A stretch of DNA of 64,000 bases, taken from contig JADQBG010000002.1 of assembly GCA_016278725.1 (NCBI GenBank), positions 1 through 64,000 on the forward strand, given 5' to 3'. The position numbers and the translations under genes were made by a program. The stretch is from Actinomycetota bacterium. GTDB taxonomy: Bacteria > Actinomycetota > Thermoleophilia > RBG-16-64-13. Within the stretch, counting starts at the first letter, position 1. Every line of letters begins with the position of its first letter. This document shows, in pieces, positions 1-64,000 of the stretch. Below the pieces are notes generated by a model. The model ran no database searches. It was not told the origin of the DNA and worked only from the letters and a program-made list of their open reading frames with translations.

Positions 1-67
1 GGGGTAGCCCGGGTCCGTCCGCCCCCCCCGCGCCGCCGGCGGGCTTCCCCGCGTGCCCGCGTGTACG

Positions 68-117
68 GGCCCGTGAAGCCGCAGCGTGACGGTCTGACCT
101 GGCCCGAAGCCGCAGCG
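68..117. repeat. short imperfect tandem repeat upstream of tRNA-Arg
   Basis: A roughly 19-base segment (68-86) recurs at 101-117 with a 2-base deletion, and the bases after each copy again share a short 'gtctga' string. The spacing is about 33 bases. The rest of positions 1-160 shows no gene I can support. It is GC-rich and may be the tail of an upstream transcription unit that lies outside the window. Confidence 0.4.
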
Positions 118-162
118 CGCCCGTCTGATTTCCGGCGATGGCACGCTCGAGCGCAGGCAGGC

Positions 163-168
163 TATAAT
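163..168 (+). promoter_or_regulatory. -10 box of the tRNA-Arg promoter
   Basis: A perfect TATAAT lies 10 bases upstream of the tRNA 5' end, which would place the transcription start within a few bases of the mature end. I see no convincing -35 hexamer 16-18 bases further upstream. The TGGCAC at 139-144 is not a good match. Confidence 0.6.
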
Positions 169-178
169 TGGCCTTCGG

Positions 179-254
179 GCCCTCGTAGCTCAGCGGATAG
201 AGCACTAGCCTCCGGAGCTAGGTGTCGCAGGTTCGATTCCTGCCGAGGGTACCA
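179..254 (+). tRNA. tRNA-Arg (CCG anticodon)
   Basis: A 76-base cloverleaf with the CCA end encoded. The acceptor stem is 179-185 with 244-250 (one G-U pair). The anticodon stem is 205-209 with 217-221, closing a loop whose middle bases 212-214 are CCG, so it reads CGG arginine codons. The T arm is 227-231 with 239-243 around the standard TTCGATT loop. The TATAAT box just upstream suggests it is transcribed as a single gene. Confidence 0.96.
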
Positions 255-347
255 TCAGCGCCGGCGAGGACCTCACGTCCCGCCGGCGGTTCTTTCGGGG
301 GAGGCGCGGTGGAAGAGCGAGATTCCGGATCGGCTCGAGGCGAGCGG

Positions 348-1031
348 ATGCGCCTCGACAAGGAGGCCTTCGTTCTTCGCACCCTGCGTGAGAAGGTGGC
401 GGGCGTCGATCTGCGGGATGCGGCCACCGCCCTTGGCGCCGAATACGACGCGGACACCGGGCGTCTTTTGGTTCAGATTCTGAACGAGCATTTCGCCCTT
501 ACTCCTGAACTCGAGGCTTTCCGACTGCGGCCCGCCGATGAGACCGGCGAGCCGGGGACGGCCACGGGGCCGGCATCGGGACAAGCGGAGCCCGCTGCCG
601 AGCAACCCGCCACCTACGAAGAAACCGGGGTGATCCTCAATTCGCTCATGATGCCGGGAGGCAAGCCGGGGGAGGGCTGGCAGGCTTTTCGCGAGTTGGC
701 CGCGGGGCACGCGCAGGACTTCCGCCTGGACGTCGAGCAACCTCTGGCGGAGGAGGCCGAGTTATTGGTCGAACGGGTTCCCGCGATCGCCAATCGCCTC
801 GGCGGAGAGTTGGTCGAGGCGGTCGGGGGTAGCGATCTCGCGGTCGTGTTCGAGGGGTACCCGGGCGTGCGCCTTTTGCTCCAGCTTTACCGGGAAGACA
901 TGGAGTTTCCCACCGACGCCCGCGTGCTCTTTTCCGCCGGTTCTGACCGCTTTCTGCCGCCCGGATGCCTGGAAGAATTGGGTCACCGTCTGTCGGAGCG
1001 GCTGATTGCCGAGGCCAAGAGGCCCAAGTAA
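348..1031 (+). CDS. DUF3786-type protein of unknown function
   Basis: A 227-residue soluble protein with no signal peptide or membrane segment. The C-terminal half resembles the DUF3786 family: a hydrophobic 'GYPGVRLLLQLYREDMEFP' stretch is followed by 'ARVLFSAGSDRFLPPGCLEELG', the family's typical end. An N-terminal helical part and a Pro/Ala/Glu-rich linker (about residues 65-90) precede it. I chose the ATG at 348. The frame stays open further 5' but would run back into the tRNA gene. The family occurs mostly in anaerobes and has no established reaction. Neighbours (a tRNA, a Cys-rich small protein, lipB) do not define its role. A link to metal or cofactor metabolism is only a guess. Confidence 0.75.
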   Translation: MRLDKEAFVLRTLREKVAGVDLRDAATALGAEYDADTGRLLVQILNEHFALTPELEAFRLRPADETGEPGTATGPASGQAEPAAEQPATYEETGVILNSLMMPGGKPGEGWQAFRELAAGHAQDFRLDVEQPLAEEAELLVERVPAIANRLGGELVEAVGGSDLAVVFEGYPGVRLLLQLYREDMEFPTDARVLFSAGSDRFLPPGCLEELGHRLSERLIAEAKRPK

Positions 1032-1169
1032 CCTCAGGATTAAAAATCCTGCAATTTGCGGAAAGTTCTCCCGCACCCCACTTGCTAACCGAAGGTCTCG
1101 GTCGTTAAGGTGGCGTAGTCAGACCGAGCCGAAGAAGCTCTCAAACCGACCCGAAGGAAAGGACCGTGA

Positions 1170-1376
1170 ATGCCCGCGCATTCTGTTGTCAAGGCCACCT
1201 GCGAGAACTGCTTCTTCGGTGTCGAACTCCTGTGCTGCATTCACACCGATCAGGGCGTTTGCCCCACCTACCGCGCCCATGACAGCGAGCGCTCCGTGTG
1301 CCTGCGAAGAGACCGCCGCGAGACCGAGAAACCGCCCGCGACCGCTGCTGTCTCCGCCTACAGTAGGGGCGCTTAG
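1170..1376 (+). CDS. small cysteine-rich protein, unknown
   Basis: A 68-residue protein with six cysteines (residues 11, 14, 22, 23, 31, 44) in its first two thirds, arranged CxxC, CC and CP, which suggests a metal-binding or Fe-S knuckle. The tail is charged and then Ala/Ser-rich. A good ribosome binding site (aggaaagga, ending about 7 bases before the ATG) supports translation. It sits between the DUF3786 gene and the convergent lipB. I do not recognise the family. It could be a zinc-binding accessory protein, or a spurious frame if the cysteine spacing is not conserved in relatives. Confidence 0.55.
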   Translation: MPAHSVVKATCENCFFGVELLCCIHTDQGVCPTYRAHDSERSVCLRRDRRETEKPPATAAVSAYSRGA

Positions 1377-1416
1377 GCAAACTTCCCGGGCGAACGGCAC
1401 CGTCCCGTCCGGTGGT

Positions 1417-2136
1417 CTAGCTTCGGTCCAAACCGAGTTCGGCTTCGACCTCGCTCCAGGTCACGCGACGAATGGCCGCCAGCGGGCGGCCGAAAACTCT
1501 CTCGAATTCAACCCGATATCGATTCTTGATCGCGGCCATCTCCGGGGCGGCCCCCGTCAATTCGGCAATACTGGTCTGCCTGAGTTCCGCCTCGCCGCAG
1601 GAAACGATGGCGTCGAAGAGGCTAAGGTTAGGGTTGACGTTTAGGGAAGTCCCATGGCTGGCGACCCAGCGCTCGCAGCGCAGTCCCACGGAGGCGATCT
1701 TGCGGCCCTCTGCGTAGAGTCCCGGTTTCCCCTCCCGGCGGACGGCGTGGACTCCGCAGCCGATGAGGACCTCGATCAACACATGCTCGAGCCCCCTGAC
1801 CAGCGCCCGCAGATCGCGCCGGGGAATGGGCATGACCGGGTAGGAGATCAGCTGGCCCGGGGCGTGGAGAGTGGCTTGGCCGCCGCGCTCCGATTCCAGC
1901 ACCCGGACCCCTGAGCTGGCCAGCGCCTCGCGCGGGCGGCGCAGGTCCTGCTCGCCGCCCCGACTGCCCAGCGTGATCACCGGCGGGTGCTCGAGCAGCA
2001 GGAGCACACCTCCCGCAGACAGCCTGCCCTCTGCCACCGCGCGGCGGAGCCTGCCCTGGAGGCTCTGAACCTCTTCGTAGGGGGCCAGGCTCAGATCGAG
2101 AACCGGCATCTCCCGTTCTCTCATTGGCGATGGCAT
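1417..2136 (-). CDS. lipB: octanoyl-[ACP]:protein N-octanoyltransferase (lipoyl synthesis)
   Basis: LipB moves octanoate from acyl carrier protein to a lysine of lipoyl domains (pyruvate/2-oxoacid dehydrogenases, glycine cleavage H protein), the first step of cytoplasmic lipoate synthesis. The 239-residue length is normal. Visible motifs are RGGQATLHAPGQL (about 84-96; the usual form is RGGxxTYHGPGQ), GRKIASVGLR with the conserved Lys146, HGTSLNV, and the acyl-accepting Cys180 in 'VSCG'. The Tyr-to-Leu and Gly-to-Ala changes in the first motif are unusual but conservative. The start is uncertain: ATGs at residues 1, 5 and 10 all lack a strong binding site, and family alignment would favour residue 10. 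No lipA is visible in the window. A lipoate ligase is the main alternative, but the Cys/Lys arrangement fits LipB. Confidence 0.88.
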   Translation of the reverse strand: MPSPMREREMPVLDLSLAPYEEVQSLQGRLRRAVAEGRLSAGGVLLLLEHPPVITLGSRGGEQDLRRPREALASSGVRVLESERGGQATLHAPGQLISYPVMPIPRRDLRALVRGLEHVLIEVLIGCGVHAVRREGKPGLYAEGRKIASVGLRCERWVASHGTSLNVNPNLSLFDAIVSCGEAELRQTSIAELTGAAPEMAAIKNRYRVEFERVFGRPLAAIRRVTWSEVEAELGLDRS

Positions 2137-2317
2137 GGCGCTGGTGCGGTCATGGCTTGGAGGTTACTCGGTGGACCTGGGGCCGTCCAGACCGGGAGAC
2201 GGCTCGGGCAGGCCGGCGCTTGTGCGCCGAGGGCCCGCTGTGAGAGACTCCAACGCGAAATCGGAATGGCTTCCCGCTTGGCGGGAGGGTTCTATCTCAT
2301 ATCCCAGGAGGCCGTTG

Positions 2318-2632
2318 GTGAAGAAGTACGATCCCTTGTGGGAACTGGCCGGCCAGAAGCGCGCTCTCGTCGGCATGGAAGAGGACGTAGACGGACGTTG
2401 TCCCGTCTGCCACGCCACCCTTCACGTCGAGAAGGACACGCCGGATCGGGCATCCGTGGAGTGCGGTCTGTGCGGCGCGGAACTGGTGCTCAAGCTCGGG
2501 GATCCGGTTGAGCTGGCGATAGCCTCGACCGAGCCTCTCGACGAAGACGCGGCGCCTTCAGAGGATGTCGTGGGTCAGGAAGGCCACCTGGGCGAGCCGG
2601 CGGTCACCGACTCGGTCAACGACGACCTGTAG
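2318..2632 (+). CDS. small zinc-ribbon protein, unknown
   Basis: A 104-residue protein with one four-cysteine zinc ribbon: CPVC (28-31) and CGLC (49-52), 17 residues apart. A short acidic C-terminal tail follows. The GTG at 2318 is preceded at 2306-2311 by a perfect AGGAGG with 6-base spacing, which is why I prefer it to the longer frame that begins at 2135 and overlaps the lipB start. It is divergent from lipB and ends just before a terminator-like hairpin facing the deacetylase gene. No enzymatic signature is visible. A nucleic-acid or protein-binding adaptor is plausible, but the function is unknown. Confidence 0.65.
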   Translation: MKKYDPLWELAGQKRALVGMEEDVDGRCPVCHATLHVEKDTPDRASVECGLCGAELVLKLGDPVELAIASTEPLDEDAAPSEDVVGQEGHLGEPAVTDSVNDDL

Positions 2633-2644
2633 ATTGAATCCCAA

Positions 2645-2666
2645 GGGCCGGCCCAACAGCCGGCCC
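2645..2666. terminator. hairpin between convergent genes
   Basis: An 8-bp perfect stem (2645-2652 with 2659-2666) with a 6-base loop sits between the ends of two convergent genes, so it can serve both strands. There is no T-tract, so termination strength is uncertain. Confidence 0.55.
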
Positions 2667-2692
2667 CCAGGGGGACGGTAACCGGGAGGTTT

Positions 2693-3751
2693 CTAGTAGG
2701 TGATGGTGGGGCGGCCCAGGTCGCCCGCGGGTTGGCCCAAGTCCTCGGCCAACTCCTTCGGAAAAGACACGGCCGCGGGATCGCCGTCCGAGATGTAGCG
2801 CAACGAGGGATTGCTCTCGAAGTTCGAGATCATCTGATCCAAAGCGTCACCCCGGACGATAGTGCGCGGGATGTGCAGCGCTTTGAAATCGGTGGAGAAG
2901 GGGGAGAGGCTCACGCCTCCGCTGACCTCGACGGCGGCCGTGTAGGTGTATTTGGCCCCCTCGTATTCACCGGCGAAGATGCCGTCGTCTTCGGGGTACT
3001 CGCCAAACGGCACCGATAGCGAACTCACCCGGTAATCGCCCCCGGCCATCGTTTCGATCTCCCCTTTGGAGACGGCCAACTGCTTGACCGCGTCCTCGGT
3101 GTAGGCTTCCTTCAAATTCAGGTGGCTGATGGTGTGGCTGCCCGCCTCGTAGCCCATTTCGACCAACTGCTGCACCTTTTCCTGCTTCAGGTCCGGCTGG
3201 CCGAACACCACGTTGTTATCCGGCTGGACGTCGAGCAGTAAGAAGAAGGTCGCCTTCTGCGCCCAACCGCCGGCTTCGGTTGCGGCGTTCAGGATTCCGA
3301 TGCCGCTCTCCGGGTCGATGCTGCCGTCGTCGTTCAGACGGAACTGACCAGGGCTCGAGTCGTCGAAGGTGAGGACCACCGGGGTCTTTCCCGCGGGCAC
3401 GTTCATGTTGCCCTCGACCATGTCTCGGAGGTTGATCGGGTAAAAACCGGCTTCTTTCAGCTTGGCGATATCCTGGCGGAAGTTCTCCGGGGTGCGGGTC
3501 CATTCGGCTTCCGGAGTTCCGATCTTGTGGTACTCGAGCACCGGGATCTGCCCCATCTCGTTGGCCCCGACCGCCGCCGCCTGCTCCGGTGTCATTGCCT
3601 GGACCAGACTGGTATCGGTGGTTGGTTCCTCCGAGGCGGCCTTAGCCGGATCTCCATCGGCTCCGCCGAAGATCAGTCCCCCGACGAGCCCGGAGAGAGC
3701 GCCGATCACGAAGGCGACGCCTAGGAAGCGGATGACGTTGTCATAACGCAT
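2693..3751 (-). CDS. exported polysaccharide deacetylase (NodB/CE4 family)
   Basis: A 352-residue protein with an N-terminal hydrophobic segment (about residues 8-29) that acts as a signal anchor or signal peptide. A low-complexity linker and a NodB-homology domain follow. The domain shows LTFDD (catalytic Asp plus metal Asp), SHTISHL (the H-x3-H metal ligands) and SVPFGEYP. The family removes N- or O-acetyl groups from peptidoglycan, chitin-like or capsular polysaccharides outside the membrane. Between the TFDD and SHT motifs lies an Asn/Asp-rich insert. A GTG at 3769 in the same frame is an alternative start. It is divergent from a membrane-anchored glycoside-hydrolase-like protein, about 160 bases away, so the two may act on the same envelope polymer. 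Confidence 0.85.
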   Translation of the reverse strand: MRYDNVIRFLGVAFVIGALSGLVGGLIFGGADGDPAKAASEEPTTDTSLVQAMTPEQAAAVGANEMGQIPVLEYHKIGTPEAEWTRTPENFRQDIAKLKEAGFYPINLRDMVEGNMNVPAGKTPVVLTFDDSSPGQFRLNDDGSIDPESGIGILNAATEAGGWAQKATFFLLLDVQPDNNVVFGQPDLKQEKVQQLVEMGYEAGSHTISHLNLKEAYTEDAVKQLAVSKGEIETMAGGDYRVSSLSVPFGEYPEDDGIFAGEYEGAKYTYTAAVEVSGGVSLSPFSTDFKALHIPRTIVRGDALDQMISNFESNPSLRYISDGDPAAVSFPKELAEDLGQPAGDLGRPTITY

Positions 3752-3912
3752 GGTGGCGTACTGTAACACCTGTTTTGGGAAGCGGCCATCGCTCGGGGAA
3801 GTATTTCTCTCCGCCGCCCGAGGATCCCCCGATCGGCCGCATGACCCCCTCCGGCCGGGACCGTTTGCCTTCGCGCCACTCTGCTAGACTACCGCTGCTG
3901 AAAGAGAACACT

Positions 3913-5205
3913 ATGGCGGTCGGAAGTATGTACAACTCACCCCTCTCAGACCCAAGACGAAAAGGCCGGAAACGGCGGCGGCAGGCCCCGCTCATGGCCG
4001 CGGCCATCCTGGTCGGAGCGGTGCTGTCCTTCGTTCTTGCCTTTTCTTTTTTCTGGCAGTTGGGCGATCGTGTGGTCGGAGGAGAGTTTGACGTGGGGAT
4101 GCCCTCCATCGGCTTTCCCTCCATAGGGCTTCCCTCCCTTCCCGGTTTTGGGGGTGATGAGGAAGCGATCGCGGCGGTTCCGGCACGTGAGTATCCGGTT
4201 ACCCCGGACGTCAGCCTGGGCCATTTCCGCGACCAGGCTTACCGGCCGGTCAAAGGGATCTATCTCTCCAGTTGGGCGGCGGGGCACAACGGCATCCTTA
4301 CGGACCAACTCGCTCTGGTGGACCGCACGGAAATCAACGCCATGGTGATCGACGTCAAGGACGCCACCGGCTACGTCACCTACGACGCCAATGTCCAACT
4401 CTCCGACGAGTTGGGGATGGAAGAGGAGCGCATCCGCGATATCGACGGCCTCATGGCCACTCTGCGCGAACACGACATCGTTCCCATCGCCCGCATCGTG
4501 GTCTTCAAGGATCCATTGCTGGCGGAGAAGCACCCGGAGTGGGCGGTGCAGAACGTCAACGGCGGCGTCTGGAAAGACAACAAGGGCTTCGCCTACATGA
4601 ACCCCTACCGCCGCGAGGTCTGGGACTACGTGCTCGACGTGGCCGAGGATGCGGTCAGCCACGGCTTCCGGGAGATCCAATGGGACTACGTGCGCTTCCC
4701 CAGCGACGGCAAGATTTCCGAAACCAGCTACCCGAGCGAGTACGGCCCCAAGGAAGACGCCATCGCCGACTTCCTCGCCTACAGCCGGAAGCGGCTCGAA
4801 CCCCTGGGTGTGTGGGTTTCGGCCGACGTGTTCGGCCTCACTCTCTACGAGAAGAACGACATGGGCATCGGGCAGAAGATCGAGAAGGTTGCGCGTAGCG
4901 TGGACATCGTCTCTCCCATGATCTACCCCTCGCACTACTACAGCGGCCACTACAATCTGGAAAACCCAAACGCCCACCCCTACGACGTGGTCAAGCTGGC
5001 CACGGCGGACGCCACCCGCAGGATGGACGGCACCGGCGCGATCTACCGGCCCTGGCTGCAGGACTTTTCCCTGGGGGGAGTCGAGTACGGGGTGGAAGAG
5101 GTCAAGGCTCAGATCCGGGCCGTCGAAGAGCAGGGTTATAACGAGTGGATTCTCTGGGATCCCTCGGTGAAGTACGTAGAGGGAGCCCTGCGTCCCGCGA
5201 GCTAG
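3913..5205 (+). CDS. membrane-anchored glycoside-hydrolase-like protein (DUF4015 type)
   Basis: A 430-residue protein with a strongly basic N-terminus (KGRKRRRQ), one transmembrane helix (about 27-50), a short Gly/Pro/Phe-repeat linker ('MPSIGFPSIGLPSLP') and a large TIM-barrel-like domain. That domain begins 'RPVKGIYLSSWAAG' and contains 'INAMVIDVKDATGYVTYD', 'IQWDYVRFPSDG' and 'SPMIYPSHY', all typical of the putative glycoside hydrolase family formerly called DUF4015. The catalytic site would face the outside. The substrate is not established; a cell-surface polysaccharide is likely. I chose the ATG at 3913 because the longer frame adds only non-coding-looking sequence and a possible -10 (tagact, 3886-3891) lies inside it. 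It is convergent with the acetyltransferase that follows. Confidence 0.85.
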   Translation: MAVGSMYNSPLSDPRRKGRKRRRQAPLMAAAILVGAVLSFVLAFSFFWQLGDRVVGGEFDVGMPSIGFPSIGLPSLPGFGGDEEAIAAVPAREYPVTPDVSLGHFRDQAYRPVKGIYLSSWAAGHNGILTDQLALVDRTEINAMVIDVKDATGYVTYDANVQLSDELGMEEERIRDIDGLMATLREHDIVPIARIVVFKDPLLAEKHPEWAVQNVNGGVWKDNKGFAYMNPYRREVWDYVLDVAEDAVSHGFREIQWDYVRFPSDGKISETSYPSEYGPKEDAIADFLAYSRKRLEPLGVWVSADVFGLTLYEKNDMGIGQKIEKVARSVDIVSPMIYPSHYYSGHYNLENPNAHPYDVVKLATADATRRMDGTGAIYRPWLQDFSLGGVEYGVEEVKAQIRAVEEQGYNEWILWDPSVKYVEGALRPAS

Positions 5206-5258
5206 ACTCCCGCGACCGGGGCCGGTCTCCCGGGCGGCGGCCAACCCGGCTGAGAGGC

Positions 5259-5732
5259 CTAGGCGGCCGCGGCTTCGATCGTTCTCGTGAGCGCCACCTC
5301 GCCGCAGTCGGGAAAGTGCGGGCAGTGGATGCACTCCTGCCAGATCTTGTGCGGAAGCTCCGCCTTGTCCACCTCGGCGAAACCCAGGTGTGAGAAGAAG
5401 TCGGGCACGAAGGTGAGCACGAAGACCTTGGAGATGCCCAGCCGCACGGCTTCGTCGATTGCCTCGGCGACCAGCCGCCGGCCGAGGCCCCTTCCCTGAT
5501 GCGTGGTGGCCACCGCCATCGAACGAATCTCCGCCAGGTCGCTCCAGGAGATGTGCAGGCCGATGACGCCCACGACCTGATCCCCCTCCACGGCCACGGC
5601 GTAGTCGCGCAGGTGCTCGTACAGGCTGTGCAGCGAGCGCGGCAGCATCACGCCGTTTTCGGCGTGACCGTTGATCAGCTTGTGGATCGGGGCGACGTCC
5701 GCGATTCCGGCTTTGCGAACAAGAATGGCCAT
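5259..5732 (-). CDS. GNAT N-acetyltransferase, ArgA-like (N-acetylglutamate synthase type)
   Basis: A 157-residue single GNAT domain. It has the acetyl-CoA pyrophosphate loop 'QGRGLGRRL' after 'LAEIRSMAV', and 'FVLTFVPDFFSHLGF' near the end. The C-terminal 'ELPHKIWQECIHCPHFPDC' with clustered cysteines matches the short ArgA-like acetyltransferases of Geobacter-type bacteria, which are thought to make N-acetylglutamate for arginine synthesis. I used the internal ATG at 5732; the frame upstream of it is low-complexity and lacks a ribosome site. No other arginine genes are nearby, so the substrate is inferred from family resemblance only. A generic GNAT with another substrate is possible. Confidence 0.8.
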   Translation of the reverse strand: MAILVRKAGIADVAPIHKLINGHAENGVMLPRSLHSLYEHLRDYAVAVEGDQVVGVIGLHISWSDLAEIRSMAVATTHQGRGLGRRLVAEAIDEAVRLGISKVFVLTFVPDFFSHLGFAEVDKAELPHKIWQECIHCPHFPDCGEVALTRTIEAAAA

Positions 5733-5841
5733 ACGGCAGATTCTACCGCGAGCGGCCGGAAGCGGCGAAGAGGGTTCTAGCCGGCCCCGCTTTGGTGTAT
5801 GTTGGTCGGCCAACCCTGCCCGTGTGCCCGGAGGACGCCAA

Positions 5842-6267
5842 TTGTCCGTATCTCAGCTTTCCGTCTTCGTCGAGAACAAGGCCGGCCGCGTCGCCGAAGT
5901 CATGAGACTGGTCGCCGATCAAGGCCTCAAGGTGGTCGGCTTCACCATCGCCGACACCATCGACTACGGCATCGCGCGTCTGGTGGTCGACCGCTCAGAT
6001 GACGCGGCGGCAGCCCTGCGGGAGCAGGGGTTTACCATCATCGACAATCAGGTGGTTTGCGTCGAGACGGGCGAGGCCGGGGCCGACCTGGCGTCGCTTG
6101 TGGGCCTGCTCTCGTCGAGCGGGATCAACGTGGAGTACATGTACCTGACCACGAGGCATGCCGCCATCGTCAAGGTGGAGGATTGCCGGCAAACCGAGCG
6201 GCTTCTTCGGGAAAATGGGTTCGCGGTCCTCGACGGCGAGGATCTTCTGGCCATGGGGCAGTGTTAG
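5842..6267 (+). CDS. tandem ACT-domain protein
   Basis: A 141-residue protein made of two ACT domains: one from 'QLSVFVENKAGRVAEVM' (about 4-68) and one starting about residue 72 and reaching 'VKVEDCRQTERLLRENGF'. ACT pairs bind amino acids or related small ligands and usually act as sensors. The start is TTG at 5842, set by GGAGG at 5830-5834 with a 7-base spacer; no ATG lies near. Stand-alone two-ACT proteins of this kind are often encoded beside phenylacetate-CoA-ligase-like enzymes and LIV transporters, as here. It may sense the imported or activated compound. It has no DNA-binding domain, so any control must go through another protein. Confidence 0.88.
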   Translation: MSVSQLSVFVENKAGRVAEVMRLVADQGLKVVGFTIADTIDYGIARLVVDRSDDAAAALREQGFTIIDNQVVCVETGEAGADLASLVGLLSSSGINVEYMYLTTRHAAIVKVEDCRQTERLLRENGFAVLDGEDLLAMGQC

Positions 6268-6343
6268 CTCGAAATTTAGAGAGGCGATGCAGGACGGTCC
6301 GGGGGGCGCGGTCCGAATCGCCGCAAATGCACGGGGGTGCGTG

Positions 6344-7618
6344 ATGCGTGTTAGGAAATTGGCAATGGCACTGGTGGTCGTTCTCGGGCTCCTGCTCTTC
6401 GCAGGCTTGGGGTGTGGCGGCGACGAAACCTCCACAGACGACACCACCGCGGACACCGCGGCTGCGACCGAAACCAGCGCCGGCGAGACCGGCGACACCA
6501 CGGAGACCAGTGAAGCCGGCGGGCAGGCGGCCGCGCCCACGGGTGAGCCGATCGTGTTCGGGGCTGTGGTTTCGGCCACCGGTCCGGCGGCAGCATTGGG
6601 CGAGCAGGAGCGCGCCGCCCTGGAGATGCTCGAGGGACAGCTCAACGACCGGGGCGGGCTGTTGGGACGTCCGGTCGACATCGTCATCGAAGACGACCAG
6701 TCGAACCCCAACGAGGCAGTGACGGCGACCAACAAGCTGATCCAGCAGGACGGCGCCGTAGCGATCATCGGCGGGACCATCTCTCCCTCCACTCTGGCCA
6801 TGAAACCCATCACCGCGCGCGAGGGGATTCCCCAGGTGACCATGTCCGCGGCCAACGCCATCACGGATGAGCCGCCGATCGAGTGGATGTGGCGCACGCC
6901 GCCCAAGGATGCTCTCGCGGTTGCCCGAGCCCTCACCTATGTCTCCGAAGAGTTGGGGGTCACCCGGATCGCGGTGCTCCACGACGAGAACGCCTTCGGC
7001 TCCTCGGGCCTCGCTGAGATCGAGAAGAGCGCGGCGGACTACGGGCTCGAGGTGGTGGCCAAGGAGTCCTACCGGACCGATGAGACCGACCTGACGGCGC
7101 CCCTGACGAAGATCAGGTCGTCCGAACCGGAGGCTCTGGTTGTTTGGGGAACCAATCCCGGCCCCGCCGTGGCCGCCAAGAACATGGATCAGCTGGGAAT
7201 GGATATTCCCTACGTCGGCAGCCACGGGATCGCCAACATGACCTTCATCGATCTCGCCGGCGACGCAGCCGAGGGCGTGGTGTTTCCCGCGGGCAAGTTG
7301 CTGATCCCGGAGTCGATCACCGATCCGGCGCAGAAGGAAGTGGTCGATGGTTTCATCGCGGCCTTCGAAGAGGCCACCGGCCAGAAGCCCAACACCTTCG
7401 CCGGCCACGCCTTTGACTCGGTGGGCCTGCTCGCCAATGCCATCGAGCGCGCCGGCACCACGGAACCCGGTGACATCCAAAAGGCGCTCAACGAGACCAC
7501 CGGCTGGGCGGGACCGGACGGTATCTTCAACTACTCCGAGACCAATCACGATGGCCTAGAGGTCGACGATCTGATCATGGTGCGGATCGAGAACGGTTCC
7601 TGGGTGATGGCCGAGTAG
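6344..7618 (+). CDS. livK: branched-chain-amino-acid-type ABC transporter substrate-binding protein
   Basis: A 424-residue periplasmic-binding-protein-like lipoprotein. The N-terminus has a basic start, a hydrophobic stretch and a lipobox-like 'FAGLGC' (Cys about residue 21; the -3 residue is atypical), then a Thr/Glu/Ala-rich tether to about residue 65. The type I fold follows: 'IVFGAVVSATGPAAALGEQ', 'DRGGLLGRPVDIVIEDDQSN', 'AIIGGTISPSTLAM'. It would capture substrate outside the membrane for LivHMGF. The start is the ATG at 6344 (a GTG precedes it directly). The family binds Leu/Ile/Val but also aromatic acids, amides and urea. The adjacent CoA ligase suggests an aromatic or amino-acid-derived acid, by inference. 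Confidence 0.92.
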   Translation: MRVRKLAMALVVVLGLLLFAGLGCGGDETSTDDTTADTAAATETSAGETGDTTETSEAGGQAAAPTGEPIVFGAVVSATGPAAALGEQERAALEMLEGQLNDRGGLLGRPVDIVIEDDQSNPNEAVTATNKLIQQDGAVAIIGGTISPSTLAMKPITAREGIPQVTMSAANAITDEPPIEWMWRTPPKDALAVARALTYVSEELGVTRIAVLHDENAFGSSGLAEIEKSAADYGLEVVAKESYRTDETDLTAPLTKIRSSEPEALVVWGTNPGPAVAAKNMDQLGMDIPYVGSHGIANMTFIDLAGDAAEGVVFPAGKLLIPESITDPAQKEVVDGFIAAFEEATGQKPNTFAGHAFDSVGLLANAIERAGTTEPGDIQKALNETTGWAGPDGIFNYSETNHDGLEVDDLIMVRIENGSWVMAE

Positions 7619-7622
7619 CGAG

Positions 7623-8513
7623 GTGAGTCTTCAGGAGTTCCTGCAGTTCGTCTTTGCCGGCATCACCAGCGGTAGCGTGTATGCCCTGACGGCTTTGGGA
7701 TTCACCCTGATTTACAACGCAACCGGCATCATCAATTTCGCCCAGGGTGAGTTCGTGATGCTGGGCGGACTGGCCGCGGTCAGTCTGCATTCCGGCGGGG
7801 CCCCGCTGGCGCTTGCCGCCATCGGGGCCGTCGCCGCGGTTACCGTGGTGGGCCTGCTGTTCGAGTTGCTCGCCATCCGTCCGTTGCTAAACGCCTCGGT
7901 GCTTGCGCAGATCATCGTCACCGTCGGCGCCTCGCTGGCGCTCAGGACCGCGGCCATGCTGATCTGGGGCAGGGAGGCGATGGCGCTGCCGGCATTCACC
8001 GAGCGGGCGCCCCTCTCGGTGCTCGGGGCCACCGTGGTAGCGCAGACCGTGTGGGTGCTGGGGGTCACCGCTCTCATCGTCATCGCCCTGCAGGTCTTCT
8101 ATCGGCGGACGATGCTGGGCAAGGCGGTCCGAGCCTGCGCCGTCAACCCGATGGCGGCGCGTCTCTTGGGCATTCCCTACGGCCGAGTGGTGCTGCTCAC
8201 CTTTGGGGCGAGTGCGGCGGTGGCCGCGGCCGGGGGCGTGCTGATCACGCCGATCAGCTTCATGAGCTACAGCTCCGGAGCGCTCCTCGGTCTCAAGGGA
8301 TTCGCCGCCGCCATCTTGGGCGGTCTGGGCAGCCCGGCGGGCGCCGTCGCCGGCGGGTTGGCGCTCGGGCTGCTGGAGTCGCTCAGCGTGGGGCTCCTGC
8401 CCTGGTCGGGCACCTCGGGGTACAAGGACGCGATCGCCTTCCTCATTCTCCTACTGGTTCTCTTCGCCCGGCCCCAGGGTCTCCTGGGACAGCGCACCGC
8501 GCAGAAGGTGTAG
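7623..8513 (+). CDS. livH: branched-chain-type ABC transporter permease LivH
   Basis: A 296-residue polytopic membrane protein with about eight hydrophobic segments. It opens with the LivH hallmark 'GSVYALTALGFTLIYNATG' and 'INFAQGEFVMLGG', and near the end has the cytoplasmic coupling region 'GFAAAILGGLGSPAGAVAGG'. It forms the translocation pore together with LivM. It starts with GTG 4 bases after the livK stop, so the two are translationally linked. The substrate specificity cannot be read from this subunit. Length and topology are normal. Confidence 0.93.
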   Translation: MSLQEFLQFVFAGITSGSVYALTALGFTLIYNATGIINFAQGEFVMLGGLAAVSLHSGGAPLALAAIGAVAAVTVVGLLFELLAIRPLLNASVLAQIIVTVGASLALRTAAMLIWGREAMALPAFTERAPLSVLGATVVAQTVWVLGVTALIVIALQVFYRRTMLGKAVRACAVNPMAARLLGIPYGRVVLLTFGASAAVAAAGGVLITPISFMSYSSGALLGLKGFAAAILGGLGSPAGAVAGGLALGLLESLSVGLLPWSGTSGYKDAIAFLILLLVLFARPQGLLGQRTAQKV

Positions 8514-8518
8514 CTCCC

Positions 8519-9643
8519 TTGGCGCGGTTCGGACAAAGAGAAGGCGCGGAGGGCGCCGCCGGTGAGAGCCGCAAAGCGCGCGGGAGCGGCCGCGGGGGCC
8601 GGGATCGCCCCAGCCGCGGCCCCGGCGGGGCTTTGGGCTGGCCGAGCGGCAACCTCGCTTTTCTGCTGTTCTCTCTGGTTGCGCTCACCGTCCCGCTCTA
8701 TCTGACCAACAGCTACTACCTCTCCATCCTGGCCTTCTTTGCCATCCGCTTGATGCCCACCATCGGCCTCAACCTGCTGCTGGGCCAGGCCGGGCAGATC
8801 AGCCTGGGGCACGCCGCCTTCATCGGGCTCGGCGCCTACGGTTCCGCGGTGCTCACGACCCGCTGGGGTCTCGACCCCTGGCCGGCGATGTTCCTGGCAG
8901 CCGTGCTCTCGGCTCTGGTGGCGGTCGTGATCGGCGTCCCCGCGCTGCGGCTCGAAGGCCACTACCTCGCCATGGCGACCTTGGGCTTTGGGGAGATCGT
9001 GCTCATCCTGTTGATTCAGCTGAAGGGCCTGACCGGAGGCACTGACGGCGTGGTGGGCATCCCGCCCCTGACGCTGGGAGGTTGGAGCCTCACCGATCCG
9101 CGCCTGTTTCACGTGGTCGTCTGGAGCGCGGCCCTCATCATGCTGCGCATGGCGCTCAACCTTCCCCGGACGCGGACCGGCCGGGCGCTGATCGCTCTCC
9201 ACCGCACCGAGATCGCGGCGGCTTCGCTGGGCATCGACGTGGCCTTCCACAAACTGCAGGTGTTCGTGGTGTCCGCGGTCTTTGCCAGCATCGCCGGCAG
9301 TTTTCTGGCCCATTACGTGATGTTCATCAGTCCGGAGGGCTTCGGTGTGACCCTTTCGGTGCTGCTGGTGGCCGGGGCGGTCATCGGCGGACTGGGCAGC
9401 GTTTGGGGAGCCGTCTGGGGAGCCGGTCTCATGGTGTTGCTGCCGGAGGTGCTCGCCCGCTACAACGAGGACTACACCCTGCTGGCTTTCGGCCTGCTGG
9501 TCATCGTGGTGATGATCTTCCTGCCCGAGGGTCTGGCCGGCGCGCCCGCGAGGCTGCTCGGCCTGCGCCGGACGCCCCACATCGTCGGCTCCCGCACCCA
9601 GGCGGAACCGGTCGAGGAGAGGGGGAGCGAGTGCCGGTCCTAA
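8519..9643 (+). CDS. livM: branched-chain-type ABC transporter permease LivM
   Basis: The second pore subunit: a hydrophobic protein with LivM motifs 'GLNLLLGQAGQISLGHAAF', 'GHYLAMATLGFGEIVLILL' and 'VIGGLGSVWGAVWGAGL'. It belongs to the LivHMGF importer. The first in-frame start after the livH stop is TTG at 8519, giving 374 residues with a 38-residue Arg/Gly-rich N-terminal tail before the first membrane helix; a second TTG at 8633 would remove that tail. No ATG or GTG is available there, so the start is uncertain. The basic tail could be a cytoplasmic extension or simply untranslated. The stop codon overlaps the livG start. Confidence 0.9.
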   Translation: MARFGQREGAEGAAGESRKARGSGRGGRDRPSRGPGGALGWPSGNLAFLLFSLVALTVPLYLTNSYYLSILAFFAIRLMPTIGLNLLLGQAGQISLGHAAFIGLGAYGSAVLTTRWGLDPWPAMFLAAVLSALVAVVIGVPALRLEGHYLAMATLGFGEIVLILLIQLKGLTGGTDGVVGIPPLTLGGWSLTDPRLFHVVVWSAALIMLRMALNLPRTRTGRALIALHRTEIAAASLGIDVAFHKLQVFVVSAVFASIAGSFLAHYVMFISPEGFGVTLSVLLVAGAVIGGLGSVWGAVWGAGLMVLLPEVLARYNEDYTLLAFGLLVIVVMIFLPEGLAGAPARLLGLRRTPHIVGSRTQAEPVEERGSECRS

Positions 9644-10437
9644 GGGTGGAGGGGGTCACCCGCCGCTTTGGGGGGGTGACCGCGGTCAAGGAGGTCTCGT
9701 TTCAGGTGCACGAGGCCCAGATCAAGGCCGTGATCGGGCCGAACGGGGCGGGTAAGACCACCCTGTTCAACCTGGTGTCCGCGATCGACCGTCCGGACGA
9801 GGGACGCGTGCTCTTTCGCAATCCGCTGCGGAGCGGCGATGCGCAGATCGACCTGGCCCGCACGAGCCCGCACCAGGCGAGCCGGGCGGGCATCGGCCGC
9901 ACCTTCCAGCACAGCCAGATCTTCGAAGCGCTGAGCGTGCTCGACAACGTCAAGGTGGGCCGGCACGCCCACGGCCGGGCGGGGTTGTTGTCGGCTTTTC
10001 TGACCCTTCCCCGGCAGCGCCGGGAAGAGGCGGAGGCGGAAGAGGCCGCGCGCCAAGCCCTGCAGCGCGCGGGGCTCGGCGACAGGGCGGAGACCGAGGC
10101 GGACTCGCTCCCTCTGGGTGAGCGCCATCTGTTGGAGATCGCCCGGGCACTGGCCACCGAGCCCGGTCTGCTGCTGCTGGACGAGCCCGCCGCCGGGCTC
10201 AACAACGAGGAGACCGAGCGTCTGGCGGAGACCGTGCGCCGCATTCGCGACGATGGCGTCACCGTCCTGCTGGTGGAGCACGACATGGGCTTCGTCATGG
10301 AGGTCTCCGACGAAGTGGTGGTGTTGGACTACGGCGAAAAGATCGCCGAAGGTTCGCCCCTGATGATCCGCAGCAATCCGGAAGTTATCCGGGCCTATCT
10401 GGGCGAGGACTACCTGGCCGAGGAGGTGCCCCGATGA
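9631..10437 (+). CDS. livG: branched-chain-type ABC transporter ATP-binding protein LivG
   Basis: A 268-residue ATPase. It has Walker A GPNGAGKTT (about 32-40), the LivG-type 'GIGRTFQHSQIFEALSVLDNV', Walker B LLLLDEPAAGLN and the switch His in LLVEHDM. The ABC signature is weak, 'LPLGERHLLEIARAL' instead of a recognisable LSGGQ, as is common in LivG. The GTG start at 9631 overlaps livM by 13 bases and is preceded by a purine-rich GAGGGGGAG. With LivF it powers the importer from the cytoplasmic face. Confidence 0.93.
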   Translation: MPVLRVEGVTRRFGGVTAVKEVSFQVHEAQIKAVIGPNGAGKTTLFNLVSAIDRPDEGRVLFRNPLRSGDAQIDLARTSPHQASRAGIGRTFQHSQIFEALSVLDNVKVGRHAHGRAGLLSAFLTLPRQRREEAEAEEAARQALQRAGLGDRAETEADSLPLGERHLLEIARALATEPGLLLLDEPAAGLNNEETERLAETVRRIRDDGVTVLLVEHDMGFVMEVSDEVVVLDYGEKIAEGSPLMIRSNPEVIRAYLGEDYLAEEVPR

Positions 10438-11198
10438 GCACTTCCGGCGAGCGCGCGGTTCCCGCGGTGGCTGTGAAGCCGCTTCTTCAGGTCGCCGGTC
10501 TGCGCGTGGCCTACGGCCGCGTTCCCGTGCTTCACGGCATCGACTTTGCGGTCGGCGCGGGGGAGATCCTGACCATCGTGGGCGCCAACGGCTCCGGGAA
10601 GAGCACTCTGCTCAAAGCGATCTCGGGAGTGGTGCGGGCATCCGCTGGGAGCGTAACCTTCAAAGGTGAATCCCTGGTGGGCCGCTCGGTGGAGGCGATC
10701 GCCGGCCGGGGAGTGGTGCAGATCCCCGAGGGCCGGCAGCTCTTCGGACCGCTGAGCGTGGCCGAGAATCTGGAACTGGGCGGTTATCTGCGCGGCCGCG
10801 ACGGCGGCCGGGCCAAGCGGCTGGAGGAGGTCTACGAGCTCTTCCCCCGCCTCGCCGAGCGGCGGGCGCAGGCCGCGGGCACGCTTTCGGGCGGCGAACA
10901 GCAAATGCTCGCCATCGGCCGGGCGCTCGTGGCAGAGCCTCAGCTGTTGCTCTTGGATGAACCCTCGATGGGTCTCGCACCCCTCATCGTCCGTGAGATC
11001 TTCGAGGTGTTGGCCCGGCTTAACCGGGAAGGACTCCCCATGGTCCTCGTGGAGCAGGACGCCCGGCTCGCGCTGCGCGTGGCCCACCGCGGTCTGGTGC
11101 TGGAACGGGGCTGCGTGGTACTCGAGGGTTCGGGGGCGGAGCTCTTGAACGATCCCGACGTTCAGGCTATCTACTTTGGTCGGCGCGGGGCCGGGTAG
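10434..11198 (+). CDS. livF: branched-chain-type ABC transporter ATP-binding protein LivF
   Basis: A 254-residue ATPase that pairs with LivG. Motifs are GANGSGKST (Walker A), '[17 protein letters not shown]' (the LivF-type Q-loop region), [15 protein letters not shown] (a full ABC signature), [13 protein letters not shown] (Walker B) and LVEQD, where the usual switch His is replaced by Gln as is typical of LivF. Its ATG overlaps the livG stop by 4 bases. The N-terminal 15 residues are extra compared with many LivF proteins. Confidence 0.94.
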
Positions 11199-11239
11199 CC
11201 GGCCCTTCGCCCGAGAGCTTTAGAGAAAGGACCGCATTT

Positions 11240-12538
11240 GTGAACGGGATGTGGAACCCGGAATACGAGACCATGGAGCGCGAGCGGCTGCGCGAGCTGC
11301 AGTTCGAGCGGCTGCAGATGACGGTGCGCTGGGCGTACAACAACGTCCCCTTCTACCGGGAGCAGTGGGAGGAGGCGGGTCTGAGGCCGCAGGACATCGG
11401 CTCCTTGGACGATCTGGAGAAGATCCCCTTCACGGTCAAGGACGACTTTCGCCGGGCCTACCCCTACGGGCTTTTCGCCGTGCCCCTGGAGCAGGTGGTG
11501 CGCATTCACTCCTCGACCGGGACCACCAGCCGGCCGACAGTGGTGGGCTACACCCGCGGAGACCTGAACACCTGGGCCGAGCTCACCGCCCGGGTCGCCT
11601 CCGCCGGGGGAGCGCACGCTCACGACGTCGCCCAGATCGCCTTTGGCTACGGCCTGCCCACCGGGGGATTCGGCCTACACGCCGGCCTCGAGCGGTTGGG
11701 GGCCACGGTGATCCCCGCTTCGACGGGAAACACCCGCCGCCAGCTGACCATCATGCGCGACTTCCACACCACGGTCTTGGTCTGCACTCCGAGCTACGCC
11801 ATGTACATCGCCGGCTCGATCGAGGAGATGGGCTTCGATCGCGAAGAGCTCAAGCTGCGGGTTGGACTCTTTGGCGCCGAACCCTGGACCAACGAGGTCC
11901 GGGAGCAGCTCGAGGCTCGGCTGGGCCTGAGCGCCACCGACAATTACGGGCTCTCCGAGATCATGGGGCCGGGAGTGTCGGGCGAGTGCCTGATGAAGGA
12001 AGGCCTGCACGTAAACGAGGACCACTTCATCGTCGAGGTGGTGGACCCCGAAACCGGGGAACGGGTGCCCGAGGGCAAGGAGGGCGAGTTGGTCTTCACC
12101 TCGTTGACGAAAGAGGCGCTGCCGGTGCTGCGCTACCGCACCGGCGATCTGGCCACCATGAACCTGCGGCCCTGCGCCTGCGGCCGTACCTTCGCCCGGC
12201 ATACCAAGGTATTCGCCCGTACCGACGACATGCTCATCGTCCGCGGAGTGAACGTCTTTCCCTCGCAGGTGGAGCAGGTGCTCGGCCGCATCGAGGGGGT
12301 CGAGCCGCACTTCCAGATCCTGCTGACGCGGGAGGATGCGCTCGACCAGATGGAGGTACAGGTGGAGGTGGAGCCCGCCATCTTCCCGGACCAGATGCGC
12401 AAACTGGTTGAGTTCGAACGCGAGGTGGCCGACCGGCTGCAGGAAGAACTGGGAGTGCGCGCCCGGGTGCGCCTGGTGGAGCCCAAGGGCGTACCCCGTT
12501 TCTCGGGCAAGGCCCGGCGCGTGGTGGACAACCGATGA
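11240..12538 (+). CDS. paaK: phenylacetate-CoA ligase-like acyl-CoA synthetase
   Basis: A 432-residue AMP-forming ligase of the PaaK family. It would activate an aryl acid with ATP and CoA in the cytoplasm. Visible motifs are the P-loop-like '[17 protein letters not shown]', '[17 protein letters not shown]', 'YRTGDLATM', and the C-terminal domain with '[21 protein letters not shown]'. The final lysine lies in 'RFSGKARRV'. GTG at 11240 follows 'gagaaagga'. This is the ACT-neighbour form found in archaea and anaerobes, where the true acid may be phenylacetate, indoleacetate or a related amino-acid product. No paaABCDE oxygenase genes are present, so aerobic phenylacetate breakdown is not implied. 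The symbol is by family only. Confidence 0.9.
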
Positions 12539-12554
12539 CGAGAGAGGTGCGACG

Positions 12555-12944
12555 ATGCCCTTAGAGCCTGGACTTTCCGCCCGGATAGAACGACGGGTCA
12601 CCCCTGAACTCACAGCGAGCGCTTTCGGTTCGGGACTGGTGAACGGCCTGGCCACCCCGATGATGATCGCGCTCATGGAACAGGCCGCGGTGGAGGCGGT
12701 GGCCGCGGAACTCGAGGAGGGGCAGTCGACGGTGGGCACCAAGCTGGAGGTCTCTCACCTGGCTCCCACTCCGGTGGGCATGCTGGTTCGCGCGCGTGCC
12801 GAACTGGAGGAAATCGACCGCCGGCGGTTGGTCTTCTCGGTGGTTGCGGAGGACGAGGTGGGCGAGATCGGCCGAGGCAGCCACGAGCGTTTCATAATCG
12901 AGCTTTCCTCATTCGAAGAGAAGATCGCCGACCGCGGAAACTGA
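12555..12944 (+). CDS. hot-dog fold thioesterase, FlK-like
   Basis: A 129-residue single hot-dog domain resembling fluoroacetyl-CoA thioesterase-like proteins. Recognisable parts are 'ATPMMIALMEQAAVEAV' (catalytic-helix region with Glu), 'STVGTKLEVSHLAPTPVG' and 'GEIGRGSHERFII'. It would hydrolyse or buffer an acyl-CoA in the cytoplasm. Such genes often sit beside CoA ligases, and here it begins 16 bases after the ligase stop with 'gagaggtg' as ribosome site. The substrate may be the CoA ester made upstream, or a toxic side product. That is inference from position. Confidence 0.82.
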   Translation: MPLEPGLSARIERRVTPELTASAFGSGLVNGLATPMMIALMEQAAVEAVAAELEEGQSTVGTKLEVSHLAPTPVGMLVRARAELEEIDRRRLVFSVVAEDEVGEIGRGSHERFIIELSSFEEKIADRGN

Positions 12945-12975
12945 GCCGAGAAGCAGGCACGGAGGAAGAGGGCAG

Positions 12976-13009
12976 CCACAGGGGAGGAGGCGCGGCACCG
13001 CCTCTGTGG
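12976..13009 (+). terminator. stem-loop after the liv-ligase-thioesterase operon
   Basis: A two-part stem (12976-12980 with 13005-13009, and 12987-12992 with 12999-13004) lies 31 bases after the thioesterase stop. It has no T-run behind it, so it may be a weak terminator or a structured element of the metK leader. Confidence 0.4.
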
Positions 13010-13130
13010 GCATAAACTGGTAGACTTCCGTCGGCTCCGGGAGATAGGCTGGTTGGCGGTCTTCTGACCTTCGCCACACGCGAACTCGGGGCGCTCCCGT
13101 CCCATCACTACACACTCCCTGGGGAGGACC

Positions 13131-14345
13131 TTGGTGGAGAACCACGACTTCCTTTTCACGTCCGAATCGGTCAGCGAGGGCCATCCGGATAAAATTGCCG
13201 ATCAGATTTCGGACGCCGTGCTCGACGCGGTGATGACCGACGATCCGCAGGGCCGGGTGGCCTGCGAGACCCTGGTGACCACCGGGCTGATCGTGGTCTC
13301 CGGCGAGATCACCACCTCCACTTATGTGGACATTCCCGAGGTTGCCCGCCGCACCGTCAGGGAAATCGGTTACACCCGGGCCAAGTACGGGTTCGACGCC
13401 GACACCTGCGGGGTGATCACCACCATCCATGAGCAGTCACCCGACATCGCCCAGGGCGTGGAGACCGCTTACGAGATGCGTACCGATCCCGGCGACGAAG
13501 ATACGTGCGATCAGCAGGGGGCCGGCGACCAGGGGATGATGTTCGGCTATGCCTGCCGGGACACCGACGAACTGATGCCGCTACCCATCCAGATGGCTCA
13601 CCGGCTGATTCACCGGGCGGCAGAGGTGCGCAAAGCCGAGATCGTGCCCTACCTGCGCCCGGACGCGAAGAGTCAGGTCACCGTGCGTTACAGCCATGGC
13701 CGTCCGGAGTTCATCACGGCGGTGGTCATCTCCAGCCAGCACAAGGACGGGATCGACATCGACACCCTGATGCGCCCCGACCTGATCGAGCATGTGATCA
13801 AGCCGGTGCTGCCGGAGGGCCTGTACGACCCGAACTTCAAGGACACCAAGCTCTACATAAATCCCACGGGTAAGTTCGTGATCGGCGGCCCCATGGGGGA
13901 CACCGGCCTCACCGGCCGCAAGATCATCGTGGACACCTACGGGGGCATGGGCCGGCACGGGGGCGGAGCCTTCTCCGGCAAGGACCCGAGCAAGGTCGAC
14001 CGCTCCGGAGCCTACGCCGCCCGTTACGTCGCCAAGAACATCGTGGCCGCCGAACTGGCCGATCGCTGCGAGGTGCAGGTGGCCTACGCCATCGGCGTGG
14101 CCCATCCCGTGAGCCTTGCCGTCGAGTGCTTCGGCACCGAACGGGTGGGCATCGACATGATCAAAGACCTGGTCCTCGAGCATTTCGATCTGCGTCCCGC
14201 CGCGATCATCCGGGAACTCGACCTGCGTCGCCCCATCTACAGAAAGACCGCGGCCTATGGGCACTTCGGGCGCGAAGATCACGATTTCACCTGGGAGCGG
14301 ACCGACAAGGCCGAGGACCTTCGCCGCGGGGCAGGACTCGCCTAG
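13131..14345 (+). CDS. metK: S-adenosylmethionine synthetase
   Basis: A 404-residue enzyme that makes S-adenosylmethionine from ATP and methionine. Signatures are '[20 protein letters not shown]' at the start, [12 protein letters not shown], and the glycine-rich '[19 protein letters not shown]'. The GTG at 13131 has GGGGAGGA upstream. The 186-base leader contains several hairpins but none of the conserved cores of SAM-I, SAM-II or SAM-IV riboswitches that I can recognise. It heads the string metK-priA-def-fmt-rpe, with small gaps between the genes. Confidence 0.97.
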
Positions 14346-14363
14346 CCGACCGGAGCGGGGGCG

Positions 14364-16634
14364 TTGATCCCCGCAGTCCAGGTCATACCGCTGCTGCGGC
14401 CGCGCTCCCTGCAGAGCCGGGCTTTCGACTACCGGCTTCCCGAGGGCGCCGAGCGCGCGCCTTTGCTCGGAGAGTTGGTCACCGTTCCCTTCGGCCGCCG
14501 CCGGGTACGCGGCGTGGTGACGGCGCTCGGCGCAAGCGGAGAGGTCGCCTTCGCGCGCTTGGCGCCGCTCCATTCGATGAGCGGCGTGGTGCTGCCTCCG
14601 GAACTCTTGGCCGTCGCCGGCTTTCTCAGCGAACACTATCTGGCCCCGGCGGGGGCGAGTCTGCGCGCTGTGACCCCGGTTCACCTCCTCAAGGAGCCCG
14701 CGGCCGAGCGGGAGATCTCCTGGGTCGAGCCGGTCTTGTCCGAAACGGGGGACGCGCCGGCGAACGCCGCCTCCCCGGACGGCGCAGCTCAGTCAACTGA
14801 ATCCGGCGGGCGGGAAGCCGAGACGAAGCCGCAACGCGCCGCTCTCACCGCCCGGCAGAAGGAGGTCTTCGAGCAGCTTCTTCCCGAGGGAGAGCCGGTG
14901 GCCGAGCTTACCCGCCGCCTGGGCACCACCCGCGCCGTGGTGGCGGCCCTGGAGGAAAAGGGCTATCTGCGCCGGCTCCTCCGCCCGCCGCGCGAAGCCG
15001 CCGGCCTCGAACCCGAAAACCCCTCCGACCCCCCGGCCCCGCTTGCCCTGACCGAAGAGCAGTCCGTCGCCCTTGCGCGTTTGACCGAAGCGCTCGAGGA
15101 GGGCGAGGCCGCGCGGGCCCTGCTCTGGGGAGTGACCGGCAGCGGCAAGACCGAGGTCTACCTGCGTCTGCTGGAACGGGTGCTCGCTCGGGACGGCGGG
15201 GCCATCGTGCTGGTGCCCGAAATCGCCCTTACCCTGCAAACCGTCAACCGGGTGCGAGAGCGCTTCGGTGACCAGGTGGCCGTCTTGCACAGCGCGCTTC
15301 CCGAAGGGCGGCGGCTGAAGGAGTCGGCTCGGGTCTTCTCCGGCGAGGCCCGCATCGTGGTGGGAGCGCGCTCGGCGGTCTTTGCCCCGGTGAGGGATCT
15401 TCGGATGATCATCGTGGACGAGGCCCACGACGCCTCCTACAAGCAGGAGGAGGAGCCGCGCTACGACGCCCGGACCGTGGCCTGGTGGCGGATCCGGCAG
15501 GGCGGGGGCCTTCACCTCGAGGGAAGCGCCACTCCCCGCCTCGAGTCGCTGCACGATTCCCGCCTGGTGTTGCGGCTCAAGGAGCGCCCCACCGGTCAAA
15601 AACTTCCCCGGGTGGAGGTCATCGATTTGCGCTCGCAGGGTGGGCGCGGGGTGCTCTCCCCGGCGGCGGGCGAGGCGCTGCGTGAGGTGATGCGCCGCGG
15701 AGAGCAGGCCATTGTGCTGCTCAACCGGCGCGGATACGCCTCGTTCCTGCGCTGTCCCGCTTGCGGCGAGGTGGTGCTTTGCCCCCGCTGCGAAATCTCG
15801 CTCACCTACTTTCGCCGGGAAGCGGTGGTGCGCTGCCATCACTGCGGGCACGGCGCCGAGGCCCCGGAACTCTGTCCTGCCTGCGGCCGCGCCGCTCTCG
15901 AGCGGGGAAGCCCGGGCACCGAGCGGCTGAGCGACGAACTGCTGCAGATCGTGCCGCGCAACGGCCTCTTCCGACTGGACTCCGACACCGTCACCAGCAC
16001 CGGCCGGGTGCAGGAAGTCCTGGAGGGTTTTGCCCGCACGCGTCCCTCCCTATTGGTGGGTACGCAGATGGTGGCCAAGGGCCACGACTTCCCCGGGGTG
16101 ACTCTGGTGGTGGTGGCCGACTCGGACACCGCGCTCTACCTGCCCGACTTTCGCGCCGGGGAGCGCACCTTCCAACTGCTGGCGCAGGTTGCCGGACGGG
16201 CGGGCAGGGGCAAGGACCCGGGCCGGGTGCTGGTGCAGACCTGGAATCCCGAGGTGGGCTGTATTAGGATGGCGCTCGATCAGCGGGGCGAGGCCTTCTA
16301 CCGCGAAGAGTCCGCCATCCGGCGCAGACTGGGTTATCCTCCGTATGCCGAGCTGATCAGAATTCTGCTCTCGGGCAAGGATGAGAAGCAGGTCCGGGCT
16401 GGGGCGGCCTACCTCTTCGAGAGGTTCGCCAAGTACTTGGCCGACGATGAACTGCTGGGACCTGCCCGGCTGCCGGTGATCCGCCGGCGCAGCCGCTGGC
16501 ACCTCCTGTTGCGGGTGGAGGAGCCGGAAAGAGGGAGGCACCTGGTCGAGCGTGCGCTCGCCCAACTGCGAGGGCCGTATTTGCGGCGGGGCATCGATGT
16601 GATGGTGGACGTCGAACCGCAGTCGTTCGGGTAG
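14364..16634 (+). CDS. priA: primosomal replication-restart helicase
   Basis: A 756-residue DNA helicase that reloads the replisome at stalled forks. An N-terminal DNA-binding part is followed by an acidic variable linker (about 115-165), a winged-helix-like part, Walker A GVTGSGKTEVY (about 255), VDEAHDASYKQ (about 351), and a zinc-binding insert with eight cysteines (about 466-508, CxxC four times). The helicase C-half has 'VGTQMVAKGHDFPGVTLVVV' and 'QVAGRAGRGKDPGRVLVQT'. All helicase motifs are intact, unlike PriA of mycobacteria and streptomycetes, where they have decayed. The start is TTG at 14364, 18 bases after metK. Confidence 0.96.
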   Translation: MIPAVQVIPLLRPRSLQSRAFDYRLPEGAERAPLLGELVTVPFGRRRVRGVVTALGASGEVAFARLAPLHSMSGVVLPPELLAVAGFLSEHYLAPAGASLRAVTPVHLLKEPAAEREISWVEPVLSETGDAPANAASPDGAAQSTESGGREAETKPQRAALTARQKEVFEQLLPEGEPVAELTRRLGTTRAVVAALEEKGYLRRLLRPPREAAGLEPENPSDPPAPLALTEEQSVALARLTEALEEGEAARALLWGVTGSGKTEVYLRLLERVLARDGGAIVLVPEIALTLQTVNRVRERFGDQVAVLHSALPEGRRLKESARVFSGEARIVVGARSAVFAPVRDLRMIIVDEAHDASYKQEEEPRYDARTVAWWRIRQGGGLHLEGSATPRLESLHDSRLVLRLKERPTGQKLPRVEVIDLRSQGGRGVLSPAAGEALREVMRRGEQAIVLLNRRGYASFLRCPACGEVVLCPRCEISLTYFRREAVVRCHHCGHGAEAPELCPACGRAALERGSPGTERLSDELLQIVPRNGLFRLDSDTVTSTGRVQEVLEGFARTRPSLLVGTQMVAKGHDFPGVTLVVVADSDTALYLPDFRAGERTFQLLAQVAGRAGRGKDPGRVLVQTWNPEVGCIRMALDQRGEAFYREESAIRRRLGYPPYAELIRILLSGKDEKQVRAGAAYLFERFAKYLADDELLGPARLPVIRRRSRWHLLLRVEEPERGRHLVERALAQLRGPYLRRGIDVMVDVEPQSFG

Positions 16635-16714
16635 GCCCGGGGGGCAGACAGGCAGGCCCGGGCGCGGGAAATTTCCAGCGAAAGCATGCAGCGACCGGCG
16701 GAGAGGAGGGGCTT

Positions 16715-17224
16715 ATGGCCGGGTTACCGATAGACAAAGTGCGCATCTTTGGGGATCCACTGCTCAAGCAGCCGCCCCGTCCGGTGGAGCGCTTTGACGA
16801 GGACCTGCGCGAATTGGCCGAGATGATGTACCAGGTCATGGAGCGCGAGCACGGGGTCGGCCTGGCCGCGACCCAGATCGGCATGAATAAGTCCTTCATG
16901 GTTTGGCAGGACCCGGAGACCGAGGAGCGGGGCGCACTGGCGAACCCGCGCATCGTGGAGAGATCCGAAGACGAGGAGACCGACGACGAGGGCTGTCTTT
17001 CCCTGCCCGGGCACCTCATGCCGGTGTCGCGCTCGCTCAGGATCGTGGTCGAGGGTCAGGACCTGACGGGTGAACTGCGCAGGATCGAGGTCTCGGGATT
17101 CGTGGCGCGCATCTTCCAGCACGAGGTGGACCACCTGGAGGGCAAGCTGATCCTGGACCGCACCACGCAGGAGGAGCGTAAACGGATCCTGCGGGAGATA
17201 CGCGAACAGACCCTGGGTCTGTGA
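16715..17224 (+). CDS. def: peptide deformylase
   Basis: A 169-residue metalloenzyme that removes the formyl group from new proteins. All three family motifs are present: GVGLAATQIG, EGCLSLPG (Cys metal ligand) and FQHEVDHLEG (HExxH metal ligands and catalytic Glu). The ATG follows a strong GAGGAGGGG. The stop overlaps the fmt start by 4 bases (GTGA), so deformylase and formyltransferase are co-translated, as in many bacteria. Confidence 0.97.
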   Translation: MAGLPIDKVRIFGDPLLKQPPRPVERFDEDLRELAEMMYQVMEREHGVGLAATQIGMNKSFMVWQDPETEERGALANPRIVERSEDEETDDEGCLSLPGHLMPVSRSLRIVVEGQDLTGELRRIEVSGFVARIFQHEVDHLEGKLILDRTTQEERKRILREIREQTLGL

Positions 17225-18192
17225 CTTTCGCTTTCGCGGGAACCCCGGAGCTCGGGGCTTGGGTGCTCGGCGATCTGCTCGCTCGGGGGATGCGCCCTGA
17301 GTTGGTGATCTCCCAGCCCGATCGTCCGGCGGGAAGAGGAAGGCACGCCCGGCGGCCGCCGGTGGTCGAGGTGGCCGAACGCGAAGGTCTCGACTGCGTG
17401 CAGACCCCCAGCATCAACCTTCCCGAGGTGCTCGAACGGCTGACCCGCAGCAGCGTCGAAACCCTGGTGGTGGCGGCCTTTGGCCAGTTGCTCAAATCCG
17501 AGGTTCTCGACCGCTTTCTCTGCCTGAACGTCCACCCCTCGTTACTGCCACTCTACCGAGGGGCCGCTCCGGTTCGCCGCGCGTTGATGGACGGCCGTGG
17601 CGAGACCGGGGTTTGCATAATGCGGATGAGTCCGGGTCTCGACGAAGGTCCCACCGCGCTTTGCCGGCGGCTGTCGATAGACCTGCGAGACGATCACCTG
17701 CTCTTGGGCCGGGCTCTGGCCTTCCTGGGCGCGTTGGCGGTGGAAGAGGTGCTGACCGGCGCCAAGCACGGCAACCTGGAGTGGCGCGAACAGGAGGGTG
17801 AGAGCGTATACGCCTCGAAGTTGACCGCCGCCGATCGCCGGCTGCGCCTGGACCGGAGCGCGCGCGCTGCCCATGACCAGGTGAGGGCCCTGGCCCCGGA
17901 CATAGGCGCCGAAACCCAAGCCGGGAGCCTGCGGCTCAAGATCTGGCGCACTTGGCCGCTCGGGGTTCAGGGAATCGCAATCCCGGCCGAAGCCGAAGAG
18001 GCCGCGGGCCACCCGGGAAGGGTTTCCCTCACCAAGACGCGTCTGTTCGTGGGTTGCGGGGAAGGCGCGCTCGAACTGCTCGAGTTGCAGGCGGCGGGCA
18101 AGCGGCGGATGGGCCCCGACGAGTTCCTGCGCGGCTACCTTTCCCGGGTCGAGGCGGGCCTAGAGACGGGCGCGAATGGGGAAGGAGCGTGA
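17221..18192 (+). CDS. fmt: methionyl-tRNA formyltransferase
   Basis: A 323-residue enzyme that formylates Met-tRNA(fMet) with 10-formyltetrahydrofolate. It has the formyl-transferase core 'NVHPSLLPLYRGAAPV' with the catalytic His, and 'ETGVCIMRMSPGLDEGP' with the catalytic Asp region. The C-terminal OB-like domain (about 205-310) ends in 'GKRRMGPDEFLRGY'. GTG start by translational coupling to def. An unusual point is 'LGALAV' where most homologues have a 'GA.LL' motif; the change is minor. Confidence 0.95.
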   Translation: MTFAFAGTPELGAWVLGDLLARGMRPELVISQPDRPAGRGRHARRPPVVEVAEREGLDCVQTPSINLPEVLERLTRSSVETLVVAAFGQLLKSEVLDRFLCLNVHPSLLPLYRGAAPVRRALMDGRGETGVCIMRMSPGLDEGPTALCRRLSIDLRDDHLLLGRALAFLGALAVEEVLTGAKHGNLEWREQEGESVYASKLTAADRRLRLDRSARAAHDQVRALAPDIGAETQAGSLRLKIWRTWPLGVQGIAIPAEAEEAAGHPGRVSLTKTRLFVGCGEGALELLELQAAGKRRMGPDEFLRGYLSRVEAGLETGANGEGA

Positions 18193-18195
18193 GCG

Positions 18196-18891
18196 ATGGG
18201 CATTCCTACCGACATCCGTAGTCAGGTGCTGCTGCTGCCCTCGGTGCTCTCGGCGGACTTTGCCCGACTGGGCGCCGAGGTGGACCGCATGCTGGACGCG
18301 GGCATGCGGGCCATCCATTTCGACGTCATGGACGGGCACTTCGTGCCCAATCTGACCATCGGCCCTGCGGTGGTCGCCGCTCTGGCGCCGAGGATTCATG
18401 AACGAGGTGCTTGGGTCGACGTGCACCTGATGATCGAGGACCCCGACAGCTTCATCGAGGACTTCGTGCGGGCCGGGGCGGACGCCCTCAGCGTGCACGT
18501 GGAGATCCTGCCTCACCTGCATCGCACGCTGACGGCTATCCGCGAACTGGGGGCCTCTCCGGGGGTGGTGCTCAATCCGGCGACACCGGCGTCCGCGGTC
18601 TCTGAGGCCATCAAATATGCGGACTACGTCCTGGCCATGACCGTCAACCCCGGTTTCGGCGGGCAGAAGTTCATCTCGGGGGCACTGGACAAGTTGGCCG
18701 AGTTGGCCCGCATGCTGCCTCCCGGAGTGGCTTTCGAGGTAGATGGCGGGGTGGGCCGCGACACCATTAGCCGCCTGCGGCAGGCGGGCGCCAACTGGTT
18801 AGTGTCCGGTTCGGCGGTCTTCGGCGCGGCCGATCCGGGACAAGAAGCGGCCGAACTGCAGGCTCTGGCGCGGGGCGGCATCGTCGTCTGA
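18196..18891 (+). CDS. rpe: ribulose-phosphate 3-epimerase
   Basis: A 231-residue TIM-barrel enzyme of the pentose phosphate pathway, interconverting ribulose-5-P and xylulose-5-P; ribulose-5-P is also the ribBA substrate encoded downstream. Motifs are 'LPSVLSADFARLG', 'HFDVMDGHFVPNLTIGP', 'VDVHLMIEDP', 'MTVNPGFGGQKFI' and 'FEVDGGVG', with the metal-binding His and Asp residues in place. The ATG lies 3 bases after fmt. The last codons and stop are part of a short tandem repeat that continues into the intergenic region. Confidence 0.96.
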   Translation: MGIPTDIRSQVLLLPSVLSADFARLGAEVDRMLDAGMRAIHFDVMDGHFVPNLTIGPAVVAALAPRIHERGAWVDVHLMIEDPDSFIEDFVRAGADALSVHVEILPHLHRTLTAIRELGASPGVVLNPATPASAVSEAIKYADYVLAMTVNPGFGGQKFISGALDKLAELARMLPPGVAFEVDGGVGRDTISRLRQAGANWLVSGSAVFGAADPGQEAAELQALARGGIVV

Positions 18892-18948
18892 TCTCCCGCG
18901 GGCGGCCTCGCCGTCTAAGGCTCCGCGGGGCGGCATCGTCGTCTGATC
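18870..18948 (+). repeat. tandem 27-28-bp repeat spanning the rpe stop codon
   Basis: Three units begin at 18870, 18898 and 18925. The first (18870-18893) and third (18925-18948) are identical over 24 bases; the middle one is degenerate, with a one-base deletion and a few changes. Unit one encodes the end of Rpe (GGIVV-stop). Unit two is in the same frame and also ends in a stop (TAA 18916-18918). Unit three is out of frame. It looks like a local slippage duplication. Confidence 0.85.
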
Positions 18949-19012
18949 CGACGTGGCGGCGATCCTCGGTGTGGTCCTTCCACCGGGTGTGGTAAATTTT
19001 CTTGGTTACATA

Positions 19013-19124
19013 GGTCTTCGGGGTTGGGTGAAATTCCCTACCGGCGGTAACAGCCCGCGAGCCCTTCGGGGTCGATCAGGTGAGATTCCTGGGCCGACAG
19101 TCAAAGTCTGGAAGGGAGAAGACC
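19013..19124 (+). promoter_or_regulatory. FMN riboswitch aptamer (RFN element)
   Basis: The sequence follows the RFN consensus closely: 'tcttcggggttgggtg', 'aattccctaccggcggt', 'gcccgcgag', 'gtgagattcctgggccgaca', 'gtctggaagggagaaga'. The closing P1 helix pairs 19013-19018 with 19119-19124. It senses flavin mononucleotide and controls the ribD-ribE-ribBA-ribH operon immediately downstream. A possible -10 (TAAATT, 18993-18998) lies just upstream, but I see no good -35. Confidence 0.97.
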
Positions 19125-19173
19125 GGGTACGGCGACGGCGTGCTTCGATAGGCGCACCGGTTCGCTCCCGATC

Positions 19174-19207
19174 GCCCCTGGAAGGCCACTTCCGAAAGGG
19201 GCTTTTT
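19174..19207 (+). terminator. expression-platform terminator of the FMN riboswitch, also covering the ribD ribosome site
   Basis: A stem (19174-19179 with 19197-19202, plus an inner 5-bp helix ggaag/cttcc) is followed by five T at 19203-19207. The 3' arm contains the aaagggg that serves as the ribosome binding site for the TTG start at 19210. FMN binding can therefore stop transcription and also hide the ribosome site in any transcript that reads through. Confidence 0.88.
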
Positions 19208-19209
19208 CT

Positions 19210-20346
19210 TTGCCGTTGGACGACCGTGACCAGACGTATCTCGAGCGGGCCATGGAGCTTGCGGAGTTCGGCCGCGGCCACACCCGGCCGAATCCCGTGG
19301 TGGGCGCGCTCGTGGTTCGCGAAGGCACCGTGTTGGGCGAAGGCTTTCACGCCGCCCCGGGGCGCGATCACGCCGAGGTGGCGGCCCTCAAGGCCGCGGT
19401 CGGCGAGGATTTTCGCGGAAGGTTGCGCGGCGCCACCGTCTACGTCACCCTCGAGCCCTGCTGTCACCACGGGCGCACACCCCCCTGCACCGACGCCCTG
19501 CTGGCTTCGGGGGTCTCCCGGGTGGTGGTGGGCAGCCGCGATCCCTCGTCTCGGGTAAACGGCAGGGGGATCGAGCGCCTGCGGGCCAATGAGGTGACGG
19601 TGGACCTGGCCGAGGGTGAATTGGAGCACCGGCTTCGCCGCCAGAACGACATCTTTCGCACTTCGGCCACGCGGGGCCGTCCCTTCGTGACCTACAAGTA
19701 CGCCATGACTCTGGACGGCCGGGTGGCCACGTCCTCGGGTGACTCTCGTTGGATCTCGGGCGAAGAGAGCCGCCGCCGGGTTCACCAGATGCGCATGCAG
19801 GCCGATGCCGTGCTGGTGGGGACCGGAACCCTCCGGCGGGACGATCCCCGCCTGGACGTCCGCGAGGTGGCGACCGACACGCAACCGCTGCGCGTGGTGC
19901 TGGACGCTCGGCTCGAGATCTCGCCCGAGGCGGCCATCGTGCGCACCGCAGAGCAAGGTCCGGTATTGCTGCTGGCGGCCGATGACGTGCCTTCCGAGCG
20001 CGTGGAGCGCGTGGGCGGTTGGGGAGTCCAGGTGGCCACTGTGCCTGCGGGAGCGGACGGCCTTCTCGATCCGCGGGCCGTGGCCCGGCGGCTATTTGCG
20101 CGTGGCGTGCAGAGCGTCTTGCTCGAAGGCGGCCCGCGGCTGGCCGCAGCCTGGTGGGAGGCGGAACAGATCGACAAGGTGGCGGTCTTCGTGGCGCCGC
20201 TTCTGGGTGTGGGGCGCGAGGGCCGGGAACCGCTTCCCGTCGCCCCGCTCACCGTGATGGATCAGGCCCTCCGGCTGCGCGACGTGCGCTCAGAGTCCAT
20301 CGGTGAGGACGTCTTGATCACCGGCTATCTCCGAGAGCCCGACTGA
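19210..20346 (+). CDS. ribD: bifunctional riboflavin deaminase/reductase
   Basis: A 378-residue enzyme for two steps of riboflavin synthesis. The N-terminal deaminase domain has the zinc ligands HAEV and 'EPCCHHGRTPPC'. The C-terminal NADPH reductase domain starts near 'GRPFVTYKYAMTLDGRVAT' and ends with 'VQSVLLEGGPRLAAAW'. The start is TTG at 19210, directly behind the riboswitch terminator U-run; a second TTG two codons later is possible. First gene of the operon ribD-ribE-ribBA-ribH. Confidence 0.96.
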   Translation: MPLDDRDQTYLERAMELAEFGRGHTRPNPVVGALVVREGTVLGEGFHAAPGRDHAEVAALKAAVGEDFRGRLRGATVYVTLEPCCHHGRTPPCTDALLASGVSRVVVGSRDPSSRVNGRGIERLRANEVTVDLAEGELEHRLRRQNDIFRTSATRGRPFVTYKYAMTLDGRVATSSGDSRWISGEESRRRVHQMRMQADAVLVGTGTLRRDDPRLDVREVATDTQPLRVVLDARLEISPEAAIVRTAEQGPVLLLAADDVPSERVERVGGWGVQVATVPAGADGLLDPRAVARRLFARGVQSVLLEGGPRLAAAWWEAEQIDKVAVFVAPLLGVGREGREPLPVAPLTVMDQALRLRDVRSESIGEDVLITGYLREPD

Positions 20347-21038
20347 TGTTCACCGGGCTGATCGAGGAGGTGGGCGTACTGCGGCGGAAGGTGCAGCGCG
20401 AAAGCGGCGCCCATCTGCACATCGCCGCCACCAGGATTCTCCAGGGGGTGGCCATCGGGGATTCCATCGCCGTGAGCGGTCCTTGCCTGACCGTGGTGGA
20501 GTTTGGGGAGCAGCATTTCGTGGCCGATTGCATGCCGGAGACGCTGGTGCGCTCGACGCTGGGAGAGCTTCGCCCGGGCGCTCCGGTCAATCTGGAGCGG
20601 GCGTTGGCGCTCGGCGACCGGCTGGGCGGTCACATGGTGGCGGGTCACGTGGACGGTGTAGGTCAGGTGCTCGCGGTTTCGCCTCGGGGCATCTCGAGCG
20701 AACTGCGCATCTCCCTGCCCCCGGCGCTGCGTGCCTACGTCGCCCCCAAGGGATCGGTCGCCGTCGATGGAATCTCGCTGACCGTGGTCGAGGTGGGGGA
20801 GAGCGACTTCGTCGTGGGGATCATCCCGCATACGCTCTCGGTCACCACCTTGGCCCAGGCCGCCGCGGGGCAGCGGGTGAATCTGGAGGCGGACCTCATT
20901 GCCCGATACGTGCACCGCGCGCTGGGCTTCGGGGAAGTCTCACCGGCAGGAGAGGGACCGGCGTCGGGAACCGGCAGGGCAGTCCCCCCGGCCGGGGCGG
21001 GCCTCACCGAGGATTTCCTGCGCCGGCATGGATACTAG
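20346..21038 (+). CDS. ribE: riboflavin synthase, alpha subunit
   Basis: A 230-residue enzyme that converts two lumazines into riboflavin. It has the two repeated lumazine-binding domains: the first begins MFTGLIEEVG and the second near 'GGHMVAGHVDGVG', with 'GSVAVDGISLTVVE'. The ATG shares one base with the ribD stop. The last 30 residues are Gly/Ala/Pro-rich and extend beyond the usual ~200 residues. In the cell it works with the RibH capsid encoded two genes downstream. Confidence 0.95.
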   Translation: MFTGLIEEVGVLRRKVQRESGAHLHIAATRILQGVAIGDSIAVSGPCLTVVEFGEQHFVADCMPETLVRSTLGELRPGAPVNLERALALGDRLGGHMVAGHVDGVGQVLAVSPRGISSELRISLPPALRAYVAPKGSVAVDGISLTVVEVGESDFVVGIIPHTLSVTTLAQAAAGQRVNLEADLIARYVHRALGFGEVSPAGEGPASGTGRAVPPAGAGLTEDFLRRHGY

Positions 21039-21065
21039 TTTCGTAGACCCCAGTCAGGAGGAAGC

Positions 21066-22364
21066 ATGAACGATCGATCCCCCTTCGTATCCATCGAAGA
21101 GGCTCTGGATGAGATCAGGCAGGGCCGGATGGTCGTGGTGGTGGACGACGAGGACCGGGAGAACGAGGGCGATCTGACCATGGCCGCTCAGTTCGTCACG
21201 CCGGATGCGATCAACTTCATGGCCAAGTTCGGACGGGGGCTGATCTGCCTGGCCCTCACCGAGCAGCGCGCCGACCGGCTCGGCCTGTATCCCATGGCCC
21301 AGGATAACCGCTCCCGCTTCGAGACCGCTTTCACGGTGTCGATCGAAGCCCGGGAGGGGGTCACCACCGGCATCTCCGCCGCGGACCGCGCCCGCACCAT
21401 CCAGGTGGCCATCGATCCGCGCACCAAGCCCGGGGATCTGGTGCAGCCGGGGCACGTGTTTCCGCTGCGGGCCAAGCCGGGCGGCGTGCTGGAGCGCTCG
21501 GGTCAAACCGAAGCGGCCGTCGACCTCGCCCGCCTGGCCGGACTCAACCCCGCCGGGGTGATCTGCGAGGTGATGAACGAAGACGGCACGATGGCAAGGG
21601 TGCCCGACCTGATCGAGTACTCGCGGCGGCACGACATCAAAATGGTCACGGTCGCCGATCTCATCGAGTATCGCCGCCAGAACGAGCGGCTGGTGCGGCG
21701 GGTGGCCACGGTGAAGTTGCCCACGGAGTGGGGGGATTTCCTGGCGCACGGCTACGAGAGCCTGCTGGACGGTGAGCAGCACCTGGTGCTGGTTAAAGGC
21801 GAGGTCGCCGGCAAGGAGAACGTGCTGGTCCGGGTGCATTCCGAATGCCTTACCGGCGACGTGTTCCATTCACTGCGCTGCGACTGCGGGGAGCAACTCG
21901 ATGCTGCCATGGAGAAGATCGAAGAGGAGGGCGAGGGGGTCCTGCTCTACATGGCGCAGGAGGGCCGCGGTATCGGCCTGCTGAACAAACTGCGCGCCTA
22001 TGAACTCCAGGAGGCGGGGCGCGACACGGTCGAAGCCAACGTGGAACTGGGCTTCGCGCCCGACATGCGCGACTACGGCATCGGGGCGCAGATCCTGGTG
22101 GATCTGGGCCTGACCTCGATCCGGTTGATGACCAACAATCCGCGCAAGCTGGTGGGACTCGAAGGCTATGGGCTCCAGGTCACCGACCGGGTGGAGGTCG
22201 AGGTGCCCCCGCGTGTGCAGAACCTGCGCTACCTGCAGGCCAAACGAAGCAAGATGGGCCATATCCTCCACCATCAGGGACTGGACCTCGAGGGGTTCGA
22301 GCCGGTCGAAGTTCCCGACAACCTGACCAAAAACGACGAAGTGCGAAAGGAAACCGTGGAATGA
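21066..22364 (+). CDS. ribBA: bifunctional DHBP synthase / GTP cyclohydrolase II
   Basis: A 432-residue fusion that supplies both riboflavin precursors. The N-terminal RibB part (about 1-205) has '[17 protein letters not shown]' and '[11 protein letters not shown]'-like '[10 protein letters not shown]'. The C-terminal RibA part has '[20 protein letters not shown]' with the zinc cysteines, '[18 protein letters not shown]' and 'LMTNNPRK'. SD 'caggaggaagc' precedes the ATG. The last 40 residues are charged. Its stop overlaps ribH by 4 bases. Confidence 0.96.
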
Positions 22365-22858
22365 GCGACCTCCGGGCGGGAAAAGTGTATGAGGGCACCC
22401 TCCAGGGAGAGGGCCTGTCGGTGGGCATCGTGGTGTCCCGGTTCAACGAGTTCATCTCGAGCAAGCTGCTCTCCGGGGCGCTCGATTGCCTCAGCCGGCA
22501 CGGCACCGATCTGGCCCGGGTGGAGGTGGCCTGGGTCCCCGGCTCCTTCGAGATCCCCGTCCTGGCGGGAAAGATGGCGGGCTTGGGCCGCTACGACGCG
22601 GTGATCTGTCTGGGCGCGATCATCCGGGGCGCCACCCCGCACTTCGACTATGTGGCCGCCGAGGTCTCCAAGGGCGTGGCCAAGGTGGGCTTGGACACGG
22701 GGCTGCCGGTGATCTTCGGCGTGATCACCAGCGACACCATCGAGCAGGCGGTGGAGCGGGCCGGAACCAAAGCGGGAAACAAGGGCTGGGATGCGGCGCT
22801 CGCCGCGATCGAGATGGGCAACCTCTACCGCGCCATGGCCGAGGGCGCCGGCGACTGA
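22361..22858 (+). CDS. ribH: 6,7-dimethyl-8-ribityllumazine synthase
   Basis: A 165-residue enzyme that condenses the two riboflavin precursors and usually forms a hollow capsid. Motifs are '[18 protein letters not shown]', '[14 protein letters not shown]', '[15 protein letters not shown]' with the catalytic His, and '[16 protein letters not shown]'. The Lys-Gly-Trp-Asp ('NKGWDAA') near the C-terminus is typical. Last gene of the FMN-riboswitch operon, followed by two hairpins. Confidence 0.96.
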
Positions 22859-22919
22859 GGGTCGGTGGGCGCGCGGCGAGATGGAGCCGCGGGGCGAGAT
22901 GGAGCGGAGCGGGTAGCGC

Positions 22920-22950
22920 GACGGCCGCGGGAAATGCTCCCGCGGCCGTC
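22920..22950. terminator. strong hairpin after the rib operon
   Basis: A perfect 13-bp stem (22920-22932 with 22938-22950) with a 5-base loop. It lies between the convergent ends of ribH and rpmB. There is no T-tract on the rib strand, only 'aaaatgtt'. It probably acts with the second hairpin at 22969-22986. Confidence 0.65.
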
Positions 22951-22968
22951 AAAATGTTCCTGCTGTTG

Positions 22969-22986
22969 CCGGAGGCCTGCCTCCGG
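22969..22986. terminator. second hairpin between ribH and rpmB
   Basis: A near-palindrome with a 7-8-bp stem lies 20 bases beyond the rpmB stop as read on the minus strand. It could end rpmB transcription. It lacks a T-run. Confidence 0.45.
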
Positions 22987-23006
22987 AAGCAGTGGCGAAG
23001 GGCCGT

Positions 23007-23198
23007 TTAGCCGACCTTCTGCACCTTGTTCGCCTTCAGGCACTTGGTGCAGACGTAGGCGCGGGTGGGCTTGCCCTGGAGATAGAGGCGCACCTTCTGC
23101 ACGTTGGGATTCCAGCGGCGTTTGGTGGCACGCATGGAGTGGCTCCGGTTATGGCCGAAGCTCGGCTGGCGACCGCATATAGAGCAAACTCGAGACAT
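23007..23198 (-). CDS. rpmB: 50S ribosomal protein L28, zinc-binding form
   Basis: A 63-residue ribosomal protein. It begins MSRVCSICGRQPSFGHN and ends VCTKCLKANKVQKVG. Cysteines 5, 8, 50 and 53 form the CxxC pair set of the zinc-dependent (C+) L28. The ATG at 23198 has 'aaaggg' upstream. It is encoded opposite the Asp23-FakA-RecG operon, a conserved divergent arrangement in Firmicutes and Actinobacteria. Confidence 0.96.
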   Translation of the reverse strand: MSRVCSICGRQPSFGHNRSHSMRATKRRWNPNVQKVRLYLQGKPTRAYVCTKCLKANKVQKVG

Positions 23199-23373
23199 AT
23201 CTAACCCTTTATCAAAGCGGAGAAGTCGACGGAACACCGTAGTATGCACCAAGCTTCCGTCCAGAGCAAGGGCCGTGGGCGGCAGATCCCCCCGGCGCCG
23301 CTTGCTCCTTCGTCGCGCCGCCCCGACGGAGGTCCCGGAGAGCGTCCGGCCTATGATATAAACTGAGGTCATT

Positions 23374-23598
23374 ATGGAAACCTTCACCAAAGAGATGTCC
23401 ATCCTCGAAGCCTTGCAGGCCGACCCACGGGCGCGCGAGATCTTCGCCGCACACGGCATGGGCTGCATTGGCTGCCTGGGCGCCACCATGGAGTCCATCG
23501 CGAGCGGGGCCAAAATGCACGGCATCGACCCCGAAGTCGTGATCGGCGAACTGAATCGCCTCGGCCCGCTCCAAGAGGCGCGGGAAGGCGAGGAGTAG
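23374..23598 (+). CDS. DUF1858 domain protein
   Basis: A 74-residue protein that is entirely one DUF1858 domain: 'TKEMSILEALQADPRAREIFAAHGM', then a C31-x-x-C34 pair in 'GCIGCLG', and 'AKMHGIDPEVVIGELNRL'. The domain is known as a putative redox-disulfide module linked to hybrid-cluster and other anaerobic redox proteins. A short leader with a likely -10 (TATGAT, 23352-23357) and 'gaggt' precedes the ATG. It lies 12 bases upstream of the Asp23 gene, an addition to the usual rpmB-asp23 spacing. The partner is unknown. Confidence 0.85.
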   Translation: METFTKEMSILEALQADPRAREIFAAHGMGCIGCLGATMESIASGAKMHGIDPEVVIGELNRLGPLQEAREGEE

Positions 23599-23610
23599 AG
23601 CAGCTCGACC

Positions 23611-23997
23611 ATGGCGCAGTCCAGGCCGAGAGCTGACCGGCCCGCGAAACGGGCGGGGGGCGACGTCGTGATAAGCGACCGCGCGCTGTCCGATCTGGTC
23701 GGCTGGACGGTCCTCGAATGCTACGGGGTCGTGGGCATGGCCTCGCCCAATCTCTACAGCGGTGTCGCCCGCCTGCTCACCCGAGACAAACTTCACCAGG
23801 GAATCCGCCTGGAGAGAACCGAGGCAGACGACCACCTCAAGCTGGACCTCTATCTGGTGGTCGAATACGGCCTCAATGTGGCCGAGGTCGCCGGCAACGC
23901 AAGGGCCCAGGTGGCCTACAACGTCAAGAAGTTGGCCGGCCGGCAGGTGGATGAGATCCATATTCACGTGCAAGGGGTGAAGGTTGGCGATCGCTGA
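23611..23997 (+). CDS. Asp23/Gls24 family envelope-stress protein
   Basis: A 128-residue Asp23/Gls24 (formerly DUF322) protein, matching over 'GDVVISDRALSDLVGWTVLECYGVVGMA' and 'VVEYGLNVAEVAGNARAQVAYNVKKL'. The C-terminal 'VDEIHIHVQGVKV' is the family's usual end. Members coat or sense the membrane and are stress-related. It overlaps the next gene (fakA-like) by 14 bases, the standard YloU-YloV arrangement, suggesting linked roles in fatty-acid or envelope metabolism. Confidence 0.9.
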   Translation: MAQSRPRADRPAKRAGGDVVISDRALSDLVGWTVLECYGVVGMASPNLYSGVARLLTRDKLHQGIRLERTEADDHLKLDLYLVVEYGLNVAEVAGNARAQVAYNVKKLAGRQVDEIHIHVQGVKVGDR

Positions 23998-25648
23998 CTC
24001 CCTCTTCACCGCTCCCCGGGTCAGGGCCGTCGTGACCGCCGGCTATCAAGCTCTAGAGGAGCGGCGGGACGAGATCAACGACCTGAACGTCTATCCGGTT
24101 CCCGACGGTGACACCGGCAACAACCTGGCCCTCACCGTCCGTGCCGTTTTGGAAGATCTGCGCAGCCTGCCCGACGATTCCCCCGCGGATAGAGTCGCCG
24201 CCTCGGTGTCTCGCGCAGCCTTGATGGGCGCCCGCGGCAACAGCGGAGTGATCCTCTCCCAGATGGTCCGTGGGGCCATGGACGCCCTCGCTGATGCGGA
24301 CACCTTCGATGATCGGGCCATCGTCGGGGCTTTCTCCTCCGCAAACAACGCGGCCTACCGGGCGATCCGCAAACCCGTCGAAGGCACCATGCTCACGGTT
24401 TTACGCGAGATGAGCGAGGCTGCCGGCGATCATCAGGGTGAAGATCACCGGCATTTGATCGGCTCGGTCCTGCGGGCGGGTTGGGATAGCGTGCACCGCA
24501 CCCCCACGTTGCTTGCGGTGCTGGCCGAGGCGGGCGTGGTGGACGCGGGTGGCTTCGGCCTGCTGGTCTTGCTCGAAGGCATGGTAAGCGGAGCAGAGGG
24601 ACCCGAACTCACAGCCGGCATCGACTTGGACGTCTTCGCGGGAAAGCCCGGCCCAGGCCGAAGCGGCGGACACGACGAGCGCGTAGGTGAGTTCGCCTAC
24701 TGCACCAGCTTCCTGCTCACCGGCGAAGGAGTGGAGGCCGGACCTCTGGAGGGCTCCCTGGAGAAACTGGGGGACAGCCTTCTCGTGGTGGGTGACAGCG
24801 GACAGGTCAAGGTCCACATCCATACCAACGACCCCGGGACGGTCCTCAGTCTGGCCACGGCCAAAGGCAGCCTTCACGGAGTGGAGATCGACAACATGCT
24901 GCTGCAGACCGCAGAGCGCGACGCCCGGCTGAGCGCGCACGAGCCCGCAGCCGCCCGGCCTGGCTCGCGCAACTCGAGCCGGGCCCAGAAGCGGGCCACG
25001 CAGGTGGTGGCTGTGGTCGCGGGTAAGGGCAACAAACGGCTTTTCGAGAGCATGGGCGCCGACCTGCTGGTCGACGGGGGCCAGACCATGAATCCTTCGG
25101 CGGAGGAGCTGGTTTCGGCGTTGGCGGTGGCCACCGCGGATGCCGTGCTCATCCTGCCGAACAACAGTAACGTCATCCTGGCGGCGGAACAGGCCCGGCA
25201 GATGGCCGGCCGGGAAGTCCACGTGGTGCACACCAAATCCATGCAGGCGGGGATCACCGCAATGGTCGCCTACGATCCCGAGATGCCGGCGAAAGCCAAC
25301 GTGGAGGCGATGGAGGACGCCCTCGCGGGAGTGCGTACGGCAGAGGTGACCCGGGCGGTGCGGAACTCCCGGTTGAACGGGCTTCAGATCCGTGAGGGGG
25401 AGTTCCTGGGCCTGCTCGACGGCGAGGTGGTCGTGGCCGAAGCGGAGTTCGAGGACGCGGTGAACGCGCTGGTGGAGCGGCTGCTCGAGCAACCGGCCGA
25501 GGTGCTCACCGTGCTTCTGGGCGAATCTGAGCTGGGTGAACGGCCCGCTGCGGTGCTAAAAGGGCTTGCCGAGCGTTACCCCGACCTCGAGATCGAAGTG
25601 CACAGGGGCGATCAACCCCACTATCCCCTGCTGATGGCGGCGGAGTGA
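23984..25648 (+). CDS. fakA: fatty acid kinase catalytic subunit-like (DAK1/DhaL domains, YloV type)
   Basis: A 554-residue protein. The N-terminal DhaL ATP-binding domain has 'NDLNVYPVPDGDTGNNLALT' with the Mg-binding Asp residues. A middle domain is followed by a C-terminal DegV-like/DAK1-like half ('LILPNNSNVILAAEQA'). In Firmicutes this protein phosphorylates FakB-bound fatty acids for phospholipid synthesis. A degV/fakB gene follows with a 4-base overlap, which supports that role here. The start is TTG at 23984, inside the Asp23 gene. Confidence 0.9.
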   Translation: MAIADSLFTAPRVRAVVTAGYQALEERRDEINDLNVYPVPDGDTGNNLALTVRAVLEDLRSLPDDSPADRVAASVSRAALMGARGNSGVILSQMVRGAMDALADADTFDDRAIVGAFSSANNAAYRAIRKPVEGTMLTVLREMSEAAGDHQGEDHRHLIGSVLRAGWDSVHRTPTLLAVLAEAGVVDAGGFGLLVLLEGMVSGAEGPELTAGIDLDVFAGKPGPGRSGGHDERVGEFAYCTSFLLTGEGVEAGPLEGSLEKLGDSLLVVGDSGQVKVHIHTNDPGTVLSLATAKGSLHGVEIDNMLLQTAERDARLSAHEPAAARPGSRNSSRAQKRATQVVAVVAGKGNKRLFESMGADLLVDGGQTMNPSAEELVSALAVATADAVLILPNNSNVILAAEQARQMAGREVHVVHTKSMQAGITAMVAYDPEMPAKANVEAMEDALAGVRTAEVTRAVRNSRLNGLQIREGEFLGLLDGEVVVAEAEFEDAVNALVERLLEQPAEVLTVLLGESELGERPAAVLKGLAERYPDLEIEVHRGDQPHYPLLMAAE

Positions 25649-26505
25649 ACGTGGAGCTGACCCGGGCAAACACCCTGTTGGTGCTCGATTCCACCTCCGA
25701 TCTCTCCCCGGAGCTTCGCGCGGACCCCAATATCCGGGTGGTTCCCCTGCTGGTGCACTTCGGCAACGAGAGCCTGAGGGACTGGGAGGAGATTCACCCC
25801 GAGCAGTTCTACCCGCGGCTGCAGGAAGCCTCCAAGCTGCCGACCACCTCACAGCCTTCGGCGGGACAATTCCTCGAGGTCTATCGGGAGGCGCGCAAGG
25901 ATTTCGAGCGGGTCTACTCGATTCACCTCAGCGCCGGACTCAGCGGCACGGTGGGGAGCGCGAGCACTGCCGCCGACGAGGTGCCGGGAGTGGTTCCCAT
26001 CGACTCGGGCAGCGCCAGCGTAGGGCTCGCCCTGCTGGCCGACCGGCTTCTGGCCATGCTGGACCAGGGCGTGGAAGAAGAGAGCTTTCTCAGTTACATC
26101 GAAGACTACCCGGAGCGGGTGGGCTTTCTCTTCATGGTCGATACGCTCGAATACCTGCAAAAGGGCGGGCGCATCGGCCGGGCGAGCCGGATTGCCGGCA
26201 GCCTGCTCAACGTCAAACCGCTGCTCACCATGCGGCAGGGCGAGGTCGATCTCTACAAGAAGGTCAGGGGAGAGCGGAAGGCGCTTTCCGCCGTCCAGAA
26301 TTACTTCCTCGAACGCACCGTGGCGGACAAACCGGTCCTCGTCGCGGTCGGCCACGGTGCCGCACCGGACAAGGTGGAGCCGCTGCTCGAGACCCTGCGC
26401 GAAACCGGCCGCACTATCGATGTTCGGGTCATAGGCTATCTGGGCTCGGTCATCGGCACCTACACCGGTCCGGGGGCCATCGGCCTCTTCTTCATTCAGG
26501 AATGA
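25645..26505 (+). CDS. DegV family fatty-acid-binding protein (FakB-like)
   Basis: A 286-residue DegV-fold protein that binds a fatty acid and presents it to FakA. Motifs are 'LVLDSTSDLSPEL', 'KLPTTSQPSAGQFLEVY' with the Thr-Ser pair that holds the carboxylate, 'IHLSAGLSGTVGSA', and 'MVDTLEYLQKGGRIGRAS'. The GTG start overlaps the fakA stop (GTGA). Its own stop overlaps the recG start (ATGA). Confidence 0.92.
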   Translation: MNVELTRANTLLVLDSTSDLSPELRADPNIRVVPLLVHFGNESLRDWEEIHPEQFYPRLQEASKLPTTSQPSAGQFLEVYREARKDFERVYSIHLSAGLSGTVGSASTAADEVPGVVPIDSGSASVGLALLADRLLAMLDQGVEEESFLSYIEDYPERVGFLFMVDTLEYLQKGGRIGRASRIAGSLLNVKPLLTMRQGEVDLYKKVRGERKALSAVQNYFLERTVADKPVLVAVGHGAAPDKVEPLLETLRETGRTIDVRVIGYLGSVIGTYTGPGAIGLFFIQE

Positions 26506-28694
26506 TGCCGGGGAAAGGAGCCGGTTCCTACTTCCCACTCGGCTCCAAAGAACCCCTGAATCCGGGAAGCGCGTCCCTCCCCGTCACCTCCTCGAGCGCC
26601 CGGCGTCCCGGCGAACTGGAGCGGCCGGTCACGGACCTCAAGGGCGTGGGGCGGAGAACCGCGGAGCGGCTCTCCGCCCTGGGACTGGAAAGCATCGGCG
26701 ACCTGCTCTTCCACGTGCCCTTTCGCTATGAGGTGGCGGCCGACCTGGTCGATATCGGTAGGCTGCGGGAGGGACGGCCGGTGAGCGTGCGGGGCCGGGT
26801 CCAGTCGGTCTCGGTCAGGCGCACGCGCCGTCCGGGACTGAAGGTGCTCGAGGCGATCGTCGGCGACGGGACCGGGAGCGTCCGCGCGGTCTGGTACAAC
26901 CAGCAGTATCTGGAGGAACCCTTTTCCCGCCGGCCGGAGGTGCTCTTGCGGGGGAGCCTGGTGCGCCGCGGCGCGGACTGCTCCTTCCGCATCAAGAGTC
27001 ACGAGATCCTCTCCGGCGGGGAGGGCGAAGGGGACGGCATCCACACCCTGGGACCGGTGCCGGTCTATCCGGCCACGGGAGAATTGAGTGTCCGGCTGAT
27101 CCGCAGCCTGCTTCATGGGGCTCTGCCTTACGCGGCTCACCTGATCGATCCGGTGCCCGCGCGCGTCCTCGCCGCGGAGGGGATGCCCTCTGCCGCCGAT
27201 GCGGTGGCGACGGTGCACTTTCCCGGCACCGCCGCCGAAGGCCGCGCCGCCCGTAACCGCCTCGCCTTTGAGGAACTGCTGCTGCTTCAGGTCGCGCTGC
27301 TTCTGCGTCGAAGGCGCGAGCAAAGCGCCACCCGGGCGCGGCCGCTGCCGCCCGCGGCCGGACAGTCGCGGAGGCTCCTCGAACGGCTGGCCTTTGTGCC
27401 CACCGCTGCCCAACGCCGATCTCTAGACGAGATCGACGGCGATCTGGCGAAGCCGGTCCCCATGCGCCGATTGCTCCAGGGCGACGTGGGCTCGGGCAAG
27501 ACGCTGGTCGCCACCTATGCCCTGCTGCGGGCCGTCGAGGCCGGGGGACAGGCCGCCCTCATGGCTCCCACGGAAGTCCTCGCGGAGCAGCACGCCGCCC
27601 GCCTGGGGCCTCAGCTCGCCGACCTGGGAGTGCGCCTGGCCCTGCTCACCGGAAGCTGTTCCGCCGCCGAACGGCGGGCGCTTCTCGCCGGAGTGGCCGC
27701 GGGAGAGATCCAGGTGCTGGTGGGTACGCACGCGCTGATCCAGGAGACCGTGCGCTTTCGCGACCTCCTGGTTGCGGTGGTGGACGAGCAGCATCGCTTC
27801 GGGGTGAGCCAACGGGAGGCCTTGGCCGGAGCCGGAGGGCAGGAGGCCGCGCCACACGTGCTGCACATGACGGCGACGCCGATACCGCGCACGCTCAGCC
27901 TGACCGTCTACGGAGACCTCGACGTCAGCGTGATCGACGAGTTGCCGCCGGGCCGGACGCCGGTTAAGACCTGGGTCGTCCCCGACGAGCGCACCGCGGG
28001 CATGTGGGAATTCGTGCGGAGGGAACTGGACGCCGGCCGACAGGCCTACATCGTCTGTCCTCTGATCGAGGAGAGCGACGCCCTCTGCGTGGCCTCGGTC
28101 CGGTCGGTGTTCGCCGAGCTCGAGGCCGGTCCGCTCTCCGGCTATCGGCTGGGCCTGCTCCACGGCAAGTTGCCCTCGGCGGACAAGCAGCGGGTGATGA
28201 GCGATTTCCAGGAGGGCGGCCTGCAGGCCCTGGTCAGCACCAGTGTGATCGAGGTCGGCGTCGACGTGGCCAATGCGTCGGTCATGGTAATTCAGGGAGC
28301 TCACCGCTTCGGGCTTTCGCAACTGCATCAGCTGCGCGGCCGAGTGGGCCGGGGTACGGCCGAGTCCTACTGCCTGCTGCTGCCCGGGGGGGGAGACGAG
28401 GACGCCCAAAAGCGCCTGAGGCTCTTCGCCAAGACCGCGGACGGCTTCGCCCTGGCCGAAGCGGACCTGCGCCTGCGGGGAGAGGGTCAGCTCTTCGGCA
28501 GCCGCCAATCGGGCATGGGTGATCTGCGCATCGCCCGACTGCTGACCGACGGCAGGCTGCTCTATGGGGCGCGCCGCTGGGCGCTTGCCCTGCTGGGAGA
28601 GGACCTCGACCTCGTCCGGCCGGAGCACCGCATGCTGCGCGACGCCGCGGAGGCCCGCTTCGGCGCCATCACCGGGTGGCTGGACCGAGTGTAA
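26502..28694 (+). CDS. recG: ATP-dependent DNA helicase RecG
   Basis: A 730-residue fork-reversal and branch-migration helicase. The N-terminal wedge/OB domain starts 'DLKGVGRRTAERLSALGLESIGDLLFHVPFRYE'. Helicase motifs are GDVGSGKTLVA (about 327), 'VVDEQHRFGVSQRE' (DEQH box), 'HMTATPIPRTLSLTVYGD', 'STSVIEVGVDVANASVM' and 'QLRGRVGRG'. The first 45 residues are extra and low in complexity, and true translation may start later. It lies in the conserved degV-recG-rsmD-coaD string. Confidence 0.95.
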   Translation: MMPGKGAGSYFPLGSKEPLNPGSASLPVTSSSARRPGELERPVTDLKGVGRRTAERLSALGLESIGDLLFHVPFRYEVAADLVDIGRLREGRPVSVRGRVQSVSVRRTRRPGLKVLEAIVGDGTGSVRAVWYNQQYLEEPFSRRPEVLLRGSLVRRGADCSFRIKSHEILSGGEGEGDGIHTLGPVPVYPATGELSVRLIRSLLHGALPYAAHLIDPVPARVLAAEGMPSAADAVATVHFPGTAAEGRAARNRLAFEELLLLQVALLLRRRREQSATRARPLPPAAGQSRRLLERLAFVPTAAQRRSLDEIDGDLAKPVPMRRLLQGDVGSGKTLVATYALLRAVEAGGQAALMAPTEVLAEQHAARLGPQLADLGVRLALLTGSCSAAERRALLAGVAAGEIQVLVGTHALIQETVRFRDLLVAVVDEQHRFGVSQREALAGAGGQEAAPHVLHMTATPIPRTLSLTVYGDLDVSVIDELPPGRTPVKTWVVPDERTAGMWEFVRRELDAGRQAYIVCPLIEESDALCVASVRSVFAELEAGPLSGYRLGLLHGKLPSADKQRVMSDFQEGGLQALVSTSVIEVGVDVANASVMVIQGAHRFGLSQLHQLRGRVGRGTAESYCLLLPGGGDEDAQKRLRLFAKTADGFALAEADLRLRGEGQLFGSRQSGMGDLRIARLLTDGRLLYGARRWALALLGEDLDLVRPEHRMLRDAAEARFGAITGWLDRV

Positions 28695-28696
28695 GG

Positions 28697-29284
28697 ATGC
28701 CCGCGCGCCAAGGCAGCGGCAGACTGCGCATCATCGCCGGCAGCCGCCGGGGACACCGGATCGAGGTGCCCCGTCAGGGTGAGGTGCGCCCCACCGGAGA
28801 CCGGGTGCGCGAGGCGATCTTTGCCGCGCTTTTTACCAAGGCCGGTCCACTCCAGGGAATGCGGGTGCTCGATCTCTTCGCGGGTTCGGGTGCCCTGGGC
28901 CTCGAGGCGCTCTCGCGGGGCGCGCGCAGCTGCACCTTCGTCGAAGCCGACGCGCGGGTTGCCGGGGTGCTCACCCAAAACATCCGGCATTTGGACTTCG
29001 CGGAGCGCTCCGAGGTTCTGCGGCTGGACTACCGAGCCGCTCTCAGGCTGCTCGGCAGGCGGGATCCCTACGATTTGCTCTTCCTCGACCCTCCCTATAG
29101 AATGCTCGCGGAGGTCACCGTTCCGTTCAAGTCCGTCCTGCCCCGGCTTCTTTCCAAAAGCGGGCTGGTGGTGGTTGAAGGCCCGGCAGGGGCAAGCCCG
29201 GACCTTCCCCTCGAGATCGTTTTCGAGCGGAAGTACGGGGATACTTTGGTCACGATGGCAAAAACGGAGGGCGAGGCGGAGTGA
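28697..29284 (+). CDS. rsmD: 16S rRNA (guanine966-N2)-methyltransferase
   Basis: A 195-residue SAM-dependent methyltransferase of the RsmD family. It has 'LRIIAGSRRGHRIEVP', 'RPTGDRVREAIF', the SAM-binding 'VLDLFAGSGALGLEALSRGA' and the catalytic 'LLFLDPPY' box. The ATG at 28697 lies 2 bases after the recG stop, with 'gtaagg' as ribosome site. Its stop overlaps coaD by 4 bases, the usual rsmD-coaD coupling. Confidence 0.94.
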   Translation: MPARQGSGRLRIIAGSRRGHRIEVPRQGEVRPTGDRVREAIFAALFTKAGPLQGMRVLDLFAGSGALGLEALSRGARSCTFVEADARVAGVLTQNIRHLDFAERSEVLRLDYRAALRLLGRRDPYDLLFLDPPYRMLAEVTVPFKSVLPRLLSKSGLVVVEGPAGASPDLPLEIVFERKYGDTLVTMAKTEGEAE

Positions 29285-29772
29285 GAGCGGCCATATGTCC
29301 CGGAACTTATGACCCCGTCACGGTGGGCCATCTGGACATCATCACCCGTTGCTCCAAGAAGTTCGAGGCGGTCTACGTTGCGGTTATCCGCGATGCCTTC
29401 CGCAAGAACACGCTCTTTTCCATTGAAGAGCGGGTGGAATTCCTGGAGGAGTCCACGGCCGCCCTGCCGAACGTATCCGTGGTGATATTGGATGGCCTAG
29501 TGGTCAAACTGGCGCAAGAGCTCGGGGCCGACGCCATGGTAAAGGGACTGAGGGCTGTTACCGACTTTGAGTACGAATTTCAGATGGCGCAACTCAACAA
29601 GAAGCTCGACCCGTCACTGGAGACGGTCTATATGATGGCCTCTCCGGCCTATAGCTTTCTCAGCTCGAGCGGGGTAAAAGAGATCGCCCGGTTTGGAGGA
29701 TGCGTGGACGACCTCGTTCCCGGGCATGTGGCTGAGAGGTTCGCAGAAATCTATCCCCGCGTGGAGGCGTAG
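29281..29772 (+). CDS. coaD: phosphopantetheine adenylyltransferase
   Basis: A 163-residue nucleotidyltransferase making dephospho-CoA. It shows 'CPGTYDPVTVGHLDII' with the T/HxGH motif, 'VKGLRAVTDFEYEFQMA' and the 'SPAYSFLSSSGVKEIA' signature. GTG start inside the rsmD stop. 'VIRDAFRKNTLFSIEERVEFL' replaces the more common 'NPNKKPLFS' but keeps the family outline. Confidence 0.95.
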   Translation: MRAAICPGTYDPVTVGHLDIITRCSKKFEAVYVAVIRDAFRKNTLFSIEERVEFLEESTAALPNVSVVILDGLVVKLAQELGADAMVKGLRAVTDFEYEFQMAQLNKKLDPSLETVYMMASPAYSFLSSSGVKEIARFGGCVDDLVPGHVAERFAEIYPRVEA

Positions 29773-29775
29773 GCA

Positions 29776-30225
29776 ATGGACGTTCTGGTATTAATCGACA
29801 AGCTGGACGATCTGGTGCACAACGCCAGCACGCTCCCCATGACCGACAAGGTCATGATCGACCGTGACGAGATCTACGAACTGCTCGATCAGATGCGGGC
29901 CACCATCCCCGAGGAGATCAAACAGGCCCGTTGGATCGTCAAGGAGAGACAGGAGATGCTCCAGGAGGCCCGGGAGGAATCGGAGCGCATCGTCTCCGAG
30001 GCCAAGGAGGAGTCCGAGCGCCTGACCGGGGAGCAGGAAGTGGTCAAGCAGGCCCATCGGCGGGCCGAGGAGATCCTTCGCGGCGCGGAGAACCGCGAGC
30101 GGGAGATCCGCCTGGGAGCCGAAGATTATGCGGACGAGGTGCTGGGGACCCTAGAAACGAACCTGGACAAGTTCCTTTCCGCCGTCCAGAGAGGGCGGGA
30201 GCGCCTGCAGGGCCGGGACGAATAG
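29776..30225 (+). CDS. SepIVA/DivIVA-like coiled-coil protein (short form)
   Basis: A 149-residue protein. The N-terminus 'MDVLVLIDKLDDLVHNASTLPMTDKVMIDRDEI' resembles, from memory, the start of mycobacterial SepIVA, followed by 'IPEEIKQARWIVKERQEML'. A Glu/Arg-rich coiled coil (about 55-120) and a C-terminal 'LDKFLSAVQRGRERL' also match SepIVA's ends. The mycobacterial protein is ~245 residues and helps direct septation and polar growth; this one lacks most of the middle coiled-coil repeats. Position, 3 bases after coaD and before DUF177-rpmF, fits the actinobacterial SepIVA locus. An F-type ATPase b-subunit-like annotation would be a coiled-coil artefact. Confidence 0.72.
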   Translation: MDVLVLIDKLDDLVHNASTLPMTDKVMIDRDEIYELLDQMRATIPEEIKQARWIVKERQEMLQEAREESERIVSEAKEESERLTGEQEVVKQAHRRAEEILRGAENREREIRLGAEDYADEVLGTLETNLDKFLSAVQRGRERLQGRDE

Positions 30226-30275
30226 TCCGCGGCCCCCTCGTTCCGCCATGACGGACGGGTAGAATGGAGATCGTC

Positions 30276-30836
30276 ATGGCACGCACAACATCCCCCTCGC
30301 TCGACCTTCGCGAGCTGCCCCTCAACTCCGGCGAACGCACGGAACGCGTGGTCGCCATCGAACCCTATCCCATCTTTCTTGGGGGTCAGCGCTATCAGGT
30401 GGTCCCTCAGGGCGAGGGCGCCGAGGTCGTCATCGAACGGCTGTCCGGGGGTTACCTGGTGACGGTGGCGATGGAAGCCTCCGTTTTTGGCGCCTGTTAC
30501 CGCTGCCTGCGGGAACTCGAGCAGCAGGTGGAGGCCAGGCAGCAGGAATTCGTCCCCAGCAATCCCGAAAAGTGGGATGAAGACGACATCTCGCCCTTCA
30601 TCGACGATTTCGTGGTGGATCTCGTGGGCCTGACCCGGGAGGCCGTCATTCTCGCTCTGCCCGAGAAACTCCTCTGCCGGGAGGACTGTCTGGGCCTCTG
30701 CCCGCATTGCGGCAAAGACCGGAACCTCGACGAGTGCAGTTGCGAGGTGGAGCAACTCGATCCGCGCTGGGAGAAGCTGAAGGAGTTGGGGCTGAGCGAG
30801 GCCACCGGAGATAATGTCCTCGGGGTGGAAGATTGA
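30276..30836 (+). CDS. DUF177 (YceD-type) protein, 23S rRNA accumulation factor family
   Basis: A 186-residue DUF177 protein. It has a CxxC knuckle in 'GACYRCLRE' and a C-terminal cluster 'CREDCLGLCPHCGKDRNLDEC' with closely spaced cysteines, which likely binds zinc. The family is linked to 23S rRNA processing or accumulation and is nearly always upstream of rpmF, as here. I chose the ATG at 30276, preceded by GGAG at 30266-30269, over the ATG at 30264. Confidence 0.88.
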   Translation: MARTTSPSLDLRELPLNSGERTERVVAIEPYPIFLGGQRYQVVPQGEGAEVVIERLSGGYLVTVAMEASVFGACYRCLRELEQQVEARQQEFVPSNPEKWDEDDISPFIDDFVVDLVGLTREAVILALPEKLLCREDCLGLCPHCGKDRNLDECSCEVEQLDPRWEKLKELGLSEATGDNVLGVED

Positions 30837-30894
30837 TCTGCGGGCGCTTGGCTACCGAAAGGACTTCGGGAACGAGGATTCTGTGGCCGGCGGC

Positions 30895-30923
30895 TTGAAA
30901 GTCCCCGCAGTTTAGGGTAAAAA
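30895..30923 (+). promoter_or_regulatory. candidate promoter of rpmF
   Basis: TTGAAA (30895-30900) is followed after 17 bases by TAAAAA (30918-30923), continuing with T. It lies in the gap between DUF177 and rpmF and would allow extra transcription of rpmF. Confidence 0.5.
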
Positions 30924-30928
30924 TCTAC

Positions 30929-30952
30929 GGTTCGCGGGCAACCCCGCGAACC
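30929..30952 (+). promoter_or_regulatory. perfect hairpin in the rpmF 5' leader
   Basis: A 10-bp perfect stem (30929-30938 with 30943-30952) and a 4-base loop lie about 40 bases upstream of the rpmF start codon and just downstream of the candidate promoter. There is no T-run directly behind it. It might stabilise the mRNA or bind a regulator; the role is unknown. Confidence 0.5.
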
Positions 30953-30992
30953 AACCGATACAGACAGACATTTTTCGAACTAAGGGGTCCAC

Positions 30993-31172
30993 GTGGCCGT
31001 TCCCAAGAAAAAGACCTCCAAGTCCCGGCGTGACAAGCGCCGCGCGACGCACCGCATCGAAGGCGCCACGGTGGGCACCTGCCCCCAGTGCCACGGAGCT
31101 CGGCTCCCTCACCGAGTCTGTCCGACCTGCGGAACCTACGGCGGCCGGCAGGTCGTAGAGGTCGAGGAGTAG
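30993..31172 (+). CDS. rpmF: 50S ribosomal protein L32, zinc-binding form
   Basis: A 59-residue ribosomal protein starting with GTG: MAVPKKKTSKSRRDKRR, then THRIEGATVGTCPQCHG and VCPTCGTYGGRQVVEVEE. Cysteines 30, 33, 43 and 46 give the zinc ribbon of the C+ form. AAGGGG at 30982-30987 supports the start. It follows DUF177 in the conserved order. Confidence 0.95.
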   Translation: MAVPKKKTSKSRRDKRRATHRIEGATVGTCPQCHGARLPHRVCPTCGTYGGRQVVEVEE

Positions 31173-31184
31173 CACCCTAGTCTC

Positions 31185-31222
31185 GGGCCGCCGTCACCGG
31201 CGGCCCCACCTTCCCTCTTTTC
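31185..31222 (+). terminator. terminator after rpmF
   Basis: A 9-bp perfect stem (31185-31193 with 31198-31206), a 4-base loop, then a pyrimidine-rich run with 'ctcttttc' ending near 31222. It lies 13 bases after the rpmF stop. Confidence 0.65.
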
Positions 31223-31361
31223 GCTTTTCCCGCTTGTGCCGGGCGCCGGGGGAGGCCTGCCGCAAACCGCCTTTAGTCTGCGGCCGCCGCCCTTAAGGCC
31301 GAGGCCGTCTCCACCGATAGAGCATGCAGTTTGTCGATGCCGATCGTTGGGACGGAAGCTC

Positions 31362-31649
31362 ATGGGAGAATGGACCACATTTCAGTGCGGCTCCTGCGAA
31401 TACCAATCCCGGCCGGTCCGTTGGGGCGTGGGAGTTCACAACCCCAGCCGCCGCTTCATGCCGGCCCTGTGCCCCTCCTGTAAGGAGTATGTCGAAGTCG
31501 ACCTAACCGGGGCGGACATGGTGGTCGACCAGTTCACCTGCAACCTGTGCGGGAGCGAGGTCGATTTCATCGACCGCCGCGATGCCTACGGCTGTCCTCG
31601 CTGCTCCGGCCCGAGCGTCCGGATGATACAGGGATCCGAGTACTGGTAG
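31362..31649 (+). CDS. double zinc-ribbon protein, unknown
   Basis: A 95-residue protein with four CxxC pairs (9/12, 37/40, 60/63, 78/81), which make two zinc ribbons. The linker contains 'WGVGVHNPSRRFMPALCPSC'. A 'ggaag' lies a few bases before the ATG at 31362. It is followed 25 bases later by another unknown small gene, with which it may form an operon. The fold suggests RNA, DNA or protein binding. I do not recognise the family and see no catalytic signature. Confidence 0.68.
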   Translation: MGEWTTFQCGSCEYQSRPVRWGVGVHNPSRRFMPALCPSCKEYVEVDLTGADMVVDQFTCNLCGSEVDFIDRRDAYGCPRCSGPSVRMIQGSEYW

Positions 31650-31674
31650 CCCGCAGAAGACCGATGGAGGTTTC

Positions 31675-31920
31675 ATGCAGTTGATCGTGCAAGAGGGAAC
31701 CGCGATTCTCAGCCTCAAAGAATCGATCCAGGCCCATGACGAGGCCCTGCGGAGCACGGCTCTGCAAGAGATCACCGGGCAGGTCAAGGTGTTCTACCGG
31801 GACTACGAGATCGTGCGGGTGGAGGCCAAGGAAGGCAATATGGAGATCCTGCCGGCGGGGCTTTCCGGGCTCTTCTGGTTGACAAAGGGGCGGCGCTATC
31901 AGCTCAAGACCGGGGAATAG
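31675..31920 (+). CDS. 81-residue protein of unknown function
   Basis: A small acidic-to-neutral protein without cysteines or membrane segments. It reads as beta-rich with one central helix ('LIVQEGTAILSLKESIQAHDEAL', 'VKVFYRDYEIVRVEAKEG'). A GGAGG lies 7 bases before the ATG, so translation is likely. It lies between the zinc-ribbon gene and the EF-G leader. No family is recognised. Confidence 0.6.
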   Translation: MQLIVQEGTAILSLKESIQAHDEALRSTALQEITGQVKVFYRDYEIVRVEAKEGNMEILPAGLSGLFWLTKGRRYQLKTGE

Positions 31921-32028
31921 TCTCGGCGGCCGGCGGGTCAAGACGCTGCTGTCTTCTATTGCGGGCCTCGGTCCGGTAGACTGCGGCGAACGAGGAGGGT
32001 ATTCTCTGCGGAGCCACCACCATATGAG

Positions 32029-32088
32029 GTGAAAGCAGGCGTGATCTCCAAGTACACCGGCATTGTATCTGCGCACATAGGTGCTTGA
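32029..32088 (+). CDS. candidate leader peptide upstream of the EF-G paralogue
   Basis: A 19-codon frame from GTG at 32029 would encode MKAGVISKYTGIVSAHIGA. Its TGA stop (32086-32088) ends on the first base of the terminator stem that follows, which is the geometry of ribosome-controlled attenuators. The ribosome site is weak, though an AGGAGG at 31993-31998 lies 30 bases upstream and could load ribosomes on a preceding short frame (CTG 32006 to TGA 32030-32032) that overlaps this start. It is a hypothesis from position only. Confidence 0.4.
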   Translation: MKAGVISKYTGIVSAHIGA

Positions 32089-32126
32089 AGGACGCTGTCC
32101 CGTAAGGGGCGGCGTCCTTTTGTTTT
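32088..32126 (+). terminator. attenuator-like terminator before the EF-G paralogue
   Basis: An 8-bp stem (32088-32095 with 32112-32119), an inner ccc/ggg helix with a gtaa loop, then 'ttttgtttt' (32118-32126). It sits 60 bases upstream of the EF-G paralogue start and inside its leader, so it likely decides whether that gene is transcribed. Confidence 0.75.
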
Positions 32127-32186
32127 GGTCTAAAGGTGGCGGCCGGCTAGGCGGCCGCCGCGATACGTTCCATTCGAGGAGGACGC

Positions 32187-34268
32187 ATGACGGTTTGGGA
32201 TCCAGCGAAGATTCGGAATGTTGCGGTGCTCGGTCACCGCGGTTCGGGAAAGACGTCGCTGGTCGAGGCGGTGCTCTTCACAAGCGGAGCCAAGAACCGT
32301 CTGGGAAGCGTAACCGACGGGACCGCCACCACCGACTATGACGAGGATGAAGTCAAGCGGCAGATGACCATCGCCACCGGGTTGGCTCACGTCGACTGGG
32401 ACAAGCGCAAGTTCAACCTGCTGGACACTCCCGGCGAGGCCTCCTTCATCAATGAGTCCATGGCCACTCTTTCCGTCGTCGAAGGCGCTCTGTTCGTAAT
32501 CAACTCGCAGAACAAGGTGGAGGTCCAGACCGAGCGGCTCTGGCGGCGGGCAGAGGAATTGGGCGTCGCCCGCATGCTGGTGGTCAACATGATGGACCGC
32601 GAGCGGGCCAGTTTCGCGGACAACGTCGCGGCCCTGCAGGACCGGTTCGGCTCGGGAGCCGTTCCCGTGCAGATCCCGGTGGGCAAGGAGCACGAGTTCC
32701 GGGGCGTGGTCGACCTGCTGCAGATGAAAGCCCACATCTACGAAGACAGCTCGGGCCGGAGCAAGGAGCAGGACATCCCCGCCGAACTGCAGGCAGAGGC
32801 GGAGAGCGCGCGCGACGCGCTGATCGACGTGGTGGCCGAGGCGGACGATCAACTGATCGAGAAGTACCTCGAGGGAGAGGCGATCACCCAGGAGGAACTG
32901 CTCAAGGCCATGAAGCAGGCGGTGGAGGAAGGCCGGCTTTTCCCGATCGTGGTCATGTCCTCCACCCAGAACATCGGCACCGATGAGCTCCTCGATTTCA
33001 TCGAGTTCGCCCTGCCTTCGCCGGGCCGCTTTGGCGGCAGGATGGTGCCGACCACGGACGACGGCGAGGTCGAGGTGCTACCGGACGAGGCCCAACCGGT
33101 CGCCCTGTACGTCTTCAAGACGATCTCCGATCAGTTCGCCGGCCGCATCAACCTGGCCCGCATCTTCTCGGGCAAGATCTCGAGCGACAGCCAACTGGTG
33201 AACACCCGCACGAATGACAAGGAGCGGACCGGCAACATCCTTAGCGTGCAGGGCAAGGACACGAGTCCGGTGGATGAGTCCGGCCCAGGCGACATCGTGG
33301 CGCTGGCCAAGCTGAAGGACGTCAGCACGGGAGATACGCTGGCCGACGCCTCGCGGCCGGTCAGGTTCAAGCACTACGAGTTTCCGCCTCCGGCGATCTC
33401 CTTCGCCATCGAGCCCAAGAACAAGGGCGATGAGGAGAAGGTCTCGAACGCTCTGCGAAGGTTGTCCGAGGAAGATCCCGCCATGCAGGTCAGGATCGAC
33501 CCGGAGACCAAGGAGATGATCATCTCGGGCACCACCCAGGTCCATGTCGAGGTGATGCTGGACAAGATGAAGCGCCGTTTTGGCGTGGAGGTCGATCTGC
33601 AGCCGCCTCAGGTGCCCTACCGCGAGACCGTGCGCAAGACGGCCACGGCCCAGGGCCGCCACAAGAAGCAGACCGGCGGCCGCGGGCAGTTCGGCGACGC
33701 CTGGATCGAGCTCTCCCCGCTACCCAGCGGCTCCGGCTTCGAGTTCGAGGACGCCATCGTCGGGGGGGCCATTCCCCGCGGCTTCATCCCCGCGGTGGAG
33801 AAGGGCATCGTCGAGGCCATGGAGCGGGGCACCGTCGCCGGCTATCCGGTGGTGGACATCAAGGTGAAGCTCTACGACGGCTCCTACCACTCCGTGGATT
33901 CTTCGGAGATGGCGTTCAAGATCGCCGGGAGCCTCGCCTTCCAAAAGGCCATGGAGAAGTCGGGACCGGTTCTGCTCGAGCCCATCATGAACGTGGAAGT
34001 GGTGGTGCCCGAGGAGAACATGGGCGACATCATGGGAGACCTGTCCAGCCGCAGGGGCCGTCCCTCGGGCAGCGAGACCATGGGGGAGATGCAGGTGATC
34101 CGCGCGCAGGTTCCCCTGTCCGAGATGCTGACCTACGCGCCCCAGCTTCGGTCGATGACGGGCGGCCGGGGATCCTATACGATGGAGTTCGACCACTACG
34201 CCGACGTCCCCTCACACATGGTGGAGAAGATCGTCGAGGAGACGAACAAGCGCAGGGAAGAGGAGTAA
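32187..34268 (+). CDS. EF-G-like translational GTPase (FusA2 type)
   Basis: A 693-residue protein with the full five-domain EF-G layout: a P-loop GHRGSGKT (16-23), domain II, 'VHVEVMLDKMKRRFGVEV', domain IV 'RHKKQTGGRGQFGDAWIE' and a C-terminal 'MTGGRGSYTMEFDHYADVP'. Two GTPase motifs differ from housekeeping EF-G: DTPGEASF (80-87) has Glu where the catalytic His sits, and the base-recognition NKxD reads NMMD (134-137). This is the EF-G-2 paralogue type, not the main fusA. Its role (ribosome rescue, stress or drug response) is not settled. GAGGAGG precedes the ATG. A leader with a terminator lies upstream. Confidence 0.88.
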   Translation: MTVWDPAKIRNVAVLGHRGSGKTSLVEAVLFTSGAKNRLGSVTDGTATTDYDEDEVKRQMTIATGLAHVDWDKRKFNLLDTPGEASFINESMATLSVVEGALFVINSQNKVEVQTERLWRRAEELGVARMLVVNMMDRERASFADNVAALQDRFGSGAVPVQIPVGKEHEFRGVVDLLQMKAHIYEDSSGRSKEQDIPAELQAEAESARDALIDVVAEADDQLIEKYLEGEAITQEELLKAMKQAVEEGRLFPIVVMSSTQNIGTDELLDFIEFALPSPGRFGGRMVPTTDDGEVEVLPDEAQPVALYVFKTISDQFAGRINLARIFSGKISSDSQLVNTRTNDKERTGNILSVQGKDTSPVDESGPGDIVALAKLKDVSTGDTLADASRPVRFKHYEFPPPAISFAIEPKNKGDEEKVSNALRRLSEEDPAMQVRIDPETKEMIISGTTQVHVEVMLDKMKRRFGVEVDLQPPQVPYRETVRKTATAQGRHKKQTGGRGQFGDAWIELSPLPSGSGFEFEDAIVGGAIPRGFIPAVEKGIVEAMERGTVAGYPVVDIKVKLYDGSYHSVDSSEMAFKIAGSLAFQKAMEKSGPVLLEPIMNVEVVVPEENMGDIMGDLSSRRGRPSGSETMGEMQVIRAQVPLSEMLTYAPQLRSMTGGRGSYTMEFDHYADVPSHMVEKIVEETNKRREEE

Positions 34269-34272
34269 CCCC

Positions 34273-34851
34273 ATTCCAGCCAGCCGTAATCTGAGCGACA
34301 GGGTCCCGGCGAAGATCAAGCCGCTGCAACGGCTCCTGCTCTTCCTCTGGGGAGTGGGGGCGCTGCTCGCGCTCCTGCCCCTGCTTCGCCGGCGCAGCGA
34401 GTCGCCCGGCAAGGCGGGGCGCGACCGCCCTAGATCGGGCGGCGGCGTTCGCGCCGCCGCCGGGAAGCCCGAGGAGCGGTCTGAGGACCAGCCTGCCGAG
34501 GCCGGCGAACTATACCAGCACTTCCAGACGGGCCTGGAGCTCCTTGAGTCCGGCAACCCTGCTCAAGCCGCAACCCGCCTGGAGAAGGCCCGGGCGCTCT
34601 CTCCGGCGAAGACCAGCATTCGCGAGGCACTTGGCCGGGCTTATTTTGCCGTAGGCCGCTGGACCGAGGCCGAGGGCGAGTTCCGCACGGTTGTCGAGGC
34701 CGCGCCCACCAACGATTACGCCCATTACTGTCTGGCGAAGTCTCTGCAAAGGCAGGGGCAACACGAGCAGGCCCGGGTCCATCTGAAGCTCGCCCGGGCC
34801 ATGCGCCCCGGCGACCACCGTTACGGGGGCACGGGCACCCAGCAGGGATAG
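34273..34851 (+). CDS. membrane-anchored TPR protein, probable AUU start
   Basis: A small membrane-anchored protein with a positively charged N-terminus, one transmembrane helix ('RLLLFLWGVGALLALLPLLRR'), an Arg/Gly-rich cytoplasmic linker, and about three TPR units ('AGELYQHFQTGLELLESGN', 'REALGRAYFAVGRWTEAE', 'HYCLAKSLQRQGQHEQA'). The first standard start, GTG at 34354, would cut the membrane helix in half. An ATT at 34273 in the same open frame has AGGAG at 34261-34265 with a 7-base spacer and restores the helix, giving 192 residues (165 from the GTG). I therefore prefer ATT. It follows the EF-G paralogue by 4 bases and may be co-expressed. Confidence 0.65.
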   Translation: MPASRNLSDRVPAKIKPLQRLLLFLWGVGALLALLPLLRRRSESPGKAGRDRPRSGGGVRAAAGKPEERSEDQPAEAGELYQHFQTGLELLESGNPAQAATRLEKARALSPAKTSIREALGRAYFAVGRWTEAEGEFRTVVEAAPTNDYAHYCLAKSLQRQGQHEQARVHLKLARAMRPGDHRYGGTGTQQG

Positions 34852-34881
34852 GCCTCCCGGGTTAGCCGGAGATAGGCTCAG

Positions 34882-34900
34882 CCGCGAGACGATCTCGCGG
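34882..34900. promoter_or_regulatory. palindrome upstream of the RpiR regulator
   Basis: An 8-bp perfect inverted repeat (34882-34889 and 34893-34900) with a 3-base centre lies 24 bases before the -10 box TATCAT (34925-34930). It could be an operator for the RpiR protein or a terminator hairpin of the upstream TPR gene. Confidence 0.45.
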
Positions 34901-34924
34901 GAAGGAGTCGTGCAACGTTGGTTG

Positions 34925-34930
34925 TATCAT
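34925..34930 (+). promoter_or_regulatory. -10 box giving a leaderless rpiR-type mRNA
   Basis: TATCAT ends 7 bases before the ATG at 34938, so transcription would begin at or next to the start codon. No ribosome binding site is present, which fits a leaderless transcript. No convincing -35 is seen. Confidence 0.45.
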
Positions 34931-34937
34931 TAGGTAG

Positions 34938-35831
34938 ATGCAATCCACGGGCAAAGAGCACACTCAGCGAGAGCCGAATCGACCGAGACGGTTGAGCGAG
35001 CTCTTGCGCGAGGGTTTTGACTCCTTTTCGCGCTCGCAGAAAGCCATTGCCCGTTACATCGTCGATCACCTGGAGGAGACGGGCTACCTGAGCGCCGAAG
35101 AGTTGGCCCGAATGGGCAATACCTCCAGCTCCACGGTGGTCCGTTTCGCGCAATCTCTGGGATTCTCGGGATACCCCGATCTGCAGAAGGCGGCGCGCGA
35201 CGAGCATCGTCTGGGCGCCGCCTCGCGGCCGGTGGTGCACGACGACCAGTTGCTGTTCGTGGTCGAAGAGGACTTTCTCACGCGGGCGCTGCGCACCGAT
35301 ATCCTCAGCCTCGAGGAAACCCTGGCCAAGAATGCCCTAGCCGTCTTCAACGAAGCCGTGGACATGCTGGAAAAGGCCGAGCAGGTGGTGGTGGTGGGGC
35401 CGCACGAGGCCGAGGTGGTGGCCGCCCAGGCCGTCTACCTGTTCGAGCTCCTGGGCAAGACCACGCTCGCCATGTCCGAGGCTTCGGAGGCTCACGTCGC
35501 CCGGATCACGCGGCTGCAACCGAACGACCTGTTGATCGCCGTCGGCTTTCGCCGCGCGCACCCCGTGACCCTCTCGGCCGTCCGCAACGCCTCTTCGGTG
35601 GGGGCCAACACCGTGGCCATCACCGACAACAGCCTGTCAGAACTCGCGGGCAAGGCCGATCTCACGCTCTACGCCGACATCGACTCCACCTTCTTCGCGC
35701 ACTCCCTGGTGGGGCCGCTCAGCCTGGTGACCGCCCTCGCCGCCGCCCTCTACTCGCGGGACCGGGAACGGTACGACTCGGGGCTGCAGGCGATCAGGGG
35801 TAGGATCGACGAGTCCGGTTGGCTCAAGTAA
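34938..35831 (+). CDS. RpiR-family transcriptional regulator (HTH plus SIS)
   Basis: A 297-residue regulator. The N-terminal RpiR helix-turn-helix domain (about 15-95) includes 'SFSRSQKAIARYIVDHLEET' and 'NTSSSTVVRFAQSLGFSGYPDLQ'. The C-terminal SIS domain (about 135-275) binds phosphosugars and includes 'AEQVVVVGPHEAEVV' and 'DNSLSELAGKADLTLY'. It would control sugar-phosphate metabolism genes. The target is not evident: the next operon is pdxST, about 90 bases downstream on the same strand. A palindrome upstream suggests self-regulation. Confidence 0.9.
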   Translation: MQSTGKEHTQREPNRPRRLSELLREGFDSFSRSQKAIARYIVDHLEETGYLSAEELARMGNTSSSTVVRFAQSLGFSGYPDLQKAARDEHRLGAASRPVVHDDQLLFVVEEDFLTRALRTDILSLEETLAKNALAVFNEAVDMLEKAEQVVVVGPHEAEVVAAQAVYLFELLGKTTLAMSEASEAHVARITRLQPNDLLIAVGFRRAHPVTLSAVRNASSVGANTVAITDNSLSELAGKADLTLYADIDSTFFAHSLVGPLSLVTALAAALYSRDRERYDSGLQAIRGRIDESGWLK

Positions 35832-35860
35832 GGACAGCCGCGCGGGTTAGGGCTCCGGAT

Positions 35861-35889
35861 TTGGTGCCGTCCGGGGGCTAAGCTAAACT
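35861..35889 (+). promoter_or_regulatory. candidate pdxST promoter
   Basis: TTGGTG (35861-35866), a 17-base spacer and TAAACT (35884-35889), 33 bases before the pdxS start codon, give a plausible housekeeping promoter. Confidence 0.5.
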
Positions 35890-35921
35890 CTATCGGCACT
35901 TACTTTTTCACGGAGGACAAT

Positions 35922-36806
35922 GTGAAGGAAATCGGCACTCTGAAGGTTAAGACCGGCCTAGCCGAAATGCTCAAAGGCGGCGTCATCATGGACGTAACCA
36001 ACGCGGAGCAGGCAAAGGTAGCCGAAGATGCGGGAGCGGTGGCGGTGATGGCGCTCGAACGGGTGCCGGCCGACATCCGCGCGGACGGCGGCGTTGCCCG
36101 CATGGCCGATCCCGAGAAGATCATGGAGATCCAGGAGACCGTGAGCATTCCGGTCATGGCCAAGGCGCGTATCGGCCATTTCGTCGAGGCGCAGGTGCTT
36201 CAGGCGCTCGAGGTGGATTACATCGACGAGAGCGAGGTGCTGACGCCGGCGGACGAGGCCAACCACATCGACAAGTGGGCCTTCGACGTGCCCTTCGTCT
36301 GCGGGGCGCTCAACCTGGGCGAGGCTCTGCGCCGGGTGGCGGAAGGGGCGGCCATGATCCGCACCAAGGGCGAAGCGGGCACGGGCAACGTGGTCGAGGC
36401 GGTCAGGCACATGCGCACCATCATGGGGCAGGTGCGCTGGCTGGGCGGCCTAGAGGAGTCGGAGCTCTTCCGCGCGGCCAAGGAGCTGCAGGCCCCCTAC
36501 GAATTGGTCAGATGGGTGGCCGAGAACGGCAAGTTGCCGGTGGTGAACTTCTCCGCGGGCGGCCTCGCCACCCCGGCGGACGCCGCCCTGATGATGCAGT
36601 TGGGCGCCGAGGGGGTTTTCGTGGGGTCCGGCATCTTCAAGAGCGAGGATCCCTCGGGCCGGGCGAAAGCCATGGTCGAGGCCGCGACCCACTTTGAAGA
36701 TCCCGAGATCCTTGCGCGGGTCTCCCGCGGTCTCAAGTCGGCCATGGCCGGCCTCGAAATCGGCACCCTGGGCGCGGAGAACCTGATTCAGAACCGGGGA
36801 TGGTAG
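35922..36806 (+). CDS. pdxS: pyridoxal 5'-phosphate synthase, PdxS subunit
   Basis: A 294-residue TIM-barrel enzyme that builds PLP from ribose-5-P, glyceraldehyde-3-P and ammonia. It has '[44 protein letters not shown]' broken into the usual blocks, '[20 protein letters not shown]' and the C-terminal '[17 protein letters not shown]'. The catalytic lysines ('[10 protein letters not shown]' and 'IRTKGEAG') are in place. The GTG follows a good GGAGG. The stop overlaps pdxT by 7 bases. Confidence 0.97.
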
Positions 36807-37423
36807 CAACCAGGCCGACAGTTGGAGTCCTCGCGCTGCAGGGCGCCTTCCGGGAGCACGGCCTGGTCCTGCGCGGTTTGGGCGCGGAGGTGCGCGAGGT
36901 CAGGTTGGCAACCCAACTCGAGGGCCTGGATGCCCTGGTCATCCCGGGCGGCGAAAGCACGACCATGGGCAAGCTGATGGAAAGCTACGGACTGACCGAG
37001 CCGCTTCGCCGTTTCGCCGCCGGCCATCCGGTGCTCGGTAGCTGTGCCGGCCTGATCCTGCTTTCCCGCCGGACGGCGGAGGGAGCGCAACCGCTTTTGG
37101 GGATGCTGGACATCACCGTGAGGCGAAATGCCTTCGGGCGGCAGCTGCACAGTTTCGAGGGGCCGGTGCAACTGCGGTTCCCGGGCAGGCCGGCGGAGAC
37201 GTTTCCGGGCGTGTTCATCCGCTCTCCTTGGGTGGAAGAGACCGGGCCCGGCGTGGAAATCATAGCGACGTACGAAGACCGGATAGTTGGCGTACGCCAA
37301 GGAAATCTCTTGGGTGTAGCCTTTCATCCCGAACTGACGGACGACAATCGGATCCACCGGTACTTTCTCGAAATGGCCGCCGAGGCGGCCGGTTCGGGCG
37401 CGGTGGAGACAGAGGTGGCGTAG
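36800..37423 (+). CDS. pdxT: pyridoxal 5'-phosphate synthase, glutaminase subunit PdxT
   Basis: A 207-residue class I glutamine amidotransferase that feeds ammonia to PdxS. It shows '[12 protein letters not shown]', '[13 protein letters not shown]', the nucleophile Cys82 in '[10 protein letters not shown]', and the His-Glu pair in '[13 protein letters not shown]'. The ATG lies inside the end of pdxS. Confidence 0.96.
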
Positions 37424-37438
37424 GTAGCGGAGGTAGCG

Positions 37439-38191
37439 ATGTCAGGCCATTCTAAATGGGCCAGTATCAAGCACAAAAAAGCGGCGGTGGACGCCAAGCG
37501 GGGCAACCTCTTCGGCAAGCTCTCGCGGGCGATCACCGTGGCCGCGCGAGAGGGCGGCGGCGACCCCGAGATGAACGCGGCCCTGGCACAGGCGGTGCAA
37601 AAGGCCAAGGACGCCAACATGCCCAACGACAACATCGAGCGGGCGGTCAAGAAAGGCACCGGTGAAGGCTCCGAAGCCGACACCTTCATGCACCTCACTT
37701 ACGAGGGCTACGGGCCCAGCGGCGTCGCGGTTTACGTCACCGCCCTCACCGACAACCGGAACCGCACCGCTGCCGACGTGCGCCACATCTTCGACAAGTC
37801 GGGCGGAAAGTTGGGCACCGACGGTTCGGTGGCCTGGATATTCGAGCGCAAAGGCGTGATCTTCGTCAGCACCGAGGAGTTCGATGAGGACGAGGTGATG
37901 CTGGCCGCCATCGAGGCCGGAGCCGAGGACGTGTTGGTGGAGAACTCGGTCTACGAAATCAGGACCGAGCCCACGGATTTCATGGGCGTGCGGGAAGCGC
38001 TGGCCGAGGCCGGAATAGGCATCGAGGGAGCGGAACTGACGATGATCCCCTCGACCACGGTGGCACTCGGCGAAAGCGACGCCAAGAAGACGATGCGGCT
38101 CCTCGAGAACCTGGAGGACCACGACGACGTCCAGGACGTCTACGCCAACTACGACATTCCCGACGAAGTGATGGAGGCGCTCGCCGAGTAG
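37439..38191 (+). CDS. yebC: YebC/PmpR family DNA-binding regulatory protein
   Basis: A 250-residue YebC-family protein: MSGHSKWASIKHKKAAVDAKRG start, 'DANMPNDNIERAVKKGTG', 'YEGYGPSGVAVYV' and 'DNRNRTAADVRHIFDKSGGKLG'. The family includes transcription factors and, in recent work, translation factors at difficult motifs. It lies directly upstream of ruvCAB, the standard order in many bacteria, with 'ggaggtagcg' before the ATG. Confidence 0.95.
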   Translation: MSGHSKWASIKHKKAAVDAKRGNLFGKLSRAITVAAREGGGDPEMNAALAQAVQKAKDANMPNDNIERAVKKGTGEGSEADTFMHLTYEGYGPSGVAVYVTALTDNRNRTAADVRHIFDKSGGKLGTDGSVAWIFERKGVIFVSTEEFDEDEVMLAAIEAGAEDVLVENSVYEIRTEPTDFMGVREALAEAGIGIEGAELTMIPSTTVALGESDAKKTMRLLENLEDHDDVQDVYANYDIPDEVMEALAE

Positions 38192-38194
38192 CGG

Positions 38195-38761
38195 ATGACG
38201 GCACCGAAGACAGCGGGCCACGGAAACGGTCGGCCCCCGGGGCGCGGCGGGGTGATCCTGGGAATCGACCCGGGCACCGCTCTCACCGGCTACGGTATCG
38301 TCGAAAAGACGGGTAACCGCTTGACCGCCCTCAGCTACGGGGTCGTCCGCACTCCCGCCGGCCTCGAGCTTCATGAACGCCTGGCGCAGCTCTTCGACGA
38401 ACTCTCGGCGTTGCTCGACCGCTATCAGCCCACGGTGGCGGCGGTGGAGTCGCTGTTTTTCAACGTGAACGTACGCACCGCGCTGGCGGTGGGTCACGCC
38501 CGCGGAGTGTGCCTGCTGGCCTGCTCGCAGGCCGGATGCGGGCTCTACGAGTACACGCCCCAGCAGGTGAAGCAGGCGGTGGTCGGCTACGGAAAGGCGG
38601 AGAAGCAACAGGTGCAACGTATGGTCACGACTCTTCTGGGGCTGCGGGAGGTTCCGCGCCCCGATGACGCCGCCGACGCACTGGCCGTCGCCATCTGCCA
38701 GGCCAACAGCATGGCGGTGCTGAACGCCACTCGACGCAGCCGGGAAAAGGGCAACGCGTGA
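38195..38761 (+). CDS. ruvC: Holliday-junction resolvase RuvC
   Basis: A 188-residue nuclease. It has 'ILGIDPGTALTGYGIVE' with the first catalytic Asp, 'AAVESLFFNVNVRTALAVGHARG' with the catalytic Glu, and 'RPDDAADALAVAIC' with the last acidic pair. The first 20 residues are an unusual Gly/Pro/Arg-rich extension before the core. It starts 3 bases after yebC and overlaps ruvA by 4. Confidence 0.95.
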   Translation: MTAPKTAGHGNGRPPGRGGVILGIDPGTALTGYGIVEKTGNRLTALSYGVVRTPAGLELHERLAQLFDELSALLDRYQPTVAAVESLFFNVNVRTALAVGHARGVCLLACSQAGCGLYEYTPQQVKQAVVGYGKAEKQQVQRMVTTLLGLREVPRPDDAADALAVAICQANSMAVLNATRRSREKGNA

Positions 38762-39348
38762 TCGATCGCATTCGCGGAACCCTGGTGGCGAAGGGACCGG
38801 AATCGGCGGTGGTCGAGGTCGGGGGGATTGGATTGCGTCTGGAGATGTCCTCCCACAGCCTGCGCCAATCCGGCCCTGTCGGCGAAGAGGCCGCCCTGCT
38901 CACCTACCTGCACGTGCGCGAGGACGACCTGCAGCTCTTCGGCTTTACCAGCGAGGAGGAGCGGAACCTCTTCCGCCTGCTGATCGGAGTGAGCAAGATC
39001 GGTCCTCGACTGGCGCTCACCACGCTTTCCCGGCGGCCGGCGGAGCTTCGTCGCGCGATCGCGTCCGGCGATGTCGCCCTGTTTCAGTCGATTCCCGGGA
39101 TCGGAAAGAAGACCGCGGAACGGGTGATCCTCGAGCTGCGGGAGAAGGTGGGAGAGGTGGCCGCGGTGGCCGCCGGGGTCACCGAGGAGGAGTTGGCCGA
39201 CTCCGCGGGCAATCTTGCCACCGCACGCGCCGCCCTCGAGGGACTCGGCCTGACTCCGCCGGAAGCGGAGGGACTGCTCGCCGGGCAAGACCCGACAAAC
39301 TCGGTCAACGAAATGGTGCGTCAGGCCCTTTCCAAGCGGCGGGGCTAA
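38758..39348 (+). CDS. ruvA: Holliday-junction helicase subunit RuvA
   Basis: A 196-residue junction-binding protein. The OB domain ('MIDRIRGTLVAKGPESAVVEVGG' in two parts) is followed by helix-hairpin-helix pairs ('LLIGVSKIGPRLALTTLS' and 'FQSIPGIGKKTAERVILELREK') and the mobile RuvB-binding domain III. GTG start in the ruvC stop. Confidence 0.95.
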   Translation: MIDRIRGTLVAKGPESAVVEVGGIGLRLEMSSHSLRQSGPVGEEAALLTYLHVREDDLQLFGFTSEEERNLFRLLIGVSKIGPRLALTTLSRRPAELRRAIASGDVALFQSIPGIGKKTAERVILELREKVGEVAAVAAGVTEEELADSAGNLATARAALEGLGLTPPEAEGLLAGQDPTNSVNEMVRQALSKRRG

Positions 39349-39351
39349 GGA

Positions 39352-40470
39352 GTGGCCGATTTGAGCAATCCCGAGAACGAGCGCCCCGCGCAGTTTGCGG
39401 ACTTTTCGGCACCCGGGGACCCCGCGGAAGACCTCACGCCCGCAGGAGAATTCGAGGCCGACCGTCTGGCCGATCCCGAGGAATCGGGCGACGATCAGGA
39501 GATCGAACGCTCACTGCGGCCGCGGTCTCTGACCACCTTTCGCGGCCAGCCCTTGCTCAAAGAACAACTTTCGATCTTCATCGACGCGGCCAAATCCCGG
39601 GGCGAGGCGCTTGACCACGTGCTGCTCGCGGGCCCTCCGGGACTGGGCAAGACCACGCTGGCCAACATCATCGCCGCCGAGATGGGGGTCGAGATTCACA
39701 CCACTTCGGGGCCGGCACTCGAGAAGAAGGCCGACATGGCGGCCATTCTCACCAATCTCGGGGATGGCGATGTCCTCTTCATCGACGAGATCCACCGGCT
39801 GAACCGCGCCATCGAGGAGATCCTCTATCCGGCGATGGAGGACTTCGAGATCGATATCGTCATCGGACAGGGCCCCAGTGCGCGCAGCATTCGGCTGGAC
39901 CTTCCCCATTTCACCCTGATCGGCGCCACCACCCGTTCGGGACTGATCACCACCCCGCTGCGTGACCGCTTCGTTTTCAGTCACCGGCTGGACTACTACT
40001 CCACGGAGGAACTGGCGGCGATCGTGCATCGCGCCGCCCGCATCCTAGAGGTGGGCATCGACGAGGACGCCGCGGCCGAGATCGCTCTGCGCGCCCGAGG
40101 CACCCCGCGGATCGCGAATCGCCTGCTGAAACGGGTGCGCGATTTCGCCCAGGTGCGCCACGAGGGCGAGGTCTCCGCGGAGGTCGCCCGGGAGGCGTTG
40201 CGTCTGTTCGAGGTCGACGACGAGGGGCTCGACCGGGTCGACCGCGAGATCCTGACGCTCATCCTGGAGAAGTTCGATGGGGGTCCGGTGGGGCTTTCGA
40301 CGCTGGCGGTGGCCATCGGGGAGGAACCCGATACCATCGAGGACGTATACGAACCCTACCTGCTGCAGCGGGGCTTCCTCAAGAGAACTCCGCGCGGCCG
40401 GGTGCTCACACGCTTGGGATACGAGCACTGCGGGGTCAAACCTCCGACCGATGCCGGGCGCCTTTTCTAG
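39352..40470 (+). CDS. ruvB: Holliday-junction helicase motor RuvB
   Basis: A 372-residue AAA+ ATPase. Walker [10 protein letters not shown] (about 94-102), Walker B '[11 protein letters not shown]' (about 140-150), '[15 protein letters not shown]' and the arginine finger region 'PLRDRF' are all present, as is the winged-helix end '[18 protein letters not shown]'. It has an acidic N-terminal extension of about 45 residues before the conserved '[14 protein letters not shown]'. GTG at 39352 is 3 bases after ruvA; a TTG three codons on is also possible. Confidence 0.95.
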
Positions 40471-40585
40471 TCACCGGCGGGTGCCGGGCTGCTCTTCCAG
40501 ACCCGGACCGAGGCCGCGTGGCTCTTCGCGTTTTCGCGTTGCGCTGCGGTAGAACCCGCTCATATCTGAGACAATTCCTGGGGTA

Positions 40586-41131
40586 ATGCGTACGCTGGTT
40601 CACATCTGCTGCGGGCCCTGCGCCACCGAGACGGTGGCGCACTGGCGAGAGGCCGGCCACGACGTGACCGGTTTCTTCTTCAATCCCAACATCCACCCCT
40701 TCATGGAATACCGGCGGCGGCTGACGGGGGCCGAGGAATTGGCCACGAGCGCCGAATTCGAGCTGCGGCTGGACGAGACCTACGATCCGGCCCGCTGGTT
40801 CGCCCAGGTGCGCCCCCAGGAGCCCGACCGCTGCCGGCGCTGCATCGGCGCCCGGATGGAAAGGGCGGCGCGCGAAGCCGCCGCCGCCGATTGCGACGCC
40901 TTCACCACGAGTCTGGCCATCAGCCCCTGGCAAGACCACGCCGCCATCGCCGAAGAAGGACTGAAAGCCGCCCAGACCGTCGGGGTTGCCTTCCTCTATG
41001 AGGATCTGCGTCCGCGCTACCGGGCCTCGCGCGAGGCCGCGAAACAGCTCGGCCTCTACCGCCAGAAGTATTGCGGCTGCGTGCTCTCCGAGTGGGAGCG
41101 CTACCGCCATAAAGACCGGTTGAGACCGTGA
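40586..41131 (+). CDS. queH: epoxyqueuosine reductase QueH
   Basis: A 181-residue Fe-S enzyme for the last step of queuosine synthesis, of the QueH (formerly DUF208) type. The cysteine pattern is HICCGPC at the start, 'RCRRCIGAR' in the middle and 'YCGCVLSEWERY' at the end, with 'SLAISPWQ'. A -10-like GACAAT (40570-40575) lies 10 bases before the ATG, so the leader may be very short. It is near queA and tgt. Confidence 0.92.
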   Translation: MRTLVHICCGPCATETVAHWREAGHDVTGFFFNPNIHPFMEYRRRLTGAEELATSAEFELRLDETYDPARWFAQVRPQEPDRCRRCIGARMERAAREAAAADCDAFTTSLAISPWQDHAAIAEEGLKAAQTVGVAFLYEDLRPRYRASREAAKQLGLYRQKYCGCVLSEWERYRHKDRLRP

Positions 41132-41346
41132 GTTTCGAGACTCTGGGACGCCTCTTGCTGGTCGCCGGCGCGGTCCTGCTCCTGGTCGGCGCGCTTTTCT
41201 TCTTCCTGGGGCGCTTTGGGCTCGAACGGCTACCCGGGGACATCGTCTGGCGGGGAGGCCGGACCACTGTCTACGTGCCCCTGGGCCTCTCGATCGTGCT
41301 CAGCCTAGTTCTGACCATCGTGCTCAACCTGATCTTTCGCCGCTGA
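41128..41346 (+). CDS. DUF2905 small membrane protein
   Basis: A 72-residue protein with two membrane helices ('LLLVAGAVLLLVGALFFFLG' and 'VPLGLSIVLSLVLTIVLNLI') joined by 'RFGLERLPGDIVWRGGRTTVY', the DUF2905 signature. GTG start in the queH stop; it ends 1 base before queA. It is often next to ruvB/queA in Firmicutes and Actinobacteria. The function is unknown. Confidence 0.92.
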   Translation: MSFETLGRLLLVAGAVLLLVGALFFFLGRFGLERLPGDIVWRGGRTTVYVPLGLSIVLSLVLTIVLNLIFRR

Positions 41347-41347
41347 C

Positions 41348-42409
41348 GTGCGCCTCGACGAGCTCGATCTCGAGATACCGCCGGAACTCATCGCGCAACA
41401 TCCCACGGAGCCGCGGGATGCCTGCCGCCTGCTTCACCTCGACCGCGTGGGCAGGCGGATCGAGCATCGTCAGTTCCGCCAGCTTCCCCAACTGCTCAGC
41501 GAGGGGGACGTCCTGGTGCTCAACGATTCCCGGGTGCTTCCGGCAAGACTCATCGCGCGCAAGCCCACGGGGGGGCGGGTGGAGCTCCTCTTCCTATCGC
41601 CGTTCATCGGACAAGGAGGCGAAGCGCCCTCCGGCTCGCAGTGGGAGGCCCTGGCTCGGCCCTCGTCCCGCCTGCGCGCCGGCCTGGAGCTATCCGTGGG
41701 CGATGACCTGGACGTGGCGGTCCTATTGGATCAGTACCTAGGGGAGGGGCGCTGGGTGGTGGGGCCCGCGGGGCTGCTCACCATCCCCGAGATTCTTGAA
41801 AGACAGGGAAAGACGCCGCTCCCGCCGTATATCACCGAAGACCCGGGCGACCCCGAGCTCTACCAAACCGTCTACGCACGCGCGCCGGGTTCGGCCGCGG
41901 CGCCCACCGCGGGCCTGCACTTCACCCCTGGGTTGCTGTCTGACCTGCGGACTGCAGGCGTCCAAACCGCCTCGGTCACGCTCCATGTCGGACTCGACAC
42001 CTTCCGCCCGATCCAGGTGGAGGAGGTCGAAGCCCACCCCATCCATCGGGAGTGGTACTCGGTTCCCGAAAAGGCTTTGGGAACGCTGAACCGGGCCCGC
42101 CGCGAGAACCGTCGGCTGGTGGCGGTGGGCACCACCTCGGTGAGGGTGCTGGAGACCCTCTTTCGCGACACTTCTGCGGGGGAGCCCGCTGCCGCCGATC
42201 CTCAGGGCTGGACCCAACTCTACGTAACCCCGGGTTACCAGTTCCGCGCGGTCGGTGCCCTGCTCACGAACTTTCACCTGCCCCGGACCTCGCTCCTGGC
42301 GCTGGTCATGGCCTTTGCCGGCGTCGACTTCACCCGCCGGGCGTACGCCGAGGCCGTCGCGGAGCGCTACCGCTTCTTCAGCTTCGGCGACGCCATGCTG
42401 GTCACATGA
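41348..42409 (+). CDS. queA: S-adenosylmethionine:tRNA ribosyltransferase-isomerase
   Basis: A 353-residue enzyme that adds the epoxycyclopentane ring from SAM onto tRNA-bound preQ1. Signatures are 'LPPELIAQHPTEPRDACRLL'-type 'IPPELIAQHPTEPRD', 'VLVLNDSRVLPARL', 'GSAAAPTAGLHFTPGLL', 'VGLDTFRPI' and 'LLTNFHLPRTSLLALVMAF'. GTG start; its stop overlaps tgt by 4 bases. Confidence 0.95.
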   Translation: MRLDELDLEIPPELIAQHPTEPRDACRLLHLDRVGRRIEHRQFRQLPQLLSEGDVLVLNDSRVLPARLIARKPTGGRVELLFLSPFIGQGGEAPSGSQWEALARPSSRLRAGLELSVGDDLDVAVLLDQYLGEGRWVVGPAGLLTIPEILERQGKTPLPPYITEDPGDPELYQTVYARAPGSAAAPTAGLHFTPGLLSDLRTAGVQTASVTLHVGLDTFRPIQVEEVEAHPIHREWYSVPEKALGTLNRARRENRRLVAVGTTSVRVLETLFRDTSAGEPAAADPQGWTQLYVTPGYQFRAVGALLTNFHLPRTSLLALVMAFAGVDFTRRAYAEAVAERYRFFSFGDAMLVT

Positions 42410-43551
42410 ACGACGCCGGCACGGGCGGTCTCCCCGCCTTTCCCTTCTCTCTGGAGGCCACCGACGGGCAGGCGAGGGTCGGCCGCCTCCTAACCCCGCA
42501 CGGCACGGTCACCACCCCTTGCTTCATGCCGGTGGGCACCAAAGGCACGGTCAAAGGCATGCTGCCTGCGGGCCTGAAGAGCCTGGGCGCGCAGATCATC
42601 CTGGCCAATACCTACCACCTCGCGCTCCGCCCGGGCAGTGATGTGGTGCGCGAGTTGGGCGGCCTGCACCGCTTCATGGGCTGGGAGGGACCGATCCTCA
42701 CCGACAGCGGCGGCTTTCAGGTTTTCAGCCTGCTGGATACGGCGGACGTCCAGGACGAAGGGGTGGCTTTTCGTTCGGTCTATGACGGCTCCCGCCACCT
42801 CTTCACGCCCGAGCGGGCAATCGCCGAGCAGCAGGCGCTGGGGGCGGATTTCATCATGTGCTTCGATGAGTGCCCGCCGGCCACCGAGGACCGCTCCGTG
42901 GTGGAGCAGGCGGTCCAAAGAACCACCGATTGGGCCCGCCGCTGCCGTGACGCCCATCTGGCCGCGGAGGGACGGGGCACCGGCGGCCCGCAGATGCTCT
43001 TGGGGATCGTGCAGGGCGGCACCTTCGCCGACCTGAGGCGCCGGAGCGCGGAAGCGCTGCTGGAGCTCGACTTTCCCGGCTACGCCGTGGGTGGCCTCTC
43101 CGTGGGCGAGGATCGCGAGTCGATGCTGCGATCGACCGAGTCCACGGTGAACCTGCTCCCCCGGGAACGCATCCGCTACTTCATGGGCATCGGCGATCCG
43201 ATCGGCATCGTGGACATGATCGCGCTGGGAGTCGACCTTTTCGATTGCGTGCTTCCCACTCGGGTGGCGCGCATGGGCACCGCCTTCACCAAGCAGGGCA
43301 GGCTCAACCTGCGCAACGCCCGCTTCGCCGCCGACCCAGACCCGCTGGAGGATGATTGCGACTGCACCGCCTGTCGGTCCTTCTCGCGCGGGGCCATCCG
43401 GCACTTCGTCGGCCAAAAGGAGATGCTGGGCGCTCAATTGCTCACCGAACACAACCTCAGGCACCTCTTCCGCCTGGTTGACGGCGCCCGCGCGGCCATT
43501 CGAGAGGGGAGCTTCGCGGAGTATCGCCGTTCGGTGAGCGCGGGGTGGTAA
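42406..43551 (+). CDS. tgt: queuine tRNA-guanine transglycosylase
   Basis: A 381-residue TIM-barrel enzyme that swaps guanine 34 for preQ1. It shows 'ANTYHLALRPG', 'ILTDSGGFQVFSL' with one active Asp, 'GVDLFDCVLPTRVAR' with the nucleophile Asp, and the zinc site 'DCDCTACRSFSRGAIRH'. The ATG at 42406 lies in the queA stop; a longer open frame upstream overlaps queA and is not real. With QueA and QueH it completes the insertion branch of queuosine synthesis. Confidence 0.96.
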   Translation: MNDAGTGGLPAFPFSLEATDGQARVGRLLTPHGTVTTPCFMPVGTKGTVKGMLPAGLKSLGAQIILANTYHLALRPGSDVVRELGGLHRFMGWEGPILTDSGGFQVFSLLDTADVQDEGVAFRSVYDGSRHLFTPERAIAEQQALGADFIMCFDECPPATEDRSVVEQAVQRTTDWARRCRDAHLAAEGRGTGGPQMLLGIVQGGTFADLRRRSAEALLELDFPGYAVGGLSVGEDRESMLRSTESTVNLLPRERIRYFMGIGDPIGIVDMIALGVDLFDCVLPTRVARMGTAFTKQGRLNLRNARFAADPDPLEDDCDCTACRSFSRGAIRHFVGQKEMLGAQLLTEHNLRHLFRLVDGARAAIREGSFAEYRRSVSAGW

Positions 43552-43619
43552 TATGCCGCCAACGGGGGCGGATGCTGCCCCAGAACTAAAGGGACAATCC
43601 AAACCGAAGGAGAGAGGCC

Positions 43620-44033
43620 GTGTCCTTTCCTCTGCTCGCGATTTACGTCGTCGGCTTTATCGCGGTATTTTACTTCCTGGCCATCCGGCCCCAGCAGAAG
43701 CAAAGACGGAGCCACGAGGAGATGGTCAGCTCCCTGCGGCCCGGCGACGAGGTCATGACCGTCGGCGGGATCAACGGCGTCATCCGCGGGGTGGACGAGC
43801 AGTTCATGTTGGTCGAGGTCGCCAAAGGCGTCGAACTGAAGATGACCAAGCGCGCGGTCGCAGAGATCGTCAATCCCACACCCCTCGATGACGAGCCGGT
43901 GCTGATCGAAGACGAGCCCGCGGACTTCGAGGAGATCGAGTCGGAAGAGTATGCCGACGTCGAACCCGAGGTCGAACCTGACGTCGAGCCCGAGGCCGAA
44001 CCGGAAGATGCCTCCGGTACCAAGCGCGTCTAG
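43620..44033 (+). CDS. yajC: preprotein translocase accessory subunit YajC
   Basis: A 137-residue protein with one N-terminal membrane helix, then the YajC core 'FLAIRPQQKQRRSHEEMVSSLRPGDEVMTVGGINGVI'. The C-terminal 50 residues are a highly acidic Glu/Asp/Pro repeat tail. It associates with SecDF. GTG start with 'aaggagag' upstream. A strong terminator follows, so secDF is transcribed from its own promoter. Confidence 0.94.
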   Translation: MSFPLLAIYVVGFIAVFYFLAIRPQQKQRRSHEEMVSSLRPGDEVMTVGGINGVIRGVDEQFMLVEVAKGVELKMTKRAVAEIVNPTPLDDEPVLIEDEPADFEEIESEEYADVEPEVEPDVEPEAEPEDASGTKRV

Positions 44034-44049
44034 AGTAATTGTGGTAGGA

Positions 44050-44090
44050 GGGCGGCCCGCGCTCGTCGAGCCCGGGCCGCCCTTTATTTT
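44050..44090 (+). terminator. intrinsic terminator after yajC
   Basis: A 10-bp perfect stem (44050-44059 with 44073-44082) followed by 'tttatttt' (44083-44090). It separates yajC from secD. Confidence 0.88.
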
Positions 44091-44093
44091 GCG

Positions 44094-44122
44094 TTGACAC
44101 GCCCCAAGGGTTGACCTATTCT
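44094..44122 (+). promoter_or_regulatory. secDF promoter
   Basis: A consensus TTGACA (44094-44099), a 17-base spacer and TATTCT (44117-44122) lie immediately behind the yajC terminator and about 75 bases before the secD start. This is the best housekeeping promoter in the window. Confidence 0.75.
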
Positions 44123-44196
44123 TCCCCGGTGCGCTTTCCGGCCCTTAGCCGATAGGGCCTACGACAACGAGTAACGTTTTCCAGGAAGGTACCTCC

Positions 44197-45603
44197 TTGT
44201 CGACAACTACGCGGAACGTCATCGTGCTCGTGCTGCTCGTCGCCCTGCTGGCGGCGGCGGTCTACTTCATCTACCCCCCGGGGGAGAGCACCCGCTTGGG
44301 TCTCGATCTGCAGGGGGGTCTCGCGGTGATCCTGGAGGCACAGGACACGGCCAAGGCTCCACGCAGCGAAGAGAGCATGGCGCAGGCGCTCAACATCATT
44401 CAGGAGCGCGTCGATCGCCTGGGCGTGGCGGAACCGGAGATCCAGCGGCAGGGCGAGTGGAAAATCAGTGTGCAGCTGCCGGGAATCGACAATCCGGAAG
44501 AAGCCCTGGCACTGGTGGGCAAGACCGCCGTGCTCGAGTTCTACAAGGTCGATCAGTTCGGCGAATCCTACGCCACCAAGGAGGAAGCGCTCAAGGCCGC
44601 CGGGGTCGAGGACGAGAACGCTCTTCCGGCCGGCCAGTCGCTCGTGCTCTGGCCCGCGGAGGAGAGCGGCCTTGCCGCCGATCGCTGGTACCTGGTCGAG
44701 GGCGCGCCTCCATTGACCGGGGCCGACCTGGAGAGTGCCGACGTGGGCATCGACCAGAATAATCAACCCAAGGTCGACATGGCCTTCACCTCCGAGGGCG
44801 CCGACCTCTTCGGCCAGATCACCGGCGATCTCGCCCAGCAGGCTCAGGTCACCGGTCAGGATCAGTTGTTCGCCATCGTGCTCGATGGGGTCGTGCAGTC
44901 GGCGCCGCGGGTTCAGGAAAGAATCGACGGCGGCCGGGCCGAGATCACCGGCAACTTCACCCTGCAAGAAGCGGAAAATCTGGCGCTGGTTCTGCAGACC
45001 GGTGCCTTGCCCGTGGAACTCGAGGTCATCGACCAACGCAGCGTGGGGGCCACTCTGGGCAAGGCTTCGCTCGACCAGGCGCTGTACGCCGGAGCCCTCG
45101 GCTTTGCAGCTGTGCTCGTCTTCATGCTGCTCTACTATCGGCTCCTGGGGCTCGTCGCCGACGTTGCCCTGATCATCTTCGGCATCCTCTTCTGGGGAGC
45201 GCTCAACGCCATCGGCGCCACCCTAACCCTCCCCGGTATCGCCGGTGCGATCCTCACCCTGGGCATGGCGGTGGACGCCAACATCATAATCTTCGCCCGA
45301 ATCCGGGAGGAGGTTGGCGCGGGCAAGACGGTCCGCACCGCTATCGACGTAGGCTTTCGCAAGGCGCTCAGAACCATCCTCGACGCCAACGTCACCACCT
45401 TGATTACGGCCGCCATTCTCTTTTGGGCCGCGACCGGGGGAGTCCGGGGTTTCGCCCTTACCCTGGGTATCGGCGTGACCCTCTCCATGCTGACGGCCAT
45501 CGTCGTCACCCGATCGTTCCTCGCCTTACTCAGCGGTTGGCGGCCTTTCCGTAATCACACATTGCTCGGACTGCCCGCGCGAACTCAGGAGCGGCCCGTA
45601 TGA
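44197..45603 (+). CDS. secD: protein-export membrane protein SecD
   Basis: A 468-residue RND-type protein that uses the proton gradient to help pull secreted proteins through SecYEG. It has an N-terminal helix, 'LGLDLQGGLAVILEA', the periplasmic P1 region, 'DQRSVGATLGKASLDQAL', and the six-helix core with 'ILTLGMAVDANIIIFARIREE'. The start is TTG at 44197 with 'aggaaggt' upstream. Overlaps secF by 4 bases. Confidence 0.95.
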   Translation: MSTTTRNVIVLVLLVALLAAAVYFIYPPGESTRLGLDLQGGLAVILEAQDTAKAPRSEESMAQALNIIQERVDRLGVAEPEIQRQGEWKISVQLPGIDNPEEALALVGKTAVLEFYKVDQFGESYATKEEALKAAGVEDENALPAGQSLVLWPAEESGLAADRWYLVEGAPPLTGADLESADVGIDQNNQPKVDMAFTSEGADLFGQITGDLAQQAQVTGQDQLFAIVLDGVVQSAPRVQERIDGGRAEITGNFTLQEAENLALVLQTGALPVELEVIDQRSVGATLGKASLDQALYAGALGFAAVLVFMLLYYRLLGLVADVALIIFGILFWGALNAIGATLTLPGIAGAILTLGMAVDANIIIFARIREEVGAGKTVRTAIDVGFRKALRTILDANVTTLITAAILFWAATGGVRGFALTLGIGVTLSMLTAIVVTRSFLALLSGWRPFRNHTLLGLPARTQERPV

Positions 45604-46490
45604 CCATCTATCCCGTGATGAAATACCGATACTGGTTCGTTGCCCTGCTGGGGGTTATCACCCTCTTCGCCTTTGTGGCGGTATTCGTGGTGGGGCTAGA
45701 TCTCGGCATCGAGTTCGAAGGTGGCGCGCGGCTCGAGGTCATCCTGGACCAGGGAGAACCCGACACCGCGATCGTCCGCGAGGCCTTTGAGTCTGCGGGC
45801 GTCGACTCTCCCCGCGTACAGGCGGTGGGTGATGGGTCCTTCGTCGTAACCGCCGAGGAGCTCACCGACGAGGAGCTCGACGCGGCTCTTAGCGGTTTGG
45901 CAGAGTTCGGGGCACAGCGGGGGGCCACCGGTATCGAGCGGGTGGGTCCCAGCTTCGGCGACGAGAACGCAAACAAGGCATTCATCGCCGTGCTGGCCGC
46001 CATCGCCGCGATCATTCTCTACATAACCTGGCGCTTCGAGTTCAAGTACGCGCTGCCGGCCATCGCCGCTCTGGTACATGACGTCGGGCTCACCCTGGGT
46101 CTCTACGCGGTCACCGGGCGCTTGGTGACTACGGCCACCATGGCCGCGGTGCTCACCGTGCTGGGTTACTCGATCAACGACACCATCATTGTCTTCGACC
46201 GCATCCGGGAGAACACGCCCTTGATGCGCAAGGAGAGCTACGCCCGAATGGTCGATCGTTCCATCCGGCAGACCCTGGTCCGTTCGGTCAACACCAGCCT
46301 TTCGACCCTGCTTCCCGTGGGCGCCATTCTGCTATTCGGCGGAGCGACACTGCAGGACTTCGCTTTCGCGCTCTTCGTCGGCATCGCCGCGGGGACCTAC
46401 TCCTCGATCTTCGTGGCTTCGCCGCTGCTGGTCATCTGGAAGGAACGCGAGCCCCGTTATAGAAAACGGGCGCTGGCCGAGCAGGCATAG
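45600..46490 (+). CDS. secF: protein-export membrane protein SecF
   Basis: A 296-residue partner of SecD. It has 'GLDLGIEFEGGARLEV', 'ERVGPSFGDENANKAF', and the helix region 'VLGYSINDTIIVFDRIREN' with 'RSVNTSLSTLLPVGAILLFGG'. The ATG lies in the secD stop. Length and topology (six helices) are normal. Confidence 0.95.
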   Translation: MTIYPVMKYRYWFVALLGVITLFAFVAVFVVGLDLGIEFEGGARLEVILDQGEPDTAIVREAFESAGVDSPRVQAVGDGSFVVTAEELTDEELDAALSGLAEFGAQRGATGIERVGPSFGDENANKAFIAVLAAIAAIILYITWRFEFKYALPAIAALVHDVGLTLGLYAVTGRLVTTATMAAVLTVLGYSINDTIIVFDRIRENTPLMRKESYARMVDRSIRQTLVRSVNTSLSTLLPVGAILLFGGATLQDFAFALFVGIAAGTYSSIFVASPLLVIWKEREPRYRKRALAEQA

Positions 46491-46597
46491 CCGGACCATC
46501 AGCCGCTAGCTCCGGCGTGTCCGGCGGCCTTGCGGTTTCCATCCGGCCCCGGTCGGGAAGACCGGTTCGGTTAGAACGCGAGCGAGGGGAGGTCTCC

Positions 46598-47005
46598 GTG
46601 ACCGAGCACAAGGAAGGCTACGAGGGCGAGGTCAAGACTCCGCAAGGCGAGGCCGAGCCCGGCACCGGGGGTATCCGAGACGTAATCAACCGCACGCTCA
46701 TGCTGGGAGTGGGCGCAGCGGCACTGACGGCCGACCGGGTGCAGGCCGTGGTCGACGAGTTTGTCCAAAGAGGCCAGCTCACGGCGGAAGAGGGCCGCGA
46801 GATGGTGGAGGACCTGGGAGACCGCAGCCGGAAGCAGGCGCGCGGAACCGCCCAAAGGCTCGAAGGCTCTCTCCAGGGCACCTACAAGGAACTCGGCCTG
46901 GCCACCCGGCGCGAGATCGAGGACTTGGACTTTCGGCTTCGCCAACTGGAGCACCGCCTCGGGCTCCTGGAGCAGACCCAGGATACCGGTACCTCCACAG
47001 AGTAG
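46598..47005 (+). CDS. phasin-like coiled-coil protein
   Basis: A 135-residue alpha-helical protein: 'RDVINRTLMLGVGAAALTADRVQAVVDEFVQRGQLTAEEGREMVEDL' in several helices, followed by a charged coiled coil ending 'LDFRLRQLEHRLGLLEQ'. This is the pattern of PhaF/phasin-like regulators, which are also common where no polyester granules are made. The GTG at 46598 has GGGGAGG before it. It lies 27 bases before ubiB. A membrane or granule-associated role is possible; it is unproven. Confidence 0.72.
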   Translation: MTEHKEGYEGEVKTPQGEAEPGTGGIRDVINRTLMLGVGAAALTADRVQAVVDEFVQRGQLTAEEGREMVEDLGDRSRKQARGTAQRLEGSLQGTYKELGLATRREIEDLDFRLRQLEHRLGLLEQTQDTGTSTE

Positions 47006-47032
47006 TCGACGACTGGGGGCTGAGCCCCGACA

Positions 47033-48712
47033 ATGCCGACCCGCCACCACACCACACTCCTCACCCGAGCGCGAAACCTAGAGCGGGTTCGGCAGATCTC
47101 CGAGGTCGCCGTGCGCCACGGCTTCGGCTACTTCTTCGAGCGCCATAACCTGCTCGAGATCCTCCGCATCCGCCGTCACCAGGTGCGGCCCGAACCGGGC
47201 CAACGCGGGCGGCACATCCGGGAGATGCTCGAGGAGTTGGGACCCACCTTCGTCAAGCTGGGTCAACTGCTGAGCACGCGGCCGGACCTGGTGCCCGCGG
47301 ATGTGATCGAGGAGTTGATCAAACTCCAGGACGAGGTTCCGGGCTTTCCCGCCGAGCAGGCCCGAGAGGTCATAGAAACGGAGCTCGGCCTCAGCCTGGA
47401 ACGCCTGTTCGTCTCCTTCGACCCGGAACCGGTGGCGGCTGCCTCCATCGGCCAGGTGCACCGCGCAATCCTTCCCGGAGGGCGCGCCGTCGTGGTCAAG
47501 GTGCAGCGGCCCGAGGCCGCTCGGCAGATCGAGCGGGATATCGAGCTTATGTATCAGGTGGCCGAGTTCATGCAGGACCATCTCGCCGAGCGCTTGTTCG
47601 TCAATCCGGGGAATGTGGTGGACGAGTTCGCCAATTCCATCACCCGAGAGCTCGACTACCTGCTCGAGGCACGAAACATCGAGCGCATCCGGGCCAACTT
47701 CGCAGGCGTCGAGGACGTGGTGGTGCCCAGAGTCTACTGGCGTTACACGAGAAACCGCGTGCTGACCATGGAGTACCTCGAAGGGACCACGCTCAAGCGA
47801 TTGGACCTGCGCAGTCTCACGCTTGGAGACAAGCGGGCTCTGGCGGACGTGCTGGCCCGCGCTTGGTTCAAGCAGATCATGGAGGACGGCTTCTTCCATG
47901 CCGACCCGCACCCTTCCAACATTCTCTACCGGGCGGACGGCACGATCGCCCTGCTCGACTTCGGCATCGTCGGGCACCTCTCGCGCGAGGACCTGGAGGA
48001 GGGCACGCGCCTCTTCCTGGCCATCATGGACGAGGACATTTCCGCCGTGAAGCGCCGTCTGCGCCGGCTGGGCGTGGTTTGGCACAACTCGCGGGACGAC
48101 GAGATGACGCAGGCCCTGGAAGAAGGGTTCAACCGCTACTTCGGGGTTTCCCTGGCGGAGATCGATCCGCGCATTCTCCTGCGCGAGATCTTCGACATCA
48201 TCTATTCGATGCACCTGCAGCTTCCCACCCGATTCCTGATGTTGGACAAGACCCTGCTGTTGCTGGAGGGCGCCGTCAGCGCGGTGTACGAGGAGTTCAA
48301 CGTCTTCGAAGTCGCGCGCCCGTACGCCCGACGGCTGCTCCAGCGCCGCTTCTGGCCGGGCGAGGTGCGTTCGCGCACCACCCGCTCGGCGGCCGCCTAC
48401 ATGGACGTCCTCCGAGACTACCCCTTCCAACTGCACTCGATCTTCGAGGAGATGAAGGATGGGGAACTCGCGGTCAGGTTCGTCCACGAGGGCTTGGACG
48501 CCTTCATCCACCGCATCGATGTCATGACCAACCGGGTGGTGGTGGCGATGATTGCCATCTCCATGGGGGTGGGGAGCGCAATGATCGGGGTGTTCGTCGA
48601 GGGCGGGCCCCAGTTGCTCGGCCTCTCCGTTTGGGGGCTGCCGGGCCTGACGGCGGCGGCGTTTTTCGGGGTTTGGCTGATGTGGGCGATCGTCCGCTCG
48701 GGAAGGCTCTAG
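47033..48712 (+). CDS. ubiB: ABC1/UbiB/AarF family atypical kinase
   Basis: A 559-residue membrane-associated ABC1 kinase. It has the KxGQ motif in 'GPTFVKLGQLLSTRPDLVP', the Ala-rich 'AAASIGQVHRA' loop (about 136-146), 'VVVKVQRP', 'FFHADPHPSNILY' and 'ALLDFGIVG'. Two C-terminal membrane helices follow residue about 505. Relatives support ubiquinone or, in actinobacteria, menaquinone or lipid metabolism; no quinone genes are nearby. The symbol is by family. Confidence 0.9.
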   Translation: MPTRHHTTLLTRARNLERVRQISEVAVRHGFGYFFERHNLLEILRIRRHQVRPEPGQRGRHIREMLEELGPTFVKLGQLLSTRPDLVPADVIEELIKLQDEVPGFPAEQAREVIETELGLSLERLFVSFDPEPVAAASIGQVHRAILPGGRAVVVKVQRPEAARQIERDIELMYQVAEFMQDHLAERLFVNPGNVVDEFANSITRELDYLLEARNIERIRANFAGVEDVVVPRVYWRYTRNRVLTMEYLEGTTLKRLDLRSLTLGDKRALADVLARAWFKQIMEDGFFHADPHPSNILYRADGTIALLDFGIVGHLSREDLEEGTRLFLAIMDEDISAVKRRLRRLGVVWHNSRDDEMTQALEEGFNRYFGVSLAEIDPRILLREIFDIIYSMHLQLPTRFLMLDKTLLLLEGAVSAVYEEFNVFEVARPYARRLLQRRFWPGEVRSRTTRSAAAYMDVLRDYPFQLHSIFEEMKDGELAVRFVHEGLDAFIHRIDVMTNRVVVAMIAISMGVGSAMIGVFVEGGPQLLGLSVWGLPGLTAAAFFGVWLMWAIVRSGRL

Positions 48713-48782
48713 CTCGCGGCGAGCCCCTGTGGAGATCGGCAGGCGGATCTGGTCGCCGCCCGTCTCTGTCCGGCCTCCCCGG

Positions 48783-48788
48783 TATACT
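48783..48788 (+). promoter_or_regulatory. -10 box giving a leaderless recJ mRNA
   Basis: TATACT ends 7 bases before the recJ ATG at 48796, flanked by cccgg and ccggg. Transcription would start at the start codon. No -35 or ribosome binding site is evident. Confidence 0.45.
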
Positions 48789-48795
48789 CCGGGCC

Positions 48796-51303
48796 ATGGA
48801 TTCATATATTTGGCGCGCGGCGGCCTACTCCACGGAAGCCGCGCAGAGGATAGCCGCAGAACTCGATCTGCCCCTGCTCGTCGGCATCGTCCTGGCGAGG
48901 AGGGGCATCACCGATCCCGAGCAGGCCCGCCGTTTTCTCGAAGTAGATGGCCGGGTTCCCGACCCCTTCGCCTTCGCCGATATGGGGCAGGCGGTCGCAC
49001 TGCTCGAGGAGGCCCTGAGCAAGGGCCGCCGGGTGGTCGTGCACGGAGACTACGACGCCGACGGCATCACCGCGACTGCTCTGCTGATCCGGGGACTCGC
49101 TGCTTTGGGGCTTCAGGCCGAGGGTTTCTTGCCCAGCCGCTTCCGCGAGGGCTATGGTCTTTCGCGGCAATCGGTCGAGCACATAGCCGGCGGAGGCGAA
49201 GCCCTGCTCATCACGGTCGACTGCGGCGTTGCCTACCCGGAAGAGGTCAGGCTGGCCGGCGAGCTCGGCCTCAGCGTGATAGTGACCGATCATCACCGTC
49301 CGGGAACGGAGATGCCGCCGGGACCGGTCATCCATCCCTCGGTCGGCGAATACCCCGGCGATCATCTCGCCGGGGTGGGTATCGCGCTGAAGCTGTTGCA
49401 CGGCCTCTACGTCCACCGGGGCCGGGCGGCGCCCGATAGGCTTCCCCCCGAACTCGAGGAGCACCTAGACCTGGTCGCGCTGGGCACCGTGGCTGATCTG
49501 GTTCCCCTGGTGGGGGAGAACCGCTACTACGTGCGCGAGGGGCTTGTCCGGCTCGGGATGAGCCAAAAGGTCGGCCTCACCCGGCTGGTGCAGGTGTCGG
49601 GCAGCGCGGGCCGCCTGTCGGCGGAGACCCTGGGCTTCCGCCTGGGCCCGCGGCTGAACGCCGCCGGCCGCATCAGCGACGCCGAAAAGCCCCTGCGGCT
49701 GCTGCTCACCGACGATGATGCCGAGGCCGAACGGCTGGCGGCAGAACTGGACGAGATGAACCGGCAGCGTCAGGAGGTCGAGCGCCGGATCTTCCAGGAG
49801 GCGCTGGAAGAAGTGGAGGCTCTGGCTGAGTTACCGCGGGCCCTGGTTCTGGCGGGGGAGGGCTGGCACGAGGGTGTGGTGGGAATCGTGGCCTCCCGTT
49901 TGGTCGAGCGCTTCCACCGGCCCACCATCCTGCTTTCGGTGAGCGGCGATACGGCCCGCGGTTCGGGGCGCAGCATCCCCGCCTTCGACCTGGTGGCCGG
50001 CCTGCGCGCCTGCGACTCACTGCTGCTGCAGTACGGCGGCCACCGCCAAGCCGCGGGCTTGACCCTGGACCGCGCCGACATACCCGCGTTCCGTGAGGCC
50101 TTTCTCGCCCAAGTCGAGGAGCATCTGACCGAGGAAGACCTGCTGAAGTCGTTCGCGCCGGACGCTGTCGTGCGGGGCAAAGAGCTGACGTTGGAAGTGG
50201 CCGAGGCGCTGGAACGGCTGGCTCCCTTCGGCCAGGGCAACCCTCCGGTCAGGTTGCTCGCTCTGGCCGGGACCCTGTCCGACCCGGCCCTCACCCGCAC
50301 CGGAGAGCACCTGCGCTGCACCTTGGAGGTCGACGGCGTGGGGGCCAAGGGCATCGGGTTTCGCTTCGGTCACGTGCTGCCCGAGATCCAGGAGGATCCG
50401 GTTTGTCACGCCGGCCTCTTTCTCGAGGTGGCGGAGTGGCAGGGCTACACCCGCCCGGAGGTTCGCCTGCACAGCCTATACCGCCCCAAGGCGCTCGGAG
50501 AGGAGTCCCTGGGCTGTGCGCCCGCCTGCCCCTTCCGCGACGATCTGAGCGCGGCCGCCCCTTGCGAGAGCTGTGCGGACCCGTTCGGTTCGGCAAACCG
50601 AGCCTACCCCCTGGAAGGCAACGACCTGCGCGGCTCCGGCGGCTATCTCTCCTACATCGCCCAGATTCTCTCCAGCGGCGAGCCGGCGTCCGTGGTGGGG
50701 ATGACCGTATCTCAGCGACTGCCGGTCCTCACCAGTCATTTGCCGCTGATCGAACTCGGAGTGCGGGGAGTGGATTGCGTCAGCCGCGCCTGCTGGCGCA
50801 CGCGCCTGGACGAACTCCGCCCCGAGGCGCTGCTCTTCGTCGATTGGACCGCGGCCGAAAGGCGCGCCTCGCTGCTGCTCGAAAAGCGCCACGTTTTCGT
50901 GCTGGATCCGCCCTACCGGGCGGGACAGACCGTGCTGCTCAGGGAACTGCGCCGCAAGGGGCTGCAGGTGCACCTCCTTTATGGCGATGAGGAGCGTAGG
51001 TATACCGAAAGGGCTCTCAAGCTGCTCGAGCATCCCCGGCCTTGGATGGTGGAGCTCTACCGGGCGTACGAAAGAGGACTGCGGGATGTCGAAGCCTGGG
51101 AGCGGACCATCGAAGCCGTCCACGAGCGTTACGGGGTGCTCGGCTCGGCCGAAGAGGTCGGCAGGGCGGCCGATATCCTCAAAACGGCCGGACATGGTGG
51201 CTCCGGGGCCGTAGAGGCTACAATATCGGTAGAGGAAGTAGCCGCATATGCCGCCGCGGTCGGCCGGCTGGAGGAGGCACTTCGACTTTGCCGGACCCAC
51301 TAG
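48796..51303 (+). CDS. recJ: single-strand DNA exonuclease RecJ with a long C-terminal extension
   Basis: An 835-residue 5'-3' exonuclease. The DHH domain has HGDYDADG (about 82-89), 'LITVDCG', VTDHHRPG (about 162) and 'LVALGTVADLVPL'. The DHHA1 part has 'RLNAAGRISDAEKP' and 'QYGGHRQAAGL' (about 413-421), then the OB fold. From about residue 574 an extra 260 residues follow. They begin with four cysteines (574, 578, 590, 593), which may bind metal, then an unassigned alpha/beta region. Many Firmicutes RecJ proteins have C-terminal extensions, but the Cys set is notable. I start at the ATG 48796; the frame stays open far upstream across ubiB, which is not coding. Confidence 0.93.
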   Translation: MDSYIWRAAAYSTEAAQRIAAELDLPLLVGIVLARRGITDPEQARRFLEVDGRVPDPFAFADMGQAVALLEEALSKGRRVVVHGDYDADGITATALLIRGLAALGLQAEGFLPSRFREGYGLSRQSVEHIAGGGEALLITVDCGVAYPEEVRLAGELGLSVIVTDHHRPGTEMPPGPVIHPSVGEYPGDHLAGVGIALKLLHGLYVHRGRAAPDRLPPELEEHLDLVALGTVADLVPLVGENRYYVREGLVRLGMSQKVGLTRLVQVSGSAGRLSAETLGFRLGPRLNAAGRISDAEKPLRLLLTDDDAEAERLAAELDEMNRQRQEVERRIFQEALEEVEALAELPRALVLAGEGWHEGVVGIVASRLVERFHRPTILLSVSGDTARGSGRSIPAFDLVAGLRACDSLLLQYGGHRQAAGLTLDRADIPAFREAFLAQVEEHLTEEDLLKSFAPDAVVRGKELTLEVAEALERLAPFGQGNPPVRLLALAGTLSDPALTRTGEHLRCTLEVDGVGAKGIGFRFGHVLPEIQEDPVCHAGLFLEVAEWQGYTRPEVRLHSLYRPKALGEESLGCAPACPFRDDLSAAAPCESCADPFGSANRAYPLEGNDLRGSGGYLSYIAQILSSGEPASVVGMTVSQRLPVLTSHLPLIELGVRGVDCVSRACWRTRLDELRPEALLFVDWTAAERRASLLLEKRHVFVLDPPYRAGQTVLLRELRRKGLQVHLLYGDEERRYTERALKLLEHPRPWMVELYRAYERGLRDVEAWERTIEAVHERYGVLGSAEEVGRAADILKTAGHGGSGAVEATISVEEVAAYAAAVGRLEEALRLCRTH

Positions 51304-53582
51304 ACACCAAACTAGATGCCAAGAAGCATCCCGAGGCCGAGCCCGAACCCGAGGGTAACGGCCGCCGCGCGCTCCAGGCGGAGATCGGCGCCGGTCAGCA
51401 CGAGCAACTGCTTGACGATCTGTTTCGCCAGATTGCCCGCTACAACCCCGCCTTCGAGAGGGATCTGATCCGCCGGGCGTACGAGCGGGCGGTCTCGGGT
51501 CATCACCATCAGTACCGGGCCAGCGGCGAAGAGTACGTCCTGCATCCCTTGGGGACGGCCACCATCTGCGCCGATCTGCGGCTCGACTCAGCCACCATAG
51601 CCGCCGCGCTTCTCCACGACCTGGTGGAAGACACCGAGATAACCGTGGAGGAGATTCGCGACGAGTTCGGGCAAGAAGTCGCCCTTCTGGTCGACGGGGT
51701 GACCAAGCTGACGCAGATGGCTTTCTCCACGGTAGAGGAGGAGCAGGCCGAGAACTACCGCAAGATGATCATCGCCATGGCCAAGGATATCCGTGTCATT
51801 CTGATCAAGCTGGCGGATAGGCTGCACAACATGCGCACCCTGCGCTACCTGGGCAAAGATAAGCAGATCCAAAAAGCCAAGGAAACCCTCGAGATCTACG
51901 CACCCTTGGCCCATCGCTTGGGGATCGAGTCCATCCGCTGGGAACTCGAGGACCTGGCCTTCGCCACGCTTCATCCCCGCAAGTACGCGGAGATCCAGCA
52001 AATGGTCTCCCAGCGGCGTGCCGACCGCGAGGAATATATCGAGGAAGCGCGCACCTACCTGATAGAGGAGCTCGCCAAGGTCAAGATCCAGGCGGAGATC
52101 CAGGGCCGCGCCAAGCACTTCTACTCGATCTACGACAAGATGACCCGCAAGGGCAAGGAATTCAACGAGATCTACGACCTGACCGCGCTGCGCGTGCTGG
52201 TCGATTCGATCAAGGACACCTACGGCGCCCTGGGGATCATCCACTCGCTCTGGAAACCTCTTCCCGGGCGGTTCAAAGACTATATCGCCATGCCTAAGTT
52301 CAACATGTACCAGTCCCTGCACACCACGGTGATCGGCCCGCAGGGTAAGCCCCTCGAGATCCAGATTCGCACGCGCGAGATGCACGAAACCGCCGAATAC
52401 GGCATCGCCGCCCACTGGCTCTACAAGGAGAAGTTCGGCGAAGGCGTTGGGGCCAATGCCTCCAACAAGCTCCAGTGGCTGCGCCAAATGCTCGAGTGGC
52501 AGTCGGAAACCCGGGACCCCTCGGAGTTCATGGAGTCCTTGCGCATCGACCTCTTTCAGGAGGAGGTCTACGTATTCACGCCCAAGGGGGAAGTCAAGAG
52601 CCTGCCCACAGGGGCGACGCCGGTCGACTTTGCCTACGCCATCCACACCGAGGTCGGACACAAGTGCGTGGGGGGCAAGGTCAATGGGAGGATCGTGCCT
52701 CTCACGTACCGCCTGCAGTCCGGGGATATCGTCGAGGTACTCACCTCGAAGACCGCCACCGGTCCTTCCCGCGACTGGCTCAACTTTGTCCGCAGTTCCT
52801 CCGCCCGCCAGAAGATCCGCCAATGGTTCAAGCGCGAGCGGCGGGAAGACTTCGAACACATGGGCAAAGAAGCTCTGCTCAACTTCTTCCGCAAGCAGGG
52901 ACTGCCCGCCCAGCGCCTGATGGGGTCGGATGCCCTCGCCGAAGTCATCCGGGAGATGAATTTCCACAAGCGCGAGGAGTTCTTCGTCAGCGTGGGCTCG
53001 GGCAAGACCACTCCGCAGCAGGTTCTCACCCGCCTGCAGCCCAAGATCAAGACCGAACCCCGTGAGGAACCGGAACCCCAAGAGGCCGAGAAGAGCGAGA
53101 AGGCCCGCCGGGCCGCGGAATCCACCTCGTCTTCGCTCGGTATCCGGGTCGACGGGATCGAAGACGTGGCCGTGCGCATCCCGGCCTGTTGCCGTCCGGT
53201 CCCGGGGGACGACGTGGTTGGATACGTCTCCCTCGGCCGGGGCGTCGCCATCCACCGGCGCGATTGCCCGAACGTGCGCTCGCTGACCCGCGATCCCGCC
53301 CGCTTCGTCAAAGTGAGCTGGGACAAGGGCTCGCCGACGCCCTTCCGCGTGGAGATCCAGGTGGAGGCCTACGACCGCGACCGCCTGCTCGAGGACATCT
53401 CGCGCACCCTGAGCGAGAACGGGGTCAGCATAATCGGAGCGCGCATCCAGACCACCGACGACAACGTGGTCAAGGACCGTTTTGTCTTCGAAGTGCCGGA
53501 CTTCCGCCACTTGGACATGCTCCTGCAGAAGCTCAGACGGATCGACACGGTCTTCGATGCCTACCGGGTGACGCCCCACTAA
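51288..53582 (+). CDS. rel: bifunctional (p)ppGpp synthetase/hydrolase Rel
   Basis: A 764-residue stringent-response enzyme. The hydrolase domain has 'AALLHDLVEDTEITVEE' with the HD metal pair (about 110) and 'LADRLHNMRTL'. The synthetase domain has 'HFYSIYDKMTRKG', 'YDLTALRVLVDS' and 'MPKFNMYQSLHTTVIGP', the last being an actinobacterial form. TGS ('YVFTPKGEVKSLPTGATPVDFAY'), the CC zinc-finger region (about 634) and a C-terminal ACT domain follow. Both active sites look intact, so it should make and degrade (p)ppGpp. The start is TTG at 51288, with GGAGG at 51273-51277, overlapping recJ by 16 bases. Confidence 0.95.
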   Translation: MPDPLDTKLDAKKHPEAEPEPEGNGRRALQAEIGAGQHEQLLDDLFRQIARYNPAFERDLIRRAYERAVSGHHHQYRASGEEYVLHPLGTATICADLRLDSATIAAALLHDLVEDTEITVEEIRDEFGQEVALLVDGVTKLTQMAFSTVEEEQAENYRKMIIAMAKDIRVILIKLADRLHNMRTLRYLGKDKQIQKAKETLEIYAPLAHRLGIESIRWELEDLAFATLHPRKYAEIQQMVSQRRADREEYIEEARTYLIEELAKVKIQAEIQGRAKHFYSIYDKMTRKGKEFNEIYDLTALRVLVDSIKDTYGALGIIHSLWKPLPGRFKDYIAMPKFNMYQSLHTTVIGPQGKPLEIQIRTREMHETAEYGIAAHWLYKEKFGEGVGANASNKLQWLRQMLEWQSETRDPSEFMESLRIDLFQEEVYVFTPKGEVKSLPTGATPVDFAYAIHTEVGHKCVGGKVNGRIVPLTYRLQSGDIVEVLTSKTATGPSRDWLNFVRSSSARQKIRQWFKRERREDFEHMGKEALLNFFRKQGLPAQRLMGSDALAEVIREMNFHKREEFFVSVGSGKTTPQQVLTRLQPKIKTEPREEPEPQEAEKSEKARRAAESTSSSLGIRVDGIEDVAVRIPACCRPVPGDDVVGYVSLGRGVAIHRRDCPNVRSLTRDPARFVKVSWDKGSPTPFRVEIQVEAYDRDRLLEDISRTLSENGVSIIGARIQTTDDNVVKDRFVFEVPDFRHLDMLLQKLRRIDTVFDAYRVTPH

Positions 53583-53617
53583 GAGCCTCCCGCCGGGCGG
53601 TGCTCCCACAGCCTCGG

Positions 53618-53644
53618 GCTGCGGCCGCGCGGCGCTGCCGCAGC
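53618..53644 (+). terminator. stem-loop after rel
   Basis: A 7-bp stem (53618-53624 with 53638-53644) with an inner GC-rich helix lies 36 bases after the rel stop. There is no T-tract. It may partly separate rel from the next gene, which has its own promoter. Confidence 0.45.
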
Positions 53645-53662
53645 CGCTGGGCCTCCCGCCTC

Positions 53663-53671
53663 TGTTACAAT
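53663..53671 (+). promoter_or_regulatory. extended -10 promoter of the MBL hydrolase gene
   Basis: TG, one base, then TACAAT (53666-53671) forms an extended -10 element about 35 bases before the ATG. A -35 is not needed for this class and none is seen. Confidence 0.5.
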
Positions 53672-53705
53672 CCTCGGGCCCGCTCACACGACCCAAGAGG
53701 CGGCT

Positions 53706-54329
53706 ATGGAGGTCCTCTGCATTCCCGTTGGCCCGCTGCAGGCCAACTGTTACCTGGTGGACGATGGCCACGGCACGGCCTGCATCGTCGACCCCGGAGG
53801 CGAACCGGAGCGACTGGTGCACGCCCTGGAGCAACGGGAGTTGGACCTGGTGCAGATCCTGCTCACCCACGGCCATTTCGATCACATGGCGGGCACGGCT
53901 CAACTGGCCGAACGCACCGGGGCCCGCGTCGGTTGTTCGCCCCAGGTCAAAGAGATGATCGAGGATCCGGACCGATTCCTGCTTTTTCCGGGCTTCGAAG
54001 GCATCCCCGGGCATACGCCCGAGCAACTGTTGCACGACGGGGAGCAGGTGCCGGTGGGGGAGCTCATCTTCACCACTGTGGCCACGCCCGGTCACGGCCC
54101 CGGCGACCTGACCTTCGCCGCCGGTGGTGCTCTCTTCTGCGGGGATCTGCTCTTCTACCGCTCCATCGGACGCACGGATTTTCCCGGGGGAGACCACGCC
54201 ACGCTGCTTGCTTCGGTTCGCCGGCTGAGCGAGCTCTTCCCCCCCGAGACGTTGGTCTATCCCGGGCACATGCAGCCGACCACCTTGGGAGCGGAGATCC
54301 TGTCCAACCCGTTCCTCAGAGGGATGTAA
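53706..54329 (+). CDS. metallo-beta-lactamase-fold hydrolase, glyoxalase II-like
   Basis: A 207-residue MBL-fold protein. The metal site is 'LLTHGHFDHMAG', 'TPGHGPGDLTF', 'FCGDLLF' and 'YPGHMQPTT'. The pattern is that of the small glyoxalase II-like hydrolases (YcbL type) common beside hisS in Firmicutes and Actinobacteria. The natural thioester is unknown; no glutathione genes are visible. It starts 123 bases after rel and ends 3 bases before hisS. Confidence 0.9.
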   Translation: MEVLCIPVGPLQANCYLVDDGHGTACIVDPGGEPERLVHALEQRELDLVQILLTHGHFDHMAGTAQLAERTGARVGCSPQVKEMIEDPDRFLLFPGFEGIPGHTPEQLLHDGEQVPVGELIFTTVATPGHGPGDLTFAAGGALFCGDLLFYRSIGRTDFPGGDHATLLASVRRLSELFPPETLVYPGHMQPTTLGAEILSNPFLRGM

Positions 54330-54332
54330 GCC

Positions 54333-55625
54333 GTGGCCGAGAAACTGACCGCGCCCAAGGGCACCTACGACATCCTCCCCGAGGACCAGCCGCGCCGGCG
54401 TTGGCTCGCCGACAAAGCCGCGGATGTCTTCCAGAGATACGGCTACGGCCGGCTCGACACGCCGATGTTCGAGGAAACCCGGCTTTTCACCCGTGGCGTG
54501 GGGGAGTCCACCGACATTGTGCGCAAGGAGATGTACACCTTCCAGGACCTGGGCGGACGCAGCATGACCCTGCGTCCGGAAGGCACTGCCCCCGCCGCCC
54601 GGGCTTACGTCGAGCACGGCTTCAAGACCAAGCCGCAGCCGGTGAAGTTCTGGTATCACTGGGCCATGTTTCGCTACGAGAGCCCGCAGTCGGGGCGCTA
54701 CCGGCAGCATTACCAGTTCGGCATCGAGGCCTTCGGCTCGGACTCGCCGGCCCTGGACGCCGAGGCCATCGGCGTGCTGGCCACACTGTATCGGGAGATC
54801 GGCCTGCGCCAGGTGGACCTCCGGCTGAACTCCATGGGCTGCCGGGAATGCCGCCCCGGGTACGTCGAGAGCCTCCGGCGCTTCTTGGAAGAGCGCGGCT
54901 CCGAGCTATGCGCGGATTGCCGGGAGCGCACGGCGCTCAATCCGCTGCGCACCTTTGACTGTAAGGTCGAGGGCTGCCGCCAGGTGCTGACCGCGGCTCC
55001 CCGGCTGCCCGACTCGTTGTGCCCCGCCTGCAAGGACCACCATGACACGGTCAAGGCCTACCTGGCCCTGCAGGGGATCGACTACCTGGAGGACCACACC
55101 CTGGTGCGGGGTATGGACTACTACACCCGCACCACCTTCGAATTTCAATCCCCCGTGCTGGGGGCCCAGTCCGGCGTGGGTGGGGGAGGCCGCTACGACA
55201 ACCTGGTCGAGTCCATCGGCGGGACGGATGTGCCCGGGGTCGGATTCGGTACCGGGGTAGAGCGCATCCTGCTCGCGCTCGAGCGCTCCGGGGTCGAGGT
55301 CCCCGAGCCTCCCCGGCCCGCTGCCTACGTGGTCGCGGTGGACGAGGCCTCCCGGCGGGAGGCATTCCGTTTGGCCCACGAGCTCCGCACCACCGGGACC
55401 AAGGTGGAACTCGACTACCTGGGCAGGAGCGTCAAAGGGCAGATGAAACAGGCGGCCGGATCCCGCGCGCATTACGCCGCCATCCTCGGTGAGCAGGAAC
55501 TGGCCGAGGGCTCAGTGACCGTGCGCGACATGAGCACGGGAGCAGAGGAGCGCCTGCTTTGGGAGCAGGCAAAGGCCAAGATAGTGTCCGGTCCGGAAAC
55601 AGCGAGGGGCGACGATGACCTATAG
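54333..55625 (+). CDS. hisS: histidyl-tRNA synthetase
   Basis: A 430-residue class II synthetase. It has 'KGTYDILPEDQPRR', motif 2 'RPEGTAPAARAYVEHG' and 'YHWAMFRYESPQSGRYRQHYQFGIEAF', the histidine-binding 'LVRGMDYYTRTTFEF', 'GGGGRYDNLVESIGG', and an anticodon-binding C-terminal domain from about residue 330. A four-cysteine insert ('GCRECRPGY', 'SELCADCRERT', 'LCPACK') lies in the middle. The GTG start; its end overlaps aspS by 11 bases. Confidence 0.96.
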   Translation: MAEKLTAPKGTYDILPEDQPRRRWLADKAADVFQRYGYGRLDTPMFEETRLFTRGVGESTDIVRKEMYTFQDLGGRSMTLRPEGTAPAARAYVEHGFKTKPQPVKFWYHWAMFRYESPQSGRYRQHYQFGIEAFGSDSPALDAEAIGVLATLYREIGLRQVDLRLNSMGCRECRPGYVESLRRFLEERGSELCADCRERTALNPLRTFDCKVEGCRQVLTAAPRLPDSLCPACKDHHDTVKAYLALQGIDYLEDHTLVRGMDYYTRTTFEFQSPVLGAQSGVGGGGRYDNLVESIGGTDVPGVGFGTGVERILLALERSGVEVPEPPRPAAYVVAVDEASRREAFRLAHELRTTGTKVELDYLGRSVKGQMKQAAGSRAHYAAILGEQELAEGSVTVRDMSTGAEERLLWEQAKAKIVSGPETARGDDDL

Positions 55626-57372
55626 GACTCACTGGTGTGGCGAGATCGGCCCCGATTCGGTGGACCAAGAGGTGCGCGTGGCCGGCTGGGTTCACCGCCG
55701 GCGGGACCACGGCGGCCTCATCTTCATCGACCTTCGCGACCGCAGTGGGTTGCTTCAGTTGGTGTTCGATCCGCAGGTGGACGCCCAAGCCCACGACGCC
55801 GCGGAGAACCTCCGCGGTGAGTTCGTGGTTTCGGTCGCGGGCAAGGTGGTGCCGCGGGCGGAGGACCAGGTGAATCCCAATCTCACCACCGGCGCGGTCG
55901 AGGTGTCCGTATCCGGGGTCCAAGTGCTCGCGCGTTCCGAGACCCCGCCCTTCTTCCCCGAGGAGAGGGTTGAAGTCGACGAGACCCTGAGGCTTCGCTA
56001 CCGCTACATCGATCTGCGCCGGGAGCGCATGCAGCGCAACCTCATCCTGCGGGACCGGGCGGTGCAGAGCGCCCGCCGGTACCTGGAGGCCGGCGGCTTC
56101 CTGGAGATCGAGACACCGATTCTCACCAAGAGCACGCCCGAGGGCGCCCGGGACTTCCTGGTACCCAGCCGCCTGCAGCCGGGGGAGTTCTACGCCCTGC
56201 CTCAGTCCCCGCAGCTTTTCAAGCAGTTGCTGATGACCGCGGGCTTCGAGCGCTACTACCAGATGGCCCGCGCATTCCGCGACGAGGACCTGAGGGCCGA
56301 CCGGCAACTCGAGCACACCCAGATCGATCTGGAGATGGCCTTCGTGGGCGAGCCCGAGGTGCAGGACCTGGTCGAGGGGATGATGGTCCATATCTGGCGC
56401 GAGGCGCTGGCGGTGAACCTCGAGCGGCCCTTCCCGCGCATGACCTACGCGGAGGCCATGCTGCGTTACGGCAGCGACAAACCCGACGTCCGTTTCGGCC
56501 TGGAGATCGTGGACGTGTCCGATCTGGTCGGAGGAGTGGACTTCAAGGTCTTCTCTCAGGCGGTAAGCGGCGGCGGGGCCGTGCGCGGTATCCGGGTGCC
56601 CGGGGCCTCCGGTTTCTCGCGCAAGGACGTGGACGATCTTGCGGCGGAGGCGGCGGTCTTCGGCGCCAAGGGCCTCGCCCCCATCTGGGTGGAGGCCGAA
56701 GGCGTCCGCTCGCCCATCGCCAAGTTCTTCACCGAAGCAGAGATGGCCGCGCTGCTCGAGCGGCTGGAGGCGCAACCGGGGGACCTGTTGCTCTTCGTGG
56801 CCGACCGCCTGGGTGTGGTCGAGCCGAGTCTGGGTGCGCTTCGCCTCTCGCTGGCTTCGCGCCTCGGCATCGAGCGAAAGGGCTGGGAGTTCCTCTGGAT
56901 AGTGGATCCACCCATGTTCGAAAGGGACGAACGAGAAGGCCGGGCCAAGGCGGTGCACCATCCCTTCACCCGGCCGCGGCTGGAGCGGCTGGAGGAACTC
57001 GAGGAACACCCATTCTCCCTGGGCACCTACGCCTACGATCTGGTGCTCAACGGCGTGGAGTTGGGAAGCGGCTCGATCCGGATTTCCACTCCGGACCTGC
57101 AGGAGGCGGTCTTTGCCGTCCTCGGCCTGGACGAAGAGGAGATCCAGGCCAAGTTCGGTTTTCTGGTCGAAGCCATGGATTACGGCATGCCCCCGCACGG
57201 CGGCATGGCCCTGGGCCTCGACCGGATAGTCGCCCTCATGGCGGGGGAGAGCTCCATCCGCGAAGTGATCGCCTTTCCCAAGACCCAGAGCGGTTCGGAC
57301 CCCATGACCGGCGCGCCTTCGGCCGTCGAGGCCGAGCAGTTGCACGAACTCCACATCCGCACCGCGAAGTAG
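55615..57372 (+). CDS. aspS: aspartyl-tRNA synthetase, probably non-discriminating (Asp/Asn)
   Basis: A 585-residue bacterial-type AspRS: OB anticodon domain, catalytic core and GAD insert. Motifs are 'GWVHRRRDHGGLIFIDLRD', 'YRYIDLRRERMQRNLILR', 'PQSPQLFKQLLM', 'MARAFRDEDLRADRQLEHTQ' and 'GMALGLDRIVALMAG'. His32 lies where E. coli AspRS has Leu, and the following loop lacks the E. coli Lys. In Pseudomonas aeruginosa these positions (His, Gly) let the enzyme also charge tRNA-Asn. So this enzyme probably makes Asp-tRNA-Asn for a GatCAB amidotransferase. Overlaps hisS. Confidence 0.95.
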   Translation: MTYRTHWCGEIGPDSVDQEVRVAGWVHRRRDHGGLIFIDLRDRSGLLQLVFDPQVDAQAHDAAENLRGEFVVSVAGKVVPRAEDQVNPNLTTGAVEVSVSGVQVLARSETPPFFPEERVEVDETLRLRYRYIDLRRERMQRNLILRDRAVQSARRYLEAGGFLEIETPILTKSTPEGARDFLVPSRLQPGEFYALPQSPQLFKQLLMTAGFERYYQMARAFRDEDLRADRQLEHTQIDLEMAFVGEPEVQDLVEGMMVHIWREALAVNLERPFPRMTYAEAMLRYGSDKPDVRFGLEIVDVSDLVGGVDFKVFSQAVSGGGAVRGIRVPGASGFSRKDVDDLAAEAAVFGAKGLAPIWVEAEGVRSPIAKFFTEAEMAALLERLEAQPGDLLLFVADRLGVVEPSLGALRLSLASRLGIERKGWEFLWIVDPPMFERDEREGRAKAVHHPFTRPRLERLEELEEHPFSLGTYAYDLVLNGVELGSGSIRISTPDLQEAVFAVLGLDEEEIQAKFGFLVEAMDYGMPPHGGMALGLDRIVALMAGESSIREVIAFPKTQSGSDPMTGAPSAVEAEQLHELHIRTAK

Positions 57373-57484
57373 GTTCCGGAACCTTCCGTCGACGTCTTCG
57401 TTGGAACCACTACACTTCTTCGGTTCATTGGCCGATAGAGGGATTGTTGGGCAGGAATGGAGGCGTTCGGGAGGCCGGCCGGGT

Positions 57485-57513
57485 TTGTCGCACTGGGTGG
57501 CGTGGGGTAGAAT
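57485..57513 (+). promoter_or_regulatory. promoter of the structured leader and lipoprotein
   Basis: TTGTCG (57485-57490), a 17-base spacer and TAGAAT (57508-57513) form a good promoter. Transcription would begin near 57520, leaving a leader of about 170 bases. Confidence 0.6.
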
Positions 57514-57519
57514 AACTGC

Positions 57520-57688
57520 GCTCGACCTTGTACGTGAGCTGGCTACTTCTTGAGCCAACACATTCTGAAGGGGAGGCGATTTTTTCCGGGCGGCAATGCC
57601 CTCCGGCGAGGCGCCACCCACCTGCGAAAGCAGGTTCAGGAACATGTCAGACACGGCAAGGTGGAGCATTTTTTTGTGGAGGCACACT
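57520..57688 (+). promoter_or_regulatory. structured 5' leader with terminator-like 3' end, class unknown
   Basis: The leader contains several short hairpins. Its 3' part is a multi-branched unit: an outer stem (57611-57618 with 57660-57667, one G-A mismatch) encloses a GAAA-capped 6-bp hairpin (57620-57635). Seven T (57669-57675) follow directly, so the outer stem plus T-run would act as an intrinsic terminator, 14 bases before the lipoprotein ATG. GGAGG at 57678-57682 is the ribosome site. I could not match it to a known riboswitch, SRP RNA, 6S RNA or tmRNA. It may be a regulatory leader or a small RNA gene. Confidence 0.5.
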
Positions 57689-58228
57689 ATGGCTGCATCC
57701 GTTGACCGCGGGCGTCTCGGGACCTTCCGAATCCTCGTCCTCGCGCTCATCCTTCTCACCCTCGTTGCGGGAGCCCTTGCGGCTTCGGGCTGCGGCGGGG
57801 GCGCCGAGGCTCAGGAGACCACCACCACTCTGGCCGCAGCGGCGGCTCCCGCGGACCCGGTGGCCGAGGTGATCCCCCACGAGGAACTAGTCGGCTCCTA
57901 TCTGGAACTCAATGAAGAAACGCCGCTCGAGGTGCAGGAAGCGGTCGAGCAGGGCCAGCCGATGGTGATCCTGTTCTATGTCAACGGCGGAGAAGACGAC
58001 ACGCGGGTCCGCGAATCGGTTGATGCGGTGGCGGGCGACTACCCGGAGATCCGTTTTCTCAGTTATGACTTCAAGGACCCCGATTCCTACGGCAACCTGG
58101 CCCGCAAGCTCCGGGTGGACTACCCGCCGCAACTCATGTTCATCAACGAGGAAGGGCTCATCAACAAGGTCATCTCCGGCTACGTCGACCAGGGCACCCT
58201 TTTCCAGAGCGTGGCCAACATCAGCTGA
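57689..58228 (+). CDS. thioredoxin-fold lipoprotein without CxxC
   Basis: A 179-residue exported lipoprotein. A long N-terminal hydrophobic stretch ends at a lipobox-like 'LAASGCGGG' (Cys about residue 35), then a Thr/Ala-rich tether. The C-terminal domain ('GQPMVILFYVNGGEDDTRVRESVDAVA', 'FLSYDFKDPDSYGNLARKLRVDYPPQLMFI') has the thioredoxin fold with the cis-Pro loop, but the active-site CxxC is replaced by Gly-Glu-Asp-Asp. So it is probably a binding or assembly protein, not a redox enzyme. The ATG at 57689 has GGAGG upstream. Confidence 0.75.
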   Translation: MAASVDRGRLGTFRILVLALILLTLVAGALAASGCGGGAEAQETTTTLAAAAAPADPVAEVIPHEELVGSYLELNEETPLEVQEAVEQGQPMVILFYVNGGEDDTRVRESVDAVAGDYPEIRFLSYDFKDPDSYGNLARKLRVDYPPQLMFINEEGLINKVISGYVDQGTLFQSVANIS

Positions 58229-58257
58229 CTCCACCGAAAAGATTGACTATCTCCCTG

Positions 58258-58288
58258 GGGGCCGGCGGTGACGCCGGCCCCGTTTCGT
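58258..58288 (+). terminator. terminator after the lipoprotein gene
   Basis: A 10-bp perfect stem (58258-58267 with 58272-58281), a 4-base loop and a short T-containing tail 'gtttcgtt'. It ends the lipoprotein transcript. Confidence 0.72.
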
Positions 58289-58308
58289 TGCGCCCGCGCC
58301 GATTGCCG

Positions 58309-58314
58309 TAAAAT
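58309..58314 (+). promoter_or_regulatory. -10 box of the iscU-mnmA gene
   Basis: TAAAAT lies 11 bases before the ATG at 58326, so the mRNA would have almost no leader. A poor -35 (ttgcgc at 58288) is only 15 bases upstream. Confidence 0.4.
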
Positions 58315-58325
58315 CAGTGGTTCTG

Positions 58326-59786
58326 ATGTCCACTTATCGATCCCCTTACTACAGTGACCTTCTGCTCGAGAACTTCGCCCACCCCGTCGGCGCGGGCGGG
58401 TTGACCGCCCCTGACGTGAGCGGAGAGGCGGGCAGCCGCCGCTGCGGCGACCTCGTGCGCATCGACCTCGAGGTGAGAAACGGTTTGGTTACCGGCGCCG
58501 GCTTCCGGGCGTACGGCTGTCCGGCGGCCATCGCCGGGGCGAGCGAGATCGTGCGCAGAATTCAGGGCCGCACCGTGCTGGAAGCGGCCCGGGTGGGCTG
58601 GGCCGCCCTGCTCGCCGACCTCGAACTCGGCCCCGAGAGACGCAGTTGCGTGGAAGCCGGAGTCGATGCCCTGCACCAGGCACTACAGTCCCTGGCGTCT
58701 CAGGACGTGCCCCTGACCCCCGAGGGAGGCGCCCGGGACCCACGGGGAGTGGTGGTGGGCATGAGCGGAGGCGTGGACAGCGCCGTGGCCGCTCTGCGCC
58801 TCCGGGAGAGCGGCCTTCACCCGATCGGCGTCACCTTTCGCCTTTGGAGCGACCCCGCCTGCGGTCTGGACAACGCCTGCTGTTCGCCCGAGGCGGTCAG
58901 AGACGCCCGCGACCTGGCTCATTCCCTGGGCTTGGCGCACTTCGTCGTCGATCTCAGTCAGAAGTTCTACGACGAGGTCGTGGAGTACTTCGTGGCCGAA
59001 TACGCCCAAGCCCGGACGCCCAATCCCTGCGCGCGCTGCAACGCCGCGGTCCGCATCGAGGAGTTGCTCGAATTGGCAGACCGGCTGGGCGCCGAGTGGG
59101 GAGCGACCGGCCACTACGCCCGCATCGTGCAGCCGGAGGGAACCCTCGCCCGGGGCGAGGACCCGGACAAGGATCAATCCTACGTGCTTGCCCTGGTGGA
59201 TCCCGGGCTTCTACGAAGGATGCTCTTTCCCTTGGGGGATATGACCAAGCCGGCCGTGCGGGAACTGGCCAGAGAAAGAGGCCTCGCGGTCCACGATCGT
59301 CCGGAGAGCCAGGAGATCTGCTTCGTTCCCGACGACGACTATCGCCGCTTTCTTCGCGAAAGGCTGCCCGAGACTCCCGGTCCGATCGTCGACCGCGAGG
59401 GGCACCGGCTGGGCAGCCATGGGGGCCTCTACGGCTTCACCATCGGACAGCGGCGGGGTCTGGGCATCTCCGCTTCGCAGCCTCAGTACGTGCTCGAGTT
59501 GCGGCCGGAGCAGCAGACGGTGGTGGTGGGGCCGGGCGAAGCCGCCGACGTTCACCGGGTGGTGGTGGGGGACCTGGTTCTTCATCAGAAGAGCCTGCCC
59601 GCGCAGGCCGAGGTGCAGTTGCGGTCCTCCGGGGGCCCGACCAGAGCCGAGGTCGAGGCCGACCCGGCAGGCCGGCTGATTCTGCAGCTGGCCCGGCCCG
59701 TCCGGGGGGTGGCCCCCGGTCAGGTGGCCGTACTCTATTCGCGGCAGCGGGTTGCCGCGGCGGGCACCATCATCAGCACGGGATAG
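58326..59786 (+). CDS. mnmA: fusion of an IscU/NifU scaffold domain to tRNA 2-thiouridylase MnmA
   Basis: A 486-residue two-domain protein. Residues 1-125 are an IscU/NifU-N domain: 'SPYYSDLLLENFAHP', with Cys40-Gly-Asp42, Cys65 in 'YGCPAAIAGAS' and Cys108 in 'RRSCVEAGVDAL', all three cluster cysteines and the Asp. Residues 137-486 are MnmA: SGGVDS (147-152), Cys235 in 'TPNPCARCN', Cys332 in 'ESQEICFVPD' and 'FTIGQRRGLGI'. MnmA thiolates U34 of Glu, Gln and Lys tRNAs. The fusion would bring a sulfur or Fe-S carrier into the enzyme. In Clostridia iscS, iscU and mnmA are separate neighbours; here no iscS is adjacent. A GTG at 58317 is an alternative start. Confidence 0.92.
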   Translation: MSTYRSPYYSDLLLENFAHPVGAGGLTAPDVSGEAGSRRCGDLVRIDLEVRNGLVTGAGFRAYGCPAAIAGASEIVRRIQGRTVLEAARVGWAALLADLELGPERRSCVEAGVDALHQALQSLASQDVPLTPEGGARDPRGVVVGMSGGVDSAVAALRLRESGLHPIGVTFRLWSDPACGLDNACCSPEAVRDARDLAHSLGLAHFVVDLSQKFYDEVVEYFVAEYAQARTPNPCARCNAAVRIEELLELADRLGAEWGATGHYARIVQPEGTLARGEDPDKDQSYVLALVDPGLLRRMLFPLGDMTKPAVRELARERGLAVHDRPESQEICFVPDDDYRRFLRERLPETPGPIVDREGHRLGSHGGLYGFTIGQRRGLGISASQPQYVLELRPEQQTVVVGPGEAADVHRVVVGDLVLHQKSLPAQAEVQLRSSGGPTRAEVEADPAGRLILQLARPVRGVAPGQVAVLYSRQRVAAAGTIISTG

Positions 59787-59788
59787 AA

Positions 59789-59807
59789 GGGGGCCGTCGC
59801 GGCCCCC
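59789..59807 (+). terminator. hairpin after mnmA
   Basis: A 7-bp stem (59789-59795 with 59801-59807) with a 5-base loop begins 2 bases after the mnmA stop. No T-run follows. Confidence 0.5.
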
Positions 59808-59953
59808 GAAAGCCCGCTTCCTGCGTGGGATTCGGCGGGTAGGCCCTATGGTATATTGAGGAGCGTGGGCGCACGGGCGCCCTTTCACGTTGTTTCGCGC
59901 ACGGACAATACGACGGAGGCGGGCGGCGTGAATGACCTAGGAGAGGAGTCGGT

Positions 59954-60322
59954 GTGACCGCGGGCGACTTCATGGATATTGCCATTGGGATCTTCTTCTT
60001 GCTGGTGGGAATCGGCTTGGGTTGGGCTTTTTACCGGCTGGCCACGGTTTTTGCTCAGCTGACCACGACCATCCACGACGTGAGTGACGAAACGGTGCCG
60101 ATCCTCACCCGCCTGCAGACCACCGTCGATGAGGTCAATTCCGAACTCGGCAAGATAGAGGAGATCACGGGCAACGTCGTGGGCCTAACCGGTACCATCG
60201 AGCACACCACGGCCGCCGTCGGCTCCGCGGTGAGCACTCCGATCAAGAAGGTCGGCGCCCTGTCGGCCGGAGTCAGCGAGAGCGTGAGCACGTTCCTCAA
60301 GGGTCGCCGGAAGGAGGTCTAG
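59954..60322 (+). CDS. DUF948 membrane-anchored protein (YtxG-like)
   Basis: A 122-residue protein with one N-terminal membrane helix ('MDIAIGIFFLLVGIGLGWAFYRLA') and a methyl-accepting-like helical tail of DUF948 type ('VFAQLTTTIHDVSDETVPILTRLQTTVDEVN'). The family includes B. subtilis YtxG, a general-stress protein. The GTG at 59954 has 'ggagaggagtc' upstream. Upstream bases 59808-59953 hold a possible promoter (tatatt) and a small hairpin. It leads the cluster DUF948-YtxH-anti-sigma-sigma. Confidence 0.85.
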   Translation: MTAGDFMDIAIGIFFLLVGIGLGWAFYRLATVFAQLTTTIHDVSDETVPILTRLQTTVDEVNSELGKIEEITGNVVGLTGTIEHTTAAVGSAVSTPIKKVGALSAGVSESVSTFLKGRRKEV

Positions 60323-60324
60323 CC

Positions 60325-60570
60325 GTGAGCAAGATAGCTTGGGGCCTGGGCAGCGCCGCCGCGGCTGCCGTCGGCTCGGCAGTGGCCCTCGCCTACCGTA
60401 TGTCCAAGGAAACCGGACGGAGTCTGCCCGACTCCTTGTCGGAGGTACCGGCCGAAGCGCACCGCTATTGGGAGGAACTGCGCGCCCGCGGCTCCGAGGC
60501 CTTCGAGGCGGGTAAGCAGGCCGCCCGCGAGAAGCAGGCCGAAATCGAAGAACAGCTAGACGAGCGCTAG
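60325..60570 (+). CDS. YtxH-like small membrane protein
   Basis: An 81-residue protein with a hydrophobic N-terminus ('AWGLGSAAAAAVGSAVALAYRMS') and a charged helical tail ('EAFEAGKQAAREKQAEIEEQLDER'), matching the YtxH outline. GTG start 2 bases after the DUF948 gene. In Bacillus the ytxGH pair is under SigB; here the pair is next to a SigB-type factor. Confidence 0.7.
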   Translation: MSKIAWGLGSAAAAAVGSAVALAYRMSKETGRSLPDSLSEVPAEAHRYWEELRARGSEAFEAGKQAAREKQAEIEEQLDER

Positions 60571-60589
60571 GGAAGGTTTTCTCCGGCCG

Positions 60590-60997
60590 ATGACACAGAC
60601 CGCGGACAAGGTCACCCTCAAAATTCCCCGGGACGCCGCGTTTGTCCCGATTCTGCATATGCTGCTGGGCGGTATCGGTCTCCGGCGCAATCTCTCTTTC
60701 GACTCGTTGGACGACCTGCAGCTCGCGGTGGACAGCATCCTGAGCAGCGATCAGGACGGCTCGGGAGAAGAACTGTCGATGACGCTGTTACTCGAGCCCG
60801 ATCAGGTGGCGATAGTGCTCGAGGGTCTCAGGGATCCCGACCTCAGGCAGACCCTGTTGGCCGGCCACGTGCTCCCGGAGGCGGAGGCCCGCTGCATAGA
60901 TGTGTGCTTTCTGTTGCGCTCCCTGATCGATGGCTACGAGGTCGCCGAAGGTGGAGAAGGCTCCTTCTCCATAACCATGAGAAAGTCGGTGCGGTAG
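60590..60997 (+). CDS. RsbW-like anti-sigma factor, degenerate HATPase
   Basis: A 135-residue protein with the outline of an anti-sigma ATPase: 'VTLKIPRDAAFVPILHMLLGGIGLRRNLSFDSLDDLQLAVDSIL' and a final 'GSFSITMRKSV' strand. The family N-box (Glu-x3-Asn in LAV-E-x3-N) is here LAVDSIL, without Glu or Asn, and no D-x-G-x-G is seen, so ATP binding and kinase activity are doubtful. It is 4 bases upstream of the sigma gene and likely binds it. No rsbV is nearby. Confidence 0.78.
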   Translation: MTQTADKVTLKIPRDAAFVPILHMLLGGIGLRRNLSFDSLDDLQLAVDSILSSDQDGSGEELSMTLLLEPDQVAIVLEGLRDPDLRQTLLAGHVLPEAEARCIDVCFLLRSLIDGYEVAEGGEGSFSITMRKSVR

Positions 60998-61001
60998 ATC
61001 T

Positions 61002-61832
61002 ATGGCCGATCGCAGCATTCCGAGCACGGGGCGGCCGGTCCCGGCGCTGGAGAGACTAGACGAGATCCCCGAAAAGGAACTCCTGCGCCGCGTCCATGAG
61101 GATGGAGATCCGGCGGCCCGCGAGGAGCTCATCACCCGATACCTTCCGCTGGTTCGCAGTCTCGCCCGCCGCTTCGCTTCCCGGGGCCAGGCGGTCGAGG
61201 ACCTGATTCAGGTGGGCTCGATCGGTCTGATCAAGGCGATCGACCGTTTCGACATAACCCGCGGGGTGGAGCTCTCCACTTACGCCACCCCCACTGTCCT
61301 CGGCGAGATCAAGCGCTACTTCCGGGACAAGGGCTGGGCGGTCAAGGTCCCGCGGGCGCTGCAGGACCTCAACATCCGTTTGAATAAGGTCATCGAGCAG
61401 CTCACCGTCGAGCTCAACCGCTCCCCGACCATTCAAGAACTGGCACAGCATGCCGGGGTGACCGAGGAAGAGGTGCTGGAGGCTCTCGAGAGCGGCCGCG
61501 CCTACAGTTCCCTGTCCATCTACTCGAGCGGATCGTCAGACGAAGACGACTCCATGGAGCTGCTCGACTACCTGGGCAAGGAAGAGACTCAGTACGAACT
61601 GGTGGAGCAGCGGCGCTTCCTGGCTCCGGCCATGGAAAAGCTCGACGAGAGAGAGCGGCTGATCCTGCACCTGCGCTTCTTCGAGGGGATGACGCAGACC
61701 CAGATCGCCGCCCGCGTGGGCATCTCTCAGATGCACGTTTCCCGCCTGATCCGTAAGTCGATCGAGCTCCTGCGTCAGTTCATGCTGAACGAACGGGAGC
61801 TTCGCGAGATCGAGGATAGCGAAGAGGAGTAG
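61002..61832 (+). CDS. SigB/SigF-type RNA polymerase sigma factor
   Basis: A 276-residue group 3 sigma factor with regions 2 ('RYLPLVRSLARRFASRGQAVEDLIQVGSIGLIKAIDRFD'), 3 ('LNRSPTIQELAQHAGVTEEEVLEAL') and 4 ('LILHLRFFEGMTQTQIAARVGISQMHVSRLIRKSIELLR'). The 'YATPTVLGEIKRYFRDKGWAVKVPR' piece is typical of the SigB/SigF branch that serves stress or sporulation in actinobacteria. It follows the anti-sigma gene by 4 bases. Upstream YtxGH-like genes may be in its regulon. Confidence 0.92.
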   Translation: MADRSIPSTGRPVPALERLDEIPEKELLRRVHEDGDPAAREELITRYLPLVRSLARRFASRGQAVEDLIQVGSIGLIKAIDRFDITRGVELSTYATPTVLGEIKRYFRDKGWAVKVPRALQDLNIRLNKVIEQLTVELNRSPTIQELAQHAGVTEEEVLEALESGRAYSSLSIYSSGSSDEDDSMELLDYLGKEETQYELVEQRRFLAPAMEKLDERERLILHLRFFEGMTQTQIAARVGISQMHVSRLIRKSIELLRQFMLNERELREIEDSEEE

Positions 61833-61913
61833 GCGCGCTGCGGCGAAGGCGGTACCTTGAACGGGTTTCCCCGGCCCGTTGTCCCCGGCACATCCGAGAG
61901 GTTGGTTTATCGC

Positions 61914-64000
61914 GTGAAGACGTCCGAACTTAGACGCCTGTTTCTCGAATTCTTTGTCGAGCGCCAGCACCTGCTTGTCTCCAGCTCGTCGCTGGTGCCC
62001 TACAAAGACCCCTCGGTGATGCTCACCACAGCGGGTATGCAGCAGTTCAAGCCCTACTTCCTGGGGATGGAGGAGCCGCCTCGCCGCCGGCTGACCAGCG
62101 TGCAGAAGTGCTTCCGCACCACGGACATCGACCGGGTCGGTCTCACCGCGCGGCACTGCACCTTCTTCGAAATGCTGGGCAACTTCTCGGTGGGCGATTA
62201 CTTCAAGGACGGCGCCGTTCGTTTCGCCTATGAGTTCTCGACGGAAGTGCTCGGCTTCGATCCGGAGCGCATCTGGATCTCGGTGTTCGAGGGCGACGAG
62301 CAGGTGGAGAAGGACGAAGAGGCGATCGCGGCTTGGCAGGCCGTCGGCATCCCCCGCGAGCGTATGGTGGAATTGCCCCGGAGCGAGAATTTCTGGGGAC
62401 CCCCGGGCCCCACCGGCCCCTGCGGGCCCTGCTCCGAGCTCTACTACGACCGCGGACCCGATTACGGTTGCGCCGATCCCAATTGCCTCCCCGGGTGTGA
62501 GTGCGACCGCTACGTGGAGTACTGGAACCTGGTGTTCATGCAGTACAACATGGACGATGAGGGCCGCCTGACCCCCCTGCCCAGCAAGAACATCGACACG
62601 GGCATGGGCCTGGAGCGCATCGCGGCGCTCACCCAGGACGTGGCTTCGGTGTTCGAAACCGACGTCTTCTACCCGCTGCTGCAGTTGGGCGAAGAGATGG
62701 CGGGGGTGCGCTTCGGCGAGGACGAGCGGGTGGACGTGGCCCTGCGCGTGCTGGCCGATCACTCCCGGGCGATGTCCTTTCTGGTGGCGGACGGCGTGCT
62801 CCCCAGCAATGAGGGCCGCGGTTACGTGCTGCGCCGGGTGATCCGCCGGGCCGCCCGTTTCGGCCGGGGAATCGGGATGGAGCCTCCTTACCTGGCCCGC
62901 TTCGCCGAGCGGACCATCGAGATGCTCGCGGACGCCTACCCCGAATTGGGGGAGCGTCGGGAAACCATTCTGCGTGTCGTGGGCGCCGAAGAGGAACGCT
63001 TCAACCGCACCTTGGACCAAGGACTGGTTATCCTGGGCGAGGAGGTGGAGCAGGCGCTCGCGAGGGGGGACGAGGTCTTTCCCGGGAGGGCCGCCTTCGT
63101 GCTGCACGATACCTACGGCTTTCCCATCGACGTCACCCGCGAGATCGTGGCCGAGCGGGGGCTTCAGTTGGATGACGCCGCTTTTGAGGCGCAGATGGCC
63201 GAGCAGCGCCGCCGGGCCCGCGCTTCTCAACAGGGGGGAGACGACGAGGTTCAGGAAGCGATGATCCGCTTCGCCCGCGAGGGAGGGCGGCCCACGGAGT
63301 TCATGGGCTATGAGCGCGAAGACATGTTCACCGTGCTCGAACGGCTCGAGCCCCTCGACGGCGAGCGAATTCTCCTTACGCTTCGCGAAAGTCCGTTCTA
63401 CTCGACCGGCGGCGGACAGGTCGCAGATGTGGGTTACCTGGAAGCGGACAGCGGGCGCGCCGAAGTGGAGGACGTGCAGCTACACGGCTCGGTTCAGGTG
63501 ATCGTGGCGCGCGTGACCGACGGAGAGATCCAGGCCGGCACCCGCGTGCGGGCAATCGTCTCCCCGGCCCACCGGCACTCGGTCGCCGCCAACCATACCG
63601 GCACCCACCTGCTGCATTACGCGCTGCGCACGGTTCTGGGCAAGGACGCCACCCAGGCGGGTTCGGCGGTACGCCCCGAGAAGTTCCGCTTCGACTTCAG
63701 TTTCGCAGAACCGTTGGGCCCCGAGCGCCTGGGCGAGGTGGAGGAGATCGTCAACCGCAAGATCGTCGAGAATCACCCGGTGCGGGCCTTCGTCACCAGT
63801 TTCGAGCACGCGCGCGACCTGGGAGCCGTCGCTCTCTTCGGGGAGAAGTACGGCGACTTCGTGCGCGTGGTGGAAGTCGATGATTTCAGCCGCGAGCTCT
63901 GCGGCGGCACTCACGTCCACCAGACCGGGGAGATCGGGGCCTTCAAGGTCCTCTCCGAAGGCAGCGTGGGAGCCAACGTCCGCCGCATCGAAGCGGTGAC
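61914..64000 (+). CDS. alaS: alanyl-tRNA synthetase (partial, runs off the window)
   Basis: The first 695 residues of AlaRS; the stop lies beyond the window. It has 'SSSLVPYKDPSVMLTTAGMQQFKPYF', 'VQKCFRTTDID', 'HCTFFEMLGNFSVGDYFK', the tRNA-Ala recognition part, and the editing domain with 'NHTGTHLLHYALR' (about 559) and 'ELCGGTHVHQTG' (Cys-x3-His, about 663). The likely start is GTG at 61914, with GAGAGG about 12 bases upstream. The C-terminal C-Ala domain is not in view. Confidence 0.95.
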   Translation, partial: MKTSELRRLFLEFFVERQHLLVSSSSLVPYKDPSVMLTTAGMQQFKPYFLGMEEPPRRRLTSVQKCFRTTDIDRVGLTARHCTFFEMLGNFSVGDYFKDGAVRFAYEFSTEVLGFDPERIWISVFEGDEQVEKDEEAIAAWQAVGIPRERMVELPRSENFWGPPGPTGPCGPCSELYYDRGPDYGCADPNCLPGCECDRYVEYWNLVFMQYNMDDEGRLTPLPSKNIDTGMGLERIAALTQDVASVFETDVFYPLLQLGEEMAGVRFGEDERVDVALRVLADHSRAMSFLVADGVLPSNEGRGYVLRRVIRRAARFGRGIGMEPPYLARFAERTIEMLADAYPELGERRETILRVVGAEEERFNRTLDQGLVILGEEVEQALARGDEVFPGRAAFVLHDTYGFPIDVTREIVAERGLQLDDAAFEAQMAEQRRRARASQQGGDDEVQEAMIRFAREGGRPTEFMGYEREDMFTVLERLEPLDGERILLTLRESPFYSTGGGQVADVGYLEADSGRAEVEDVQLHGSVQVIVARVTDGEIQAGTRVRAIVSPAHRHSVAANHTGTHLLHYALRTVLGKDATQAGSAVRPEKFRFDFSFAEPLGPERLGEVEEIVNRKIVENHPVRAFVTSFEHARDLGAVALFGEKYGDFVRVVEVDDFSRELCGGTHVHQTGEIGAFKVLSEGSVGANVRRIEAV

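Follow-up and report, generated by a model that had tools for sequence, protein, structure and literature searches.

An IscU-like domain fused to the tRNA thiolase MnmA across Thermoleophilia, a possible sulfur-accepting module

Results

The window, by which we mean the whole 64,000-nucleotide stretch analysed (contig JADQBG010000002.1 of the thermoleophilian assembly GCA_016278725.1), carries a single stop-free frame at 58326-59786 on the forward (+) strand, the strand of all features given below for this gene. The frame runs from an ATG at 58326 to a TAG at 59784-59786 and encodes 486 amino acids. Residues 1-124 (58326-58697) form an IscU-like N-terminal domain, residues 125-138 (58698-58739) a linker, and residues 139-486 (58740-59783) a complete MnmA. 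A first-pass annotation of this DNA had described one open frame joining the two parts. This is borne out by the frame itself, by the Pfam matches and by a sister species (G213), in which the same frame is present with 89% identity across the whole protein. Comparison of the two species gave dN/dS values of 0.18 for the IscU-like domain, 0.16 for the linker and 0.15 for MnmA; purifying selection acts on both halves of the fusion. The same frame in the sister species and these low dN/dS values rule out a frameshift or an assembly error at the junction. An AlphaFold2 model built on 89 fusion sequences has a mean pLDDT of 95.9 and a pTM of 0.92. Because these values are high and the linker is modelled as ordered (pLDDT about 91-95), a fixed, rigid arrangement of the two domains is predicted.

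A terminator-like stem at 58258-58281 (+), from a consensus scan only and with a chance expectation of 0.8, suggests that the fusion gene may be transcribed separately from the upstream gene. The predicted protein encoded upstream of the fusion, at 57596-58228, has a hydrophobic segment near its N terminus and is matched by no Pfam model. The interval from the fusion to alaS (59954-63998) holds a weak match to DUF948, two small proteins for which Pfam gave no match and a sigma-70 family factor.

The MnmA half is matched by all three Pfam MnmA domains at residues 142-482 and by two MnmA equivalog models above their cut-offs (NF001138, 361.5 bits against 284; TIGR00420, 286.7 bits against 236.95). 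In a structure comparison the part of the model outside the N-terminal domain matches MnmA at a Z score of about 41. The PP-loop SGGVDS (residues 147-152; 58764-58781), Cys235 and Cys332 (59319-59321; Cys199 of E. coli MnmA) are as first annotated, to which we add Cys238, in the motif Cys235-x-x-Cys238 (59028-59039; Asp99 and Cys102 of E. coli MnmA), and the pair Cys185-Cys186 (58878-58883), the CC of the CC-CxxC-C motif (PMC11784392). This motif marks the fusion MnmA as C type, a class that Shigi and colleagues defined (as cited in PMC8584467 and PMC11784392). According to the same two papers, the C-type MnmA of Thermus thermophilus holds a [4Fe-4S] cluster. The annotation had noted that some MnmA homologues need an Fe-S cluster, and the motif places the protein in that type; the cluster is demonstrated in Thermus only, and the window MnmA is typed by sequence. 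The motif cysteines, the PP-loop and the full-length match are shared with the Thermus enzyme, and the N-terminal IscU-like domain sets the fusion protein apart from it. CxxC is present in every MnmA sampled across the phylum.

The N-terminal domain is matched by Pfam NifU_N at residues 9-122 (E = 4.9e-18, 65.9 bits, cut-off 22). Scores against the curated IscU and NifU models TIGR01999 (53.5, cut-off 192.4) and TIGR03419 (61.2, cut-off 187.9) fall far below their thresholds, as does that against the SufU model TIGR01994 (29.6 bits, cut-off 92.5). Structure comparisons give Z scores of about 19-20 for the match to IscU chains, as against about 15 for SufU chains. The alignment places Cys40-Gly41-Asp42 (58443-58451) at Cys37 and Asp39 of E. 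coli IscU, Cys65 (58518-58520) at Cys63, and Ser107-Cys108 (58644-58649) at His105-Cys106. Cys40, Asp42, Cys65 and Cys108 are thus where the annotation had put them, and its IscU-like domain stands as to family and fold; it is not complete, because Ser107 replaces the IscU histidine while the third cysteine is kept. The LPPVK motif that precedes the third cysteine of IscU is the HscA site; on reading the window sequence it is absent, and LGPER stands at residues 101-105 instead. Within the NifU_N family, the sequence places the fused domain with IscU, and its five-residue site is incomplete. It descends from IscU, yet it fails the features of a scaffold IscU that were tested, namely the five site residues, the curated scores and LPPVK. 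The ligands of the window copy (three cysteines and Asp, no His) are those of SufU, and despite this the domain does not classify as SufU by curated score or by spacing: Cys65 and Cys108 are 43 residues apart, against 64 between Cys67 and Cys131 of Mycobacterium tuberculosis SufU (PMC10216065).

To place the fusion taxonomically, 198 genomes of the phylum Actinomycetota and 299 of the class Thermoleophilia were surveyed (f, G and L numbers below are our handles for family-level groups, genomes and loci). The fusion was found in most family-level groups of Thermoleophilia and in a few other actinomycetotal groups (f18, f11 and f50). A search of named genomes with an alignment as query returned 26 loci, 15 of them fused, and all 15 come from actinomycetotal metagenome-assembled genomes (MAGs), mostly Thermoleophilia. 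Among named records the MAG 'Actinomycetes bacterium LH_M23' is the nearest; other loci with the fusion lie in Thermoleophilia and Miltoncostaeaceae MAGs, and it is from the names of these records that the class is assigned. A fusion limited to one MAG is ruled out by the phylum and class surveys; far from being absent in all relatives, it is class-wide. Within the window's own family, MnmA is without the IscU-like domain in seven genomes. In family f56 mnmA is unfused, and in one of its genomes (G214) a canonical iscU adjoins mnmA. One fusion (G175; L040, 8369-9925, minus strand) is interrupted in its MnmA part by a TAG in frame, at codon 376 of the stretch read, which may mark either a pseudogene or a MAG error.

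The papers searched do not describe the fusion, consistent with the first-pass statement that no characterised fusion is known; many subscription papers lay beyond that literature. Both parts are known, and what is apparently new is their fusion together with the ligand pattern reported below, neither being described in the papers searched.

Gene order in the relatives suggests where the fusion came from. In f24 and f46 three separate genes are found in the order iscS-iscU-mnmA, an order known from Clostridium perfringens as iscS-iscU-trmU (PMC2940859); the annotation, too, had mentioned the genes as neighbours. Within f18, the gene after iscS is in three loci (L058, L060 and L061) an IscU-like gene that lies flush with mnmA or overlaps it, its stop codon falling inside the first codons of mnmA in L060 and L061, and in three others (L056, L057 and L059) it is the fusion. 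The latter arrangement is also that of f7 and f59, and in most of the class, as in the window, no iscS adjoins the fusion. The simple reading is that the fusion arose from neighbouring genes. In a tree of the IscU domain, based on few columns and weakly supported, the fused domains and their f18 partners are separate from canonical IscU; in f18 fused and unfused forms are intermixed, so that fission or repeated fusion is possible there. The unfused f18 partner already has the histidine without the third cysteine.

IscU-like genes with altered sites were also seen outside the phylum. In a Zixibacteria MAG (L118, 3739-6541) iscS, an IscU-like gene and mnmA follow one another without fusion, and the IscU-like gene has Asn-Gly-Asn for Cys-Gly-Asp. 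In Pseudomonadota, for example Paenalcaligenes hominis, an IscU-like gene directly 3' of iscS is without the first Cys-Gly-Asp motif (L126, L127, L129, L130, L131 and L133; match near 5001-5340, in L129 at 4126-4518). These genes mostly keep His-Cys, a decay opposite to that of the fused domains.

As first annotated, no iscS is adjacent to the fusion in the window. The genome encodes a NifS/IscS-type desulfurase beside a canonical IscU on another contig, together with one TIGR01977 desulfurase and one TusA. This standalone IscU passes TIGR03419 (206.4, cut-off 187.9), and canonical standalone IscU proteins, from this genome and from relatives, have all five site residues. Among the genomes of f2, f4, f5, f57, f6, f7 and f59 examined, the other NifU_N protein resembles SufU, and in several of them its gene adjoins the strongest desulfurase match, which is presumably SufS. 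Two genomes (G154 and G111) have a single desulfurase, SufS-like, at E below 1e-30, and TusA was not found in them. From this it follows that, barring a donor that escaped detection, their MnmA should use SufS, directly or via the fused domain.

The five IscU site residues (Cys37, Asp39, Cys63, His105 and Cys106 of E. coli IscU) were read from an alignment of all the proteins. None of the 93 full-length fused domains has the full site. Cys-Asp-Cys plus the histidine, with the third cysteine changed to Ala or Gly, is found in 61 (f2, f4, f5, f18, f57 and f58). Another 15 have Cys-Asp-Cys and the third cysteine without the histidine (f1, including the window, f7, f59 and f50). Among these 76 domains with the Cys-Asp-Cys core, not one has both the histidine and the third cysteine and not one has neither. 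The core is broken in the remaining 17, where the fourth ligand is almost always missing too; full-length domains with broken ligand sets occur in f1, f3, f11 and f60. Cys40 is retained in 92 of the 93 and is the sole remaining ligand in f3 and f60; by this count it is the last ligand to go. The 76 coherent sequences are mostly one per genus. On the tree the histidine label needs three changes and the cysteine label five, and therefore the pattern represents a handful of evolutionary events, not 76. The ligand type has no simple link to an adjacent iscS, which is found with the histidine type in f18 and with the cysteine type in f7 and f59.

The two types correspond to the two ligand sets for zinc that calculations on E. 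coli IscU gave (PMC4243993). One consists of Cys37, Asp39, Cys63 and His105, with Cys106 free; the other of the three cysteines and Asp39, with the histidine out. Judged by their residues, most fused domains are fixed on one of these alternatives, with the fifth residue lost.

These patterns bear on the proposal, made in the annotation, that a fused scaffold delivers sulfur or a cluster to MnmA. A domain on which an Fe-S cluster is assembled or kept, and from which the [4Fe-4S] site of its MnmA is filled, would suit a C-type enzyme, given the cluster in Thermus (PMC8584467); the window domain does retain three cysteines and Asp, and several solved IscU-type structures bind [2Fe-2S]. Yet the third cysteine is missing in 61 of the 93 domains and further ligands in 17, while MnmA stays of the C type; the domain-less relatives have C-type MnmA as well, and other Fe-S proteins have a canonical IscU or a SUF system to serve them. 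We therefore consider cluster delivery improbable. A complete scaffold with general cluster delivery is not supported, given the 61 domains without the third cysteine, the 15 without the histidine and the 17 with further losses. In the window's own lineage, which keeps three cysteines and Asp, the domain may deliver a cluster. The sulfur part of the proposal is plausible, and it is the part that we prefer.

In family f6 only about 75 residues precede MnmA, and they are conserved over the family. Profile comparison relates this stub to the IscU domain (96.8%, E = 2.1e-10). Single-sequence scores are weak, with 2 of 360 shuffles within their range, and the structure comparison of the stub protein has no IscU chain among the matches listed, the MnmA part filling the list. 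The modelled stub retains a well-ordered three-stranded sheet and the last helix. It is without the N-terminal helix, the Cys65 helix and the third motif, and has no ligands. Part of the domain can therefore persist without metal chemistry, and this argues for some structural contribution. Taken with the domain-less MnmAs of the window's family, the stub implies that acceptor chemistry is dispensable in some lineages.

Side by side with these losses we note that, in the window's family, the CC of CC-CxxC-C is lost in four of seven MnmAs without the domain (L088, L090, L093 and L094, from two genera) and in none of ten with it. This is only a hint, from few independent events, that CC and the IscU domain might work together.

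The stub and the persistence of full-length domains with broken ligand sets fit a domain that only docks MnmA or supports its structure. Such a domain would hold MnmA near a desulfurase or stabilise MnmA itself or its contact with tRNA, with a structural zinc in most lineages and no sulfur passing via Cys40; a fixed four-ligand site with no spare Cys or His does look structural. Against this, Cys40 survives the loss of the other ligands, which a structural zinc does not explain. E. coli IscU needs its N-terminal helix for IscS binding, and since the stub is without this helix, docking is not common to all fusions either. We regard a purely docking or structural role as a serious but doubtful alternative. 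Sulfur acceptance is favoured over it mainly because Cys40 is kept, at the acceptor position of SufU and the proposed one of IscU.

Several independent degenerations and losses might also be expected of a neutral, functionless leftover of gene fusion. This we consider very improbable, since dN/dS is 0.18 for the domain and 0.15 for MnmA, the ligand sets of 76 sequences, mostly one per genus, are coherent, and the stub is itself conserved across its family.

Discussion

The reading that we put forward, tentatively and at somewhat less than even confidence, is that the fused domain began as an IscU and now serves an Fe-S-type MnmA as its own module for docking and for accepting sulfur. The best reading of the comparisons is an adaptor of IscU-like ancestry with SufU-like chemistry. 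We infer a mechanism in which the domain would dock MnmA onto a cysteine desulfurase, and Cys40 would release a metal, probably zinc, and accept a persulfide. This step is modelled on Cys40 of M. tuberculosis SufU, which lies at the same position, leaves zinc when SufS docks and accepts the persulfide (PMC10216065); the E. coli IscS-IscU structure led to the proposal that the equivalent Cys37 is the first to accept sulfur (PMC2854127). Sulfur would then move to the cysteine or Fe-S active site of MnmA and on to U34 of the tRNA. The fused domain would replace a separate sulfur carrier, the cluster scaffold of the cell would be the canonical IscU encoded elsewhere, and in some lineages the role may have been reduced to a structural stub or dropped.

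Support for this reading comes from the gene orders that lead from iscS-iscU-mnmA, by way of overlapping genes, to the fusion, from the retention of Cys40, from the match of the two ligand types to alternative zinc sets and from the separate canonical iscS-iscU pair. It comes further from purifying selection, from the rigid two-domain model and from the two genomes with a lone SufS-like desulfurase and no detected TusA. Counting against it, the TusA of the window's genome means that an alternative sulfur route exists there, and the derivation of the ligand pattern from a handful of events weakens the case. A general cluster scaffold is unlikely in view of the ligand losses, the stub, the domain-less genomes and the separate canonical iscS-iscU.

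Compared with known systems, the domain has the family, the fold and the Cys-Gly-Asp and Gly-Cys motifs of IscU and clostridial-type NifU (TIGR01999 and TIGR03419), and relatives share the iscS-iscU-mnmA order with C. perfringens. It differs from them in being carried on MnmA, in never having the five-residue site, in its far lower scores and in the absence of LPPVK. With SufU of Bacillus subtilis and M. tuberculosis, a zinc-dependent sulfur acceptor for SufS, the window's lineage shares the Cys40 position and the ligand set; it occurs in 15 fused domains, that of the window among them, and not in the 61 of the histidine type. Unlike SufU, the fused domain has no extra residues between the second and third cysteines, is IscU-like by score and structure, and is joined to MnmA. 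In the YrvO-MnmA pair of B. subtilis the desulfurase itself, a separate protein, supplies MnmA without a Tus relay. There too a dedicated partner replaces the relay, whereas here it would be an acceptor-type domain in the same chain.

Extended to the whole class, the proposal would be that Thermoleophilia feed an Fe-S-type MnmA via a cis-acting, IscU-derived, zinc-gated persulfide acceptor. By analogy with SufU we think this possible, if on the unlikely side. If true, it would be a third kind of sulfur supply for s2U34, beside the Tus relay and the YrvO-type desulfurase, and the acceptor domain would let SUF serve tRNA thiolation where SufS is the only desulfurase detected. The sulfur route to MnmA, by a persulfide or by a [4Fe-4S] mechanism, is openly disputed (PMC11784392). 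The natural variants (His without the third Cys, Cys without His, Cys40 alone, the stub and no domain at all) make a set of constructs for that dispute. The same series would show an IscU fold converted stepwise from scaffold to another use inside one bacterial class.
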